Assembly: GCA_002692855.1 (NCBI GenBank)
Contig: NZMJ01000134.1
Span: forward strand, 27,277-91,276
DNA length: 64,000 nt
Source: Maricaulis sp.
GTDB lineage: Bacteria; Pseudomonadota; Alphaproteobacteria; Caulobacterales; Maricaulaceae
Reading direction: 5' to 3'
A program made the position numbers and the translations under genes. Positions 1-64,000 of the stretch are shown here, one piece after another; position 1 is the first letter of the stretch, and each line of letters starts with the position of its first letter. The notes beneath the pieces were generated by a model. That model worked only from the letters and a program-made list of their open reading frames with translations. It was not told the origin of the DNA and made no database searches.

Positions 1-715
1 GGGTCGACCAGGGCTTCAGGAAGGCCGCGGCCTTGGCATCATTGGTCTTGCCGAGGAAGGGCGGACGCGGCGGCAGGACGTGTTCGGCGGTCCGGTCGTG
101 TTCGCTTTCGGGCGTGCCGATGCGGAAATCGATGCCGCGCGGCCCGGCAATGTCGCTTCGCAGCATCCCGCCAATTGTCTTGCCGGACGTCCGCCGGGCG
201 ATGGCGTCGGCGAGAAATCCGAATGTGATCGGGTGGTAGCCCGAGCCCTGACCCCGCGACCAGAGCGGGTGCATGGCCGCGAGGCGATCCTCGATCAGGT
301 CCCGGTCGAACCAGTCGACGGCTTCCATCGGTTCGGGAATGCCGGCCAGGCCCGCCTGGTGCGACAGGGCCTCGGCCACCGTGACCTTGTCCTTCCCGGC
401 GTGGGCGAATTCCGGCCAATAGTCCGCAACCGGGGCGTCGTAGTCGATGAGGTCATCAGACACGAGCTTCGCCATCGCCATGGCGGTGACCGCCTTGCCG
501 GTCGAGAAGACGGGCACAATGGTGTCCTCAGCCCAAGGGCGGGACTTCTTGCGGTCGGCCCAGCCGCCCCACAGATCGATGACGGTCTCGCCATCGATCA
601 TCAGGCAAAAGGCGGCGCCAATCTCGTCGCCGGTCTGCCAGTTGGCGGCGAAGGCGTCGCGCACCGGCTCGAAGCCGGGCGCGGTTGTTCCATGAATCTC
701 GGGTGTCTCAGTCAT
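1..715 (-). CDS. Serine hydrolase / class C beta-lactamase-like (EstB-type) protein, 3' end outside window
   Basis: Reverse-strand reading from ATG at 715: MTETPEIHGTTAPGFEPVRDAFAANWQTGDEIGAAFCLMIDGETVIDLWGGWADRKK...VPVFSTGKAVTAMAMAKLVSDDLI; STGK serine motif. Runs off the window so it is absent from the ORF track. Confidence 0.85.
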   Translation of the reverse strand, partial: MTETPEIHGTTAPGFEPVRDAFAANWQTGDEIGAAFCLMIDGETVIDLWGGWADRKKSRPWAEDTIVPVFSTGKAVTAMAMAKLVSDDLIDYDAPVADYWPEFAHAGKDKVTVAEALSHQAGLAGIPEPMEAVDWFDRDLIEDRLAAMHPLWSRGQGSGYHPITFGFLADAIARRTSGKTIGGMLRSDIAGPRGIDFRIGTPESEHDRTAEHVLPPRPPFLGKTNDAKAAAFLKPWST

Positions 716-725
716 GGCGAGGGAG

Positions 726-1589
726 CTAGCCGGTCACGGGCCGCGCCGCAAGACGGGCGTCGCTGCAGACCGGATGGAGACGAGCGCTCACGTCCGGAAG
801 TTCAAAGGCGTTCCATTCCCTTGCTTTCAGGAGCGTGTCCCAGATCGCCGTCGCGGCCGTGTCGAGCGCCATCTTCGGTTCGGCGCCGGTCAGGCGTTCG
901 GCAAGGAAGCCTGCGGTCAGGAGATCGCCCGTCCCGTGGGGAGCCTTGGCGAGCCTTTCATGGGTGATGCCGAGAGCGCCATGCGCGTCCGCGTAGAGGA
1001 CGCCAATCTCGTCATTGTTCTCAATCGACGACGCCAGAACAGGCTTGCCGAGCGCCTTCGCTGCGGTGAGTGCCTCGCCTGCGTTGCGTACCGGCAGTCC
1101 GGTCAGCCAGCCCAGCTCGAATGCATTGGGCGTGACGAGATCGGCGCGGGGGACAAGCTCGTCGCGGATCGCCTCGGCGACGGCGTCCGGAACATAGAGC
1201 CTGCCGTGATCGCCGATGATCGGGTCGACGACGACCACCGGTTCAGGGGCATAGGCGCAGACATTGTGGGCGGTGCGCGTCTGCACGGCGCGGATCGCGT
1301 CGATCGCCTCCGCCGCGCGCCTGACCTGCCCGGGGGTCGCGAAATAGCCGGTGAGGACCGCATCGGTCAGGGCGAAGAGGCCGTTCGCCTCGATCCCGCC
1401 CAGCGCACCGGAGAACAGGTCATCTGCGATGGCTCCCCCTCCGGGGTCGCCCCAGCCGGGGTGGCGGCCGAGCAGGACGGTCGGCACATGCATCGTGTCG
1501 ATCCCGCGCGCCTGCAGGGCTGACACGCTGACGGCGCCGCCGACGCGGCTGCCTGAGACCAGCGAAGAGAGGACGAGGACCATCGGCAT
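726..1589 (-). CDS. pdxY: Pyridoxal kinase
   Basis: MPMVLVLSSLVSGSRVGGAVSVSALQARGIDTMHVPTVLLGRHPGWGDPGGG...VVVDPIIGD...HGTGDLLTAGFLA; ribokinase-like PdxY/PdxK signatures. Start trimmed from the longer ORF 726..2126. Confidence 0.85.
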   Translation of the reverse strand: MPMVLVLSSLVSGSRVGGAVSVSALQARGIDTMHVPTVLLGRHPGWGDPGGGAIADDLFSGALGGIEANGLFALTDAVLTGYFATPGQVRRAAEAIDAIRAVQTRTAHNVCAYAPEPVVVVDPIIGDHGRLYVPDAVAEAIRDELVPRADLVTPNAFELGWLTGLPVRNAGEALTAAKALGKPVLASSIENNDEIGVLYADAHGALGITHERLAKAPHGTGDLLTAGFLAERLTGAEPKMALDTAATAIWDTLLKAREWNAFELPDVSARLHPVCSDARLAARPVTG

Positions 1590-1610
1590 GGTCCGTGGTA
1601 TAGGGCGGAC

Positions 1611-2468
1611 ATGAGCCAAAGCGAAGCGATTCAACCGCTCTTGCGGTCCGCCCTGTTCGTCCCCGCCAGCCGTCCGTCCGCCATCGAGAAGGCGGCAGGG
1701 CTGGGCGCGGATCTGTTGATGCTCGACCTCGAGGACGCCGTTGGCGAGGGCGACAAAAGCGAGGCGCGCGAAGCCGTGGGCATGGCAATCTCGCTGTGGC
1801 GCGGCGCGGGCGTCAGCGCGGCAATCCGCATCAATGGGACCGATACCGGCTTCTGGCGGGACGACCTCGCCGCCGCGTCGGATGCCGACTTCATCGTCAT
1901 TCCGAAAGTCGACGGGGTGGCCGACCTCGAGGCCGTCCGCACTGCTGCACCGGACGGACCAAAGCTGATCGCGATGATCGAGACACCGCACGCGGTGATG
2001 AGCCTGCCGGCCCTGATGGCATCGGCGGAAGGGGTAGGGCTGGCCGGACTGATTGCGGGCACGAATGACCTCGCCAAGGCGCTGCGCCTGCCGGCGGACC
2101 GGACGCGCACCGGGCTGGTGCCGCACCTGGCGTCAATGGTGCTGGCCGGGCGAGCGGCCGGCCTGTTCGTACTCGACGGCGTGTTCAACGCCTACCGGGA
2201 CGATGAAGGCTTCGAGCTGGAGGCCCATCAGGGCAAGGCGCTGGGGTTTGACGGGAAGTCACTGATCCACCCGGCCCAGGTGCCGCTGGCCAACCGGGTC
2301 TTCGCGCCGACACCCGCCGAGATCGAGCGCGCCCACGCCATTGTGTCGGCATTCGCGGATGCCCCCGGCAAGGGCGCGATCCCGTTCGACGGCGAAATGA
2401 TCGAACAGCTGCACCGGGAACGGGCCGAAGCCCTGATCCGTTCGGTGGAAGAAAGGACAACACGATGA
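1611..2468 (+). CDS. HpcH/HpaI aldolase / CitE-like CoA ester lyase
   Basis: LRSALFVPASRPSAIEKAAGLGADLLMLDLEDAVGEGDKSEAREAV...MIETPHAVMSLPALMA; CitE-like family. Confidence 0.85.
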   Translation: MSQSEAIQPLLRSALFVPASRPSAIEKAAGLGADLLMLDLEDAVGEGDKSEAREAVGMAISLWRGAGVSAAIRINGTDTGFWRDDLAAASDADFIVIPKVDGVADLEAVRTAAPDGPKLIAMIETPHAVMSLPALMASAEGVGLAGLIAGTNDLAKALRLPADRTRTGLVPHLASMVLAGRAAGLFVLDGVFNAYRDDEGFELEAHQGKALGFDGKSLIHPAQVPLANRVFAPTPAEIERAHAIVSAFADAPGKGAIPFDGEMIEQLHRERAEALIRSVEERTTR

Positions 2469-2821
2469 GCCTCGAAACGCCGGTCATCTGGCACAATCCG
2501 CGCTGCACCAAGTCACGCCAGACCCTGGCGCTGATGGAGCAGAAGGGCATCAGTCCGCGCATCCGTCTCTACCTGGAGGACCATCCTTCCGAAGCGGAGA
2601 TCCGCGAAGTCGTGGAACGGCTGGGACTCGACAGCGCGCGCGACCTGATGCGGGTCAAGGAAGCCGAATACAAGCAGCTCGGACTCGACAAGGTCGACAA
2701 CGAAGCCGCCCTCGTCTCGGCGATGGCGAAAACCCCGAAGCTGATCGAACGCCCGGTCGTGATGAAGGGCAAGCGCGCCCGGATCGGCCGCCCGCCGGAA
2801 GACGTGATCGACATTCTTTAG
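2465..2821 (+). CDS. arsC: Glutaredoxin-type arsenate reductase (ArsC family)
   Basis: VIWHNPRCTKSRQTLALMEQKGI...RPVVMKGKRARIGRPPEDVIDIL; start overlaps upstream stop. Confidence 0.8.
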   Translation: MSLETPVIWHNPRCTKSRQTLALMEQKGISPRIRLYLEDHPSEAEIREVVERLGLDSARDLMRVKEAEYKQLGLDKVDNEAALVSAMAKTPKLIERPVVMKGKRARIGRPPEDVIDIL

Positions 2822-2851
2822 GCTGTCGACCTTTACGGACGACCGACCGCC

Positions 2852-2918
2852 GTCACCCCCGCGAAGGCGGGGGTCCAGTTTCGCCGTTGTTCTGGATTCC
2901 CGCCTGCGCGGGAATGAC
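2852..2918. repeat. BIME-like pair of inverted REP-type palindromic units
   Basis: GTCACCCCCGCGAAGGCGGGGGTCCAG (2852-2878) is the inverted counterpart of CTGGATTCCCGCCTGCGCGGGAATGAC (2892-2918). Confidence 0.8.
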
Positions 2919-2936
2919 CGCGTGTGTGGGTCGGAC

Positions 2937-4697
2937 CTACTCCCCCTGCTGCGCGGCGATCCACGCGGTCATGTGCGCATCAAGGAAGTCGAGCGGCACG
3001 CCGCCATTTTCCAGCATTGCGTCATGGAAGGCGCGGATGTCGAAATCCTCGCCGAGGGCTTCTTCGGCGCGGGCCCGCAGGTCGCGCATCAGGAGTTCGC
3101 CCGACTTGTAGGCAAGCGCCTGGCCCGGCCAGGAGATGTAGCGGCTGACCTCGGTGCGGACATTGTGCGGCGCGAGGGCCGAGTTTTCGAGGAAGCAGGC
3201 CTCGGCCTGTTCACGGGTCCAGCCATACCAGTGAATGCCGGTATCGACGACGAGGCGGCAGGCGCGCCACATCTCGTAGGTCAGGCGGCCGAAGCGCTCA
3301 TAAGGCGTCGTATAGAGGCCCATGTCCTCGGCGAGCGTCTCGGTATAGAGGCCCCAGCCTTCACCGAAGGCGGTGATGTATGCGTTGCGGCGGAATTCCG
3401 GAACGTCCTCCATCTCCTGCGACAGCGCGATCTGGAGGTGGTGGCCCGGCATTGCCTCGTGCACGGTCAGCGAGGGCAGGTTGTAGAGCGGGCGCTGGGA
3501 AAGATTGTAGGTGTTGACCATGTAACCGCCAGCGACGCCGTTTTCGGCATCACCCGGCCAGTAACGGCCGGTGGTATAGGTCGGTGCGATCGAGGCCGGG
3601 ACCGGCCGCACGCCATAGGGCAGGCGCGGTAGGCGGCCGAAGAAGCGCGGCAGCTGGTCGTCGGCGCGCTTGGCGATCCAGGCGGCATGCATCAGCAATT
3701 CTTCTTCCGTCTCGGCGTAGAATTGCGGATCGGTGCGCAGGAAGTTCAGGAAATCGGCAAAGCTGCCTTCGAACTCGACCTCCGCGATGATGGCGTCCAT
3801 CTCGCCGCGGATGCGTTCGACCTCTGCGAGTCCACGCGCGTGGACTTCCTCGGGGCTGGTATCGAGCGTGGTGTGGTAGCGCACCAGCGTCTGGTAGAGG
3901 GCGCGGCCATCCGGGACTTCGGAAATGCCCAGGCTGTCGCGCGAACCCGGTATGTATTCGGACTCGAACCAGTCCGCGAGCTCGGTGTAGGCGGGCAGAA
4001 CGGTGTCAGAGATCACGGCGAGACCTTCGCCGCGCAGGCGCTCGCGCTCGGCCGGGCTCATGCTGGCGGGCAGGTTGTTGAACGGCGCGAAGAAGTCGCT
4101 CTCCTCGGCGCTGGTGTTCGCGATGGCGCGCATCTGGTCGAGAACGCCGGGCAGGATGTTGCGCGGCTGGACGAAGCCCGTGGAGAGGCCGTTTTCCATC
4201 CACGCACGATTCTGGTTCAGGAAAAGCGGAACAGCCTCGAGGCGCGCAATCCAGTCTTCGGCATCCGCAACCGAACGCAGGCGGGTCGAGGCAGCCGTGT
4301 AGACCGGGCCGGTGAAGAAGCCGCTGTCATTGGAAAAGGGGACGCGCTCCATCTGGAAGGGCGCCAGCTCGACCCGGTAGCGCAGGAGGTAATCCAGGAC
4401 CGCGTAGGAGACCTGGTCATTCTCCGCAAGATTGTCGGCCTCGATCGCTTCAAGGCGGTCGAGGAAGGCCAGCTCGGCGGCATTGCGCGACTCGACGGTT
4501 GCACTCGACAGGTCTGCCCATCGGCGTGCGGCCTCGCGGTCACCGTCCCGGCCTTCGCCGACCGGGTCGCCCGCCGATTCGTGGGCTTCGAATTCGGCAA
4601 TCAGTGCCGCGAAATCATCGGCATCGTCGGCCCATGCCGATGTGGCCGACACGGGCGCAGACAGAAGGGCCAGTGCGGCCAGGGTGGTGCGGATCAT
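2937..4697 (-). CDS. DUF885 family secreted protein (putative metallopeptidase-like)
   Basis: Signal peptide MIRTTLAALALLSAPVSATSAWA; LTVHEAMPGHHLQIALSQE and AFGEGWGLYTETLAEDMG motifs typical of DUF885. Confidence 0.85.
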   Translation of the reverse strand: MIRTTLAALALLSAPVSATSAWADDADDFAALIAEFEAHESAGDPVGEGRDGDREAARRWADLSSATVESRNAAELAFLDRLEAIEADNLAENDQVSYAVLDYLLRYRVELAPFQMERVPFSNDSGFFTGPVYTAASTRLRSVADAEDWIARLEAVPLFLNQNRAWMENGLSTGFVQPRNILPGVLDQMRAIANTSAEESDFFAPFNNLPASMSPAERERLRGEGLAVISDTVLPAYTELADWFESEYIPGSRDSLGISEVPDGRALYQTLVRYHTTLDTSPEEVHARGLAEVERIRGEMDAIIAEVEFEGSFADFLNFLRTDPQFYAETEEELLMHAAWIAKRADDQLPRFFGRLPRLPYGVRPVPASIAPTYTTGRYWPGDAENGVAGGYMVNTYNLSQRPLYNLPSLTVHEAMPGHHLQIALSQEMEDVPEFRRNAYITAFGEGWGLYTETLAEDMGLYTTPYERFGRLTYEMWRACRLVVDTGIHWYGWTREQAEACFLENSALAPHNVRTEVSRYISWPGQALAYKSGELLMRDLRARAEEALGEDFDIRAFHDAMLENGGVPLDFLDAHMTAWIAAQQGE

Positions 4698-4777
4698 GGA
4701 AAACTCCCCGAGTGATGTTCTTGGGGGAGAGTCTAGCCGCAGGACGACGCGCGCGTCAGCCCCAAATCCCTGCGCGC

Positions 4778-6460
4778 CTAGACCGGCAATCCCGCAAGAC
4801 GGGCGGCGCAGCCATTGGCAGCCAGATCGCCCTCCGCCGGAATGATGCGCTGCAATCGCCGCGTCTCGCCGGTCGCCGGGCGATAGCGCAGGTCCTGCGT
4901 CCCGGCTTCTGACCGGACCCGTAGGACGCTGTCCACGCTGGCATCGCCCACCGCGCCTTCCAGCCGTTCGAGAATGACCATGCCGGGGCGGAATCCGGCA
5001 GGCCAGGCGGGGCCGTCCCGGTCGACTGCGGAGATGACGAATTGCCCGTCCTCGTTGCGGTCCCCGGTCATGCCGTAATCGAAGACCGGCTCATCGACCG
5101 TTTCCACGGTACCGCAGGGGCCGAAGGTGTCACGGGCCAGCTCGACCGGCTCGCCGTTTTCGATGTGGCGGGTCACCAAGCCGGAGATGTCCACCCCGGT
5201 GACCGACAGGACGGTCGCGGCGAAGCGGGCGGGTGCGGGCCCCTCGTCTGCGGCATCGCGCATCGCCATGATGACATCGTCCAGATCGAATTCACCGCCT
5301 GTCCGGGTGCGGATCTCGTGGTCAACGAGGGCGGCGAAGATCTCGCCGCGATGATAAGGCAGGCGCTGCGCGTCCCGGTTCTGCCAGAATTGTTCGCCGA
5401 TCACCGCGTTGGGCGCATCGCGCAGCGGAGAGGACGCATTCTCCGCGAGGACAACGTTCCAGTGAGCCAGAGCAGTCTGGGCCGGCCAGATGCCGCCCCG
5501 CACTCCGGCGCGCGTGGTCAGGAAATCGGTAAACCCCTCGGAGAACCAGTATCCGGCGGCTTCGTCGCCCGGGTCACCGGGCAGGGCGCCGCCCAGCCGC
5601 TTGATGTTCCAGGTATGGGTGTGCTCGTGCGCGAGAATCCGGGTCAGCGTTTCGAGGTCGGCATCGGTCGTCACGAACATGGCGAAGGAATCGTCGAGAT
5701 TGGTGCCGCCGATGCTGGTCCAGCCCTCGTCGGCCTCGAGCGGCAGGACGGTGACGAGATAGGGTTCGCCCTCGGCTTCCCAATAGGCGAGATTGCCGGT
5801 GATGACCGTCTCGACCTGGTTCATGAAGGTCGTGTCGTCGACATCGATCGCACCGCGCATCGCGATGCGGATGTCGGCGCCGGAAACGCGCCGTGTCTCG
5901 ACCCGGAAATCGCCTGCCACGATCACACTGGCCCCCAGTGCCGTGTAATCGAGACCGTCGTGCTGGAGATCCGAGGCCAGCGCCCAGCCATTGGGCACGA
6001 CCAGGTCGACCCTCACCCCGGCTTCGCGGTCCCGGTCCGGCTCGGCGAAAATGGTGTGGCCGATCAGGTGGACATAGCCGGGCTCGGCATAGGGGCGGTA
6101 GTAGTCGTCCGTCGCGGCGCGCGGGGGGCCGGACCGGTCCGGGACGACCTGATAGCGAACGACCAGTTCTGCGCCGGGGGCGTGGGTGATCTCGCGGCGT
6201 TCCGGGGCGGTGGCGGGCGCAAACGCCGCGTCTTCGCCCGAAACCTGCAAGTCGTGGACGACCCGCCAGAGCTCGCTCTCGCCGCCCCAGAAATCCGGCA
6301 AGTCGAGCCCTGTCTGACCGTCCTCGTCTCCGGTGAAGCGCAGTTCGACCCGGATCGTGGCGGGGGCCGTACCGTCGGCTTCGACCGTGACGGTGTAATG
6401 GGCGTCGATGATTGCCGGTTCACTCAATGCCGCCGCTGCGGCCAGAATCGCTACGAGCAT
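4778..6460 (-). CDS. M61-family-like metallopeptidase
   Basis: MLVAILAAAAALSEPAIIDAHYTVTVEADG...ILAHEHTHTWNIKRLGG (HExxH) ...WFSEGFTDFLTTR; C-terminal PDZ-like segment. Confidence 0.75.
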   Translation of the reverse strand: MLVAILAAAAALSEPAIIDAHYTVTVEADGTAPATIRVELRFTGDEDGQTGLDLPDFWGGESELWRVVHDLQVSGEDAAFAPATAPERREITHAPGAELVVRYQVVPDRSGPPRAATDDYYRPYAEPGYVHLIGHTIFAEPDRDREAGVRVDLVVPNGWALASDLQHDGLDYTALGASVIVAGDFRVETRRVSGADIRIAMRGAIDVDDTTFMNQVETVITGNLAYWEAEGEPYLVTVLPLEADEGWTSIGGTNLDDSFAMFVTTDADLETLTRILAHEHTHTWNIKRLGGALPGDPGDEAAGYWFSEGFTDFLTTRAGVRGGIWPAQTALAHWNVVLAENASSPLRDAPNAVIGEQFWQNRDAQRLPYHRGEIFAALVDHEIRTRTGGEFDLDDVIMAMRDAADEGPAPARFAATVLSVTGVDISGLVTRHIENGEPVELARDTFGPCGTVETVDEPVFDYGMTGDRNEDGQFVISAVDRDGPAWPAGFRPGMVILERLEGAVGDASVDSVLRVRSEAGTQDLRYRPATGETRRLQRIIPAEGDLAANGCAARLAGLPV

Positions 6461-6551
6461 GGTGTCCCTACCCACTATTCAGGCAGGAAGCATGATCCGC
6501 CCGCGCGCGCGGAGCCAGTTAAGCTTCGTTCAGTTTTCGGCGAGGTTCGGC

Positions 6552-7430
6552 TTAGTCTTCCTCGCCGGACCTGCGATCCTCGGGGCGCAGCCCGATCCGC
6601 TTCCTGACCTGCGCGTCGACGAATTTCTCGGGCAGCAGGCGGGGCAGGGACCAGTTGGTCAGGCGCTGGGGCACTTCAGCATAGCGCAGGCGCGGGCTGT
6701 CGGCGGTCAGGGCGTGGTGGACGCGTCGGCCGATGCGTTCGGGCGGCAAGCCCTCGGGGCCGCTTTTCTGCATCCATTTCATGACCCGGTTCATGGCGGG
6801 GACGTAGTCGGTATCGCGGTACTGTTCGACATCGATCTCCTCGGCCTTGTCCCAGATCGGGGTGGCGACCGCTCCGGGACCGATCAGGACACAGTTGATG
6901 CCGTAAAGCCCCAATTCCTTGCGCAGTGACTTGGTCATCCCCTCAAGCGCATGCTTGGACGCCGCATAGGGACCCACGAAGGGCATGCCCATCTTTCCGG
7001 CGACCGACGACATCATCACGATCCGGCCGGGCTCGCCGATCCGGCCATCCTCGGCGCCCAGCAGGGGGGCGAAGGCCTGAACCGTGCGCAGGACGCCCAG
7101 CACGTTCACGTCCATCTGCTTTTCAACTTCGCTGATATTGATGTGCAGCAGAGGTCCGGCGACGGCGATGCCGGCATTGCAGACAAGGCCGTCCAGCGTG
7201 GATTGACCCAGCGCGGCGCGAACCTGATCGGCTGCGGCCTTCAGCGTCGCTGCCTGGGTGACGTCCATCTTCAGCGGGGTGACCTTGTCGGCGAAATCCG
7301 ATTTCAACCGCGCAGCATCCTCGTCCTTCCGTATCCCCGCGAAAACGTGGAAACCCTTTTCGATCAGAACTTTCGTGGTGGCGTGACCGATCCCGGTCGA
7401 GGCGCCCGTGACAACGGCGGTCTGGGACAT
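6552..7430 (-). CDS. Short-chain dehydrogenase/reductase
   Basis: VVTGASTGIGHAT, LVCNAGIAVAGPL, MMSSVAG, YAASKHALEGM SDR motifs. Confidence 0.9.
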   Translation of the reverse strand: MSQTAVVTGASTGIGHATTKVLIEKGFHVFAGIRKDEDAARLKSDFADKVTPLKMDVTQAATLKAAADQVRAALGQSTLDGLVCNAGIAVAGPLLHINISEVEKQMDVNVLGVLRTVQAFAPLLGAEDGRIGEPGRIVMMSSVAGKMGMPFVGPYAASKHALEGMTKSLRKELGLYGINCVLIGPGAVATPIWDKAEEIDVEQYRDTDYVPAMNRVMKWMQKSGPEGLPPERIGRRVHHALTADSPRLRYAEVPQRLTNWSLPRLLPEKFVDAQVRKRIGLRPEDRRSGEED

Positions 7431-7734
7431 CGGGGTCTCCCTACGTTTCTCTCGGGCAACCTAGACCGTTTCGCATTACAAACCAGCCGAAACCCGTTCC
7501 GAGACCAAGAACACACAGGGCGATTAAGGGCGGGGAGCAGGCCACCTGCATCATTTGATGCTGCCGGGCGCCATCGTCCGCTCGGTGAGATTCTGCATTG
7601 CGATGCTGCACCCGCGTTGACCCTTGCCGCTCCGGGTCTATTCTCCGGCAGACATTCGTTTGACCGGTGATTTGCTCGAGGCTCTGCCTTGCTGGGGGGC
7701 AGCCGCCGGTCCCGACCGCGAAAGGGACGAAGCG

Positions 7735-8139
7735 ATGACGTCGGAGACTTCTGATCCGCGTCCGCTATCACCACACCTGCAGGTGTGGCGCTGGCACGCG
7801 ACCATGCTCACCTCCATCCTGCACCGGGTCACCGGCATCGGCCTTTATATCGGCGCAGCCGCGCTGACGGTGTGGCTGGTGATGCTGGCAACCGGCACGA
7901 ATGGCAGCGTCAGCTTCCTGTTCGAGGGCGCGATGGCCTGGGTTACGCGCGCCGGGCTGATCGTGCTGACGGCGTGCGTCGCCTTTCATTGGTTCAACGG
8001 GCTGCGCTTCCTGTTCTGGGACGCGGGCAAGGGCTTTGATCCCAAGGGGTCGAGCCAGCGCTCCGTGGTCATCCTGATCGCCGCCTTCCTGGCGACGGGC
8101 ATCGTGTGGACGATTTTCCTGACCGGAGGTGCGGCATGA
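7735..8139 (+). CDS. sdhC: Succinate dehydrogenase cytochrome b556 subunit
   Basis: MTSETSDPRPLSPHLQVWRWHATMLTSILHRVTGIGLYIG; followed by sdhD and sdhA. Confidence 0.95.
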   Translation: MTSETSDPRPLSPHLQVWRWHATMLTSILHRVTGIGLYIGAAALTVWLVMLATGTNGSVSFLFEGAMAWVTRAGLIVLTACVAFHWFNGLRFLFWDAGKGFDPKGSSQRSVVILIAAFLATGIVWTIFLTGGAA

Positions 8140-8513
8140 GCGGCATGATGACTCCGCGCAAGCGGGTTCGCGGCTACGGTGCCGCAGGGTCGGGCACCGG
8201 GCACTTCATCCAGCAACGGGTCAGCGCGATCGCGCTCTTCATCCTGATGCCGATTTTCGTGATCACGCTGGGGCTGGCCGGTGCGCCTGACCCCGACGCC
8301 TCGCGCGCCTTCTTCGGTTCGCCGCTGGGCGCGCTCGTATCACTGCTGACGATGAGCGCGGCGCTTTATCACGGGCGGTTGGGCGTCCAGGTCGTGATCG
8401 AGGATTACATCCACAAGACCTCGACCAAGGCGACGCTTCTGATCGTCAACACCTTCCTCGCCGCGGGTCTTTGGCTCGCCGGCGTCTATTCGCTTCTCAC
8501 GTTGGCGCTCTAG
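8136..8513 (+). CDS. sdhD: Succinate dehydrogenase membrane anchor subunit
   Basis: Small membrane protein with [19 protein letters not shown]; between sdhC and sdhA. Confidence 0.95.
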
Positions 8514-8536
8514 GCGCGCTCCAGGACCGGTATCCG

Positions 8537-10327
8537 ATGTCGAAATACGAATGGATCGATCACACCTATGACGTCGTCGTGGTGGGCGCCGGGGGCTCGG
8601 GCCTCCGCGCGGCACTGGGCGCGGCACAGGCAGGCTTGCGCACGGCGTGCGTGACCAAGGTTTTCCCGACGCGCTCGCACACGGTTGCGGCGCAGGGCGG
8701 GATTTCGGCCAGCCTCGGCAATATGGGTGAGGATGACTGGCGCTGGCACATGTATGACACCGTGAAGGGGTCAGACTGGCTGGGCGACCAGGACGCGATC
8801 GAATATCTGTGCCGCCACGCGCCGGACGCGGTTTACGAGCTGGAACACTGGGGTGTGCCGTTCAGCCGGACGCCCGAAGGCAAGATCTACCAGCGCGCCT
8901 TTGGCGGCATGACCCGCAATTTCGGCGAAGGCCCGGTGCAGCGCACCTGCGCGGCGGCCGACCGGACCGGTCACGCCATCCTGCACACGCTTTACGGACA
9001 GGCGGTCAAGCACAAGACCGAGTTCTTCATCGAGTATTTCGCGCTCGACCTGATCATGGACGAGGACGGCGCCTGCCGCGGCGTGACGGCGTGGAATCTC
9101 GAGGACGGCAAGCTGCACCGATTCCGGGCGCAGACCGTCATCTTGGCGACCGGCGGCTATGGCCGGGCCTATTTCTCGGCCACCTCGGCGCACACCTGTA
9201 CCGGCGACGGCAATGCGATGGTGCTGCGCGCCGGCCTGCCGCTGCAGGACATGGAATTCGTGCAATTCCACCCGACCGGCATTTATGGCGCGGGCGTTCT
9301 GATCACCGAGGGCGTGCGCGGCGAAGGCGGCTATCTGACCAATTCCGAAGGCGAGCGCTTCATGGAGCGCTATGCGCCGAGCGCGAAGGACCTCGCCAGC
9401 CGCGATGTCGTCTCGCGCTCGATGACGGTGGAAATCCGCGAAGGCCGGGGCGTCGGTCCGAAGAAGGACCACATCTATCTCCACCTCGACCACCTCGATC
9501 CGGACGTGATCCACAAGCGCCTGCCGGGGATTTCCGAAAGCGCGCGGGTGTTCGCCGGTGTCGATGTGACGAAGGAGCCGATCCCGGTCCTGCCGACCGT
9601 CCACTACAATATGGGCGGCATCCCGACCAATTATCACGGCGAGGTCCTGACCAAGCGGGACGGCAATCCGGACTGTGTCGTGCCGGGCCTGATGGCGGTC
9701 GGTGAAGCGGCCTGCGTGTCGGTCCACGGCGCCAATCGCCTGGGGTCGAACAGCCTTATTGACCTCGTCGTCTTCGGCCGCGCAGCGGGGCTCCGGGCCG
9801 CCGAAACGCTCGAAGCGGGGGCGCGCCAGCCGGTTCTTCCGGCCGATGCGGGCGACAATGCGATTGCCCGGCTCGACAAGTTCCGCAATGCCAAGGGCGG
9901 CACGCCGACCGCGAAACTGCGCGACCGGATGCAGCACGCCATGCAGGCCAATTGCGCCGTCTTCCGTACCGGCGAAGTGCTGGACGAAGGCGTCGCGAAG
10001 ATCGCCGAAGTCTTCAAGGCGGCTGCCGATATCGGCGTGTCGGACCGCACGATGGTGTGGAATTCAGACCTCGTGGAAACGCTGGAATTCGACAACCTCA
10101 TCGCCCAGGCGGCGGTGACAGTGACCGGCGCGGCCGCGCGCAAGGAAAGCCGCGGCGCGCATGCCCGCGAAGATTTCCCGGACCGCGATGACGAGAACTG
10201 GATGAAGCACACGCTGGCGTTTTTCGATCCCGAGACCGGCGATGTACGCCTCGAAGAACGCCCGGTGCACACCTACACGCTGTCGGACGACATCCAGTAT
10301 ATCGAACCAAAAGCGCGGGTTTACTGA
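8537..10327 (+). CDS. sdhA: Succinate dehydrogenase flavoprotein subunit
   Basis: [52 protein letters not shown]...[21 protein letters not shown]. Confidence 0.98.
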
Positions 10328-10974
10328 TGCGCGCGATCCTGACCGCCCTCGCGATTTCCTTCGCTGCCGCCACGCCGGCGCTGGCGCAGAACAATGGCCT
10401 GCCCACAGCGCGCCAGTCCGTCGTCTTCGTGAAGACGATTGCCGTGCGCGGGGTCGAATGTGACCTCCTGGAGCGCTGGCAGGGCGCGGCGCTCTATTTC
10501 CAGGCCGGTCAGGAAATGGCGCGTTTCGACGAGGCCGAGCAATTGGAGATCGCGACCGATATCGAATTGCTGTCGAGCGAGATGACCTGCGACGATACCG
10601 CGCTGGTGGCGTGGACGCAGGGCGCCGCGCCGAATATCGAGCGCGAGATGCTGCCCCACTACCTGACCGGCTACCGGGCGCTGGCGCAACTGCCCGAGCC
10701 GCCCGCCGAGTTCATGGCGCTGACGGACAACGCCGCCGGGCTTGCCGCCGTCGAGGCGAAGATTGCCGGGTTGCAGGCCGGGGGCGGGGCGCTCGAGGGC
10801 GGGCTCGACTGGACGCAGTTCGATGCCCGGATGCGGACGGGGGCGACCGCCATCGCGGCCGCCGTCGCCGGTGACGAGAGTGCAGGATTTACCACGCAGG
10901 AAGCGCGCCGGCAGATGGTTCACATCGCCGACGTGACCCTGTTGTGGCTTCAGGACCAGGCAGAGGACGAATAA
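10327..10974 (+). CDS. Hypothetical exported protein between sdhA and sdhB
   Basis: Start overlaps the sdhA stop; signal peptide [21 protein letters not shown]; stop abuts the sdhB start. Confidence 0.8.
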
Positions 10975-11753
10975 TGGTTCAGCTGACGCTTCCCAAAGGT
11001 TCGCAGCCCAAGCGGGGCAAGACCTGGCCGAAACCCGAGGCCGCGGACAAGACCCGCGAGTTCAAGATCTACCGCTATGACCCGGAGAGCGGCGAGGGGC
11101 CGCGCTGGGACCATTACACGGTCGATACCGGCGATTGCGGGCCGATGCTGCTCGACGCGCTGATCTGGATCAAGAATACGGTCGACCCGACGCTGACCTT
11201 CCGCCGCTCCTGCCGCGAAGGCGTGTGCGGGTCGTGCGCGATGAATATCGGCGGGCGCAACACCATCGCCTGCACCAAGGGCATGGACGAGTTCTCCGGC
11301 ACGATCACCATCGCGCCGCTGCCGCACCAGCCGGTGGTGAAGGACCTCGTCCCGGACCTGTCGAACTTCTATGCCCAGCACGCCTATGTGCAGCCCTATC
11401 TGCAGACCGACACGCCGGCGCCGGAGAAGGAATGGCGCCAGTCGGAAGAGGACCGGTCGAAGCTCGACGGGCTCTATGAGTGCATTTTGTGCGCCTGCTG
11501 TTCGACGGCCTGTCCGTCCTACTGGTGGAACAGCGAGAAATATCTCGGCCCGGCGGCGCTTCTGCAGGCCTATCGCTGGATCGAGGACAGCCGCGACGAG
11601 ATGACCGGCGACCGGCTTGATGACCTGAACGATCCGTTCAAGCTCTATCGTTGCCACACGATCATGAATTGCGCGCAGGTCTGTCCCAAGGACCTCAATC
11701 CCGCTGAAGCCATCGCCGGGATCAAGCGGCATCTGGCGGAACGCGAAGCTTGA
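10974..11753 (+). CDS. sdhB: Succinate dehydrogenase iron-sulfur subunit
   Basis: [27 protein letters not shown]...[39 protein letters not shown]...[17 protein letters not shown]. Confidence 0.98.
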
Positions 11754-12394
11754 GCGAGACGAACGACCCCGCAAAAGCATCACTGCCCTTCGCCGGGCGT
11801 CTGAATCTCAATTCGCACCCGACGCGCCCCTGGGCGCGCGGGGTCGCGAAAGGCGTCGACCTGCTTCTGGTCGCGATGTTTACTGTCCCGTTCGCCATCG
11901 TCGTGCGCCATGTCGTCCGGCTCCTGCTCGAATATTCCGGGATGTATCCCGCATCGGCGTCTGGTGTTCAGGCATTGATCTGGACTGTCATTGCCCTGGG
12001 GCTTGCCGTGTCCGGTATCGCGCTGATCCTTTACGACACGCTGTGCGTGAGGGCGTACGGCCAGACGGCAGGCAAGGCCTTGATGGGCATAAGATGCACG
12101 ACGCGTCGCGGCACCAAGCCCCGGTTCAGACGCGCCTTCGCGCGGTCGGTCATGATGTGGGTGGTCGGGCTTGGCCTGATGATTCCCTATGTGATGACAC
12201 TACCCTTCATCGCGAATTTTTTCGTGCTGAAGCAGACAGGCCGGATGCTCTGGGACGGCGCGGCGGGCATCGTTGTCGAGACCAAGCCCGTTGAAGCGTG
12301 GCGCTGGGCGCTCGGGTTGGCGCTGCTCACGGGCGGATTGGTCGAGACTCTTGCTCCCCAGGTGATGCCGCTGGTTGACCTGCTCTTCTACTGA
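11750..12394 (+). CDS. RDD family membrane protein (TTG start)
   Basis: [32 protein letters not shown] pattern of RDD proteins; overlaps sdhB stop. Confidence 0.7.
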
Positions 12395-12504
12395 TCCCGC
12401 TTTCCGCCGCAATCATCTTCCAATCGCCCCGATCCCGCCCTTCGATGTCCCGATAAGGCGCGCCTGATCCCGAACCGTTATCCACGGACAAGGGAGAGGG
12501 ATGG

Positions 12505-13905
12505 ATGACGGATCATTCCGTAACTGAGACCACATCGCGCCCGGTCGATCGAAGCCGGTCGATGGGGCTGAAACTGATTCTGGTGGGCGCGCTGGTCGTG
12601 CTGCTGGGTGTGCCGCTGGCCATCGTCAACCTGCTGGCCTGGGAGCGGGCCAACCGGGCTGAAGTCGTCGCGGTCGAGGTCGGCGCGGCCTATGGCGGAC
12701 CGCAGGAAATGCGCGGGCCCTTCCTGGCCATCCCCTACACGATCGAACGCGAAGTCGAGGTTCGCGACGACAACAACCGGGTGCGGCGCGAGATGCGCCC
12801 GGCCACCGAAACGGTGATCGTGTCACCCGACACGCTGCACATCACCGGACAACTTGAAAGCCGGATATTGAGCCGGGCCATCTATGACGTGCCGGTCTAC
12901 GAGGCCGGTCTGGAACTCGGCGGGACGTTCGACACGTCCGGCGTGGCAGATCTTGTGCCCGAAGGCGGACAGGCCGACTGGTCCGCCGCCCGGATGGTCT
13001 ATGCCGTCAGCGACCTTCGCGGGATTGGCGAGGATTTCCACTTTACCCTGTCAGGGCGACGGACGCTTCGCTTCGAGCCGCAATCGGATTTCGACCGCGT
13101 CGGGGCAAATGGTTCAGCCTGGCGCGGCATGAGCGCGCCGGTCCCCGGACTGCGCGCCGGCGAGGCGTTCGAGTTCGAGGCCAGCCTGCAGATTTCGGGT
13201 GCGCAGAGTTTCGCGCTGCTGGCCTCGGGCCGGGAAACGACGGCAGACATTTCCAGCGACTGGCGGCATCCCGGCTTTGACGGGACATTTCTGCCTGACA
13301 GCCGCGAGATCGGGGCCGAGGGCTTCACGGCCAGCTGGCGCGTGCCCTACCTGGCGCGCGGCGTTCCGGCGTCCTGGGTCGAAGGCAAGGGCTATTCCCT
13401 GCACCAGGCCGGCAACGCCCTGTTCGCGGTCAATCTTGTGACGCCGGCAGATGGCTATGCGCAGGTGTCGCGTTCGCTGAAATACGCGCTCCTGTTTCTC
13501 GCCTTCACCCTGTTGATGTTCTTCCTGATCGAGGCGAATGGCGACCGTCCGGTCCACGCCGCGCAATACATCCTGATCGGGCTGGCCCAGGTGATCTTCT
13601 ACCTGTTGCTCCTGGCCCTGTCCGAGCATGTCGGAGTCTGGGCGGCTTACGGAACTGCGGCTCTGGCCACGATCATGCTGACGGCAGGCTATGCGCTCAG
13701 CGTCTTCCGCTCGCAGCCCATGGCGATGGTGACCTTCGCCGGTCTGACGCTGACCTATCTGATCCAGTTCGTGCTGGTGCTGATGGAGGATTACGCGCTG
13801 CTGATCGGCTCGGCGCTCGCCTTTGGTGCGGTGGCCGTGACCATGTTCGTGACCCGCAAGGTCGACTGGTATGGTGTCACGACGCTGCCGAAGAAGGCGG
13901 GCTGA
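12505..13905 (+). CDS. creD: Inner-membrane protein CreD-like
   Basis: GLKLILVGALVVLLGVPL...RRTLRFEPQSDF...LFLAFTLLMFFLIE...RPVHAAQYILIGLAQVIFYLLLLALSEHVG. Confidence 0.9.
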   Translation: MTDHSVTETTSRPVDRSRSMGLKLILVGALVVLLGVPLAIVNLLAWERANRAEVVAVEVGAAYGGPQEMRGPFLAIPYTIEREVEVRDDNNRVRREMRPATETVIVSPDTLHITGQLESRILSRAIYDVPVYEAGLELGGTFDTSGVADLVPEGGQADWSAARMVYAVSDLRGIGEDFHFTLSGRRTLRFEPQSDFDRVGANGSAWRGMSAPVPGLRAGEAFEFEASLQISGAQSFALLASGRETTADISSDWRHPGFDGTFLPDSREIGAEGFTASWRVPYLARGVPASWVEGKGYSLHQAGNALFAVNLVTPADGYAQVSRSLKYALLFLAFTLLMFFLIEANGDRPVHAAQYILIGLAQVIFYLLLLALSEHVGVWAAYGTAALATIMLTAGYALSVFRSQPMAMVTFAGLTLTYLIQFVLVLMEDYALLIGSALAFGAVAVTMFVTRKVDWYGVTTLPKKAG

Positions 13906-13921
13906 CATCGGTCAAACCGGA

Positions 13922-13950
13922 CCCCGGCCCTCGCCCTCGCGAGGCCGGGG
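13922..13950. terminator. GC-rich hairpin between convergent genes
   Basis: CCCCGGCC...GGCCGGGG 8-bp stem between creD and the convergent acyltransferase; no clear U-tract. Confidence 0.4.
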
Positions 13951-13970
13951 AAACCGCCGAATCGCGATGC

Positions 13971-14840
13971 CTACCGCCAGGCCAGTTCTTCGCAGACATC
14001 GCGCAGGAAGGCGGTGGCCTCGGATTCGCTGGCGGGCAGGCTCGCAGGATCGATGGCACTGCCGAAGGTCAGGCGGTAGCGCGCCTTTCGCTTGTCCATG
14101 AAGCCCTGAAAGACGGTCATGTCCTTCAACTCGTCACTGAATTGCGCGAGCGCATAGTAGAGGAAGGGCATTCGCTGACGCACGCCCATCGGGATGACCG
14201 GTGCGTCGAACCGGCGGGCGAGGCTGATGGCGGTGGGCATCCACGGCTTTTCAATCAGCCCCCAGCGCTTCCAGCTCCATTCGGCCATCCGTCCGGCGGG
14301 GAAGATCACGATGCAGCGGCCGTCGCGGAACGCCGACAGCGCCGCCCGCAGGGTTTCGCGGGTGGAATCGCGCCGCCGCGACTGGGTGCGCCACTCGACG
14401 GGCAGGACGATGTCCTCAAGTCCGGGGCAGACGCGCAAGGCATCGCGATTGGCGAAAAAACACAAGTCCGGGCGATGCTGTTTCAAGGCCGCCCAGACCG
14501 CGATACCATCGGCGATCCCGCCGGGATGGTTGGCGACGATCACGCAGGCCCCTGTCGCAGGAACTGCCTCCAGCCCCCAGGTCTGGACCCGCAGATCCAG
14601 GAAGGACTCGGTCCAGTCCATCGCCGAACGGCCGGGGCGCGGCGCAATCTCGTCGGCCAGGGCCACCGCGCGCCGATATCCCAGGGCCGGGTAGATGATC
14701 GACTGGATGGCGCGCCACAGGCGCGGTCGCCGCATCAGGCGCGGCGCGCGTTCCTCGATCAGCACATCCACGATGTGCTTGCCGTCCGGCGCGGCCGGGC
14801 TCGGCGCAGGAATCGGGGCAGGAATCGGCTCGTCGGTCAT
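13971..14840 (-). CDS. PlsC-like glycerol-3-phosphate/lysophospholipid acyltransferase domain protein
   Basis: ACVIVANHPGGIADGIAVWAALKQ (HxxxxD-like NHPGGIAD), CIVIFPAGRMAEW. Confidence 0.7.
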   Translation of the reverse strand: MTDEPIPAPIPAPSPAAPDGKHIVDVLIEERAPRLMRRPRLWRAIQSIIYPALGYRRAVALADEIAPRPGRSAMDWTESFLDLRVQTWGLEAVPATGACVIVANHPGGIADGIAVWAALKQHRPDLCFFANRDALRVCPGLEDIVLPVEWRTQSRRRDSTRETLRAALSAFRDGRCIVIFPAGRMAEWSWKRWGLIEKPWMPTAISLARRFDAPVIPMGVRQRMPFLYYALAQFSDELKDMTVFQGFMDKRKARYRLTFGSAIDPASLPASESEATAFLRDVCEELAWR

Positions 14841-14988
14841 CGCTGCCCACTATAGGCCGTCAAACGGGGCGAAGATATTGGCCGGTTCCAGCCTCGCGCC
14901 CCGAAGTGTTAACGAAACCCTACCGATTGGCACCGCGATTGCGACGCCCCGTGAACGGATTAACGACCTGTTCACGATTGGGACGACG

Positions 14989-15552
14989 ATGGCGGTTCTT
15001 GACGCAGTACAGACACCTTCTCTCTTCGACCGGCTGACAGCGCCGCTGAAGCGGATGCAGCGCAATGTGAAGCGCCGGCGAGGCCCGATCGATGCCGGTC
15101 TCGCGGATTTCCTCGGCGAAGCAATCCGTCCCGGCGACAAGGTCCTGCAAATCGGCGCCAATGACCGGGCCGCAACCACGTTCCTGAGCTGCGGGGCCTT
15201 CCACCTGATGATCGCGCAGGCCGCCTCCGCCGAAGCTGTCGAGGCGCTGAGTGCTGCGGAAGGCGTTTCGAGCGAGCGGCTGCGCGCCTTTGCCAGCGTC
15301 GGAGCGTCGGAAAGCGCGGGCCGCGTCGATGCCGTCTATCTGGCGCCCTCGCCGGGCTTTGCGGCCCTGGCCGCGCATTTTCGTCATGCGGCAACGCGCC
15401 TGAGGACAGGCGGAATCCTGCTGCTGGACGGAGCCGACACGATCGAGGGCGGTCGCCTTTACGATGCGCTTCACGCCGACCTCGGCTGGCGGCTCGACGA
15501 GATCATTTCGGGCAAGGTCGCGGTGTTCCGCAAGACGGCCGCCATGGCCTGA
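14989..15552 (+). CDS. Hypothetical protein, class I methyltransferase-like fold
   Basis: MAVLDAVQTPSLFDRLTAPLKRMQRNVKRRRG...DKVLQIGANDRAATTFL...RTGGILLLDGADTIEGGRLYDAL; start chosen within ORF 14695..15552. Confidence 0.55.
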   Translation: MAVLDAVQTPSLFDRLTAPLKRMQRNVKRRRGPIDAGLADFLGEAIRPGDKVLQIGANDRAATTFLSCGAFHLMIAQAASAEAVEALSAAEGVSSERLRAFASVGASESAGRVDAVYLAPSPGFAALAAHFRHAATRLRTGGILLLDGADTIEGGRLYDALHADLGWRLDEIISGKVAVFRKTAAMA

Positions 15553-15588
15553 CCAGCCTGACAGAAAACTGTCGCAGACACGCGTTAG

Positions 15589-15619
15589 GACCGCTCCCAA
15601 TACCTTGGGAGCGGTCTTT
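15589..15619 (+). terminator. Perfect 12-bp hairpin with TTT tail; also covers the SD of the downstream arsC
   Basis: GACCGCTCCCAA-TACC-TTGGGAGCGGTC-TTT. Confidence 0.75.
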
Positions 15620-15621
15620 CC

Positions 15622-16119
15622 ATGTCCGATCGAATTTTCAACGTCCTGTTCCTGTGCACCGGAAATTCGGCGCGCTCCATCATGGCCGAGGCGCTTCTCG
15701 GCAAGATGGGGGGCGGTCGATTCAAGGCCTTTTCAGCCGGGTCCATGCCGGCGGGACAGGTCAATCCAGGCGCGCTCCGGATGCTGGGCACGCTCGGCTA
15801 CGAAACGGAACACTTCCGGTCGAAGAACTGGAGCGAGTTCGATACCGCTACCGGCGGGCCGGTAATGGACTTCGCCTTCACGGTTTGCGATTCGGCCGCA
15901 GCGGAAGTCTGCCCGGTCTGGCCGGGCCAGCCGATTACGGCACATTGGGGAATTGCCGACCCAGCCGCCGTCAGCGGCAGCGAGGCCGAGATCAGCGCCG
16001 CCTTTGCGCAGGCCTATCGCCTGCTGCGTCACCGGATCGAAGCCTTTGTCAGCCTGCCCGTTGAATCGCTCGACCGAATGACCCTTCAGTCCCGCCTCGA
16101 CGCCATCGGACGACCATGA
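15622..16119 (+). CDS. arsC: LMW-PTPase-type arsenate reductase
   Basis: [22 protein letters not shown]-loop, downstream arsenite transporter. Confidence 0.9.
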
Positions 16120-17177
16120 CCGAAACGCACTCTTCCAAGGCCGGAATCGGGCCGTTTGAAAAATGGCTGTCCGTCTGGGTCGGCCTGGCAATCGTGACCG
16201 GTGTCGGTCTCGGCCTGGCCGTTCCGGGCCTGTTTTCCGCGCTTAGCCAGCTTGAATACGCGTCGGTGAATCTGGTCGTCGCGGTCCTGATCTGGGCGAT
16301 GATCTATCCGATGATGATCCAGGTCGATTTTGCCAGCATCCGGCAGATCGGCACGCGCCCGAAGGGGCTGATCGTCACACTGGTGGTCAACTGGCTGATC
16401 AAGCCGTTCACGATGGCCGCGCTGGCGGTGGTGTTCTTCGAATTCGTGTTCGCGCCCTTCCTGCAGCCGGAAGACGCGCTGCAATACACGGCCGGCCTGA
16501 TCCTGCTGGGCGCGGCCCCCTGCACGGCGATGGTCTTCGTGTGGTCTCAGCTGACGCGCGGCGATGCCAATTACACACTGGTCCAGGTCGCCGCCAATGA
16601 CGTGGTGATGATCTTTGCCTTCGCGCCGATTGTCGCGCTCCTGCTGGGTGTTACCGACATCACCATCCCGTGGGAGACGTTGCTCCTGTCGGTAGGGCTT
16701 TACGTGCTGGCACCACTGGCTGCCGGGGCCCTGACCCGCTGGTGGCTGATGCGTGGCCGCAGCGAAGCCGAAGGCGGGGCGCAGGTCGAGCGTTTCACGG
16801 CGCGGGTGAAGCCCGCGTCGATTGCGGGCCTGATCGCCACGGTCGTCCTCCTCTTCGGTTTCCAGGGCGATGTCCTGATCCAGCGGCCACTGGTGATCGC
16901 GATGATTGCCGTGCCGCTGCTGATCCAGTCCTACGGGATATTCTTCATCGCCTATGGCGCGGCCTGGCTGTGGAAGATGCCGTTCCGGATCGCTGCGCCG
17001 TGCGCGCTGATCGGCACGTCAAACTTCTTCGAGCTGGCCGTAGCGGTCGCGATCAGCCTGTTCGGCCTCAATTCCGGCGCTGCGCTGGCGACGGTCGTCG
17101 GTGTGCTGGTCGAGGTGCCGGTGATGTTGTCGCTGGTGGCGTTCGCCAACCGGACACAGCGTCACTTTCCCGGCTGA
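16116..17177 (+). CDS. arsB: ACR3-family arsenite efflux transporter
   Basis: [29 protein letters not shown]...[17 protein letters not shown]...[46 protein letters not shown]. Confidence 0.93.
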
Positions 17178-17185
17178 CGCGGCGC

Positions 17186-17854
17186 CTACTGCCCGGTCGG
17201 CCGCGAGGTGCCGACCGAAGGCTGGATCACGTCCTGCCAGTTGACCTCGCGCTCGCGGCGCATCGCGCCGGTCAGCGCGTCGCAGCCCTCGCCCGGTTCG
17301 CTGCGCTGCAAGGCGCGCGGGAAAAAGTCCGCTGCCGCTTCGATGGCGGCGGCGCGTTCGGCGTCGCTGGCATTCGCCGCTATGGCATTGGCCGTCGCTT
17401 CGGGCAGGCGCGTCAGGCCCAGGGCCTGATCCCGGTTGTTGGTGCGGTAAATGGCGGACCAGCGGGCGGCTTCGGCGCTGTGACCGGCGGCGAGGTGCCG
17501 GGTGGCGAGCTCGGCCTGGCTGGCGGCCCAGCCGGCATTCGCGGCGGTTTCCAGCGCGGCATACCCTTCGGTGCGATAGGCCTCGGCAGCCTCGGCAGAC
17601 ACGCCCGGCGCCGCGGCCGCATTCAGCGCCGTGACACCCAGATTGTGCCAGGCGACTTCATACCCGGGTCCATAGGCCGCCGCGCAGCGATAGGCCGCCA
17701 GAGCGGTCGCGGTATCTCCGTTTTCCAGCGCATTGGCCGCGCGGGCATAGGCCATCTCGCCGCCCGTCCCGGCGCGTACGAAGTCCGGCCGCCCGCCTCC
17801 CGCGCATGCAGAGAGCGTGAGAACGAGCACGAGGGGAAGGGCAATGCGGACCAT
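17186..17854 (-). CDS. Lipoprotein, TPR/Sel1-like helical repeats
   Basis: Lipobox MVRIALPLVLVLTLSACAGGG; Ala-rich helical repeats. Confidence 0.6.
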   Translation of the reverse strand: MVRIALPLVLVLTLSACAGGGRPDFVRAGTGGEMAYARAANALENGDTATALAAYRCAAAYGPGYEVAWHNLGVTALNAAAAPGVSAEAAEAYRTEGYAALETAANAGWAASQAELATRHLAAGHSAEAARWSAIYRTNNRDQALGLTRLPEATANAIAANASDAERAAAIEAAADFFPRALQRSEPGEGCDALTGAMRREREVNWQDVIQPSVGTSRPTGQ

Positions 17855-18051
17855 GAAACAACCTTTGCGCCGGAACGGTTCGACAGGAAGTGTAACGCGG
17901 CGAGACGCGTCTGTCCGGAGGTGATTGCGGAAGACACAAAGCTCGCCAGTCGGCGGACGGACTGAGGTCTGATCTCACTCCCGCATTTGACCTTGGACCC
18001 GCGCGGCGCGATATGAGCGGCAACCAAGTTAGCCATCCATCGGAGAGCGGC

Positions 18052-19548
18052 ATGCGCGAGATTCATCACTTCATCGGCGGCAAGAGTGTCACGGGATCCA
18101 CCGGGCGCTGGGGTGACATCTACAACCCCAATACCGGTGAGGTTCAGGCGCGCGTCCAGTTCGCCGACAAGGGCGAAGTCGGCCAGGCCGTTGCCAAGGC
18201 CGTGGAAGCCCAGCGCGAATGGGCCGCGATGAACCCGCAGCGCCGCGCCCGCGTGCTGTTCAAGTTCAAGGAACTGGTCGAGGCGGACATGGATTCGCTG
18301 GCCGAGCTTCTGTCGTCGGAGCATGGCAAGGTGATCGCCGACTCCAAGGGCGATGTGATCCGCGGCCTGGAAGTGATCGAGTTTGCCTGCGGCGTGCCCC
18401 ACCTGATGAAGGGCGAATACACCGAGAGCGCCGGCACCGGCATCGACGTCTATTCGATGCGCCAGCCGCTCGGCGTCGTGGCCGGCATTTCGCCGTTCAA
18501 CTTCCCGGCCATGATCCCGATGTGGTTCATGGGCATGTCGATCGCGACCGGCAATGCGCTGGTCCTGAAGCCGTCCGAGAAGGACCCGTCGGTTCCCGTA
18601 CGCCTCGCCGAATTGTGGGCCGAGGCAGGACTTCCCGACGGTGTGATGCAGGTCGTTCACGGCGACAAGGAAGCGGTCGACGCGCTTCTCCACCACGACG
18701 ACATCAAGGCGGTCAGCTTTGTCGGTTCGTCCGATATTGCCCATTACATCGCGCGCACCTGCACCGAGCAGGGCAAGCGCTTCCAGGCGATGGGCGGGGC
18801 CAAGAACCACGGCATCATCATGCCGGATGCCGACATGGACCAGGTGGTCAAGGACATGGTCGGTGCGGCCTATGGTTCGGCGGGCGAGCGCTGCATGGCG
18901 CTGCCGGTCGCGGTGCCGGTCGGCAAGAAGACGGCGGACGAGTTCGTCGAGCGCATGATGGAAGCGGCCCAGGGTCTGAGCGTCGGCGTGTCGACCGATC
19001 CGGACGCGCATTACGGCCCGGTCGTGTCGAGCGTGCACCGCAAGACGATCGAGAAATACATCCAGATGGGCGTCGACGAGGGCGCGGAACTGAAGCTCGA
19101 CGGGCGCGGCTTCAAGCTGCAGGGCCACGAGAACGGCTTTTTCATCGGCCCGACCCTGTTCGACCATGTGAAGCCGGGCATGCAGTCCTACAAGGACGAG
19201 ATTTTCGGACCGGTCCTCCAGGTGGTGCGTGCGGACAACCTTGAAGAAGCCGCCGCGCTGCCGAGCAATCACCAGTATGGCAATGGTGTCGCCATCTTCA
19301 CCCGCAACGGCCTCGCCGCGCGTGAATTTGCCGCCAAGGTCCAGGTTGGCATGGTCGGCATCAATGTGCCGATCCCGGTGCCGGTGGCGTATCACAGCTT
19401 CGGTGGCTGGAAGCGCTCGGCCTTCACCGACACCAACCAGTACGGCACCGAGGGCATCCGCTTCTTCACCAAGATCAAGACGGTGACCCAGCGCTGGCCG
19501 ACCGGCGATATCGGCGACCAGGCCTTCGTCATCCCGACGATGCAGTAA
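18052..19548 (+). CDS. mmsA: CoA-acylating methylmalonate-semialdehyde dehydrogenase
   Basis: MREIHHFIGGKSVTGSTGRWGDIYNPNTGEVQARVQ...GISPFNFPAMIPMWFMGMSIATGNALVLKPSEKDPSVPVRLAELW; ORF could start at 18013. Confidence 0.93.
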   Translation: MREIHHFIGGKSVTGSTGRWGDIYNPNTGEVQARVQFADKGEVGQAVAKAVEAQREWAAMNPQRRARVLFKFKELVEADMDSLAELLSSEHGKVIADSKGDVIRGLEVIEFACGVPHLMKGEYTESAGTGIDVYSMRQPLGVVAGISPFNFPAMIPMWFMGMSIATGNALVLKPSEKDPSVPVRLAELWAEAGLPDGVMQVVHGDKEAVDALLHHDDIKAVSFVGSSDIAHYIARTCTEQGKRFQAMGGAKNHGIIMPDADMDQVVKDMVGAAYGSAGERCMALPVAVPVGKKTADEFVERMMEAAQGLSVGVSTDPDAHYGPVVSSVHRKTIEKYIQMGVDEGAELKLDGRGFKLQGHENGFFIGPTLFDHVKPGMQSYKDEIFGPVLQVVRADNLEEAAALPSNHQYGNGVAIFTRNGLAAREFAAKVQVGMVGINVPIPVPVAYHSFGGWKRSAFTDTNQYGTEGIRFFTKIKTVTQRWPTGDIGDQAFVIPTMQ

Positions 19549-19554
19549 GCAACA

Positions 19555-19650
19555 CTCCCTCTCCCTTCAGGGAGAGGGTTGGGGTGAGGGGGCTTTTGAA
19601 GACCCCCTCATCCGGCCTGCGGCCACCTTCTTCCTCAAGGGAGAAGGAAG
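19555..19650. repeat. Dispersed CCCTCTCCCTT-type palindromic intergenic repeat, two units (short forward, long reverse)
   Basis: CCCTCTCCCTTCAGGGAGAGGGTTGGGGTGAGGGGG then reverse complement of CCTTCTCCCTTGAGGAAGAAGGTGGCCGCAGGCCGGATGAGGGGG. Confidence 0.8.
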
Positions 19651-19701
19651 TCGCGCCATACCCTCTTTTCCTTTTTCCCCGCGCGCACTAGCGTTCGCGC
19701 C

Positions 19702-20841
19702 ATGTCCGCTTTCGAATTCCGCACCGTCCCGCACATCGTCTTCGGCAATGGCGCCAGCCGCCAGCTGGCCGAAAAGGCCGCGCCGGTCCTGAAATCCGCG
19801 CGCCGGATCTTCGTCGTCACCGACACCGGTGTGCGCGGCGCCGGCCTGATCGACGCGGCGCTGGCCGCGCTCGAATCCGCCGGTTTCACACTGGCCATCT
19901 ATGACGCGGTCGTCGCCGATCCGCCCGAGGACGTCGTGCTCGATGCGGCCCGGCGGGCGCGCGAGTTTGGTGCCGAGGCTGTGCTGGGTTTTGGCGGCGG
20001 AAGCCCGATGGACACCGCCAAGATTGTCGCGCTGCTGGCGGGCGGAGATCAGCCCCTGTCGCAGATGTACGGCGTCGAGCAGGTGCGCGTTACCGGCCTG
20101 CCGCTGATCCTGGTGCCGACGACGGCCGGGACGGGCAGCGAGGTGACGAATGTGGCCGTCATCACCACCGGGGCGACGTCGAAACGCGGCATCGCCGCCG
20201 GCCCGCTCTATGCGCAGATGGCGCTGCTGGACCCGGAATTGACGCGCGGACTGCCGAAGCATGCGACCGCCGCGACCGGCATCGACGCCATGGTTCACGC
20301 CATCGAGGCCTATACGAACCGGCGTTCGAAAAACCCGGTGTCGGACGCGCTGGCGCTCACGGCGCTGAAGCTGTTGCAAGGCGGGATCGAGCGCGCCTGT
20401 ACTGACGGGAATGACATGGACGCCCGCGGCGACATGTTGCTGGGCGCGATGCTGGCCGGGCAGGCCTTCTCCAATTCGCCCTGCGCCGGTGTGCACGCCA
20501 TGGCCTATCCGTTGGGCGGGATTTTCCACGTGCCGCACGGGCTGTCGAACTCGGTCGTGCTGCCGCCCGTGCTGCGTTTCAACGCGCCGGTCGCCGAAGC
20601 GCACTATTCCGAGATTGCCGCCCATATCGGCCTCACGGCGTCATCCGCTGCGCTGATCGACGAGATGGAGCGGATTGCCGAGGCGGTCGGGATCGAGCGG
20701 CGACTGAGCCAGCTCGGCATCAGCCATAACGATGTGCCGCGCATGGCCGAAGACGTGGCGGCCAATGACCGCCTGCTGCCGAACAATCCGCGCGAGATGG
20801 ACTATGACTCCATCGTCGCGATGTATGAGGAAATCCTGTGA
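19702..20841 (+). CDS. Iron-containing alcohol dehydrogenase
   Basis: FGGGSPMDTAKIVALL...VPTTAGTGSEVTNVAVI...CAGVHAMAYPLGGIFHVPHGLSNSVVLPPVLRFN. Confidence 0.93.
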   Translation: MSAFEFRTVPHIVFGNGASRQLAEKAAPVLKSARRIFVVTDTGVRGAGLIDAALAALESAGFTLAIYDAVVADPPEDVVLDAARRAREFGAEAVLGFGGGSPMDTAKIVALLAGGDQPLSQMYGVEQVRVTGLPLILVPTTAGTGSEVTNVAVITTGATSKRGIAAGPLYAQMALLDPELTRGLPKHATAATGIDAMVHAIEAYTNRRSKNPVSDALALTALKLLQGGIERACTDGNDMDARGDMLLGAMLAGQAFSNSPCAGVHAMAYPLGGIFHVPHGLSNSVVLPPVLRFNAPVAEAHYSEIAAHIGLTASSAALIDEMERIAEAVGIERRLSQLGISHNDVPRMAEDVAANDRLLPNNPREMDYDSIVAMYEEIL

Positions 20842-21269
20842 AGGGGCCGGAGCGGGGACGCGGCGACTATCGCTGGTGGGACCGGACCGCCACGCGCTGG
20901 AACGACAATGACGTCTATGGGCACATGAACAATGTCGTCCATTACGCGCTCTTTGACACGTCCGTGAATCGGTACCTGATCGCCGAGGCCGGGCTAGACA
21001 TTCACGGCGGCGGGGTGATCGGGCTCGTCGTTGAGACGGGCTGCCGGTATTTCGCGCCGCTCGCCTATCCCGAGATCGTCGAGGCCGGGGTGCGCGTGGC
21101 ACGGATCGGCAATTCGTCGGTGACCTACGAGATCGGGCTGTTTTCAGAAAATTCTGAAAATGCTGCCGCCGAAGGCCAATTCACCCATGTCTATGTTGAC
21201 CGCGAGACCCGGCGGCCGGTCAGTCTGCCGGCGGACATGCGGGCAGGGCTGGAGCGCATTCTGGCCTGA
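20838..21269 (+). CDS. 4HBT-fold acyl-CoA thioesterase (GTG start)
   Basis: TATRWNDNDVYGHMNNVVHYALFDTSVNRYL...GCRYFAPLAYPEIVEAGVRV. Confidence 0.85.
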   Translation: MKGPERGRGDYRWWDRTATRWNDNDVYGHMNNVVHYALFDTSVNRYLIAEAGLDIHGGGVIGLVVETGCRYFAPLAYPEIVEAGVRVARIGNSSVTYEIGLFSENSENAAAEGQFTHVYVDRETRRPVSLPADMRAGLERILA

Positions 21270-21270
21270 A

Positions 21271-21374
21271 GACCCCTCACCCTGACCCTCTCCCTGGAGG
21301 GAGAGGGAACAGGTTTGGCGTTTTCTTCCCTCTCCCTTGAGGGAGAGGGTGGCGCGAAGCGCCGGGTGAGGGGG
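21271..21374. repeat. Second copy of the CCCTCTCCCTT-type palindromic repeat pair (short reverse, long forward)
   Basis: Reverse complement of CCCTCTCCCTCCAGGGAGAGGGTCAGGGTGAGGGGTC followed by CCCTCTCCCTTGAGGGAGAGGGTGGCGCGAAGCGCCGGGTGAGGGGG. Confidence 0.8.
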
Positions 21375-21415
21375 AATGACTTGTCACCCGCCATCGACGC
21401 TGGCATGAGGCTGAC

Positions 21416-21523
21416 ATGCGCGAGATTCAACGGCCCGCCTTTTTGATTGCTGCGACGCTCATCGCCTTCGGGCTGACCGGTCTGGCCCTCCTGGTGATCG
21501 TGATGCCGGGACTGGGCGGGTGA
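21416..21523 (+). CDS. Candidate 35-aa single-TM microprotein
   Basis: [35 protein letters not shown]; stop overlaps the zapE GTG start. Below the ORF track size cutoff. Confidence 0.5.
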
Positions 21524-22662
21524 CCACACCCATTGATCGCTGGAAGGCCCGCATCTCGGCGGGCACGCTGGTTGCCGATGCCGGGCAGGAAGAGGCGGCC
21601 CGCGCGCTGACCGATCTGCACGTGCGGCTGAAGGGCTGGCGGTTCGAGGGCGGGTTTTTCCACAAGGCCGAGCCGGCGCCGAAAGGCCTTTATCTGTGGG
21701 GCGGAGTCGGCCGCGGCAAGTCGATGCTGATGGACCTGTTCTGCGGCGGTGCGCCGGTTGATCCCAAGCGCCGGGTCCACTTTCATGAGTTCATGCAGGA
21801 CGTTCACACGCGCATTGCCGCCTGGCGCAAGCTGGATTCAAGTGAGCGGCGCAGTCGGCCCGAGCATGTGCGCGGGGCGGGGGACGATCCGATCCCGCCG
21901 GTCGCGAAGGGCATCGCGGACCGGGCGCGCCTTTTGTGCTTTGACGAATTCCAGGTCACCGACATTGCCGACGCGATGATACTGGGCCGCCTGTTCGAGC
22001 AATTGTTCGCTCGCGGCGTGGTGGTGGTCGCGACGTCCAACCGTGCGCCGCAAGATCTCTACAAGAACGGCCTGAACCGGCAGCTGTTCGAGCCCTTCAT
22101 TGCCCTCCTGGAAACGCAGCTGGATCTGCTGGCCATCGAGGACGGCGTCGATCACAGACTGGAACAGCTGACCGCAGCGCCGGTCTATTATTCGCCGGTC
22201 GACGCGGCATCGACCGAAGCGATGGATGCCGCCTGGGACCGGCTGACATCGGGCGCGGAACCGCAAAGCTGTACGCTAACCGTCCATGGCCGGGCCGTAT
22301 CGGTGCCGCGCGAAGCGGCTGGCGTGGCGCGCTTTACCTTTGCCGAGTTGTGCGCGCGTCCGCTGGGTGCGGCGGATTACCTCGCCATCGCGGCGCGCTT
22401 TCATGCCGTGTTGCTGGACGGGGTGCCGCAGCTCAGCCCTGACAAGCGCAACGAGGCGAAGCGTTTCGTCACATTGATCGATGCGCTCTACGAATCGAAG
22501 ACCAAGCTGGTGATGAGCGCCGAGGCGGAACCCGACGCGCTTTACCCCGAGGGCGATGGTGCGTTCGAGTTCGAGCGGACCGAATCCCGCCTGATGGAAA
22601 TGCGGTCGGAGAAATACCTGGCGGCCGCACACGAAGCGAAACTTGAAGAGGACGATGCGTGA
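21520..22662 (+). CDS. zapE: Cell division protein ZapE (AFG1-like ATPase)
   Basis: [83 protein letters not shown]. Confidence 0.95.
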
Positions 22663-23336
22663 TGTCGCGATCCATCGGATTAAATGAAACCCTGACCGAA
22701 TATGTGCGGGCGATGAATCCGCAGGAGCATCCGGCTTTGAAGCATTGCCGCGAGGAGACCGCCAAGCGCGAGGATGCGCGCATGCAGGTCAGCCCCGAAC
22801 AGGGCGCGCTGATGGCCTTCCTGGCGCGGCTGACCGGGGCGAAAATCGCGCTGGAGGTCGGGGTTTATACGGGTTACTCGGCGCTCGCCGTGGCGATGGC
22901 GATGAAGGAACGCCATGGTGAGGACGCCCGCCTTTATGCGCTCGACATCAGTCCGGACCTGATCGCGATTGCGGAAGGCTATTGGGCCGAGGGCGATGTC
23001 GCCGACGTGATCCAGCCGGTGATCGGGGATGCGCGCCGGTCCCTGTCCGAACTGGCGTCAGAGGACCTGGCCGAGCAGGTCGATTTCATGTTCGTGGACG
23101 CCGACAAGACCGGCTATGGCGACTATTACGCCGCCGCGCTGACGCTGCTCAGACCCGGCGGAATCATCCTGTTCGACAATGTCTTGTGGAGCGGTTCGGT
23201 TGCTGATCCCGCGAAGACCGACGCCGACACGGAGGCCCTGCGCGCCCTGGCCAAGCGCGTGCGCGACGATGACCGGGTTGAGCAGGTCTTCACGGCGGTC
23301 GGCGACGGCCTTCTGATCGCGATGAAGAAGCCGTGA
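22662..23336 (+). CDS. Class I SAM-dependent O-methyltransferase
   Basis: AKIALEVGVYTGYSALAVAMAM...VDFMFVDADKTGYGDYYAAALTLLRPGGIILFDNVLWSG. Confidence 0.93.
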   Translation: MSRSIGLNETLTEYVRAMNPQEHPALKHCREETAKREDARMQVSPEQGALMAFLARLTGAKIALEVGVYTGYSALAVAMAMKERHGEDARLYALDISPDLIAIAEGYWAEGDVADVIQPVIGDARRSLSELASEDLAEQVDFMFVDADKTGYGDYYAAALTLLRPGGIILFDNVLWSGSVADPAKTDADTEALRALAKRVRDDDRVEQVFTAVGDGLLIAMKKP

Positions 23337-23797
23337 AATACGTCGTCCTGATTTTCGCGGCAGTGATGTTCACTGTCATCCCCTGGACGGTCGCGTCGGT
23401 GTTCTGGGGGATTGGCGATGTGCCGGCCTCCTCACAGTTCGCGCCGAAGGCCGATGCGGTCGTGGAACGGGTCGAGTTCGAGGCGGCGGGGCGAGGCCGG
23501 CAATCGATGCTCGTCTGGCTGACCCCCGTCGAGGACGAGGCCTTCACGCCCGGTCGCCGCATGATTGCCGGTGACCTGCGCTCGGTGACGGAAGCCGAAG
23601 TCGAGACCGTCAGCGCGGCCTATGCGCCCGGCACGCCTGTGAGGGTTCGGGTCACCGAGGACGCGCTCTATCCGGCCCGGATGGGCTTTTTCGATTACGC
23701 GGCCTGGTTCGTCTCGGCCTTTTGCCTCTTCGTCGGCGCAGCCGGTGTGGCCGGGGTCGTCGTCTCGTTCCAGATGGTGAGGGGCCAGCGGCGGTGA
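23333..23797 (+). CDS. DUF3592-like membrane protein (GTG start)
   Basis: Two TM helices around a beta-rich region; overlaps the upstream stop. Confidence 0.5.
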   Translation: MKYVVLIFAAVMFTVIPWTVASVFWGIGDVPASSQFAPKADAVVERVEFEAAGRGRQSMLVWLTPVEDEAFTPGRRMIAGDLRSVTEAEVETVSAAYAPGTPVRVRVTEDALYPARMGFFDYAAWFVSAFCLFVGAAGVAGVVVSFQMVRGQRR

Positions 23798-23866
23798 ATG
23801 TAACCTTGACGTGACTATTTGTAACGCGTATTGAACATGTCACCTCAGCGTTACACGGAGACGATC

Positions 23867-24328
23867 ATGGATGACATCAGCAAGCTGCAGCGCGACCGCA
23901 ATAGGGTCATCGCGGCCATGGGGATCATTTTCCTGGTGTGGCAAGGCGCCAGTCTGGCGCGCGATCTGGTTGCTCTCGTCCATCCCGAAAGTGCCGAGGC
24001 GGCCGCCGGTTTCGCCGATCTGGTCGAAGCAGTCGGCGCGATCAGCTGGGTGTTGGCGACGCTGGCCATGCTTGCGCTCGGACGGCGGGTCCGCCGCGCC
24101 GAAGCGCACAATGTGCTGAAGGACGAGCTTTTCCAGCACAACCAGTCGCGCGCCTTGAAATTCGGATTCAAGGCCATGGTAGGTTTGCTGGTCCTATTGA
24201 TGGCCGGTGAGGCGTTTTTCGACCTCACGGCCGGGATCGCAATCCGGTCGATGATGATCGTCGCGGTCATCGCACCCCTGGGCGCCTTCGTTGTCCTGTC
24301 GGGCGGCAGTGACGAGGCCGCCACATGA
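23867..24328 (+). CDS. Hypothetical four-TM membrane protein
   Basis: MDDISKLQRDRNRVIAAMGIIFLVWQGASLARDL...; overlaps the XRE regulator start. Confidence 0.6.
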   Translation: MDDISKLQRDRNRVIAAMGIIFLVWQGASLARDLVALVHPESAEAAAGFADLVEAVGAISWVLATLAMLALGRRVRRAEAHNVLKDELFQHNQSRALKFGFKAMVGLLVLLMAGEAFFDLTAGIAIRSMMIVAVIAPLGAFVVLSGGSDEAAT

Positions 24329-24546
24329 CGCGCGCCGCGCTGGGAAATCGGCTGAAGGAGTGGCGGGCCAAGGCCGGCCTGACACAGGCGGAACTGGCGG
24401 AGCGGACGGGTGTGACCCGCAAGACGATCAACACGATCGAGAACCGGGTCTTCATTCCATCCGCCCTGCTTGCATTGCGCATCGCTGCAGCGCTGGATGC
24501 CCAGGTGGAAGACGTGTTCTATCTCGATCCGGAGACGAAGGGATGA
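24325..24546 (+). CDS. Small XRE-family HTH regulator
   Basis: LGNRLKEWRAKAGLTQAELAERTGVTRKTINTIENRVFIPSALLALRIAAALDAQVEDVFYLD. Confidence 0.9.
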   Translation: MTRAALGNRLKEWRAKAGLTQAELAERTGVTRKTINTIENRVFIPSALLALRIAAALDAQVEDVFYLDPETKG

Positions 24547-24908
24547 GCCTCAGCCCCGACTACCAGGAATTTCTCGCCGAGCTGTTCGAGCCAATGGGCG
24601 GGGTACGGTTCCGCAAGATGTTCGGCGGGGCGGGCGTGTTTCGCCAGGGGCTGAATTTCGCGGTCGTCGCGGACGACACGCTCTACTTCAAGGCCGATGA
24701 GACGACGTTCCGCGATTTCGATGACGAAGACTGCGGTCCCTTCGTCTATTCCACCGACCCCTACAAGGCGATGACGGGATACCGGCTGGCACCGGAACGC
24801 CTCTATGATGCGCCGGACGATTTCACGACATGGGCGCGCAAGGCCTTCGCGGTGGCGATGCGAGCAGACCTGAAGAAACCGCCCGCAAAGCGCAAGTTCA
24901 CGGGCTAG
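24543..24908 (+). CDS. TfoX N-terminal domain protein
   Basis: LAELFEPMGGVRFRKMFGGAGVFRQGLNFAVVADDTLYFKADE. Confidence 0.88.
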   Translation: MSLSPDYQEFLAELFEPMGGVRFRKMFGGAGVFRQGLNFAVVADDTLYFKADETTFRDFDDEDCGPFVYSTDPYKAMTGYRLAPERLYDAPDDFTTWARKAFAVAMRADLKKPPAKRKFTG

Positions 24909-25348
24909 TCCGTCACAAGCGTCCAGACGAAGCTGAAGGATTGCTCGCCGGTCATGTCGGAGATGGTGGCGGTCAGCGTCTCGTCCTCGCGCGCATAGCG
25001 GATGCGCTGAGGGAAGTCGTGCCCGGCATTCTCGAACACGACATGGCTTTCGCCGGTTTCGACAAGGCGGAAACAGGTCGCTTCGCCGCCATTGGGCTGG
25101 GCACAATACTCTCCTTCCCCGTCCTCATTCCAGGCGATGCGCATGTATTCGAAGGCCCGTGCTTCGCCGTCGACCAGTGTCCGGTTGACGCCAAGGAAGA
25201 GGTGACCTGTGCCATCGGTCCAGATCTCCTCTGTGACCTGGCGGCCGGGTTCGGATCGCCAGTGGCCGGTGATGAAATCGAGATCGCCGGCGAAAGCCGG
25301 GGCGGTCAGGTACGCAGACAGGGCGAGGACGGATGAGATCAGGCGCAT
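24905..25348 (-). CDS. DUF6265-like secreted protein
   Basis: Signal peptide then LDFITGHWRSEPGRQVTEEIWTDGTGHLFLGVNRTL...FENAGHDFPQRIRYARE. Confidence 0.7.
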   Translation of the reverse strand: MRLISSVLALSAYLTAPAFAGDLDFITGHWRSEPGRQVTEEIWTDGTGHLFLGVNRTLVDGEARAFEYMRIAWNEDGEGEYCAQPNGGEATCFRLVETGESHVVFENAGHDFPQRIRYAREDETLTATISDMTGEQSFSFVWTLVTD

Positions 25349-25423
25349 GGAAAGCTCCGTTCGAGTTGTGCGCGCAGGCTAGACCGGCAATCCTGACGCC
25401 GTCTTGAACAATCCGGACAGGTG

Positions 25424-26185
25424 ATGAGCGAACCGCACCATGAATTCCGACCCGCGACCGGGCCGCTTTCGGAGCTGGCCGAGGGGGTCTGGCACTTGCG
25501 TTCCAGCGCGCGCGGGTCGCAGACGATCGCGCCGGACGGGCGCTGCGAGATCATCCTTCATCGCGCCGCGCCGCCAATCGAGCATCGGGCGGATGGATCC
25601 TCCACGCGCCAACCGGCTGCCTTCCTTTACGGGCCGCTGACCCGCGTGCTGACGATCGAGCAGGACGCAGACATGGACGTGCTCGCCATCCGGCTGCATC
25701 CTTGGGCGGTGGGAGCCTTCACCGAAAAGCCTGCGGACTGGCGCGACCGGCTGGTGGCGTTGCCGGAAACCGGTGTGAGCCTGACCCCCGGCACGCTGGC
25801 GGAATTTGCAAGCCAGGCCGAATCCGCGCTGGCCCGTTTCATCCCGCCAGCGCCTGCTGGCACCGTGCAGGCCGCCATTGCAGGGATGGAAGCTGGCGCG
25901 CTGTCCACGCTGGAGTCCTTGGCGGATGCCGCCCGACTGACAATCCGTACGCTCGACCGGCGTTTCGAGCGGACAACGGGCCTGACCGCCGCGCTCTATC
26001 TGCGGCTCGTCCGCTTCCACCGTGCGCGCAATGCGATCAAGGCTGGCGCGGAGCGTCTGAGCGATGTGGCGGCCGAGGCGGGCTATGCCGACCAGGCACA
26101 CATGACGCGGGATTTCAGGCGATTTGCCGGGGAAACGCCGAAACTGGTTCGCCGTCCCGCAGCCTTCGATCCGCTCTATCGCTAG
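25424..26185 (+). CDS. AraC-family transcriptional regulator
   Basis: C-terminal LRLVRFHRARNAIKAGAERLSDVAAEAGYADQAHMTRDFRRFAGETPKLVRR. Confidence 0.88.
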   Translation: MSEPHHEFRPATGPLSELAEGVWHLRSSARGSQTIAPDGRCEIILHRAAPPIEHRADGSSTRQPAAFLYGPLTRVLTIEQDADMDVLAIRLHPWAVGAFTEKPADWRDRLVALPETGVSLTPGTLAEFASQAESALARFIPPAPAGTVQAAIAGMEAGALSTLESLADAARLTIRTLDRRFERTTGLTAALYLRLVRFHRARNAIKAGAERLSDVAAEAGYADQAHMTRDFRRFAGETPKLVRRPAAFDPLYR

Positions 26186-27226
<1,041 letters not shown>

Positions 27227-27322
27227 TTAATTCGCCGTAAGGTGAACCGGGCGTCATATTTGCGTCACGGCTCGCCCGTAAACGGCGCGCAGACGGATTT
27301 CCGTCTCACTAATCCGAGAACT

Positions 27323-27357
27323 GGCCGCATCCTTCAAGAGGGTGCGGCCATTTTCGT
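27323..27357 (+). terminator. Rho-independent terminator downstream of mdh
   Basis: GGCCGCATCC-ttcaaga-GGGTGCGGCC-ATTTT. Confidence 0.7.
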
Positions 27358-27432
27358 TCCGGTTACCCCAAGGCTGTGGACATTATCGGCTTTCGCCCGA
27401 TATCACCCTGAAGTCCTGATGGGGGGAGAACG

Positions 27433-28023
27433 ATGTTTCGAGCAATTTTGACGACCGGCGCGGCCTTGATGGTGATGGCCTGCGCACCGGAGGCGGACAC
27501 GCAGGCGCAGGAGCGGGCCGAGGGCTTTGGTCTCGCCGCCGGCCAGTCCTTTCCCGACATGAGTGTGACGGATGCGTCCGGGGAGGAGCGCCGCCTTTCC
27601 GACCTGACCGGAGAAAACGGACTGGTCCTCTATTTCAACCGGTCAATCGACTGGTGTCCTTATTGCCAGACGCAGGTCATCGACGTGAACGGAGCCGCGG
27701 ACGCGTTTGCCGAGCGTGGATTCGAGGTCGCGGTGATCACGTACGATCCGGCCGAATATGCCGACTGGCGCGACATCACGATCAACCTCCTGTCGGATCC
27801 CGACAGCGCCCTGATCGATGCGTTCGACGTGCGCGACCCGCTTTACACCGACCCCGGGCATTTCGCCTACGGCGTGCCCTATCCGATCACCTATGTGATC
27901 GGAGCTGACGGCGTGATCATTGCCAAGCTGTGGCACGAGGCGGGATATGGCGCAGACGGGGGTTACCGCGAGCGGATCACGACCGATGACATTCTGGAGG
28001 TGATCGACCGGTCTGCGGGCTAA
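27433..28023 (+). CDS. AhpC/TSA (peroxiredoxin-like) lipoprotein
   Basis: Lipobox-like MVMACAPE; GENGLVLYFNRSIDWCPYCQTQVIDVN. Confidence 0.8.
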   Translation: MFRAILTTGAALMVMACAPEADTQAQERAEGFGLAAGQSFPDMSVTDASGEERRLSDLTGENGLVLYFNRSIDWCPYCQTQVIDVNGAADAFAERGFEVAVITYDPAEYADWRDITINLLSDPDSALIDAFDVRDPLYTDPGHFAYGVPYPITYVIGADGVIIAKLWHEAGYGADGGYRERITTDDILEVIDRSAG

Positions 28024-28532
28024 AGCCCGGTGTTCAGCCGCATCAGTTCAAAGCTGGCGGCGAGGGCGTAGGACTGGAAGACGAAGGGCAGCCACATGAA
28101 GGCGCCCGCGCTCACACTAGCCCGGCCCACGGCCCAGGTGGCGAAGACCGTCGTGACCCAGGACGCCACGACCACCAGGAGACCCAGCGAGACGTCGCGC
28201 ATGACGAGGAAAACAATCGACCACGCGATCGCGCTGGCGATGGTTGCCAGAACCCCGAGCGCCCCCAGCCAGCGCCAACCGGCGAGGCCAAAACGCTCGA
28301 CGCTCCACAGTGCGAAGGCGAGCATCAGGGTCTTGGCGATCCAAAGCGCGGTGATGAAGCTGCCGGGCAGCAGCCAGACCGGCCGGTCGAGTTCCTGATA
28401 CACCCAGTCGAACGTGCCAGCCGCATTCGCTCCGCCCGCCATCAGCCCGGTAAAGGCGGCGGTCAGAACGAGATAGACGGCAAGGCGTCCCACGGTGGGA
28501 CGTTCTCGTCCGGACAAGGCGGTCTCCTTCAT
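28020..28532 (-). CDS. Putative TspO/MBR-family membrane protein
   Basis: Five-TM protein with W-rich DWVYQELDRPVWLLPGSF and C-terminal LPFVFQSYALAASFELMRLN reminiscent of TspO. Confidence 0.5.
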   Translation of the reverse strand: MKETALSGRERPTVGRLAVYLVLTAAFTGLMAGGANAAGTFDWVYQELDRPVWLLPGSFITALWIAKTLMLAFALWSVERFGLAGWRWLGALGVLATIASAIAWSIVFLVMRDVSLGLLVVVASWVTTVFATWAVGRASVSAGAFMWLPFVFQSYALAASFELMRLNTGL

Positions 28533-28682
28533 GCCTAAAGGCTCTAGTCAGGAAACGGGTGCAATTGACGTGCCGCAATGGGGCGAAACAGATGCATTGC
28601 AGTTCATCTGACCGTCATTTCACTTGCCCTGTGCAGACAGGCGGTTTCATCATTCCGGGATGCAGGACTACGGGGGATTGCA

Positions 28683-29231
28683 ATGAGTGTTGATACATCC
28701 GGATTCGGACCGCGGCTTGAGACCGAACGCCTGATCCTGCGCCCGCCGGTGGAAGCCGATTTCGCGCCGCTTTCTGCCGCGATGCAGGACGAGGAAAACA
28801 CCCGCTATATCGGCGGCGTTCAGTCGCCGCCCATGGCCTGGCGCGCCCTGATGAGCGTGATCGGTCACTGGGCGGTGCGCGGCTATGGCTTCTTCACCGT
28901 GCTCGACAAGGAAACGGGCCGATGGGCCGGGCGGGTCGGGCCGTGGTACCCGCATGGCTGGTCGCAGCCCGAAGTCGGCTGGACGATTGCGCGGTCGCAC
29001 TGGGGCAAGGGCTATGCGAGCGAGGCCGCTGCCGCCAGCCTCGACTGGGCGTTCGACCATCTCGGGTGGGACAGCGTGATCCACCTGATCGACGAGAAGA
29101 ATACCGGCTCGATCGGCGTGGCGAAGAGGCTCGGCTCGTACAAGACCGGCCGCACCGAGGAAGTCGCCGGGTTCGGCATGATCGTCGATGTCTGGGGCCA
29201 GACCCGCGAGGAATGGCGTTCGCGAAGGTAG
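28683..29231 (+). CDS. GNAT N-acetyltransferase
   Basis: RLETERLILRPPVEADF...PEVGWTIARSHWGKGYASEAAAASLDWAF. Confidence 0.9.
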   Translation: MSVDTSGFGPRLETERLILRPPVEADFAPLSAAMQDEENTRYIGGVQSPPMAWRALMSVIGHWAVRGYGFFTVLDKETGRWAGRVGPWYPHGWSQPEVGWTIARSHWGKGYASEAAAASLDWAFDHLGWDSVIHLIDEKNTGSIGVAKRLGSYKTGRTEEVAGFGMIVDVWGQTREEWRSRR

Positions 29232-29240
29232 AGCTCTGAT

Positions 29241-29286
29241 CCGTCACCCCACCCCTCCCCTTCAAGGGGAGGGAAGAGCCTTTTTA
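29241..29286 (+). terminator. Hairpin plus T-tract (CCCTCCCCTTCAAGGGGAGGG repeat-like) after the GNAT gene
   Basis: CCCTCCCCTTCAAGGGGAGGGAAGAGCCTTTTT. Confidence 0.6.
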
Positions 29287-30078
29287 AAGCCAGCCCTTTT
29301 CGCGCAGTTTCGGGACATTCGCCCGGCTAACGGGGGCTTCGATACCGCCTTTCAGGATCAGGACGGCCTGCGACCCCTCGCGGCGGGCATCCTCGATGGC
29401 CGAGCGGGCCACCCACCAGGAGCGGTGGGTTTGCGCGCCTTCGATCGCCGAGGCCGCGGCCATCGCGTCGGACAGGCGCATCAGGATCAACTCATTCCCG
29501 GCCGAGGTGTGGACCCGCAGGTAATGGTCTTCGGACTGGAGCGCGTGCAGGTCTGCGGTGCGCAGGCGCACCGGCAGCTTGTCGGTCAGGGTGCGGCCAA
29601 TCTGCGGCGGCGCTGCGTCGCTGGCTGCAGCATTCCCGGCGCGGTTGCGCAGCCAGGTGACGAAGGTGATCGCGACCGAGATCACCCAGACGAAAAAGAA
29701 GGTGACCGGCCAGGCCCACAAGGGTTGCGGGTCGCCGACAATTGCCTGAAGCAGCAGGACGGCGGCGGTCACCGGCACCGAAATGGCCAGCGACATCATC
29801 GGATAGGAAATCCAGTCCGGCGTTCCGGGCGCATGGCGCTCCATCAAGGTTCCGCCGACATGGCCGCACACGGCACCCCAGCCGACCAGGCCGGTCCAGT
29901 AGAGCCAGACCCAGGGCCACCCCAGACCGCCCGTGTCATAGGGCGCGAGGAAGGCGAGAAACGTCCCGATCCCGGCGACGAAGCCGGCGCCCGGCAGGAT
30001 GGCCTTGATGCGGTCTGCCCCTGTCATGGCGCGATTACCCCCTCCATTCGCGATACGCGAACGGGAATCTAGCGCCAT
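29284..30078 (-). CDS. Membrane-bound LytTR-domain transcriptional regulator
   Basis: N-terminal TM helices; C-terminal ADLHALQSEDHYLRVHTSAGNELILMRLSDAM...HRSWWVARSAI LytTR motifs. Start may be at M within MTGADRIKA. Confidence 0.85.
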   Translation of the reverse strand: MALDSRSRIANGGGNRAMTGADRIKAILPGAGFVAGIGTFLAFLAPYDTGGLGWPWVWLYWTGLVGWGAVCGHVGGTLMERHAPGTPDWISYPMMSLAISVPVTAAVLLLQAIVGDPQPLWAWPVTFFFVWVISVAITFVTWLRNRAGNAAASDAAPPQIGRTLTDKLPVRLRTADLHALQSEDHYLRVHTSAGNELILMRLSDAMAAASAIEGAQTHRSWWVARSAIEDARREGSQAVLILKGGIEAPVSRANVPKLREKGWL

Positions 30079-30195
30079 TCGCGTCGGGAGACAGCCCGCT
30101 TGCGTAGACGCGCTTTTCGTGCCGCCGGGCCTGCCGCATCCCTTGTCTCGTCACGCAGCAAGACACCCGCAAACAGCGGGGACAGGGAGACGGGA

Positions 30196-30777
30196 ATGAC
30201 GACCGAGACACAGACATCACACACCGAACGCAGCGCGGCCCGGACGACGCCGGTCTGGCGTCACCTGGCCATCGGATTCGTCATTGTCTCGGTCGTGGTC
30301 GGCCTTGCACTCTGGCAGGGCAGCGGCGGAAACCTGTCGCTCGCAGGGGATCTGTTTGGAAGCGCGAACTGGTCGATCCGGCCCGATCCGGCCGCCTTTC
30401 TGCGCGCACCCTGGGTGATCCAGCTGCACGCCGGGACCGCCATCGGCGCCCTGCTTCTGGGCACGGTCCAGATGTTTGCGCCGAAAGGCACCATTCCGCA
30501 CCGTACGGTCGGCTATGTCTGGGCGGTGCTGATGGTGACGACCGCGATCTCGGCGATCTTCATCCGCCAGATCAATGGCGGATCATTCAGCTTCATCCAC
30601 ATCTTCGTGCCGCTGACCCTGATGAGCGTCTACGGGATGATCGCCAATGCGCGGCGCGGCCTGATCAACAAGCACAAGAATGCCGTCTACGGCGCCTTCT
30701 TTGGCGCGCTGATCGTCCCCGGCCTGTTCGCCTTCATGCCCGGCCGGCTGATGCACGTCATCTTTTTCGGCGGCTGA
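30196..30777 (+). CDS. DUF2306-like membrane protein
   Basis: FLRAPWVIQLHAGTAIGALLLGTVQMFAPKGTIPHRTVGYVWAVLMV. Confidence 0.7.
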   Translation: MTTETQTSHTERSAARTTPVWRHLAIGFVIVSVVVGLALWQGSGGNLSLAGDLFGSANWSIRPDPAAFLRAPWVIQLHAGTAIGALLLGTVQMFAPKGTIPHRTVGYVWAVLMVTTAISAIFIRQINGGSFSFIHIFVPLTLMSVYGMIANARRGLINKHKNAVYGAFFGALIVPGLFAFMPGRLMHVIFFGG

Positions 30778-30854
30778 CCGGACCTGTCCCCAAGACCCCC
30801 TTTTTCAATTACCCGGAGCGGATGCTCCGCCCGGCCCTTACCAGGAGACTTGCC

Positions 30855-31310
30855 ATGAATACCTTCTTGAAAACTGCCTGCCTCGCCGCCCTGCTGACCG
30901 CCAGCGCACTCGTCCCGGCGCACGCCCGGGCCCAGACTGCCAGCGTGACGGTGACCGTCGAAGATGTTCGCGATGGCGGACTGATGGACATCGCGCTCTA
31001 TGACAGCGAAGCGGGATGGGACGGGACCGGGCCGGTCGCCTCCCGCCGCATCGAGATCGAGAACGGCGTGGCGATCGCCGTGTTCGAGAATCTCGAGGCC
31101 GGGGAGTATGCCGTGCGCCTCTATCATGACGAGAATGGCGACGACGTGTTCAACATGAATGTAATGGGCATCCCGACCGAGGGCTACGGGTTTTCCAACA
31201 ACCCATTCCCGCGCTTCCGAGGGGCGCGCCATGACGAAGCGGAGTTCACGGTCGCGGACGGGGAAAGCGTGAGCCAGACCATCGAACTGATGGGCGGCGG
31301 ATACTGGTAG
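30855..31310 (+). CDS. DUF2141 secreted protein
   Basis: Signal peptide; VAIAVFENLEAGEYAVRLYHDENGDDVFNMNVMGIPTEGYGFSNNP. Confidence 0.88.
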   Translation: MNTFLKTACLAALLTASALVPAHARAQTASVTVTVEDVRDGGLMDIALYDSEAGWDGTGPVASRRIEIENGVAIAVFENLEAGEYAVRLYHDENGDDVFNMNVMGIPTEGYGFSNNPFPRFRGARHDEAEFTVADGESVSQTIELMGGGYW

Positions 31311-31337
31311 GCGATACCGCACCGAGACATCTGGGCC

Positions 31338-31361
31338 GGGCCGGAGGGTCCGGCCCTTTTC
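31338..31361 (+). terminator. Rho-independent terminator
   Basis: GGGCCGGA-GGG-TCCGGCCC-TTTT. Confidence 0.8.
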
Positions 31362-31461
31362 ACATGTCACGCAGACGTGAAGGCGATCACGCGATCGTCG
31401 GCTTCCAGCCCCCAAATCCCGTGCGAAAGTGGCGCTCCACATCGCACGCCAGGGGAAAATC

Positions 31462-32199
31462 ATGAGACATTTCATACAGGCCGTACTGACGACCGCCCTC
31501 GTGTGCGGAGGCGGGACTGCCGCGGCGCAGGACGACTGGCGCGCCGAAGTGGCGGCGCGGCTGCCGGACAGTGGCGCGCTCAATCTGCGCCTGATCAATG
31601 CCGGCGAGGAAGACGGCTTCATGCGGCTCGGCTGGCGGCGCAATGGCGACCGGATCGAGCTGTTCGACCGCACCATGATGGTGTCGAGCGATGTCTATGA
31701 GTCCATGACGGCGGCGATGACATCGGATGATTTCGCGCCGCTGGACACGTTGATCCTCTGGCACCAGGACACCGCCATCCTGACTGTCGAGACGTTGGCC
31801 GAGCCCGGCCGGGCCACCGGCACGCGCACCGTGCTTCGGCCGATGCAGGGCGTGGAGCACGCGCCGCTGGACGTCGAGCTTCCGGACGGGGTGATGCCGC
31901 GCGCGGCAACCTTTGTCTTTGCACCCTTTCTCGATCTCGAACCGGGCGAGTCGCTGACCTATGACTGGTATGCCGTGCTGTCGAACTCGGTCGCGACCGT
32001 GACCGTCACGGCCTTTGATGGCGGGCCGGTCGATACCCCGGCCGGACGGTATGAGGAGACGTTGCGGCTTGAAGTGCGGGGCGCGACGCCCGAGGACCAG
32101 ATCCCGCTCAACGACATTTACGTCACCGGCGGAGAGGTGGTTCGCATCGACGTGGTGGGACAGGGCATGACCTTCCTGCGCCGCGCCGAACCGGAATAG
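31462..32199 (+). CDS. Hypothetical secreted protein
   Basis: MRHFIQAVLTTALVCGGGTAAAQ signal peptide. Confidence 0.65.
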   Translation: MRHFIQAVLTTALVCGGGTAAAQDDWRAEVAARLPDSGALNLRLINAGEEDGFMRLGWRRNGDRIELFDRTMMVSSDVYESMTAAMTSDDFAPLDTLILWHQDTAILTVETLAEPGRATGTRTVLRPMQGVEHAPLDVELPDGVMPRAATFVFAPFLDLEPGESLTYDWYAVLSNSVATVTVTAFDGGPVDTPAGRYEETLRLEVRGATPEDQIPLNDIYVTGGEVVRIDVVGQGMTFLRRAEPE

Positions 32200-32251
32200 G
32201 CGGCCTGTCAGATTTACGCTGACAGGAACTGCAACCTGCGGCTAGTGTCGC

Positions 32252-33145
32252 GTGATGTTACGGCTTCTGATCCTCATCGCAGTACTGGCTGTTCCGACGA
32301 TGGCCGACGCCCAGGCGCGGCCGGTGCTAATGCGTCTGTGCAACGACGCGCCGTTCGCGGTTGGCGTTGCGGCAGCGTACAACACGACGCCAAGCGGTGG
32401 CCGCCGGGCGGAAGGCTGGTTCCGGGTCGAAGCAGGCGACTGCCTGGAAGGCGCGCTGCACGGCGTGGCGGGAGACCGGATGGGTCTGGCTGCCTTTTCC
32501 GGCACGTGGCAATGGCCCGCCGGGGAGGCGGCTTTTTCCCATTGCCTGCCCGCGGACAGTTTCAACACCGGCGTGCTCGACGTGCCGCCCTGCGCCGATA
32601 CGGTGCGCGAGATCGCCTTCACCTCCCGGCCCATTCGCCCCTTCCGGGCGGAATGGGGCGTGGTCGACTGGCGCGTCGGCTGCGCCGATTTCGGTGAGGA
32701 TGCGGATTTATGCCTGGGCTCGCCGGTGGAGCGGGACGGCTATTCAGCGCCCGTGCGGGAGTTGCAGGTCTGCGGGCCCAGCCTGGAAGGCGGACTGGTC
32801 GCGCTGGCCGAGCCGGTTGATGCCAACACCTGGCGCGTGCGCGGCTGGATGGCTCTGGAAGCGGACAGTTGTGTCGTCGTCTATAGCGGTTTTCCAAACG
32901 GAGACCGGGTGTATGTGCATGGCCATGCCGCAAGCGAGGCAGCGGTTAGCACGACGCGCGTCGGAGGCCCTACGCGGGCGACATTCTGCGCGTCGGGAGA
33001 TGTGTTCGACATCACCGCGCCCGCCAGCGAGATCTTCAATACTACCGAATGCCCGCCCGAAGCTCCCTATCCGGTCGTGTTCGACCGAATCCGCTGGCAA
33101 TCGAATGTGTCGCGCTTCACGCACTTCTTCCGCGCCGGCGGGTGA
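32252..33145 (+). CDS. Secreted protein with apparent tandem DUF1036-like halves
   Basis: LMRLCNDAPFAVGVAAAYNTTPSGGRRAEGWFRVEAGDCLEGALHG and LQVCGPSLEGGLVALAEPVDANTWRVRGWMALEADSCVVVYSG. Confidence 0.55.
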   Translation: MMLRLLILIAVLAVPTMADAQARPVLMRLCNDAPFAVGVAAAYNTTPSGGRRAEGWFRVEAGDCLEGALHGVAGDRMGLAAFSGTWQWPAGEAAFSHCLPADSFNTGVLDVPPCADTVREIAFTSRPIRPFRAEWGVVDWRVGCADFGEDADLCLGSPVERDGYSAPVRELQVCGPSLEGGLVALAEPVDANTWRVRGWMALEADSCVVVYSGFPNGDRVYVHGHAASEAAVSTTRVGGPTRATFCASGDVFDITAPASEIFNTTECPPEAPYPVVFDRIRWQSNVSRFTHFFRAGG

Positions 33146-33147
33146 AC

Positions 33148-33783
33148 TTACCAGCGCAGCAGGCGCGGACCCATGAGGGCGCCCAGTAGCGCCACGATCA
33201 GAACTGCGCCCTGATACCAGACCGCCAGGAAGGTCAGGCTCGTTTCGGTGCAACTGAGCGAATAGACCGCTGCACCTGCAGCGCCTGCAAACAGTCCGGC
33301 GGCAAACCCGGCCAGGCGCAGCCGGGTCGGGGCCATCGCGCGCAGCACCAGGATGCTGGCTGCGAAGACCGGCAGGGCGGCTGCGATCACACGCGGCACG
33401 CAGCGATTCCAGGAATGACCCAGGAGCGTTTCGGTCCGCAAGTCACTCGGCGCGATCGCCAGTACGATCAGTCCCGCAGCCAGCACCAGACCCGCAACGA
33501 GCATGGAAACCACCAAGCCGCGCCCGCCCGTACCATCGGGGCGGGACAGGGCGAACAGGGACAGGGCCGCGCCGGCAGCAATCGCGACCATTGCAGCCAG
33601 CTTTACCCAGAAGGACGGAAGGGTGAGGGCGCCGGGCATGTCGGGACGGACCCCGATCCAGAGGACGACAAACAGGGTGGAGATCGTCAGGGCGGGCAAG
33701 ATCCACCGCAGAGCAAGATGGCGCAAAGGGCGGGGCGATACCGGCTCCAGGTCGTTGACCAGATCGTCGATAGGGTTCGTCAT
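33148..33783 (-). CDS. nrsF: NrsF-type (DUF1109) membrane anti-sigma factor
   Basis: Six-TM protein MTNPIDDLVNDLEPVSPRPLRHLALRW...WNRCVPRV...YSLSCTETS; adjacent to an ECF sigma factor. Confidence 0.88.
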   Translation of the reverse strand: MTNPIDDLVNDLEPVSPRPLRHLALRWILPALTISTLFVVLWIGVRPDMPGALTLPSFWVKLAAMVAIAAGAALSLFALSRPDGTGGRGLVVSMLVAGLVLAAGLIVLAIAPSDLRTETLLGHSWNRCVPRVIAAALPVFAASILVLRAMAPTRLRLAGFAAGLFAGAAGAAVYSLSCTETSLTFLAVWYQGAVLIVALLGALMGPRLLRW

Positions 33784-34337
33784 GACGTTCCGTCTCCTGG
33801 AGGCGTCGCACCCAGCGCAGCGGTTTTCAGTCCCCGGTGCACGCTGACCTTCACCGAGGATTCCGTGGTCCCGAGCCGGTCAGCGGCTTCGCGTGCCGTC
33901 AGTCCGGTCAGCCGGGTCATCCGGATCGCAGCCGCCTGCTTTGCGGGCAGGCGGGCGAGCAGGGTCTCGACATCAAGCCGTGCGGCGATGGCTGGTTCGA
34001 TAGCCATCACTGCATCGTCGTCCTTGAGTTCGACCGTGACCCGGCGGCTGTGGCGCCGGTAATGGTCGATCAGCTTGTAGCGCGCAATGCCATAGAGCCA
34101 ACCGGAGAAGGGCCGGGCGGCGTCATAGGTAGCGCGTTTGTCATGCACGGCCATCAGTGTTTCCTGTACCAGGTCCTCGGCGCCAGCCTGGTCCCGGGTC
34201 AGGCGGCGGGTGAAATAGGCCAGCAACGGCGCGCGCACGGATTCCAGCAGCGTACGATAGGCCTGCCGGTCACCGGACTGGCTCAGCACCATCAGGGCGC
34301 GGAAGGCGATTTCGCCGTCGGTCATGACCCTTGTCAC
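33780..34337 (-). CDS. sigF: ECF sigma factor, SigF-type
   Basis: FTRRLTRDQAGAEDLVQETLMAVHDKRATYDAARPFSGWLYGIARYKLIDHYRR...LTAREAADRLGTTESSVKVSVHRGLK; start overlaps with nrsF partner. Confidence 0.9.
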   Translation of the reverse strand: MTRVMTDGEIAFRALMVLSQSGDRQAYRTLLESVRAPLLAYFTRRLTRDQAGAEDLVQETLMAVHDKRATYDAARPFSGWLYGIARYKLIDHYRRHSRRVTVELKDDDAVMAIEPAIAARLDVETLLARLPAKQAAAIRMTRLTGLTAREAADRLGTTESSVKVSVHRGLKTAALGATPPGDGTS

Positions 34338-34344
34338 TGCCTTA

Positions 34345-34370
34345 TTCGCTGGTCGCGCGCGAAAGGTTAC
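34345..34370 (-). promoter_or_regulatory. Candidate SigF autoregulatory promoter GTAACC-N16-CGAA
   Basis: Plus strand TTCG (34345-34348) N16 GGTTAC (34365-34370); reads GTAACC-N16-CGAA on the minus strand upstream of sigF. Confidence 0.7.
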
Positions 34371-34560
34371 AGGCGCGCCGGACTGTCTGACATGTTTAGC
34401 GCCAAATGCGCCGCGGCGTCATGCCGGAACCGCCAGGCAACCGCCAGTCGCAATCAATCACGGGGCCGTGACCATCAAGTGACTGTGCCAATTATTCAAA
34501 TAAAATCAGTTGCTTGTGCCGTTACCACTGCTGGAGCGACAAATACGACGTATTCGGAGT

Positions 34561-34586
34561 GTAACGATCGGGCGTCCTTCAGCGAA
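34561..34586 (+). promoter_or_regulatory. Candidate SigF promoter GTAACG-N16-CGAA upstream of the bufferin-type operon
   Basis: GTAACG at 34561-34566, 16-nt spacer, CGAA at 34583-34586. Confidence 0.7.
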
Positions 34587-34648
34587 TGACCCAGTGCCGC
34601 ACCCGAAAAGGTCGGCGCTCGTGTTTCAATCTCGAAGGAAATGAATCC

Positions 34649-34942
34649 ATGAACACCCGCTCCAAGATCGCTGCCGTCACGGCGTCCGCCTTTGCCCTGT
34701 CGATGGCCGCCGCCGTCGCGCATGCCGATGACGAAGACATGTCGCCGGAAGGCCAGGAACGCTGCTACGGCGTGTCGCTGGCTGGCGAAAACGATTGTGC
34801 CGCCGGCGAGGGCACGTCGTGCGCTGGAACCTCGACGGTCGATTACCAGGGAAATGCCTGGACCTATGTCGACGAAGGCACCTGCGAAGACATCCAGACG
34901 CCCTATGGCACTGGTTCGCTGACTCCGGTCGAACGTCCGTAA
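34649..34942 (+). CDS. bufA1: DUF2282 family, BufA1-like bufferin precursor (97 aa)
   Basis: [26 protein letters not shown] signal peptide; [46 protein letters not shown], four Cys. Confidence 0.9.
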
Positions 34943-34964
34943 TCTCCCCCCGACGGCGTTCGCG

Positions 34965-35843
34965 ATGACCTCCACCCACACCCCCGCTTCCCCTCCTGGA
35001 GCCGGTATCGGCCTCAAGCCGGCGCACTATCGCGCCGCGCTCGAGAGCGAAGCCGACGGGTTGTGGGTGGAGGTGCATCCGGAAAATTACATGGGGGAGG
35101 GCGGGCCGCGGCTCGCCTGGCTCGACGCCATTGCCGAACGGCACCCCGTGTCCCTGCACGGCGTATCGTTGTCGCTGGGCGGCGAAGAGCGTCCCGACAA
35201 GGACCATCTGGCGCGCTTTCGCGGCCTGGTCGACCGGTTCCGGCCGGCCCTGGTGTCGGAACATCTCGCCTGGTGCCGTCATGACGGTGTCTATTTCAAC
35301 GACCTTTTGCCCCTGCCTTATACGCGCGGCGCGCTGAACCGCTTTTGCGACCATGTTGAAGAAGCGCAGGACGCGCTCGGCCGCCCGATACTGATCGAGA
35401 ATCCGTCGCTCTACCTGTCGCTCAAGGGCGAGATGAGCGAAGGCGAGTTTCTGGGCGAGGCGGTTCGCCGGACGGGGTGCAGCCTGCTCCTCGATCTCAA
35501 CAATGTGGTCGTGACCGCGAACAACCTGGCCCGCGAGGTTCACGCCTATATCGACGCCTTCCCGCTCGAAGCGGTGCGCGAAATCCACCTGGCCGGGCAT
35601 GAGGCTGATGGCGATCCGGATACCGGTCTGCTGATTGACACTCACGGGGCGCCGGTCAGCGACCCGGTCTGGACGCTATACGCCCATGTCATCGCGCAAG
35701 CGGGCCCGCTGCCGACACTGATCGAGCGCGACAACAATCTTCCTGCGTTTGACGTCCTGATGGACGAACGCGCGCAGGCGCAGGCGGTGCTCGACCGCGC
35801 GGCTGCTTCACCGGGACGCAAGGCGGCCCTGTCACATGTCTGA
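34965..35843 (+). CDS. bufB: DUF692 family multinuclear non-heme iron oxidative enzyme (MNIO), BufB-like
   Basis: GIGLKPAHYRAALESEADGLWVEVHPENYMGEGG...VSLHGVSLSLGG...LVSEHLAWCRHDG...LLDLNNVVVTANN...EIHLAGHEADG...LIERDNNLP. Confidence 0.93.
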   Translation: MTSTHTPASPPGAGIGLKPAHYRAALESEADGLWVEVHPENYMGEGGPRLAWLDAIAERHPVSLHGVSLSLGGEERPDKDHLARFRGLVDRFRPALVSEHLAWCRHDGVYFNDLLPLPYTRGALNRFCDHVEEAQDALGRPILIENPSLYLSLKGEMSEGEFLGEAVRRTGCSLLLDLNNVVVTANNLAREVHAYIDAFPLEAVREIHLAGHEADGDPDTGLLIDTHGAPVSDPVWTLYAHVIAQAGPLPTLIERDNNLPAFDVLMDERAQAQAVLDRAAASPGRKAALSHV

Positions 35844-36582
35844 CGCCGGCTTCCATGCCCGCTTCGCGGCCGTCCTGCGGGGCGGAAAGGATGTGGCGCG
35901 CGATGGCTTCGTGCCGGAACCGGGACACGCCGCGGCGCTGAGCGTCTACCGCAATACCGTTGTGCGCGGCGTGATCGATGTGCTGGGCGACAATTATCCG
36001 TCCGTCCGATTCCTTGCCGGAGATGGCAATTTCGCGGCGCTGGCCAAGTCCTACTGGCAGGCTCACCCACCGCACGCCGGGCCGATGCTGCTCTATGGGG
36101 ACGGCTTTGCCGACCATCTCAGCCACGAGGCGCCGCGCGGCATGCCTGCCTTCCTGCCGGCCATCGCCCGCATCGACCGCGCCTGGGGGGAGGCCCACCA
36201 CAGCGCGGATGCGCCCACCTTGTCGCCGGGCGATATCCGCACGCTGGACGCAGACGGGTTTTCCGGTCTGTTCGTGGATCTCCATCCTTCCGTGAGGCGT
36301 CCGGCCCATGACCGGCCAATTCTTACGACCTGGACGGCAGCGCGGTTCCAGTCGCGGGTCGAGCGGGCGGGGACGCAATGCGAGGAGACAGTCCTGGTGT
36401 GGCGGCCCGCAATGGAGGTGCGCTACCGCACGCTCTCGGCCACGGAAATCATACTCCTGAACGCGCTGGATGACGGCCTGCCGCTCGGCGAGGCCGCGCA
36501 TGTGAGCGGCGCCAGCCCTGATCTTTTCATCCGTCTGTTGAAGGACGGCGTCTTCGCGAGGGACAGACATGACAGAATTTGA
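35836..36582 (+). CDS. bufC: DUF2063 family, BufC-like partner protein
   Basis: HAAALSVYRNTVVRGVIDVLGDNYPSVRFLAGDGNFAALAKSYWQAHPPHAGPMLLYGDGFADHL. Confidence 0.9.
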   Translation: MSDAGFHARFAAVLRGGKDVARDGFVPEPGHAAALSVYRNTVVRGVIDVLGDNYPSVRFLAGDGNFAALAKSYWQAHPPHAGPMLLYGDGFADHLSHEAPRGMPAFLPAIARIDRAWGEAHHSADAPTLSPGDIRTLDADGFSGLFVDLHPSVRRPAHDRPILTTWTAARFQSRVERAGTQCEETVLVWRPAMEVRYRTLSATEIILLNALDDGLPLGEAAHVSGASPDLFIRLLKDGVFARDRHDRI

Positions 36583-37147
36583 TGGCAATCCACCCCTCTT
36601 CGGGCCGCTCGGGCGGCTCTATTACCGGGGTTTCGGGGCGGTTCAGCGCGTCGTCACCCACGATGCGACGGCGCTATTCCTGCGCGTCGTCATTGCCGGA
36701 GTGTTCTGGCGGTCGCTCCTGACCAAGGTGCAGACCTTCGGCCTGTTCGGCTACACCGAGCTGATCAATGACTTCGCGGTGCAGCGTTATCACCTGAAGC
36801 TGCCCGTCCTGCCCCTTGATTTGCGCCCGGCCGTCATCGGGCAGTTCGAAGGCGACTTTGCCTTGCCGCTGATCCCCGGCGAGGTCGCCGCCTGGATGGC
36901 GACGCTCGGTGAATTCATTCTGCCCATCCTCCTGGTGATGGGTCTCCTGACGCGATTTGCGGCCGCCGGGCTTCTGGGCATGACGCTGGTCATCCAGATC
37001 TTCGTCTTCCCCGAAGCGTGGTGGGGCACACATGCTTTATGGGCCGCGATCCTGATCTACCTGGTGTCACGCGGCGGCGGGCGCTGGTCCGTGGACGGAC
37101 TGGCAGGGCAGTTCGGTCCCCGGCTGGCCGCGCGCAGAGCGCCCTAG
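36569..37147 (+). CDS. DoxX family membrane protein
   Basis: FWRSLLTKVQTFGLFGYTELINDFAVQ...FILPILLVMGLLTRFAAAGLLGMTLVIQIFVFPEAWWGTHALWAAILIYLVSRGGG; overlaps the bufC-like gene. Confidence 0.88.
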   Translation: MTEFDGNPPLFGPLGRLYYRGFGAVQRVVTHDATALFLRVVIAGVFWRSLLTKVQTFGLFGYTELINDFAVQRYHLKLPVLPLDLRPAVIGQFEGDFALPLIPGEVAAWMATLGEFILPILLVMGLLTRFAAAGLLGMTLVIQIFVFPEAWWGTHALWAAILIYLVSRGGGRWSVDGLAGQFGPRLAARRAP

Positions 37148-37788
37148 CGGACGAAAACCAGATAGGCGCTGACGGCCGCCACGGGCGAGACTGAATCAAG
37201 ACCCGCGAGGGCTTCGAGCAGTTCGACCTGAGGTCCGAGCCGGAAATCACGCGCATCGACCATGACCGGTTCCGCGGTCGCGACGATCACGGTGTCGCGT
37301 CCGGCGCGGGTCACCAGCACGTCGGCGTAGATCGAGCGCGGCGTCGAGGCGAGCGTGACCGTCAGGGTCAGTTCGGTGCGGATGGTCTCGCCGATTTCGA
37401 GCGATTCAAATTCGTCGAGGTCGATCTGGGTGTCGATGGCGATCTGGGGGTGGTTGCGGCTCTGGAAGACATGCTCGACCAGGCGCTCATTGCGGATATC
37501 GACAAAGGTTTCGACCGTCTCGGTCTGGACTGCGACATGGGCGTTGCCGGCCTCGTCGACCGACCCGGTCAGGGTGGCAAAATGGCTGGCTTCCAGCACA
37601 CTCTCATTCTTCACCGAAACAAAGCTGAGCGTCGAAGCCTCGCCATTCAGCGTCCAGTCGGTTTGCGGCGTGTCCGAACAGGCCGCCAGCGTCACAAGGC
37701 TGCCGAGAATCAGCGATAAGAGGACGCGTGGCTTGAACATGGAGACACTCCGTGATGGGTTGCCGACTGATTTCGATCCATCATTCAT
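37144..37788 (-). CDS. YceI-like lipoprotein
   Basis: Lipobox LVTLAACSD; TDWTLNGEASTLSFVSVKNESVLEASHFATLTGSVDEAGNAHVAVQTETVETFVDIRNERL. Confidence 0.75.
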   Translation of the reverse strand: MNDGSKSVGNPSRSVSMFKPRVLLSLILGSLVTLAACSDTPQTDWTLNGEASTLSFVSVKNESVLEASHFATLTGSVDEAGNAHVAVQTETVETFVDIRNERLVEHVFQSRNHPQIAIDTQIDLDEFESLEIGETIRTELTLTVTLASTPRSIYADVLVTRAGRDTVIVATAEPVMVDARDFRLGPQVELLEALAGLDSVSPVAAVSAYLVFVR

Positions 37789-37810
37789 AGCATGAGATAG
37801 GGCGCGCGCC

Positions 37811-39088
37811 TTGGCCTTCTACCGTAACGTACTGGTCCTGATGATCTCGATGGCGCTGCTGCATGTGGCGACCGGGGGGCTGGCGGTGGTGTTGCCGGTT
37901 GCGATGGCTGCGGACCAGTGGTCCGGGCTCGCCATCGGTGCCGTGGCCGCCGCCTATGCCGGCGGGTTCATGGCCGGAGCCATCTATGCGCCGCGCTTCA
38001 TCGCACGGGTCGGGCATATCCGTGCCTTTGCCGCAGCGGCAGGCGTGGCGGCGGGCACCACCCTGATCCTCGGTCTCGATACCCAGGCGCTGCTCTGGTT
38101 CCTCGCGCGTTTCGCCTTCGGGGCCTCGACCGCCGTGATGTTTGCCGTCGCCGACAGCTGGGTGGCGGATGTCACTCCGGCGAACCGCCGCGGGTCGGTG
38201 TTTGCCATCTACCAGAATGCCGGACGCGCCGGCCTCGTCCTCGGCCCGTTCCTCCTCGCCCTTCCGGGCATGGACCTGACGCGCGGCTTCCTGCTGATCG
38301 GCGTTTTCACCGCTTTCGCACTGGTGCCAATCACCGCGACGCGCCGGGAGCAGCCGCGCGCACCGCGTCCGATCCTGATCCTGCCGACGCGGCTGATCCA
38401 GATTGCCCCGGCGGCGGCGGCCAGCGTGTTCGTGGCCGGGATGGTCAATTCGGGATTGCTGGCCTTCGTGCCGATCTGGGCCGAGAGCCTGGGCATGTCG
38501 GACGTGGTGGACGGCAGTGCGACCGGCGTGGCGCTGGGCGCCGCACCGCTTGTCATGGCTGCCATCTATGTCTTCGCGATGGCGAGCCAGTGGCCGGCCG
38601 GCATCCTGTCAGACCGGATCGACCGGCGGCTCGTGATTGCGGGCCTGGCCGGTGCGGCAGGCGCAATCACCACGCTGTTGTTCATCTTTATCGATCCGGG
38701 CCTGACGATGGGCCTGATCCTCATCGGACTTTGGGGCGGCACTGCGCTGATCCACTACGGCGTGGCGGTGGCGCACGCCAATGACCGCGCCGAGCCCGAG
38801 GACATGCCGGGCCTGGCGTCCTCGCTGCTGCTGACCTGGGCGATCGGGTCGGTGATCGGGCCGCTGGTCGCCGGGGCATTCTATGCCAGCGCGATGGGTA
38901 TGCGCGGTGTATTCCTTTATGCCGCGATCTGCCTGTTTGCGCTGACCGGAGTGATGTTCATCCGCAGCCGGGCCAAGCCTGCGACCCCCGTCGCCGAGCG
39001 GGAAGAATTCAAGGACATCCGGGCGACATCACCGGTTCTCGCCGAAGTCGACGAGGATGGTGAATACACCGTGGGCGAACCTGAATAG
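37811..39088 (+). CDS. MFS transporter
   Basis: Twelve-TM pattern; IGAVAAAYAGGFMAGAIYAPRFIARVGHIRAFA, DSWVADVTPANRRGSVFAIYQNAGRAGLVLGPFLL. Confidence 0.9.
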   Translation: MAFYRNVLVLMISMALLHVATGGLAVVLPVAMAADQWSGLAIGAVAAAYAGGFMAGAIYAPRFIARVGHIRAFAAAAGVAAGTTLILGLDTQALLWFLARFAFGASTAVMFAVADSWVADVTPANRRGSVFAIYQNAGRAGLVLGPFLLALPGMDLTRGFLLIGVFTAFALVPITATRREQPRAPRPILILPTRLIQIAPAAAASVFVAGMVNSGLLAFVPIWAESLGMSDVVDGSATGVALGAAPLVMAAIYVFAMASQWPAGILSDRIDRRLVIAGLAGAAGAITTLLFIFIDPGLTMGLILIGLWGGTALIHYGVAVAHANDRAEPEDMPGLASSLLLTWAIGSVIGPLVAGAFYASAMGMRGVFLYAAICLFALTGVMFIRSRAKPATPVAEREEFKDIRATSPVLAEVDEDGEYTVGEPE

Positions 39089-39197
39089 CGAAGGCTGGCC
39101 GCTCGCGTTGCGCCGCACCATCCCGGTGTTATAAGCGGAGGCTAATTCCCGGCCGTTCGCCGACCGATTCCCATTCCGGACTGAAGGCTCGCTCTCC

Positions 39198-40391
39198 ATG
39201 AACATTCACGAATACCAGGCCAAGGCGCTTCTGAAATCCTTTGGTGCGCCGGTCGCTGACGGCGCTGCTGCCACCACGCCGGCCGAGGCGGAAGCGGCGG
39301 CCAAAATGCTGCCCGGACCCTTGTGGGTCGTGAAGGCGCAGATCCATGCCGGCGGACGCGGCAAGGGCAAGTTCAAGGAGAGCGCGGCGGGCGAAAAGGG
39401 CGGTGTGCGCCTGGCCAAGTCGGTCGCCGAGGTGCGCGAATTTGCCAGCCAGATGCTCGGCAATACGCTGGTGACGAAGCAGACGGGCGACGCCGGAAAG
39501 CAGGTCAATCGTCTCTATATCGAAGACGGCGCCGACATTGCCCGCGAGCTTTACCTGTCGGTTCTGGTTGATCGTGCGACCAGCCGCATTGCCTTCGTCT
39601 GCTCGACCGAGGGCGGGATGGACATCGAGGCGGTTGCCGAGGAAACGCCGGAAAAGATCCACACCATCCATGTCGACCCGGCGGCGGGCTATGCGCCTTA
39701 TGTGGGCCGCAAGATTGCCGCGGCGCTCGCTCTTGAAGGCGACCAGGTCAAGCAGTGCGTCAAGCTGATGGGCCAGATCTACAAGGCATTCACCGAGAAG
39801 GACATGAGCCTTCTGGAGATCAACCCGCTGATCGTCACCGACCAGGGCAATCTGCACGTGCTCGACGCCAAGGTCGGTTTCGACAACAACGCCCTTTACC
39901 GTCACCCGGACATTGTCGACCTGCGCGACCTGACCGAGGAAGACGACAAGGAAATCGAGGCCTCGAAATACGACCTCGCCTATATCGCGCTCGACGGCAC
40001 GATCGGCTGCATGGTCAACGGTGCAGGCCTTGCCATGTCGACGATGGACATCATCAAGCTCTACGGCGCGGAGCCGGCGAACTTCCTTGATGTCGGCGGC
40101 GGCGCGTCGAAGGAAAAGGTCACGGCGGCGTTCAAGATCATCACCGCCGATCCCAACGTCAAAGGCATCCTGGTCAATATCTTCGGCGGCATCATGAAGT
40201 GTGATGTCATCGCCGAGGGCGTGATCGCGGCGGTCAAGGAAGTCGGTCTCAAAGTCCCGCTGGTCGTTCGCCTCGAAGGCACGAATGTCGAGAAGGGCAA
40301 GACCATCATTTCCGAGTCCGGGCTCGATGTGATCCCTGCCGACGATCTCGACGACGCGGCGAAAAAGATCGTCGCGGCGGTCAAGAAGTAG
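39198..40391 (+). CDS. sucC: Succinyl-CoA synthetase beta subunit
   Basis: [19 protein letters not shown]...[16 protein letters not shown]...[22 protein letters not shown]. Confidence 0.98.
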
Positions 40392-40402
40392 CGACCGGGC
40401 CG

Positions 40403-40729
40403 ATGATGCTCGTCCTCTTCATTCTCATGTCGGGTGCCGGAATCGGCGCAGCCTTCGTGCTGCGTCACCGCATCCGGGCATGGCGGTGGAATGTGTTCGC
40501 CGCCCTGCTGATCATGGGGATGCTGGGACCGATGTTCGTCGGTCAGCTGATTGCCCTTCTCGTATCGGGCGGGGTCGAAACGAGCATCACCGAATGCCGC
40601 GCCGCAGGCGGTGACAACTGCAATGACGCGACCGTGTTCCTGGTGACACCGCTGATCGCCGGGATCGCGGCGGGCGCAGGCTGGTTCTGCGGCGCGCTGG
40701 GCTTCAAGTTCACGGGGGCGGAAGGATGA
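40403..40729 (+). CDS. Small hypothetical membrane protein
   Basis: Three TM segments; between sucC and a thioesterase. Confidence 0.6.
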
Positions 40730-41172
40730 CCGACCGCTCCCACTTCACCTTCTTTCACACCCACCGGGTGCGCTGGGCCGAGGTCGATGCGCAGGCGATC
40801 GTGTTCAACGCGAACTATTTCGTCTTCGTGGACCATGCGGTCAGCGAGTATTTTCGCGCCGTCGACCTGATGTGGGACCGTACGAAGGAGCTGGGCTGCG
40901 ACTTCTTCACGGTCAATGCCAATTGCAATTTCCGCTCACCCGCACGCCTCGACGATCTGATCGAGATCGGCTTTCGCTGCCAGCGCTTCGGGACGAGCTC
41001 GGTCGAATACGCCTTTGCCATCTACCGCGACGGGGAATTGCTGGCTGACGGATCGATGACCTATGTCTGCGCAGACATCGAGACGCGCCGACCGATCCCG
41101 TTGCCCGCTGCCTATACCGACGCCATCACCGCTTTCGAGAAAACGCCGCCGCAACAGCGGCAAGCTGCCTGA
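40726..41172 (+). CDS. 4HBT-fold acyl-CoA thioesterase
   Basis: [35 protein letters not shown]...[19 protein letters not shown]. Confidence 0.88.
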
Positions 41173-41188
41173 ACAAGGAAGTTCCTCC

Positions 41189-42085
41189 ATGTCCGTACTC
41201 GTGAACAAGAATACCAAGGTCATTTGCCAGGGCATCACCGGCAAGAACGGCACCTTCCACACCGAACAGGCCATCGAATACGGCACGTCCATGGTCGCCG
41301 GCGTGACGCCGGGCAAGGGCGGGCAGAAATGGGAGGGCGCAGGCGCTTCGCTGCCGATCTATGACACGGTGAGCCAGGCCAAGGACGAAACCGGCGCGAA
41401 CGCGACCGTCATCTATGTGCCGCCCCCCTTCGCCGCAGATGCGATCCTGGAAGCCATCGATGCGGAGATCGAGCTGATCGTGACGATCACCGAAGGCGTG
41501 CCGGTCGCCGACATGGTCAAGGTGAAGCGCGCGCTGACCGGCTCGAAGTCGCGCCTCGTCGGCCCGAACTGCCCGGGCGTCATCACGCCGGGCGAGTGCA
41601 AGATCGGCATCATGCCCGGGCATATCCACATGCGCGGCTCGGTCGGCATCGTGTCGCGTTCCGGCACGCTGACCTATGAAGCGGTCAAGCAGACAACCGA
41701 CGCCAAGCTGGGTCAGACGACCTGCATCGGCATCGGCGGCGACCCGGTGAACGGCACCAATTTCATCGATTGCCTCGAGCTTTTCCTTGGCGACGACGAA
41801 ACCCAGTCGATCGTGATGATCGGCGAGATCGGCGGTTCGGCCGAAGAAGAAGCGGCCGAATTCCTCAAGGCCGAAGCCAGGAAGGGCCGCAAGAAGCCGA
41901 TGGTCGGTTTCATCGCCGGCCGCACGGCGCCTCCGGGCCGCACGATGGGCCATGCCGGCGCAGTCGTGTCCGGCGGCAAGGGCGGTGCGGAAGACAAGAT
42001 CGAGGCGATGAAGTCCGCCGGGATCGTGGTTTCTGACAGCCCGGCGCGTATCGGCGTGACACTGGCGGAGCTCGTGAAGGGCTGA
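41189..42085 (+). CDS. sucD: Succinyl-CoA synthetase alpha subunit
   Basis: [46 protein letters not shown]...[24 protein letters not shown]. Confidence 0.98.
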
Positions 42086-42113
42086 TCCCCGCCTGTTCAT
42101 CGGGAGGGTTTGC

Positions 42114-42150
42114 AGGCGCGGTTCGGTTTCGGACCGCGCCTTGCTTTTCT
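42114..42150 (+). terminator. Rho-independent terminator between sucD and sucA
   Basis: AGGCGCGGT...ACCGCGCCT followed by TGCTTTTCTT. Confidence 0.7.
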
Positions 42151-42300
42151 TACCGACGAGTTGTCAGCATGTGTCAGGGCCCTTCCTTCCGCGCCAGAAG
42201 GGCGTAAATGGGTAGGGGAACGACCCGTTAAGCAACGGGCTGACATACCGCTGACATGAGGCCGCGCGATGTCCCCGCGCGGCAGCCGGGAAAGACCTCG

Positions 42301-45270
42301 ATGTCCGAACACTCGCGCTCCTCGCGCAATCAGAGTTTCCTCGACACCTCCTTCCTCTATGGCGGCAATGCCCGCTACCTCGAAGACATGGCCGCCGCCT
42401 ATGCGCGCGATCCCGGATCGGTTCCGGGCGAATGGCGCGACTTCTTTGCGGAAGTCGGCGATGGCGCCGCAGAGGCCGGCCACGCCGCGCGTGGTCCGTC
42501 ATGGAAGAAGAATGGCCCTGGCCGCGCCGACGAGTATGGCGAGGCGCTGGGTGTCATTGACGGCTCGGTCACACCGTCGCTGATCGAGAAGGTCGCGGAA
42601 CGCCATGACGGCGCCTCGGCAGAGGAGATCCGCGCCGCGACGCAGGATTCGATCCGCGCGATCATGATGATCCGCGCCTACCGCATGCGGGGCCACCTGG
42701 CCGCTGATCTCGATCCGCTGGACCTGGCAGGATTTGGCGAGCAGCCCGAGCTCGACCCTGAAACCTACGGCTTCACCGCCGCCGACATGGACCGCGAGAT
42801 TTTCATCGATGGCTATCTCGGGCTTGAAGCCGCGACACCGCGCGACATGCTGGCCATCCTGAAGCGGACCTATTGCGGACCGCTGGGCGTGGAGTTCATG
42901 CACATCTCCAACCCGGCCGAGAAAGCCTGGTTGCAGGAGCGGTTCGAAGGCCCGGAGAAGGGCATCAATTTCACGCCCGAGGGCAAGATCGCGATCCTGA
43001 AGAAGCTGATCGAGACCGAAGGCTTCGAGCAATTCCTGCAAAAGCGCTATCCCGGCACCAAGCGTTTCGGCCTTGATGGCGGCGAGGCGATGGTCCCGGC
43101 GCTGGAGCAGATCATCAAGCGCGGCGGCGCGATGGACGTCGAGGACATCATCATCGGCATGCCCCACCGGGGGCGCCTGAATGTGCTCGCAGCCGTGATG
43201 GGCAAGCCCTACCACCAGATCTTCCACGAATTCCAGTCCGGCACGTCTTCGGGCGAGTTCGGCTCGGGCGATGTGAAGTACCACCTCGGCGCCTCGTCGG
43301 ACCGCGAGTTCGACGGCAATACGGTTCACCTGTCGCTGACGGCCAACCCGTCGCACCTTGAAGCAGTCGATCCGGTTGTCCTCGGCAAGGCCCGCGCCAA
43401 GCAGACCAAGCTCCGGCGCGAGCACGGTTTCGACACCAACCAGGCACCGAAAGTGCTGCCGCTTCTGCTCCACGGCGATGCGGCCTTTGCCGGTCAGGGC
43501 ATTGTCGCGGAATGTCTGGGCCTGTCGGGTCTGCGCGGTCACCGCACGGGCGGGGCGATCCACTTCATCGTCAACAACCAGATCGGTTTCACGACCAGCC
43601 CGAAGGATTCGCGGTCCTCGCCCTATCCGTCGGACGTGGCGCTGATGGTCCAGGCGCCGATCTTCCACGTGAACGGGGATGACCCGGAAGCCACCGTCTA
43701 TGCGGCCAAGATGGCGACCGAATACCGCCAGCTTTTCGGCAAGGACGCGGTCATCGACATGTTCTGTTACCGGCGTTTCGGCCACAATGAGGGTGACGAT
43801 CCGTCCTTCACCCAGCCGATCATGTACCGGAAGATCAAGGAACACCCTTCCACGATCGAGCTCTATGCCAAGCGCCTGATCGAAGAGGGTGTGATCACCG
43901 AGGCCGAGCTGGAGAGCTGGCGCGGCGAGTTCGCCGGCTTCCTCGATTCCGAATTCGAGGCCGGCAAGGCGTTCGAACCCGAACAGGCCGACTGGCTCGA
44001 CGGGGTCTGGTCGGGGCTGGGACTGCCGGAGGAAGACGAGCGACGCGGCGAAACCGCCGTCCCCGTCGAACGGCTTCGCGACCTGGGCATGAAGTTCACC
44101 GAAATCCCCGATGACGTCGACGCGCACAAGACGCTGCGCCGCGTCTTTGACGGCCGCCGCTCGGCGATCGAGGCGGGCGAGGGCATCGACTGGGCAACGG
44201 CCGAACCCCTCGCCTTCGCAAGCCTGCTTGACGAGGGCTTCCCGGTGCGGCTGTCGGGCCAGGATTCCGGGCGCGGCACCTTCTCGCAGCGCCATTCCCA
44301 TATCGTCGATCAGCAGACCGAAGAACGCTACACGACGCTGAATCACCTCTCTGACCAGCAGGCCCGGTACGAGGTGATCGACACCATGCTGTCGGAAGAG
44401 GCGGTGCTGGGCTTCGAGTATGGCTATTCCCTGTCGGCCCCCAACACGCTGGTGATGTGGGAGGCGCAGTTCGGCGACTTCTACAATGGCGCGCAGGTGA
44501 TCGTGGACCAGTTCATCGCCGCCGGTGAACGCAAATGGCTGCGCATGTCCGGCCTCGTGATGCTGCTGCCCCACGGCTATGAAGGGCAGGGACCGGAACA
44601 CTCGTCGGCGCGGCTCGAACGCTTCCTGCAACAGTGTGCGCAGGACAATATGCAGGTCGCCAACTGCTCGACGCCGGCCAATTACTTTCACGTTCTGCGG
44701 CGCCAGATTCACCGCAATTTCCGCAAGCCGCTGGTGATCATGACGCCGAAATCGCTGCTGCGTCACAAGCGCTGCGTTTCAAATCTGAAGGCGATGGGCG
44801 AGGGCTCGTCCTTCCACCGGGTGCTGTGGGACGACGCCGACACGTCGGCGCGCGCCGAGGGCCAGCCGGTGACGAAGACCGAACTCGTTGCCGACGACAA
44901 GATCCGCCGCGTCGTGATGTGCTCGGGCAAGGTCTATTACGACCTGCTCGAAGCCCGGGAAGAGCGCGGCATCGACGACATCTACCTTTTGCGCGTCGAG
45001 CAATTCTATCCGGTTCCGGCGCGCTCGATGCTGAATGAACTGAAGCGCTTCCCGCAGGCGGAAATCGTCTGGTGCCAGGAAGAACCGCAGAATATGGGCG
45101 CGTGGAGCTTCATGGAGCCCAATATCGAATGGGTGCTTCAGCAGGCCGACGCCAAGATGCTGCGACCGCGCTATGCCGGCCGCCCGGCTTCGGCATCGAC
45201 CGCTGCCGGATCCGCCCAGAAACACAAGGAAGAGCAGGACGCGCTGATCGACGACGCGCTGTCTTCCTGA
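42301..45270 (+). CDS. sucA: 2-oxoglutarate dehydrogenase E1
   Basis: NQSFLDTSFLYGGNARYLEDM...IGMPHRGRLNVLAAVMGKPYHQIFHEF...SGLVMLLPHGYEGQGPEHSSARLERFLQ. Confidence 0.98.
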   Translation: MSEHSRSSRNQSFLDTSFLYGGNARYLEDMAAAYARDPGSVPGEWRDFFAEVGDGAAEAGHAARGPSWKKNGPGRADEYGEALGVIDGSVTPSLIEKVAERHDGASAEEIRAATQDSIRAIMMIRAYRMRGHLAADLDPLDLAGFGEQPELDPETYGFTAADMDREIFIDGYLGLEAATPRDMLAILKRTYCGPLGVEFMHISNPAEKAWLQERFEGPEKGINFTPEGKIAILKKLIETEGFEQFLQKRYPGTKRFGLDGGEAMVPALEQIIKRGGAMDVEDIIIGMPHRGRLNVLAAVMGKPYHQIFHEFQSGTSSGEFGSGDVKYHLGASSDREFDGNTVHLSLTANPSHLEAVDPVVLGKARAKQTKLRREHGFDTNQAPKVLPLLLHGDAAFAGQGIVAECLGLSGLRGHRTGGAIHFIVNNQIGFTTSPKDSRSSPYPSDVALMVQAPIFHVNGDDPEATVYAAKMATEYRQLFGKDAVIDMFCYRRFGHNEGDDPSFTQPIMYRKIKEHPSTIELYAKRLIEEGVITEAELESWRGEFAGFLDSEFEAGKAFEPEQADWLDGVWSGLGLPEEDERRGETAVPVERLRDLGMKFTEIPDDVDAHKTLRRVFDGRRSAIEAGEGIDWATAEPLAFASLLDEGFPVRLSGQDSGRGTFSQRHSHIVDQQTEERYTTLNHLSDQQARYEVIDTMLSEEAVLGFEYGYSLSAPNTLVMWEAQFGDFYNGAQVIVDQFIAAGERKWLRMSGLVMLLPHGYEGQGPEHSSARLERFLQQCAQDNMQVANCSTPANYFHVLRRQIHRNFRKPLVIMTPKSLLRHKRCVSNLKAMGEGSSFHRVLWDDADTSARAEGQPVTKTELVADDKIRRVVMCSGKVYYDLLEAREERGIDDIYLLRVEQFYPVPARSMLNELKRFPQAEIVWCQEEPQNMGAWSFMEPNIEWVLQQADAKMLRPRYAGRPASASTAAGSAQKHKEEQDALIDDALSS

Positions 45271-45318
45271 TCCCCGAAACCGCCACCGCCGCCACACTTC
45301 AATCCAAGGACGACCGAC

Positions 45319-46893
45319 ATGACCGACATCACCGTTCCGCAACTGGGCGAATCCGTCACCGAAGCCACGGTGGGAAGCTGGAATTTCGCCGAAGGTGATG
45401 CGGTCAAGCGCGACGACATCCTGGTCGAGCTGGAAACCGACAAGGTGTCGATCGAAGTGCGCGCCGATGAAGACGGTACGTTGACCAAGATCGTCGCTCC
45501 GGAAGGCCAGACGGTCGAGATCGGCGCGAAACTGGCCGAGATGGGCGCAGGCGGCGCGGCGGCTGAACCGGCGAAGGAAGACGCCCCCAAGGGCGAAGCT
45601 GCCAAACCGGCCCCTGCCAAGGCCGAGGCCAAGAGCGCCCCGGCAAAGCCGAAGGCGGACGACAGCGGTTCAACCGTCGAGGCCACCATTCCGGAAATGG
45701 GCGAGTCGGTGGCCGAAGGCACGGTCGGTGCGTGGCTGGTGGATGCCGGCGCGGCGGTGAAGAAGGACCAGGCCCTGGTCGAGATCGAGACCGACAAGGT
45801 CGCGGTCGAAGTGCCGTGCCCGGCTGACGGCATCCTGGCCGAGCGGCTGGCTGACGAAGGCGATACGGTGGCGCCGGGCGACGTGATCGCCCGCATTCGG
45901 ACCGGGGGCGCATCCGAAGCAGACGCCCCGGCGGAAGAGGCCGCTCCGGACGACGCCGGATCGGGCGAGGCGGAAGAAGACGTCAAGGCGATGCCCTCGG
46001 CCGCGCGCATGGCCGAAGAAAAGAATGTCGACCTTAACAGCGTCGAGGGCAGCGGCAAGGATGGCCGCGTGACCAAGGGCGACGTGATGAAAGCCTCCGA
46101 GTCCGGCGCATCCGCGCCCGCTTCGGGCGAAGCCAAGCGTGAGCCGGCCCCGGCCAAGGCCGCGCCGGCGAAGTCCCCGCCGCGCGACACCGGTCCGCGC
46201 GAGGAACGGGTGAAAATGACCCGCCTGCGCCAGACCATCGCGCGCCGCCTGAAGGAGGCACAGGACACGGCTGCGATGCTGACCACCTTCAACGAGGCGG
46301 ACATGAGCGCGATCATGTCGATGCGCAAAACGCATCAGGACGCCTTCGTCGAAAAGCACGGCGTGAAGCTGGGCTTCATGAGCTTCTTCGTGAAGGCGTG
46401 CGTCAATGCGCTGAAGGAGATCCCGGCGGTCAATGCCGAGATCGACGGCGAGGATATCATCTACAAGAATTACTACGACATCGGCGTGGCGGTCTCGACC
46501 GAGCGCGGCCTCGTCGTGCCGGTGCTGCGCGATTGCGATACCAAGTCGCTCGCCGACATCGAGAAGGAAATCATCGATCTCGGCCGCCGCGCCCGCGACG
46601 GAAAGCTGGGGATTGACGACATGCAGGGCGCGACCTTCACCGTGTCCAATGGCGGCATTTTCGGCTCGCTCCTGTCGACGCCGATCCTCAATGCGCCGCA
46701 GTCGGGCATTCTGGGCATGCACAAGATCCAGGAGCGCCCGGTGGCCGAAAAGGGCCAGGTCGTGGTGCGCCCGATGATGTATCTGGCGCTGTCCTATGAC
46801 CACCGCATCGTCGATGGCCGCGAGGCCGTGACCTTCCTCGTGAAGGTCAAGGATGCGCTGGAAGACCCGGCCCGGCTGGTGCTGGACCTCTAG
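45319..46893 (+). CDS. sucB: Dihydrolipoyllysine succinyltransferase (2-oxoglutarate dehydrogenase E2) with two lipoyl domains
   Basis: [47 protein letters not shown] and [44 protein letters not shown]; catalytic [13 protein letters not shown]. Confidence 0.97.
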
Positions 46894-47009
46894 TTCCGCA
46901 TTCACGGGTTCGTGAGCCGATTTCGGGCGCCTGAATCGCGGATTTAAGGTGCGTCTTTCCCGAAACTCGGGTTAGCCTTCTCCATCAACAAATGGGGGGA
47001 GGGATACCC

Positions 47010-47459
47010 ATGACTGATCAAGTGAGCGCCCCTGCGGGCGTGAAAATTCCGGTCTGGTACTGGATTGTTGCCGGCCTGCTGACGCTCTGGAATGCCTTCG
47101 GGGTGTTCGACTTTCTGGCGACCAATCTTATGTCGGACGCCTATCTTCAGGCTTACACACCCGAACAACGGGCCTTCTTCACCGGCTTTCCGCTGTGGTT
47201 CATCATCATCTGGGGACTGGCCATCTTCACGGCCTTCTTCGGTGCCCTGTCCCTTCTGCTCAAGAAGGCCTGGGCGGTGATGCTGTCGATGGCGTCTGTC
47301 GCGCTCTATGTCCTGTCATCGATCTACACGCTTCTCATTGCGGGCGGCATGGCCCTGATGGGGACGACGGGCATGGTGATGAGTGCAGTGATCTTCGTCA
47401 TCCTGGTGTTTCAGGCTGCCTTCGCGCGCTGGGCCCGCAATCGCGGCTTCCTGGCCTAG
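47010..47459 (+). CDS. Hypothetical membrane protein
   Basis: Four TM segments, MTDQVSAPAGVKIPVWYWIVAGLLTLWNAFGVFDFLATNL. Confidence 0.65.
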   Translation: MTDQVSAPAGVKIPVWYWIVAGLLTLWNAFGVFDFLATNLMSDAYLQAYTPEQRAFFTGFPLWFIIIWGLAIFTAFFGALSLLLKKAWAVMLSMASVALYVLSSIYTLLIAGGMALMGTTGMVMSAVIFVILVFQAAFARWARNRGFLA

Positions 47460-47593
47460 CGGCACGCACCCGCGACTGACCTTTCATGCGCCCGTCAGCG
47501 TTGAACACGCAGACGGGCGCGCCTAGGTTCGGGACAACCGAATCCGGGTGCGGCGCAACTGGGCTTGCCGCCCGCCCCATGAAAGGAATGCAC

Positions 47594-49000
47594 ATGTCCG
47601 GCACCTATGACGTCGTCATCATCGGGGGTGGTCCCGGCGGCTATAACTGCGCCATCCGGGCTGGCCAGCTGGGGCTGAAAACCGCCTGCATCGAGATGCG
47701 CGACACACTGGGCGGCACGTGCCTGAATGTCGGTTGCATCCCGTCAAAGGCGCTGCTGCACGCCTCGGAACTCTACGAGATGGCCGAGAAGGACTTCGCC
47801 GGCTTCGGGATCAAGACCGGCAAGCTGTCCTTTGACCTCAAGACGATGATGGGCCGCAAGGACGAAGCCGTGACGGGGCTGACGCAGGGCGTCGCCTATT
47901 TGTTGAAGAAGAACAAGGTCGACCACATCCGCGGCAAGGGCCGCATCGCCGGCAAGGGCGAGGTGGTGGTCGAGGGGCCGGACGGCGAGACCCAGACCCT
48001 GAAGACAAAGCACATCGTCATCGCAACCGGATCGGAAGTGACGCCGCTGCCGGGTGTCGAGATTGACGAGAAGCGCGTCGTGTCCTCCACCGGTGCGCTG
48101 TCCCTGGACAAGGTGCCGGGCAAGCTGGTGCTGATCGGCGCGGGCGTGATCGGTCTGGAACTGGGCTCGGTGTGGCGGCGTCTCGGCGCCGAGGTCACGG
48201 TCGTCGAGTATCTCGACCGTATCCTGCCGGGCATGGACGGCGAGATCGCCAAGCACGCCCAGAAGGTCTTCGCCAAGCAGGGCATGAGCTTCAAGCTCGG
48301 CCGCAAGGTCACCGGCGTCAGCGAAGGAGAGAATGGCGCCCTGCAAGTGGCGACCGAAGCCGCTTCGGGGGGCTCCGAAGAGACGATCGAGGCCGACACC
48401 GTGCTCGTCTGCATCGGACGGCGCCCCTATACCGAGGGGCTGGGGCTGGAGACGGTCGGGATCGAGACCGACAAGCGCGGCTACATCGCCAATGATCACT
48501 GGAAAACCAGCGCAGATGGCGTCTGGGTCATCGGCGATTGCACGCACGGCGCGATGCTGGCGCACAAGGCCGAAGACGAAGGCGTGGCTTGCGCCGAGCG
48601 GATTGCCGGCAAGGCCGGGCACGTCAATTACGACGCCATTCCGGGCGTGGTTTACACCAATCCGGAGATCGCCTCGGTAGGGGCGACCGAAGAGATGCTG
48701 AAAGACCAGGGCCGCGCCTACAAGACCGGGAAATTCCCCTTCCTGGCGAATTCACGCGCCCGCGCCAATCACGAGACCGACGGTCTGGTGAAGGTGCTGG
48801 CCGATGCGAAGACCGACGAGGTGCTCGGCGTTCACATGATCGGCAAGGGTGTCGGCGAAATGATCGCGGAAGCCGCGCTGGCGCTCGAATTCCGGGCTGC
48901 GTCGGAAGATATCGCCCGTACCAGCCACCCGCACCCGACCATGACCGAAGCGCTGCGGCAGGCCGCAATGGGTGTTGAAGGCTGGACGATGCAAGCCTGA
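47594..49000 (+). CDS. lpd: Dihydrolipoyl dehydrogenase
   Basis: YDVVIIGGGPGGYNCAIRAGQLGLKTACIEMRDTLGGTCLNVGCIPSKALLHAS. Confidence 0.98.
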   Translation: MSGTYDVVIIGGGPGGYNCAIRAGQLGLKTACIEMRDTLGGTCLNVGCIPSKALLHASELYEMAEKDFAGFGIKTGKLSFDLKTMMGRKDEAVTGLTQGVAYLLKKNKVDHIRGKGRIAGKGEVVVEGPDGETQTLKTKHIVIATGSEVTPLPGVEIDEKRVVSSTGALSLDKVPGKLVLIGAGVIGLELGSVWRRLGAEVTVVEYLDRILPGMDGEIAKHAQKVFAKQGMSFKLGRKVTGVSEGENGALQVATEAASGGSEETIEADTVLVCIGRRPYTEGLGLETVGIETDKRGYIANDHWKTSADGVWVIGDCTHGAMLAHKAEDEGVACAERIAGKAGHVNYDAIPGVVYTNPEIASVGATEEMLKDQGRAYKTGKFPFLANSRARANHETDGLVKVLADAKTDEVLGVHMIGKGVGEMIAEAALALEFRAASEDIARTSHPHPTMTEALRQAAMGVEGWTMQA

Positions 49001-49186
49001 TTTCAGTCGTCATCACGGCAAGATGTCAAACAATTTACACGAGAATCAGCGCCGCTTGTGATAAAGTGGGGTTTCGGAATGTCGCGCTCCCCTGTCCCAA
49101 TTGGCGCGGTTCTGACTGGTTCGCACAACCCGATGGCCCCTTCGCGCGTTATATTCGCGGGGCGTGGCTTGTCAGTGGAAGATCGC

Positions 49187-49750
49187 ATGACGCATCGTCA
49201 TATCGAAATCCGGACAAACCGACTGAAGCTCGTTGCGCTGAACGTGGCGCTGTCGAAGCTGCAGATGACCGATCGCGAGTCGTTTTTCGAAGCCCTGTGC
49301 GTGCGCTCCGAACCCGTCTGGCCGCCCGAGCTGATGGATACGTCGGCCTTGCAGCAGGTCGATGAACGCCTGCGGGCGGATCCCGGCGAGGCAGGCTGGC
49401 TGACCTGGATTTTCATCTGGCCTGGCGTGGCCGGACAACCCGGCCGGCTGGTCGGCGCTGGCGGTTTCAAGGGGGCGCCGGATGCCGCCGGGAATGTCGA
49501 GATCGGCTATTCGATGATGCTGTCCTTCCGCGAGCAGGGTCTCGCCACCGAAGCCGTCGAGGGGCTGCTGGGCTGGGCCGAAAGCGATTCACGTGTCAGG
49601 CGGGTGATCGCACACACGCGCGATCACCTGACGGCGTCGCGCCGGGTGCTGGAAAAAACCGGGTTTGTCGAGACCGAGACCTTCGCCGATGAAGGCGAGG
49701 GCGGCCAGGTCGTGCGCTATGAGCGGCCGCGGCAGGCCAAGGCCGCCTGA
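49187..49750 (+). CDS. GNAT N-acetyltransferase
   Basis: GNVEIGYSMMLSFREQGLATEAVEGLLGWAESDSRVRRVIAHTRDHLTASRRVLEKTGF. Confidence 0.9.
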   Translation: MTHRHIEIRTNRLKLVALNVALSKLQMTDRESFFEALCVRSEPVWPPELMDTSALQQVDERLRADPGEAGWLTWIFIWPGVAGQPGRLVGAGGFKGAPDAAGNVEIGYSMMLSFREQGLATEAVEGLLGWAESDSRVRRVIAHTRDHLTASRRVLEKTGFVETETFADEGEGGQVVRYERPRQAKAA

Positions 49751-50050
49751 TCAGCCCAGCAGGCTACGCATCTGGTCGAGATAGGCCATCCAGGCCTTGC
49801 GACCCGAGTCGGTCAGGCGCGCGCGGGTTTGCGGCCTGCGTCCGACAAAGCGCTTGTCGATCCCGATATATCCCGCGTCCTCGAGCTTTCGCAGGCTGAC
49901 GGAGAGATTGCCGTCCGTCGCGCCGGTGCGCTCTTTCAACTCCCCGAATGTCGCCGAGTCCACGCCGGACAGGTAAGCCATGATCCCGAGCCGGAGCTTG
50001 GAATGGATCACATCATCGAGAGAGGCGGCGTCGAATTCGCTGTCGCTCAT
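49751..50050 (-). CDS. Winged-helix transcriptional regulator (MarR/ArsR-like)
   Basis: SKLRLGIMAYLSGVDSATFGELKERTGATDGNLSVSLRKLEDAGYIGIDKRFVGRRPQTRARLTDSGRKA. Confidence 0.88.
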   Translation of the reverse strand: MSDSEFDAASLDDVIHSKLRLGIMAYLSGVDSATFGELKERTGATDGNLSVSLRKLEDAGYIGIDKRFVGRRPQTRARLTDSGRKAWMAYLDQMRSLLG

Positions 50051-50667
50051 GTCAGTGTCTTGGGCTCATGCGCGATCATCTTCAGGCCGGGCAGAACGGC
50101 GCTGAGGGCAATTGCCGCCGCCGACAGGAAGTAGAGCTCGGAAGTCCCGTACAGGACCGGCGTGATGATGGCGGCGATCCCCGACAGCAGGGCCGGGCCG
50201 TAGAGCCAGCGCAACCCCGAAAGGGCTGCCGTGACCGAGAAGGCAAATCCATAGCCGAAGAAGGCGATGGTCAGGATACTGTCGAACAGCACGACCGGCG
50301 TATTGAACACCGCCGTCCAGAATACGAGCGAAAGGACATAGGCAAAGATGCCGATCCCGACCGTCATCCACGCGGCGCGGGAGACGCGGTTGGCAGCAGA
50401 GCGAGCTCCCGGTTTTCCGGCGAGGCCACGCCCCAGAAATGCCGACGTGATGCCGCCGACGAGGCCGTAAACCATCCAGATCACACCGACATTCCGGGTG
50501 GCCAGTGGCAAAATGCCTTCGAGGACGAGGCCGTGGGCGATGGTCGCCAGCACGGAAAGTCCGCCCCACAAGAGCAGGTATCGTCCGCCGATCAGCGGCG
50601 CGTTGGCGCCCGACTCGGCGAGTGATTTCAGATAAGCCAGATCTTCGTGGGCACCCTGCGTGGTCAT
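50047..50667 (-). CDS. Hypothetical membrane protein coupled to the upstream-strand regulator
   Basis: Six-TM pattern; overlaps 49751..50050. Confidence 0.7.
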   Translation of the reverse strand: MTTQGAHEDLAYLKSLAESGANAPLIGGRYLLLWGGLSVLATIAHGLVLEGILPLATRNVGVIWMVYGLVGGITSAFLGRGLAGKPGARSAANRVSRAAWMTVGIGIFAYVLSLVFWTAVFNTPVVLFDSILTIAFFGYGFAFSVTAALSGLRWLYGPALLSGIAAIITPVLYGTSELYFLSAAAIALSAVLPGLKMIAHEPKTLT

Positions 50668-50735
50668 GGCCGTCTCCCGCTTACTTTACGATTCAAAGTA
50701 AGCGGGTTCGGATCAGTCAGCAAGTGGGTGGCGGT

Positions 50736-51326
50736 TCAGCCCGGAAAGCGGACCGAAGCCGCCAGGCGTTCAGAGATGGAGGCCCCGGCATCGGCAATCA
50801 GTTCACCCGATTCCGCGTCGCGGGAGACGAGGGTGAAAATGAAGACGCCTTCGCGCAGACCGTTCTGCAGCACGATCGCCTGGCCGTAAAAATTGCCTTC
50901 GTCGGATTCCTCGAAGCCGCGGCAGACGCGCACTATCGTGCCCGCCCCGGCGTCCTCGAACGGACCTTCGAATGCCACACCATCGGACCCCGCCGGGCAC
51001 AGCTCGTCGCCGGCCTGGGTCTCTCCTGCGGAATAGACATGCAGGTCAAAGCTGAGATTGATTTCGCCCTGTTCGCCATCGCCTTCCTGCAGGATCGGCC
51101 AGACTTCCGACATCACGGCGGTCAGGTCTGCGGACAGGGAGGCGGGATCATCAATGGTAATCCGGCCCTGCGGCGCGGCCATGCCGGCGACATCGACGAG
51201 CGAGGCCACCAGCCCATTTGCCCAGGATTCCGGCGATTCACCGGCCTGATCGGCGGTGTCAGCCTCCTGAACGGACAAGGTTGCAGACAGGAGAAGGGCG
51301 GTCACGATAGGCAGCATGGATAGCAT
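50736..51326 (-). CDS. Hypothetical secreted protein
   Basis: MLSMLPIVTALLLSATLSVQ signal peptide. Confidence 0.65.
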   Translation of the reverse strand: MLSMLPIVTALLLSATLSVQEADTADQAGESPESWANGLVASLVDVAGMAAPQGRITIDDPASLSADLTAVMSEVWPILQEGDGEQGEINLSFDLHVYSAGETQAGDELCPAGSDGVAFEGPFEDAGAGTIVRVCRGFEESDEGNFYGQAIVLQNGLREGVFIFTLVSRDAESGELIADAGASISERLAASVRFPG

Positions 51327-51383
51327 CCTGTTGTAAGTCAGCCTCCAGAATGGCGAAGCTGAATGAACTGCGCATGAAGGCCT

Positions 51384-52235
51384 TCAGCGACGATTCGCAC
51401 GCGGGTGGGCTGCCGCGTGGACTGCCATCAGGCGCGCGGGTTCGATATCGGCATAAATCTGGGTTGTCGACAGGCTCGCATGGCCCAGCAATTCCTGAAT
51501 CGCGCGCAAATCCCCGCCGTGAGCGAGCAAATGGGTCGCATAGGCGTGGCGAAGCGCATGGGGCGTGGCCGATGGCCCGAGACCCAGGCGCGACCGCAAG
51601 GTCTGCATCAGTTTCTGGACGGCGCGCGATCCCAGCGGTCCGCCCCGCAGGGCGCGGAACAGAGGGGCATCCGGTTCGACCGGCATGGGGCACAGCCTGA
51701 CATAGTCCGCGACCGCCCTGGCGACCACGGGCAAGACGGGGACAATGCGTGTCTTGTTGCCCTTACCGGTGATCCGCAATGCCGCAGGCAAGGGATAATC
51801 GACTCCGGTCAGGGACAGGGCTTCGGACAAGCGCAGTCCGCAGCCATAGAGCAAGGCGACCAGTGCGGCGTCACGCGCCTCGACCCAGGGTTCGCCGCCG
51901 CGATGTCCGGCCTCGTCCATCAGGCGCAGGGCCGCGTCCTCGGAAACCGGCTTCGGCTTGGGCCGCGCCAGTTTCGGGCCTTCGATGACCAGCAGGCCCG
52001 GCGCGTCGAGACCCCACCGGCGCTGAATGTATTTGAAGAAGCCGCGGACGGCTGACAATTCGCGGGCCAGCGAGCGCGCCGCCAGTCCGTCACGCCGCCG
52101 CGCCGCCATCCAGGCGCGAAAGTCCGCCGGCTTCAAAGCGCACAGGGCGCCGAGGTCCGGCGTTGCTGCGAGGTGACCTGCCAGGAATTCAAGAAAGCCG
52201 TCGAGGTCGCGCCGATAGGCGTCCGTGGTGCGCAC
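51384..52235 (-). CDS. xerC: Tyrosine recombinase XerC; true start may lie upstream (non-ATG)
   Basis: DAALVALLYGCGLRLSEALSLTGVD...TPHALRHAYATHLLAHGGDLRAIQELLGHASLSTTQIYADI; reading continues upstream as LTLPAATALGLYLDHLSGERRAS. Confidence 0.9.
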   Translation of the reverse strand: MRTTDAYRRDLDGFLEFLAGHLAATPDLGALCALKPADFRAWMAARRRDGLAARSLARELSAVRGFFKYIQRRWGLDAPGLLVIEGPKLARPKPKPVSEDAALRLMDEAGHRGGEPWVEARDAALVALLYGCGLRLSEALSLTGVDYPLPAALRITGKGNKTRIVPVLPVVARAVADYVRLCPMPVEPDAPLFRALRGGPLGSRAVQKLMQTLRSRLGLGPSATPHALRHAYATHLLAHGGDLRAIQELLGHASLSTTQIYADIEPARLMAVHAAAHPRANRR

Positions 52236-52300
52236 GCTGGCGCGGCGCTCACCCGACAGGTGATCGAGATAGAGGCCCAGCGCCGTCGCGGCCGGAAGGG

Positions 52301-52984
52301 TCAGTCCCTCAGCCAGGGAATAATCCGCCTTTCCACGGCCCGCGCCAGGAAGTTCAGGAATTCGGTGCCCTGACCGGGTTCGAACATTCCGCCATCGCTG
52401 CTCCCGAGGGCGAGGATGCCCGGCACGCCTTCGAGATCGAGACGTGCGAGTGCCTGGCTGGCTAGGGTTCGCCCGAAGACAGCCTGGGAAGTGCCGGCGT
52501 TGACCGGGCCGGTAAAATCATTGTCCTCGCCCAAAAGGCGGTCACCCAGACCGGGCGCGCATGGACGCAGCGCAAGGGCGCTTGAAAGGGGTGTGACGCC
52601 TTCGGAGAGAACCGTTAGCGCATCGACCCCGAGCGCGACCGGCAAGGTGGTCGCCAAAGCCGTGTCGAGGGCCACCAGGTCGGTGCAGTCCATCAGCGAC
52701 AACGCTGCGACCTGGGTGCGGCCCATCAGGGCAAGATTGGCGCGGGCCGTTTCAGCCATGTATTCGCGCGTTGCCTTGAGCCGCCGGTTTTCCGCCAGCA
52801 GGCGGTCACGCACCACGGCATTGAAGTCGACGACATTGCCATCGCCCGAAGGGCCGGCCAGCCGGGTCATCAGTTCGGTGTCGGACCGGACCCAGTCGGG
52901 GTTGTCCATGAGTGCGCGCCGAAGGGCAGCCATATCCGTCTCGCCGGGCGCGGAGGCCCCGCGCGCGTTCCAGTTCGCTTCCAT
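52301..52984 (-). CDS. DUF484 family protein
   Basis: NPDWVRSDTELMTRLAGPSGDGNVVDFNAVVRDRLLAENRRLKATREYMAETARANLALMGRTQVAAL; next to xerC. Confidence 0.88.
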   Translation of the reverse strand: MEANWNARGASAPGETDMAALRRALMDNPDWVRSDTELMTRLAGPSGDGNVVDFNAVVRDRLLAENRRLKATREYMAETARANLALMGRTQVAALSLMDCTDLVALDTALATTLPVALGVDALTVLSEGVTPLSSALALRPCAPGLGDRLLGEDNDFTGPVNAGTSQAVFGRTLASQALARLDLEGVPGILALGSSDGGMFEPGQGTEFLNFLARAVERRIIPWLRD

Positions 52985-53130
52985 TTACCCCACCATCGGT
53001 TTTCCGATTGTTGTGTGCCAAAGCTAGCGCGCGGCGGTTGGGATTCCCCTAACGCGGCTGAAAAAGTTCGAACCGGAGACGGGGCGCGTTACAGTGGGGG
53101 CTGCGAGTCGCTCCACCGGATTTTGAACCC

Positions 53131-55305
53131 TTGCCCACGCTGAAGATTTGCGCGTCGATCCTGTTTCCGCTGCCGCTGCCGGAAGCCTTCGACTATGCCG
53201 TGCCGGAAGGCATGGATTTGTCGATCGGGGATCACGTGACCGCCCCGCTGGGCAATCGCATGGCAAGGGGCGTGGTTTGGGATCTCAAGCAGGACAAGGG
53301 CGAGCGGGCGTTGAAGTCGGTCGCCGACCGGTATGATGCGGCAGGACTCAGCCACACGACGGTGCGCTTTGTCGACTGGGCTTCGCGCTACCTGGTGCAG
53401 CCGCCGGGGTTGATCCTTCGCACGATATTGCGCGGTGAAGACTCGCTGATGCCGTCGCCGACCGACACGGTCTACCGCCTGACCGGAAGGCCGCCTGCCC
53501 GAATGACACCGGCGCGCGAGAAGGTGCTCGACGCGATGCAGGCGCTCGAGGCACCAACCGCTGCTGAGATCGCGCGTGAGGCGGGGGTCAGTTCGGGCGT
53601 GGTCAAGGGGCTGGTCGATGCCGGCGGGCTCGAGAGTTTTGCCTTGCCGGTCGACCCGCCCTTTCCCGAACCGGATGCCGGCCGGACGGGACTGACCCTG
53701 TCGGAATTGCAGGCCGGGGCCGCCGACACGCTGCGCCGGCTGGTGCGGGCCGGCGGCTTTCAATGCGCGCTGCTGGACGGCGTCACCGGATCGGGAAAGA
53801 CGGAGGTCTATTTCGAGGCCATCGCCGAGGCGCTCCAAAGCGCGGCCAACGGGCAAATCCTTGTCCTGCTGCCGGAAATCGCCCTGACGCAATCCATCCT
53901 GAAGCGGTTCGAGGACCGGTTCGGCGCCGCGCCGGCCGTCTGGCATTCCGGCCTGCCTCCCAAGGAGCGCCGCCGGGTGTGGCGCGAGATCAATGAGGGC
54001 CGCGCCCGGATCGTGATCGGCGCGCGGTCGAGCGTCCTTCTGCCTTTCCGCAATCTGCGCCTCGCCATCGTCGATGAGGAACATGACCCCACTTACAAGC
54101 AGTCCGACGGGCTGATTTATCAGGCCCGTGACCTGGCGGTGGCGCGCGCCAAGATCGATGGTGCTGCCGTGGTGCTGGCATCGGCGACACCATCGCTGGA
54201 GAGCCTCGTGAATGCGCGCGCCGGTCGCTATGTGCATGTGCCGCTGCCCGCGCGGGTCGGCACGGCGGTCCTGCCGTCCATCGAGACCGTTGATCTGCGT
54301 CAGCATGCACCGCCCGCCGGGCGCTGGCTGTCCGACCCGCTGGTCACGGCGATGCGCGAAACGCTGGCAGCTGGCGAGCAGGTGCTGCTCTTCCTCAACC
54401 GGCGCGGCTACGCACCGCTGGTGCTCTGCCGCGATTGCGGGCACCGGATGACCGCGCCTGATACCGACACGATGCTGGTCGAGCATCGCTTCACCGGCAT
54501 GCTGGTCTGCCATCTGACCGGGTTCTCGATGCCGAAACCCGATGTCTGCCCGAATTGCGGCGCCCGCGATTCGCTGACCAGCGTCGGGCCGGGTGTCGAG
54601 CGGGTCGAGGAGGAGGCGCGGGCGCATTTCCCCGATGCCCGCATCGAATTGTTCTCGTCGGACATGTCGGGCGGTGCGGATGCGATCCGGGCGCTGGTCG
54701 ACCGGATGGAGCGCGGCGAGATCGACATTCTCGTCGGGACCCAGATCGCGGCGAAGGGCCACAACTTCCCGCACCTGACGCTGGTCGGTGTGGTCGATGC
54801 GGACCTCGGCCTGTCAGGCGGTGATCCGCGCGCCGGGGAGCGGACCTACCAGACGCTGGTGCAGGTCGCGGGCCGGGCCGGGCGCGCCGACAAGCCTGGC
54901 AAGGCGATCCTTCAGACCCACGACCCGGACCACGAGGCCATTGCCGCCCTTGTCGCCGGGGACCGCAATGCGTTTCTCGATGTCGAGCGGGCCTCGCGCG
55001 AAATGCTCGGCCTGCCGCCATTCGGGCGACTGGCCTCGGTGATGATTTCCGCCCAGTCGCTGGAAAAGGTCGAACGCGCCGCCGCCGAGGTGGCCCGCAA
55101 TGCGCCGCTGGCGGACGGGGTCACCATCTGGGGGCCGGCCGAACCGCGCTACGGCGTGATTCGCGGTCGCTGGCGCCGCCGATTGCTGGTCCGGGCGGAA
55201 CGAAGTGTCGATCTGTCCGCTTATCTGACGGTATGGCGCGCGCGGGTGAAGCAGCCCCCGTCCGTGCGCGTGACATTTGACGTCGAACCCTACAGTTTCA
55301 TCTGA
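53131..55305 (+). CDS. priA: Primosomal protein N' (PriA helicase)
   Basis: LLDGVTGSGKTEVYFEAIAEAL, LVLLPEIALTQ, VDEEHDPTYKQSDGLIYQARDLAV, CRDCGHRMTAPDTDTMLVEHRFTGMLVCHLTGFSMPKPDVCPNCG. Confidence 0.97.
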   Translation: MPTLKICASILFPLPLPEAFDYAVPEGMDLSIGDHVTAPLGNRMARGVVWDLKQDKGERALKSVADRYDAAGLSHTTVRFVDWASRYLVQPPGLILRTILRGEDSLMPSPTDTVYRLTGRPPARMTPAREKVLDAMQALEAPTAAEIAREAGVSSGVVKGLVDAGGLESFALPVDPPFPEPDAGRTGLTLSELQAGAADTLRRLVRAGGFQCALLDGVTGSGKTEVYFEAIAEALQSAANGQILVLLPEIALTQSILKRFEDRFGAAPAVWHSGLPPKERRRVWREINEGRARIVIGARSSVLLPFRNLRLAIVDEEHDPTYKQSDGLIYQARDLAVARAKIDGAAVVLASATPSLESLVNARAGRYVHVPLPARVGTAVLPSIETVDLRQHAPPAGRWLSDPLVTAMRETLAAGEQVLLFLNRRGYAPLVLCRDCGHRMTAPDTDTMLVEHRFTGMLVCHLTGFSMPKPDVCPNCGARDSLTSVGPGVERVEEEARAHFPDARIELFSSDMSGGADAIRALVDRMERGEIDILVGTQIAAKGHNFPHLTLVGVVDADLGLSGGDPRAGERTYQTLVQVAGRAGRADKPGKAILQTHDPDHEAIAALVAGDRNAFLDVERASREMLGLPPFGRLASVMISAQSLEKVERAAAEVARNAPLADGVTIWGPAEPRYGVIRGRWRRRLLVRAERSVDLSAYLTVWRARVKQPPSVRVTFDVEPYSFI

Positions 55306-55329
55306 TCGCCTTACCGGAGACGCACGACC

Positions 55330-56079
55330 ATGATCGAAGCCCTGACCTCGCCGGAAATCTGGATGGCCCTGGCCACCCTGACCTTCCTCGAAATCGTTCT
55401 TGGCATCGACAACGTCGTCTTCATCGCAGTGATCGCCGACAAGCTGCCCGCGCACCAGCGTGCATCAGCGCGCCGGCTCGGGCTTGGCCTGGCGCTGGGA
55501 ATGCGGATCATCCTGCTGTTCTCGCTGGTGTGGATCACCCATCTCGAGGCGTCCCTATTCACCCTTTTCGGGCACGCCTTTTCGATTCGTGACGTGATCC
55601 TGATCGGCGGCGGCCTGTTCCTGCTCGCGAAAGGCACGTTCGAGATTCACGAGAATATCGAGGGCGAGGAGCATGGCGACGGGAATGTCGTCCAGAAATC
55701 CTTCGTCGCGGCCGTGGCGCAGATCGCGGTGATCGATGCGGTGTTCTCGCTCGACTCGATCATCACGGCCGTCGGCATGACCGATGTTCTGCCGGTGATG
55801 ATCACCGCAGTGGTCATCGCCATCGGGGTGATGCTGCTGGCGGCGGAAACGGTCGGCAATTTCATTCGCCGTCACCCGACGACGAAGATGCTGGCGCTGA
55901 GCTTCCTATTGCTGATCGGCGCCGCGCTGATCGCCGACGGGCTCGGTTTCCACATTCCGCGCGGCTACATCTACTTCGCGATCGCCTTCTCGCTGCTGGT
56001 CGAGGTGTTCAACATTCTCTACCGCCGCGAACGCACGAAGGATGCGGCGCTAAAGAAAACGGGCCACGGCGAAGGGTGA
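55330..56079 (+). CDS. TerC family membrane protein
   Basis: TFLEIVLGIDNVVFIAVIADKLP...AVAQIAVIDAVFSLDSIITAVGMTDVLPVMI. Confidence 0.95.
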   Translation: MIEALTSPEIWMALATLTFLEIVLGIDNVVFIAVIADKLPAHQRASARRLGLGLALGMRIILLFSLVWITHLEASLFTLFGHAFSIRDVILIGGGLFLLAKGTFEIHENIEGEEHGDGNVVQKSFVAAVAQIAVIDAVFSLDSIITAVGMTDVLPVMITAVVIAIGVMLLAAETVGNFIRRHPTTKMLALSFLLLIGAALIADGLGFHIPRGYIYFAIAFSLLVEVFNILYRRERTKDAALKKTGHGEG

Positions 56080-57168
56080 CAGATCGACCGTCGTCGATTC
56101 GCCCAGGGCCAGCTGCGCTGCCGCTTCGCCGATGGCGGGCGCAAACTTGAACCCGTGACCGGAACACGGTGAGACCAGCGTGACGGCATCATCGCCGGGC
56201 CATGTCCCGATGATGAAGCGGTCGTCCGTGGTCCGGGTGAACCGGCATTGCTCCATGTGCTCCAGCCGCCCATTGGCAGCCGGTAGCCAGCGCGCCAGGC
56301 CGGCCCGCAGAGCCGCCTCGTCTGCGGCATCGGGAGGACGCCCGGCGCGCATTTCCGGCCCTCGCTCCCCCAGATGGCCATAGAGACCGATCTTGGTGGA
56401 TTCCCCACCACGCCCCGGCTGGATGTAGAAGCGCCCCCGGTCGCCGGGCTCGACCTGGAAGACAGGGGTGTCGTCGAAGGATCGGCCATCGACGCTTTCA
56501 AACCAGCCGACGACCTGTCGCTCGACCGTCAAGGCGGGGTCGATCTCAGGCAGCAAAGTCCCGGCCCAGGCGCCCGCCGCGATGACCAGCCGGTGCGCCG
56601 ATTCGGTACCGGCGGCCGTGTCGACCTCGATATGGGTACCGTGCTTGCGCCAGCCCGTGACCGGCGTCCCGAAACGCAGCAGCGCACCTGCTGACCGGGC
56701 TGCCGTGCGCATCCAGGTATTGGCGTGATCGGAGCGCAGCTGGCCGGAGTCCGGCGCGTACACGGCTGCGAACCCGTCGGGCAGGGAAATTTCCGGATGG
56801 CGCAGCCGCACGGTCGCGGCATCCAGCACTTCATGGGCCACGTCCCCTGAAACGGCGCAAGCGTGCGCATTCGCAAGCGATGCAGCGTCGCGGGGTGCGA
56901 TATCGAGACCGCCGGTCCGGACCAGAAGGGTTTCGCCGCTCTCGCGCTCCATCGCCGCCCAAAGCGCGTAGGCACGATTGAGGAGCGGCATGTAGACTTC
57001 ACCTTCCGAATAGACCCGCCGGATGACGCGCGTGCGGCCATGACTGGAGCCCCGGTCGTGGCCCTCGCCAAATTGCTCGAGGCCGAGCACGCGCGCCCCG
57101 CGCCGGGCCAGCTGCCAGGCGGCGGCGCTTCCCATCGCGCCCAGTCCGATGACGATGACGTCGTGCAC
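56050..57168 (-). CDS. FAD-dependent amine/sarcosine oxidase (SolA/MSOX-like)
   Basis: DVIVIGLGAMGSAAAWQLARRGARVLGLEQFGEGHDRGSSHGRTRVIRRVYSEGEVYMPLLNRAY. Confidence 0.88.
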   Translation of the reverse strand: MHDVIVIGLGAMGSAAAWQLARRGARVLGLEQFGEGHDRGSSHGRTRVIRRVYSEGEVYMPLLNRAYALWAAMERESGETLLVRTGGLDIAPRDAASLANAHACAVSGDVAHEVLDAATVRLRHPEISLPDGFAAVYAPDSGQLRSDHANTWMRTAARSAGALLRFGTPVTGWRKHGTHIEVDTAAGTESAHRLVIAAGAWAGTLLPEIDPALTVERQVVGWFESVDGRSFDDTPVFQVEPGDRGRFYIQPGRGGESTKIGLYGHLGERGPEMRAGRPPDAADEAALRAGLARWLPAANGRLEHMEQCRFTRTTDDRFIIGTWPGDDAVTLVSPCSGHGFKFAPAIGEAAAQLALGESTTVDLSPFAVARFL

Positions 57169-57426
57169 GCGCGCTCCCGTCCTGCCGAACGCACAAGCTG
57201 CCGTATGCGACGGGTCATGTCAGCCATGCAGGTGGAGCGGGATTGGTGCAGCCGGTTGAGGTTGCCGCCCTCTCCCCCCTGTGCTAGAGCGGCGCCGATT
57301 TGATGAAAAGGCCGTTTTTCCAGCGGTCGGGTCGTCAAAAAAATCACCGAAGTTTCAAGCGCTTGTGCAGTCCCTTTCGAGACCTGCAACAGCGCGATCC
57401 AAGGCAGCGAGCACGGCACGGGTTCG

Positions 57427-57984
57427 ATGAGCGGAAAGATGGCAAAAATCGACGGTGCAGCGGAACGCTACGCGACCGCCCTCTTCGACCTGGCGAAGGA
57501 CGCCAAGGCCATTGATGCCGTTGAAGCCGATCTGAACGGCCTCCTGGCCGCGCTTGGCGAAGACGATACGCTCGGCAAGGCGCTCGCCAGCCCGCTCTAC
57601 GAAGCCGAAGGCAAGGCCGCATCGCTCGAAGCGATTGGCGACAAGGCCGGTTTCCACGCCCTGACCCGCAACACGCTGGGTGTGATGGCCCGCAACGGAC
57701 GCGCCGGCCTGATCGGCGACCTGGCGCGCGGTTTCGCAGCGCTGGCCGCTGCCGAACGCGGCATCAGCGAAGCGCATGTCACCAGCGCGACCAAGCTGAC
57801 AGACAAGGAAATTGACGCTCTCAAGGCGTCACTGAAACGCGCCCTCGGGCGTGACGTTGAGATCCGGACCGAAACCGATCCGGCCGTTTTGGGTGGGCTG
57901 ATCGTTCAGGTCGGCTCCCGCATGTTCGATTCGTCCCTCCGCACGAAGCTGGATGGACTACGCACAGCGATGAAAGAGGCTTAG
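57427..57984 (+). CDS. atpH: ATP synthase delta subunit
   Basis: AERYATALFDLAKDAKAIDAVEADL...IRTETDPAVLGGLIVQVGSRMFDSSLRTKLDGL. Confidence 0.96.
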   Translation: MSGKMAKIDGAAERYATALFDLAKDAKAIDAVEADLNGLLAALGEDDTLGKALASPLYEAEGKAASLEAIGDKAGFHALTRNTLGVMARNGRAGLIGDLARGFAALAAAERGISEAHVTSATKLTDKEIDALKASLKRALGRDVEIRTETDPAVLGGLIVQVGSRMFDSSLRTKLDGLRTAMKEA

Positions 57985-59523
<1,539 letters not shown>

Positions 59524-59550
59524 GGGCGGGGCCCGGGTCAGGAGAGCCGA

Positions 59551-61912
<2,362 letters not shown>

Positions 61913-61935
61913 GCCTTCGTCTCACACGAAAGTTC

Positions 61936-61970
61936 AAGGCCGGTCCCGTTCGGGGCCGGCCTTTTCTTTT
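61936..61970 (+). terminator. Strong Rho-independent terminator directly after atpD
   Basis: AAGGCCGGtCCCgttcGGGgCCGGCCTT-TTCTTTT. Confidence 0.9.
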
Positions 61971-62008
61971 GCGCGCCATTCCGACAGGTTGCCACAGGGG
62001 GTTCGGCC

Positions 62009-62650
62009 ATGACACGCGCGCCACTGACAGCTCTGATAGCCGCCACTATCGTGTCCGCTGCGGCATTCAGCCAGTCGGACCCCGGCTTTGCGGCCAGTCC
62101 TGAGGACGAAGCCGCGATAGCGGTCTTCGACGCCGCGCGGCTTCCAGACCTGTCCGATACGCCATCGGCTGGTGAAGTCTTCGGTTATGCCGGGACGGCG
62201 GTTTTCTATTACGTCGCCGGGCACGAGACGGCGGGCGGAACCCTGATCGCCATCGACCGCGTCTGCGACCCCGATCCGGTCGCTCCGGGACGCGGCAGCT
62301 GCGACTGGCAATACCGCCATTCCGCATTGCAAGCGCCGCTGACCGATCCCGCGTTGGTCCGGCCCGTCACTGGCCATGACATATTCACCAGGCTCGGACG
62401 CGATTGCCCGGCCATCTCCGAAACCCTGGGCACGCTGCGGATTGGTCCTGATCCGGAGGCTTACGAGGTCTGGATGGGGTCATCGCCGCAGGCCGACCTT
62501 TATGACCGGCAGTATCGCCGGCTCGAATTCAGTCTCGGCCCCGCCTTTCAGCCGACCGGGCTTGTCCTGATTGAAGGTCGCGAGAATGCCCTGCTGCGCA
62601 ATCTGTCCGCCACGCTCCACCGCCCATTGCGCGAATGTGGTGCGGAGTGA
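62009..62650 (+). CDS. Hypothetical exported protein
   Basis: MTRAPLTALIAATIVSAAAFSQSDPGFA signal; VCDPDPVAPGRGSCDWQYR. Confidence 0.65.
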   Translation: MTRAPLTALIAATIVSAAAFSQSDPGFAASPEDEAAIAVFDAARLPDLSDTPSAGEVFGYAGTAVFYYVAGHETAGGTLIAIDRVCDPDPVAPGRGSCDWQYRHSALQAPLTDPALVRPVTGHDIFTRLGRDCPAISETLGTLRIGPDPEAYEVWMGSSPQADLYDRQYRRLEFSLGPAFQPTGLVLIEGRENALLRNLSATLHRPLRECGAE

Positions 62651-62732
62651 CCCGTCGCAGCCGGTCTTCTCCGTTTTCGTTTGATCGGTTTCGTCCCTCT
62701 GCCTAGCCTTGGTGCCAGCACAGGGGGTTTTA

Positions 62733-63707
62733 ATGAAACATGCTCTGCTCGCCGTGAGCGCTCTGGGTCTGGCGCTCTCCACCGCCGCGTCGGCCAGCGT
62801 GCCGCCACCCCCGCCCGGTCCGCCGCCGGGCCTGCCGGAAAGCTATGAGGGCTATGCGACGGATTCGCTCTGGTACGCCTATCTCTTCTGGGTGCGCGGC
62901 GAGACAGTCACGCGGCGCGAGGCCGCCTATGAGGCGCTTCGCCTGCCCGGATACAGCTCGGACGAAACCGCTTGGCGCACGGAACTCGACGGACCGCGCT
63001 ACGAAGCCGTCAGCTGGTGGATCCCGCATGGCAACCTGTTCGCGTTCGAATGGGTCTGCCCGGTCAGCGCCGGCTATGGCGACAATCCGGAAGGGTGTCT
63101 CTGGCGCTACCGCAGCGCCTTCTTCACGACCGATGCGCAGGCGGTGCACGCGATCGCCTATGACACGTTCGACGGGGCGGCGTTCGCCGCGCGGCTGCGC
63201 GAGCAGGGCGTTGCGCCTGAAGCGGTCGACCGGAACTATCGCAGTGGTTTCGGACAGCAAGCGGTGGTCCATGCCCGGCTCGACGCGATGATCCAGACGC
63301 GGGATGTGCGCGAGGATACCTGCCCGGGCGTCCGCGACGAGGTCGAGGCGATCCGCAGCCAGGTGAAGGCCTGGGTGGCCTCAGGCGAGGTGGACGCGGT
63401 GATCACCACCGGCGGCACCGGCATCACCGGCCGCGACGTGACGCCCGAGGCCCTGCAGCCCCTGTTCGATAAGACCCTGGACGGGTTTTCGGTGGTCTTT
63501 CACATGGTCAGCTACCAGACGGTGGGCCTGTCCACCCTGCAGAGCCGCGCCACCGCCGGCATCATGGGCGGGGTCTTCGTCTTCTGCCTGCCCGGCTCCA
63601 ACGGGGCGGTGAAGGACGGTTGGGACAAGGTGATTTCCGCCCAGCTCGACAGCCGCCATGGCCCCTGCAACATGGTCGACCTCATGCCCCGGCTGATGGA
63701 GCGATGA
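62733..63707 (+). CDS. In-frame fusion: exported hypothetical protein (N-term) plus C-terminal part of MoaB
   Basis: [22 protein letters not shown] signal and exported domain to about residue 200, then [99 protein letters not shown]. Confidence 0.7.
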
Positions 63708-64000
63708 GCGGTCTGACCCATATCGATGAGACCGGCCGCGCCCACATGGTCGATGTCTCGGCCAAGGCGGTCACCGCCCGGGAGGCTGTGGCCGAGGGCT
63801 TCGTGCGCATGACGCCGGAGACCCTGGCGCTCGCCCTGTCCGGCGACGCCAAGAAGGGCGATGTGCGGGCCACCGCCGAGATCGCCGGCATCATGGCCGC
63901 CAAGAAGACCAGCGACCTGATCCCACTCTGCCATCCGCTCGCCCTGTCCAAGGTGGAGGTCCGCGTGGCGCCCGGCGACGGCGGCTTGTCGGTGACCGCC
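63704..64000 (+). CDS. moaC: Cyclic pyranopterin monophosphate synthase MoaC, 3' end outside window
   Basis: [86 protein letters not shown]. Runs off the window so not in the ORF track. Confidence 0.95.

Follow-up and report, generated by a model that had tools for sequence, protein, structure and literature searches.

A compact block of six genes in Maricaulis sp. raises the question whether it is a bufferin cluster under the control of the sigma factor SigF and the anti-sigma factor NrsF and, if so, how the operon came under that control. The block lies in a stretch of 64,000 nucleotides, referred to here as the window (assembly GCA_002692855.1, contig NZMJ01000134.1, positions 27,277 to 91,276). 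The gene set is standard, and the system has already been described in Caulobacter. What is less usual is that in close relatives the operon occupies this chromosomal site but lacks the SigF switch.

Arrangement of the locus

The preliminary description had placed nrsF and sigF on the minus strand and genes for DUF2282, DUF692, DUF2063 and DoxX proteins on the plus strand, the latter with overlapping or near-overlapping junctions. The reading frames were found in this arrangement at the following positions of the window:

33148-33783, minus strand: nrsF, membrane anti-sigma factor (Pfam NrsF, 201.6 bits)
33780-34337, minus strand: sigF, ECF sigma factor (Pfam Sigma70_r2 and Sigma70_r4_2, both above gathering threshold)
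34345-34370, minus strand: SigF promoter of sigF-nrsF, GTAACC-N16-CGAA (exact motif match)
34561-34586, plus strand: SigF promoter of bufABC-doxX, GTAACG-N16-CGAA (motif match with G at position 6)
34649-34942, plus strand: bufA, bufferin-1 precursor of 97 aa (Pfam DUF2282, 85.3 bits, cut-off 22.4)
34965-35843, plus strand: bufB, multinuclear non-haem iron oxidative enzyme (MNIO; Pfam PF05114, MbnB_TglH_ChrH, 338.3 bits)
35836-36582, plus strand: bufC, DUF2063 partner protein of the PME1 type (Pfam DUF2063, 62.5 bits)
36569-37147, plus strand: doxX, DoxX-family integral membrane protein (Pfam DoxX, 51.9 bits)

All six reading frames were open, and all six proteins scored above the Pfam gathering thresholds; 34965-35843 fell into the DUF692 family and 34649-34942 into DUF2282, as had been proposed. 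The ECF sigma factor and NrsF are encoded in one operon, in which the two genes overlap by 4 nt (ATGA). On the plus strand a gap of 22 nt separated bufA from bufB, bufB and bufC overlapped by 8 nt, and bufC and doxX overlapped by 14 nt. Convergent neighbours flanked the tightly packed block on both sides. The DUF1036 gene ended at 33145, 2 bases off the nrsF stop codon, and the doxX stop codon was overlapped by a YceI-like gene on the opposite strand.

The genome contained a single DUF2282/MNIO locus. A true duplication was ruled out: contig C35 was identical to the window over 42,014 bp except for 6 mismatches (99.986%). As other matches to the promoter motif also recurred on paired contigs, the assembly was considered redundant. 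No RNA families were detected within the window, and a PADLOC search for an anti-phage role gave no match for BufA, BufC and three neighbouring proteins (five proteins).

Precursor, modifying enzymes and DoxX

The cysteines of BufA were computed to lie at positions 39, 50, 58 and 79, which is the four-cysteine pattern of Buf1. A Sec signal peptide was recognized by eye, with the cut between AVAHA and DDED, and the mature part of 71 residues was acidic with a calculated pI of about 4 and, before modification, a calculated average mass of 7458.8 Da. A PDB sequence search with BufA gave no match, and no NCBIfam equivalog was reached (25 bits with the BufA2 model, cut-off 60). It had been suggested that this precursor might not be described; the ortholog itself is indeed unstudied, but the precursor had no unusual feature. 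In the copper-binding Buf1 of the Caulobacter operon the central pair of cysteines is converted to thiooxazoles, and a disulfide links the first and the last (PMC12452194).

The identification of the DUF692 enzyme as an MNIO was borne out by the Pfam score and by the curated NCBIfam model MNIO_BufB (NF050167), with which BufB scored 365 bits at a cut-off of 310. With the HvfB model it scored 237, below the cut-off of 360. BufB also matched PDB entry 3bww (E=1.6e-42). Among 81 aligned proteins residues H65, E99, H100, D113, E145, N180, E206, H208, D225, H227, E254 and D256 were invariant, and N179 was nearly so. D225 and H227 sit in a 'DTHG' stretch aligned to 3bww and are, judging from the alignment, probably the counterparts of D242 and H244 of HvfB, which are essential together with N175 (PMC13419390).

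A PDB sequence search with BufC gave no match. The AlphaFold2 model of BufC had a mean pLDDT of 91.8, and its only matches with E <0.001 were the TglHI entries 8hci_A and 8hi7_A and the DUF2063 protein 3dee (E 4e-5 to 2e-4). By its predicted structure BufC is a PME1-fold MNIO partner. BufC and DoxX scored below the NCBIfam cut-offs for HvfC and HvfX, respectively, and NrsF scored below that of the NrsF equivalog (147.6 versus 300). Because these cut-offs were missed, the case for the precursor, NrsF, BufC and DoxX was built on Pfam, synteny and structure. A doxX gene in the operon, as present here, is a frequent though non-universal feature of Buf1 clusters.

Comparison with known systems

The closest described counterpart was the Caulobacter locus CC3252-CC3257. 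Gene content, divergent order, orientation and the GTAACC-N16-CGAA promoters were alike, as were the NrsF cysteine pair, the four-cysteine Sec-exported precursor, the MNIO, the DUF2063 partner and DoxX. C128 and C178 of NrsF were invariant in 45 of 45 aligned homologues and fall at the positions expected for the Caulobacter sensor pair C131/C181. Protein identities to the C. vibrioides OR37 locus (L118) were about 60% for BufA, 58% for BufB, 33% for BufC, 38% for DoxX, 44% for SigF and 38% for NrsF. The Caulobacter regulon additionally comprises a second buf cluster and an msrPQ operon, whereas the window genome has its one locus only.

In families, gene order, promoters, signal peptide, four-cysteine core, conserved residues and partner fold the window thus agreed with what is known from Caulobacter and the bufferins (PMC3511200, PMC8224329, PMC12452194), and nothing was found that counts against membership in the SigF/NrsF-controlled Buf1 class. 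We are highly confident that the locus is a Buf1 (DUF2282) bufferin cluster under SigF/NrsF control, the reading that had been put forward for it.

Two other systems are related. The gig cluster of Cupriavidus metallidurans is, by its published descriptions, counted among the bufferin clusters (PMC12452194) and regarded as homologous to the SigF cluster of Caulobacter (PMC8224329), but it is betaproteobacterial and induced by gold, silver and copper. HvfABC and the fontiphorin-type EGKCG captophorins share the MNIO, the DUF2063 partner and thiooxazoles on exported precursors, but their precursor is a Lys-Cys repeat peptide and not a DUF2282 protein.

Proposed working of the locus

The following scheme is drawn by analogy with the homologues, from which chemistry, metal binding, signal and phenotype were carried over to the window organism. 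At rest, SigF would be held by the membrane protein NrsF. A metal or thiol insult, such as copper or, in Caulobacter, also chromate or cadmium, would act on the NrsF cysteine pair, and the freed SigF would transcribe sigF-nrsF and bufABC-doxX from the two promoters. BufB and BufC would convert Cys50 and Cys58 of the precursor to thiooxazoles ahead of export. The precursor would then be exported by Sec and lose its signal peptide, Cys39 and Cys79 would form a disulfide, and the 71-residue peptide would bind copper in the periplasm. An accessory role in the membrane may fall to DoxX.

The same biosynthetic operon could instead serve mainly another thiophilic metal or envelope thiol and oxidative stress, with copper being secondary. 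SigF of Caulobacter is induced by chromate and cadmium besides copper (PMC3511200, PMC8224329), gold and silver induce the homologous Cupriavidus cluster (PMC8224329), and in genus g14 the gene beside a SigF/NrsF pair with the same motif is CcdA-like in L201 and thioredoxin-like in L200. However, the Buf1 that has been characterized was shown to bind Cu(I)/Cu(II) and to benefit growth when copper is in excess (PMC12452194), and disruption of sigF in Caulobacter renders the cells sensitive to copper, with no chromate or cadmium phenotype (PMC8224329). A main cargo other than copper is considered unlikely, though it is the likeliest of the alternatives. In Caulobacter only 11 genes responded to copper with induction in every condition examined, and the operon is among them (PMC8224329).

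SigF promoters and start sites

Both operons were preceded by the SigF promoter GTAAC[C/G]-N16-CGAA, the two copies pointing away from each other in a stretch of about 240 bp. In Caulobacter the SigF motif reads GTAACC-N16-CGAA (PMC3511200); the G at position 6 of the bufA copy was likewise present in 5 of 38 linked loci. With either spacer the motif occurred 18 times in the whole redundant assembly of 4.07 Mb. A wider SigF regulon was also considered, but the other N16 matches inspected fell inside or overlapped reading frames and gave no clear target. The promoters had not been mentioned in the preliminary description.

Promoter linkage was counted in 79 scored loci with related MNIO genes. 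Upstream of bufA the motif was present in 38 of 49 loci with linked sigF/nrsF versus 4 of 28 without; the Fisher test gave P=7e-8, a value that is only indicative since the loci are related and the test treats them as independent. A control with the reversed pattern gave 0 matches upstream of bufA in the 79 loci. It was also considered whether sigF/nrsF might adjoin the buf operon by chance and have no part in its control, given that sister lineages have buf without sigF/nrsF and some genomes have SigF/NrsF without buf. This is very improbable, as a buf operon preceded by the SigF promoter nearly always has sigF/nrsF linked to it, and as direct proof that SigF controls the operon has been published for Caulobacter (PMC3511200), in agreement with the earlier statement that the Caulobacter pair governs a DUF2282-DUF692-DUF2063-DoxX operon.

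The promoters also bear on two start sites. The -10 element of the sigF promoter ends at 34345, only 8 nt ahead of the GTG at 34337, and for this reason sigF likelier begins at the in-frame ATG at 34325, which would give a protein of 181 aa. A longer reading of bufA from the ATG at 34586 overlaps the -10 element of its own promoter (34561-34586), and the start at 34649 was therefore favoured.

Relatives and possible exchange of control at the sucC site

Whole-genome searches of 119 relatives found MNIO in 33, DUF2282 in 32 and NrsF in 26, so the SigF-bufferin system is patchy in its distribution. This patchiness would fit an operon that is intact yet silent or decayed and kept by chance, but the frames are open, the catalytic and sensor residues invariant and both promoters exact, and everything is retained in L050, a relative that has diverged to 52-81% protein identity; such a case is very improbable. 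The locus extends the SigF/NrsF-bufferin system, with every determinant intact, to a so far uncharacterized Hyphobacterium/Maricaulis lineage. The picture of bufferin chemistry is unchanged by it.

That relative, MAG L050/G003, had the identical arrangement beside sucC, including sigF/nrsF and both promoters. In Hyphobacterium the buf operon was situated between DUF1036 and YceI-MFS-sucC (L051, L052 and, within the limits of its short contig, L053), and the same operon was present near sucC in the Maricaulis-type loci L055, L057, L058, L063 and L066. At none of these eight loci was sigF/nrsF present or the operon preceded by a SigF promoter, and the four MNIO-bearing genomes of the same genus (G002, G005, G006 and G007) gave no NrsF match. 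Directly upstream of bufA most of the sucC-site loci lacking SigF carried a gene whose product was read by eye as a PhoD-like phosphatase; in the window genome this protein had no match at 1e-30. L054 and L071 had neither sigF/nrsF nor the PhoD-like gene. Five Maricaulis-type loci contained TGAC/TAAC repeats phased at 10/11 bp, a pattern that could represent response-regulator sites.

In the MNIO tree the window, L050, Glycocaulis and Hyphobacterium formed one group (support 97). In the SigF-NrsF tree the window and L050 were joined (99), next to Glycocaulis (85). Both trees thus joined the window to the same MAG, and because they fit shared ancestry, the buf operon looks inherited within the family. 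Since relatives keep buf at the sucC site without sigF/nrsF, the switch of this conserved copper-buffering RiPP operon appears to have been exchanged in place near sucC, a reading to which we give somewhat less than an even chance. That Hyphobacterium and Maricaulis have the PhoD-buf arrangement in common points to it as the earlier condition near sucC and to a gain of sigF/nrsF there in the window lineage; the two genes may have entered together with their own divergent promoter region. Simple vertical loss of sigF/nrsF elsewhere is somewhat less favoured than gain or replacement at the sucC site.

These loci form a clean set for comparison, as they share operon and site but differ in having or lacking SigF/NrsF; what the regulation responds to and what it is for can be tested in this set. 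If control was indeed swapped in place, the contribution of SigF/NrsF can be tested directly within the family. Besides the exchange of the regulator, the lipoprotein bufferin of the SigF-less relatives is worth following. A second, lipoprotein-type bufferin gene was found in four of these relatives, apart from any MNIO gene, and the SigF-less Hyphobacterium was among the carriers of this lipoprotein-anchored second bufferin.

Repeats upstream of bufA and a second DUF2282 gene

Phased direct repeats of T[GA]AC, spaced by 10, 11 and 21 bp, were present upstream of bufA in the Maricaulis-type buf loci that lie near sucC and lack sigF/nrsF and a SigF promoter (L055, L057, L058, L063 and L066). 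They greatly exceeded the number in dinucleotide shuffles: at the 11-bp spacing 9 repeats were observed versus 0.09 expected, the sequences being related to each other. The repeats are possibly response-regulator sites in place of SigF control.

The same-genus genomes without NrsF contained an additional DUF2282 gene, distant from any MNIO gene:

L196:6281-6820 (-), genome G002
L197:5831-6382 (-), genome G007
L198:6031-6528 (-), genome G005
L166:1174-1686 (+), genome G006

The encoded proteins have a long acidic stalk rich in Ala, Asp and Met, with the bufferin core at its end. As the stalk is preceded by an apparent lipoprotein signal (LALMAC, LALVAC), these proteins are probably membrane-anchored.

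Neighboring genes and wider distribution

In the window, the stop of doxX overlaps that of a gene on the opposite strand, which also adjoins the buf operon in Hyphobacterium:

37144-37788 (-), YceI-like lipoprotein gene

Two members of a sister genus carried a SigF-type motif upstream of genes whose families were read by eye: a CcdA-like gene adjoining sigF in G020 (L201, about 7220-8463) and a thioredoxin-like gene close to sigF in G045 (L200, about 4484-4959). These arrangements hint at a thiol-redox role. A search of G020 for MNIO and DUF2282 gave no match to either.

The assembly, at 4.07 Mb versus 2.2-2.8 Mb elsewhere in the genus, contains redundant contigs (C35/C172, C8/C127 and C135/C155). 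Over 42 kb, C35 duplicates the window sequence with 99.99% identity; for the other pairs redundancy is suggested only by identical motif matches.

In the plasmid collection searched, 351 plasmids carried relatives of the window MNIO with less than 60% identity, including plasmids of Escherichia, Klebsiella and Salmonella.
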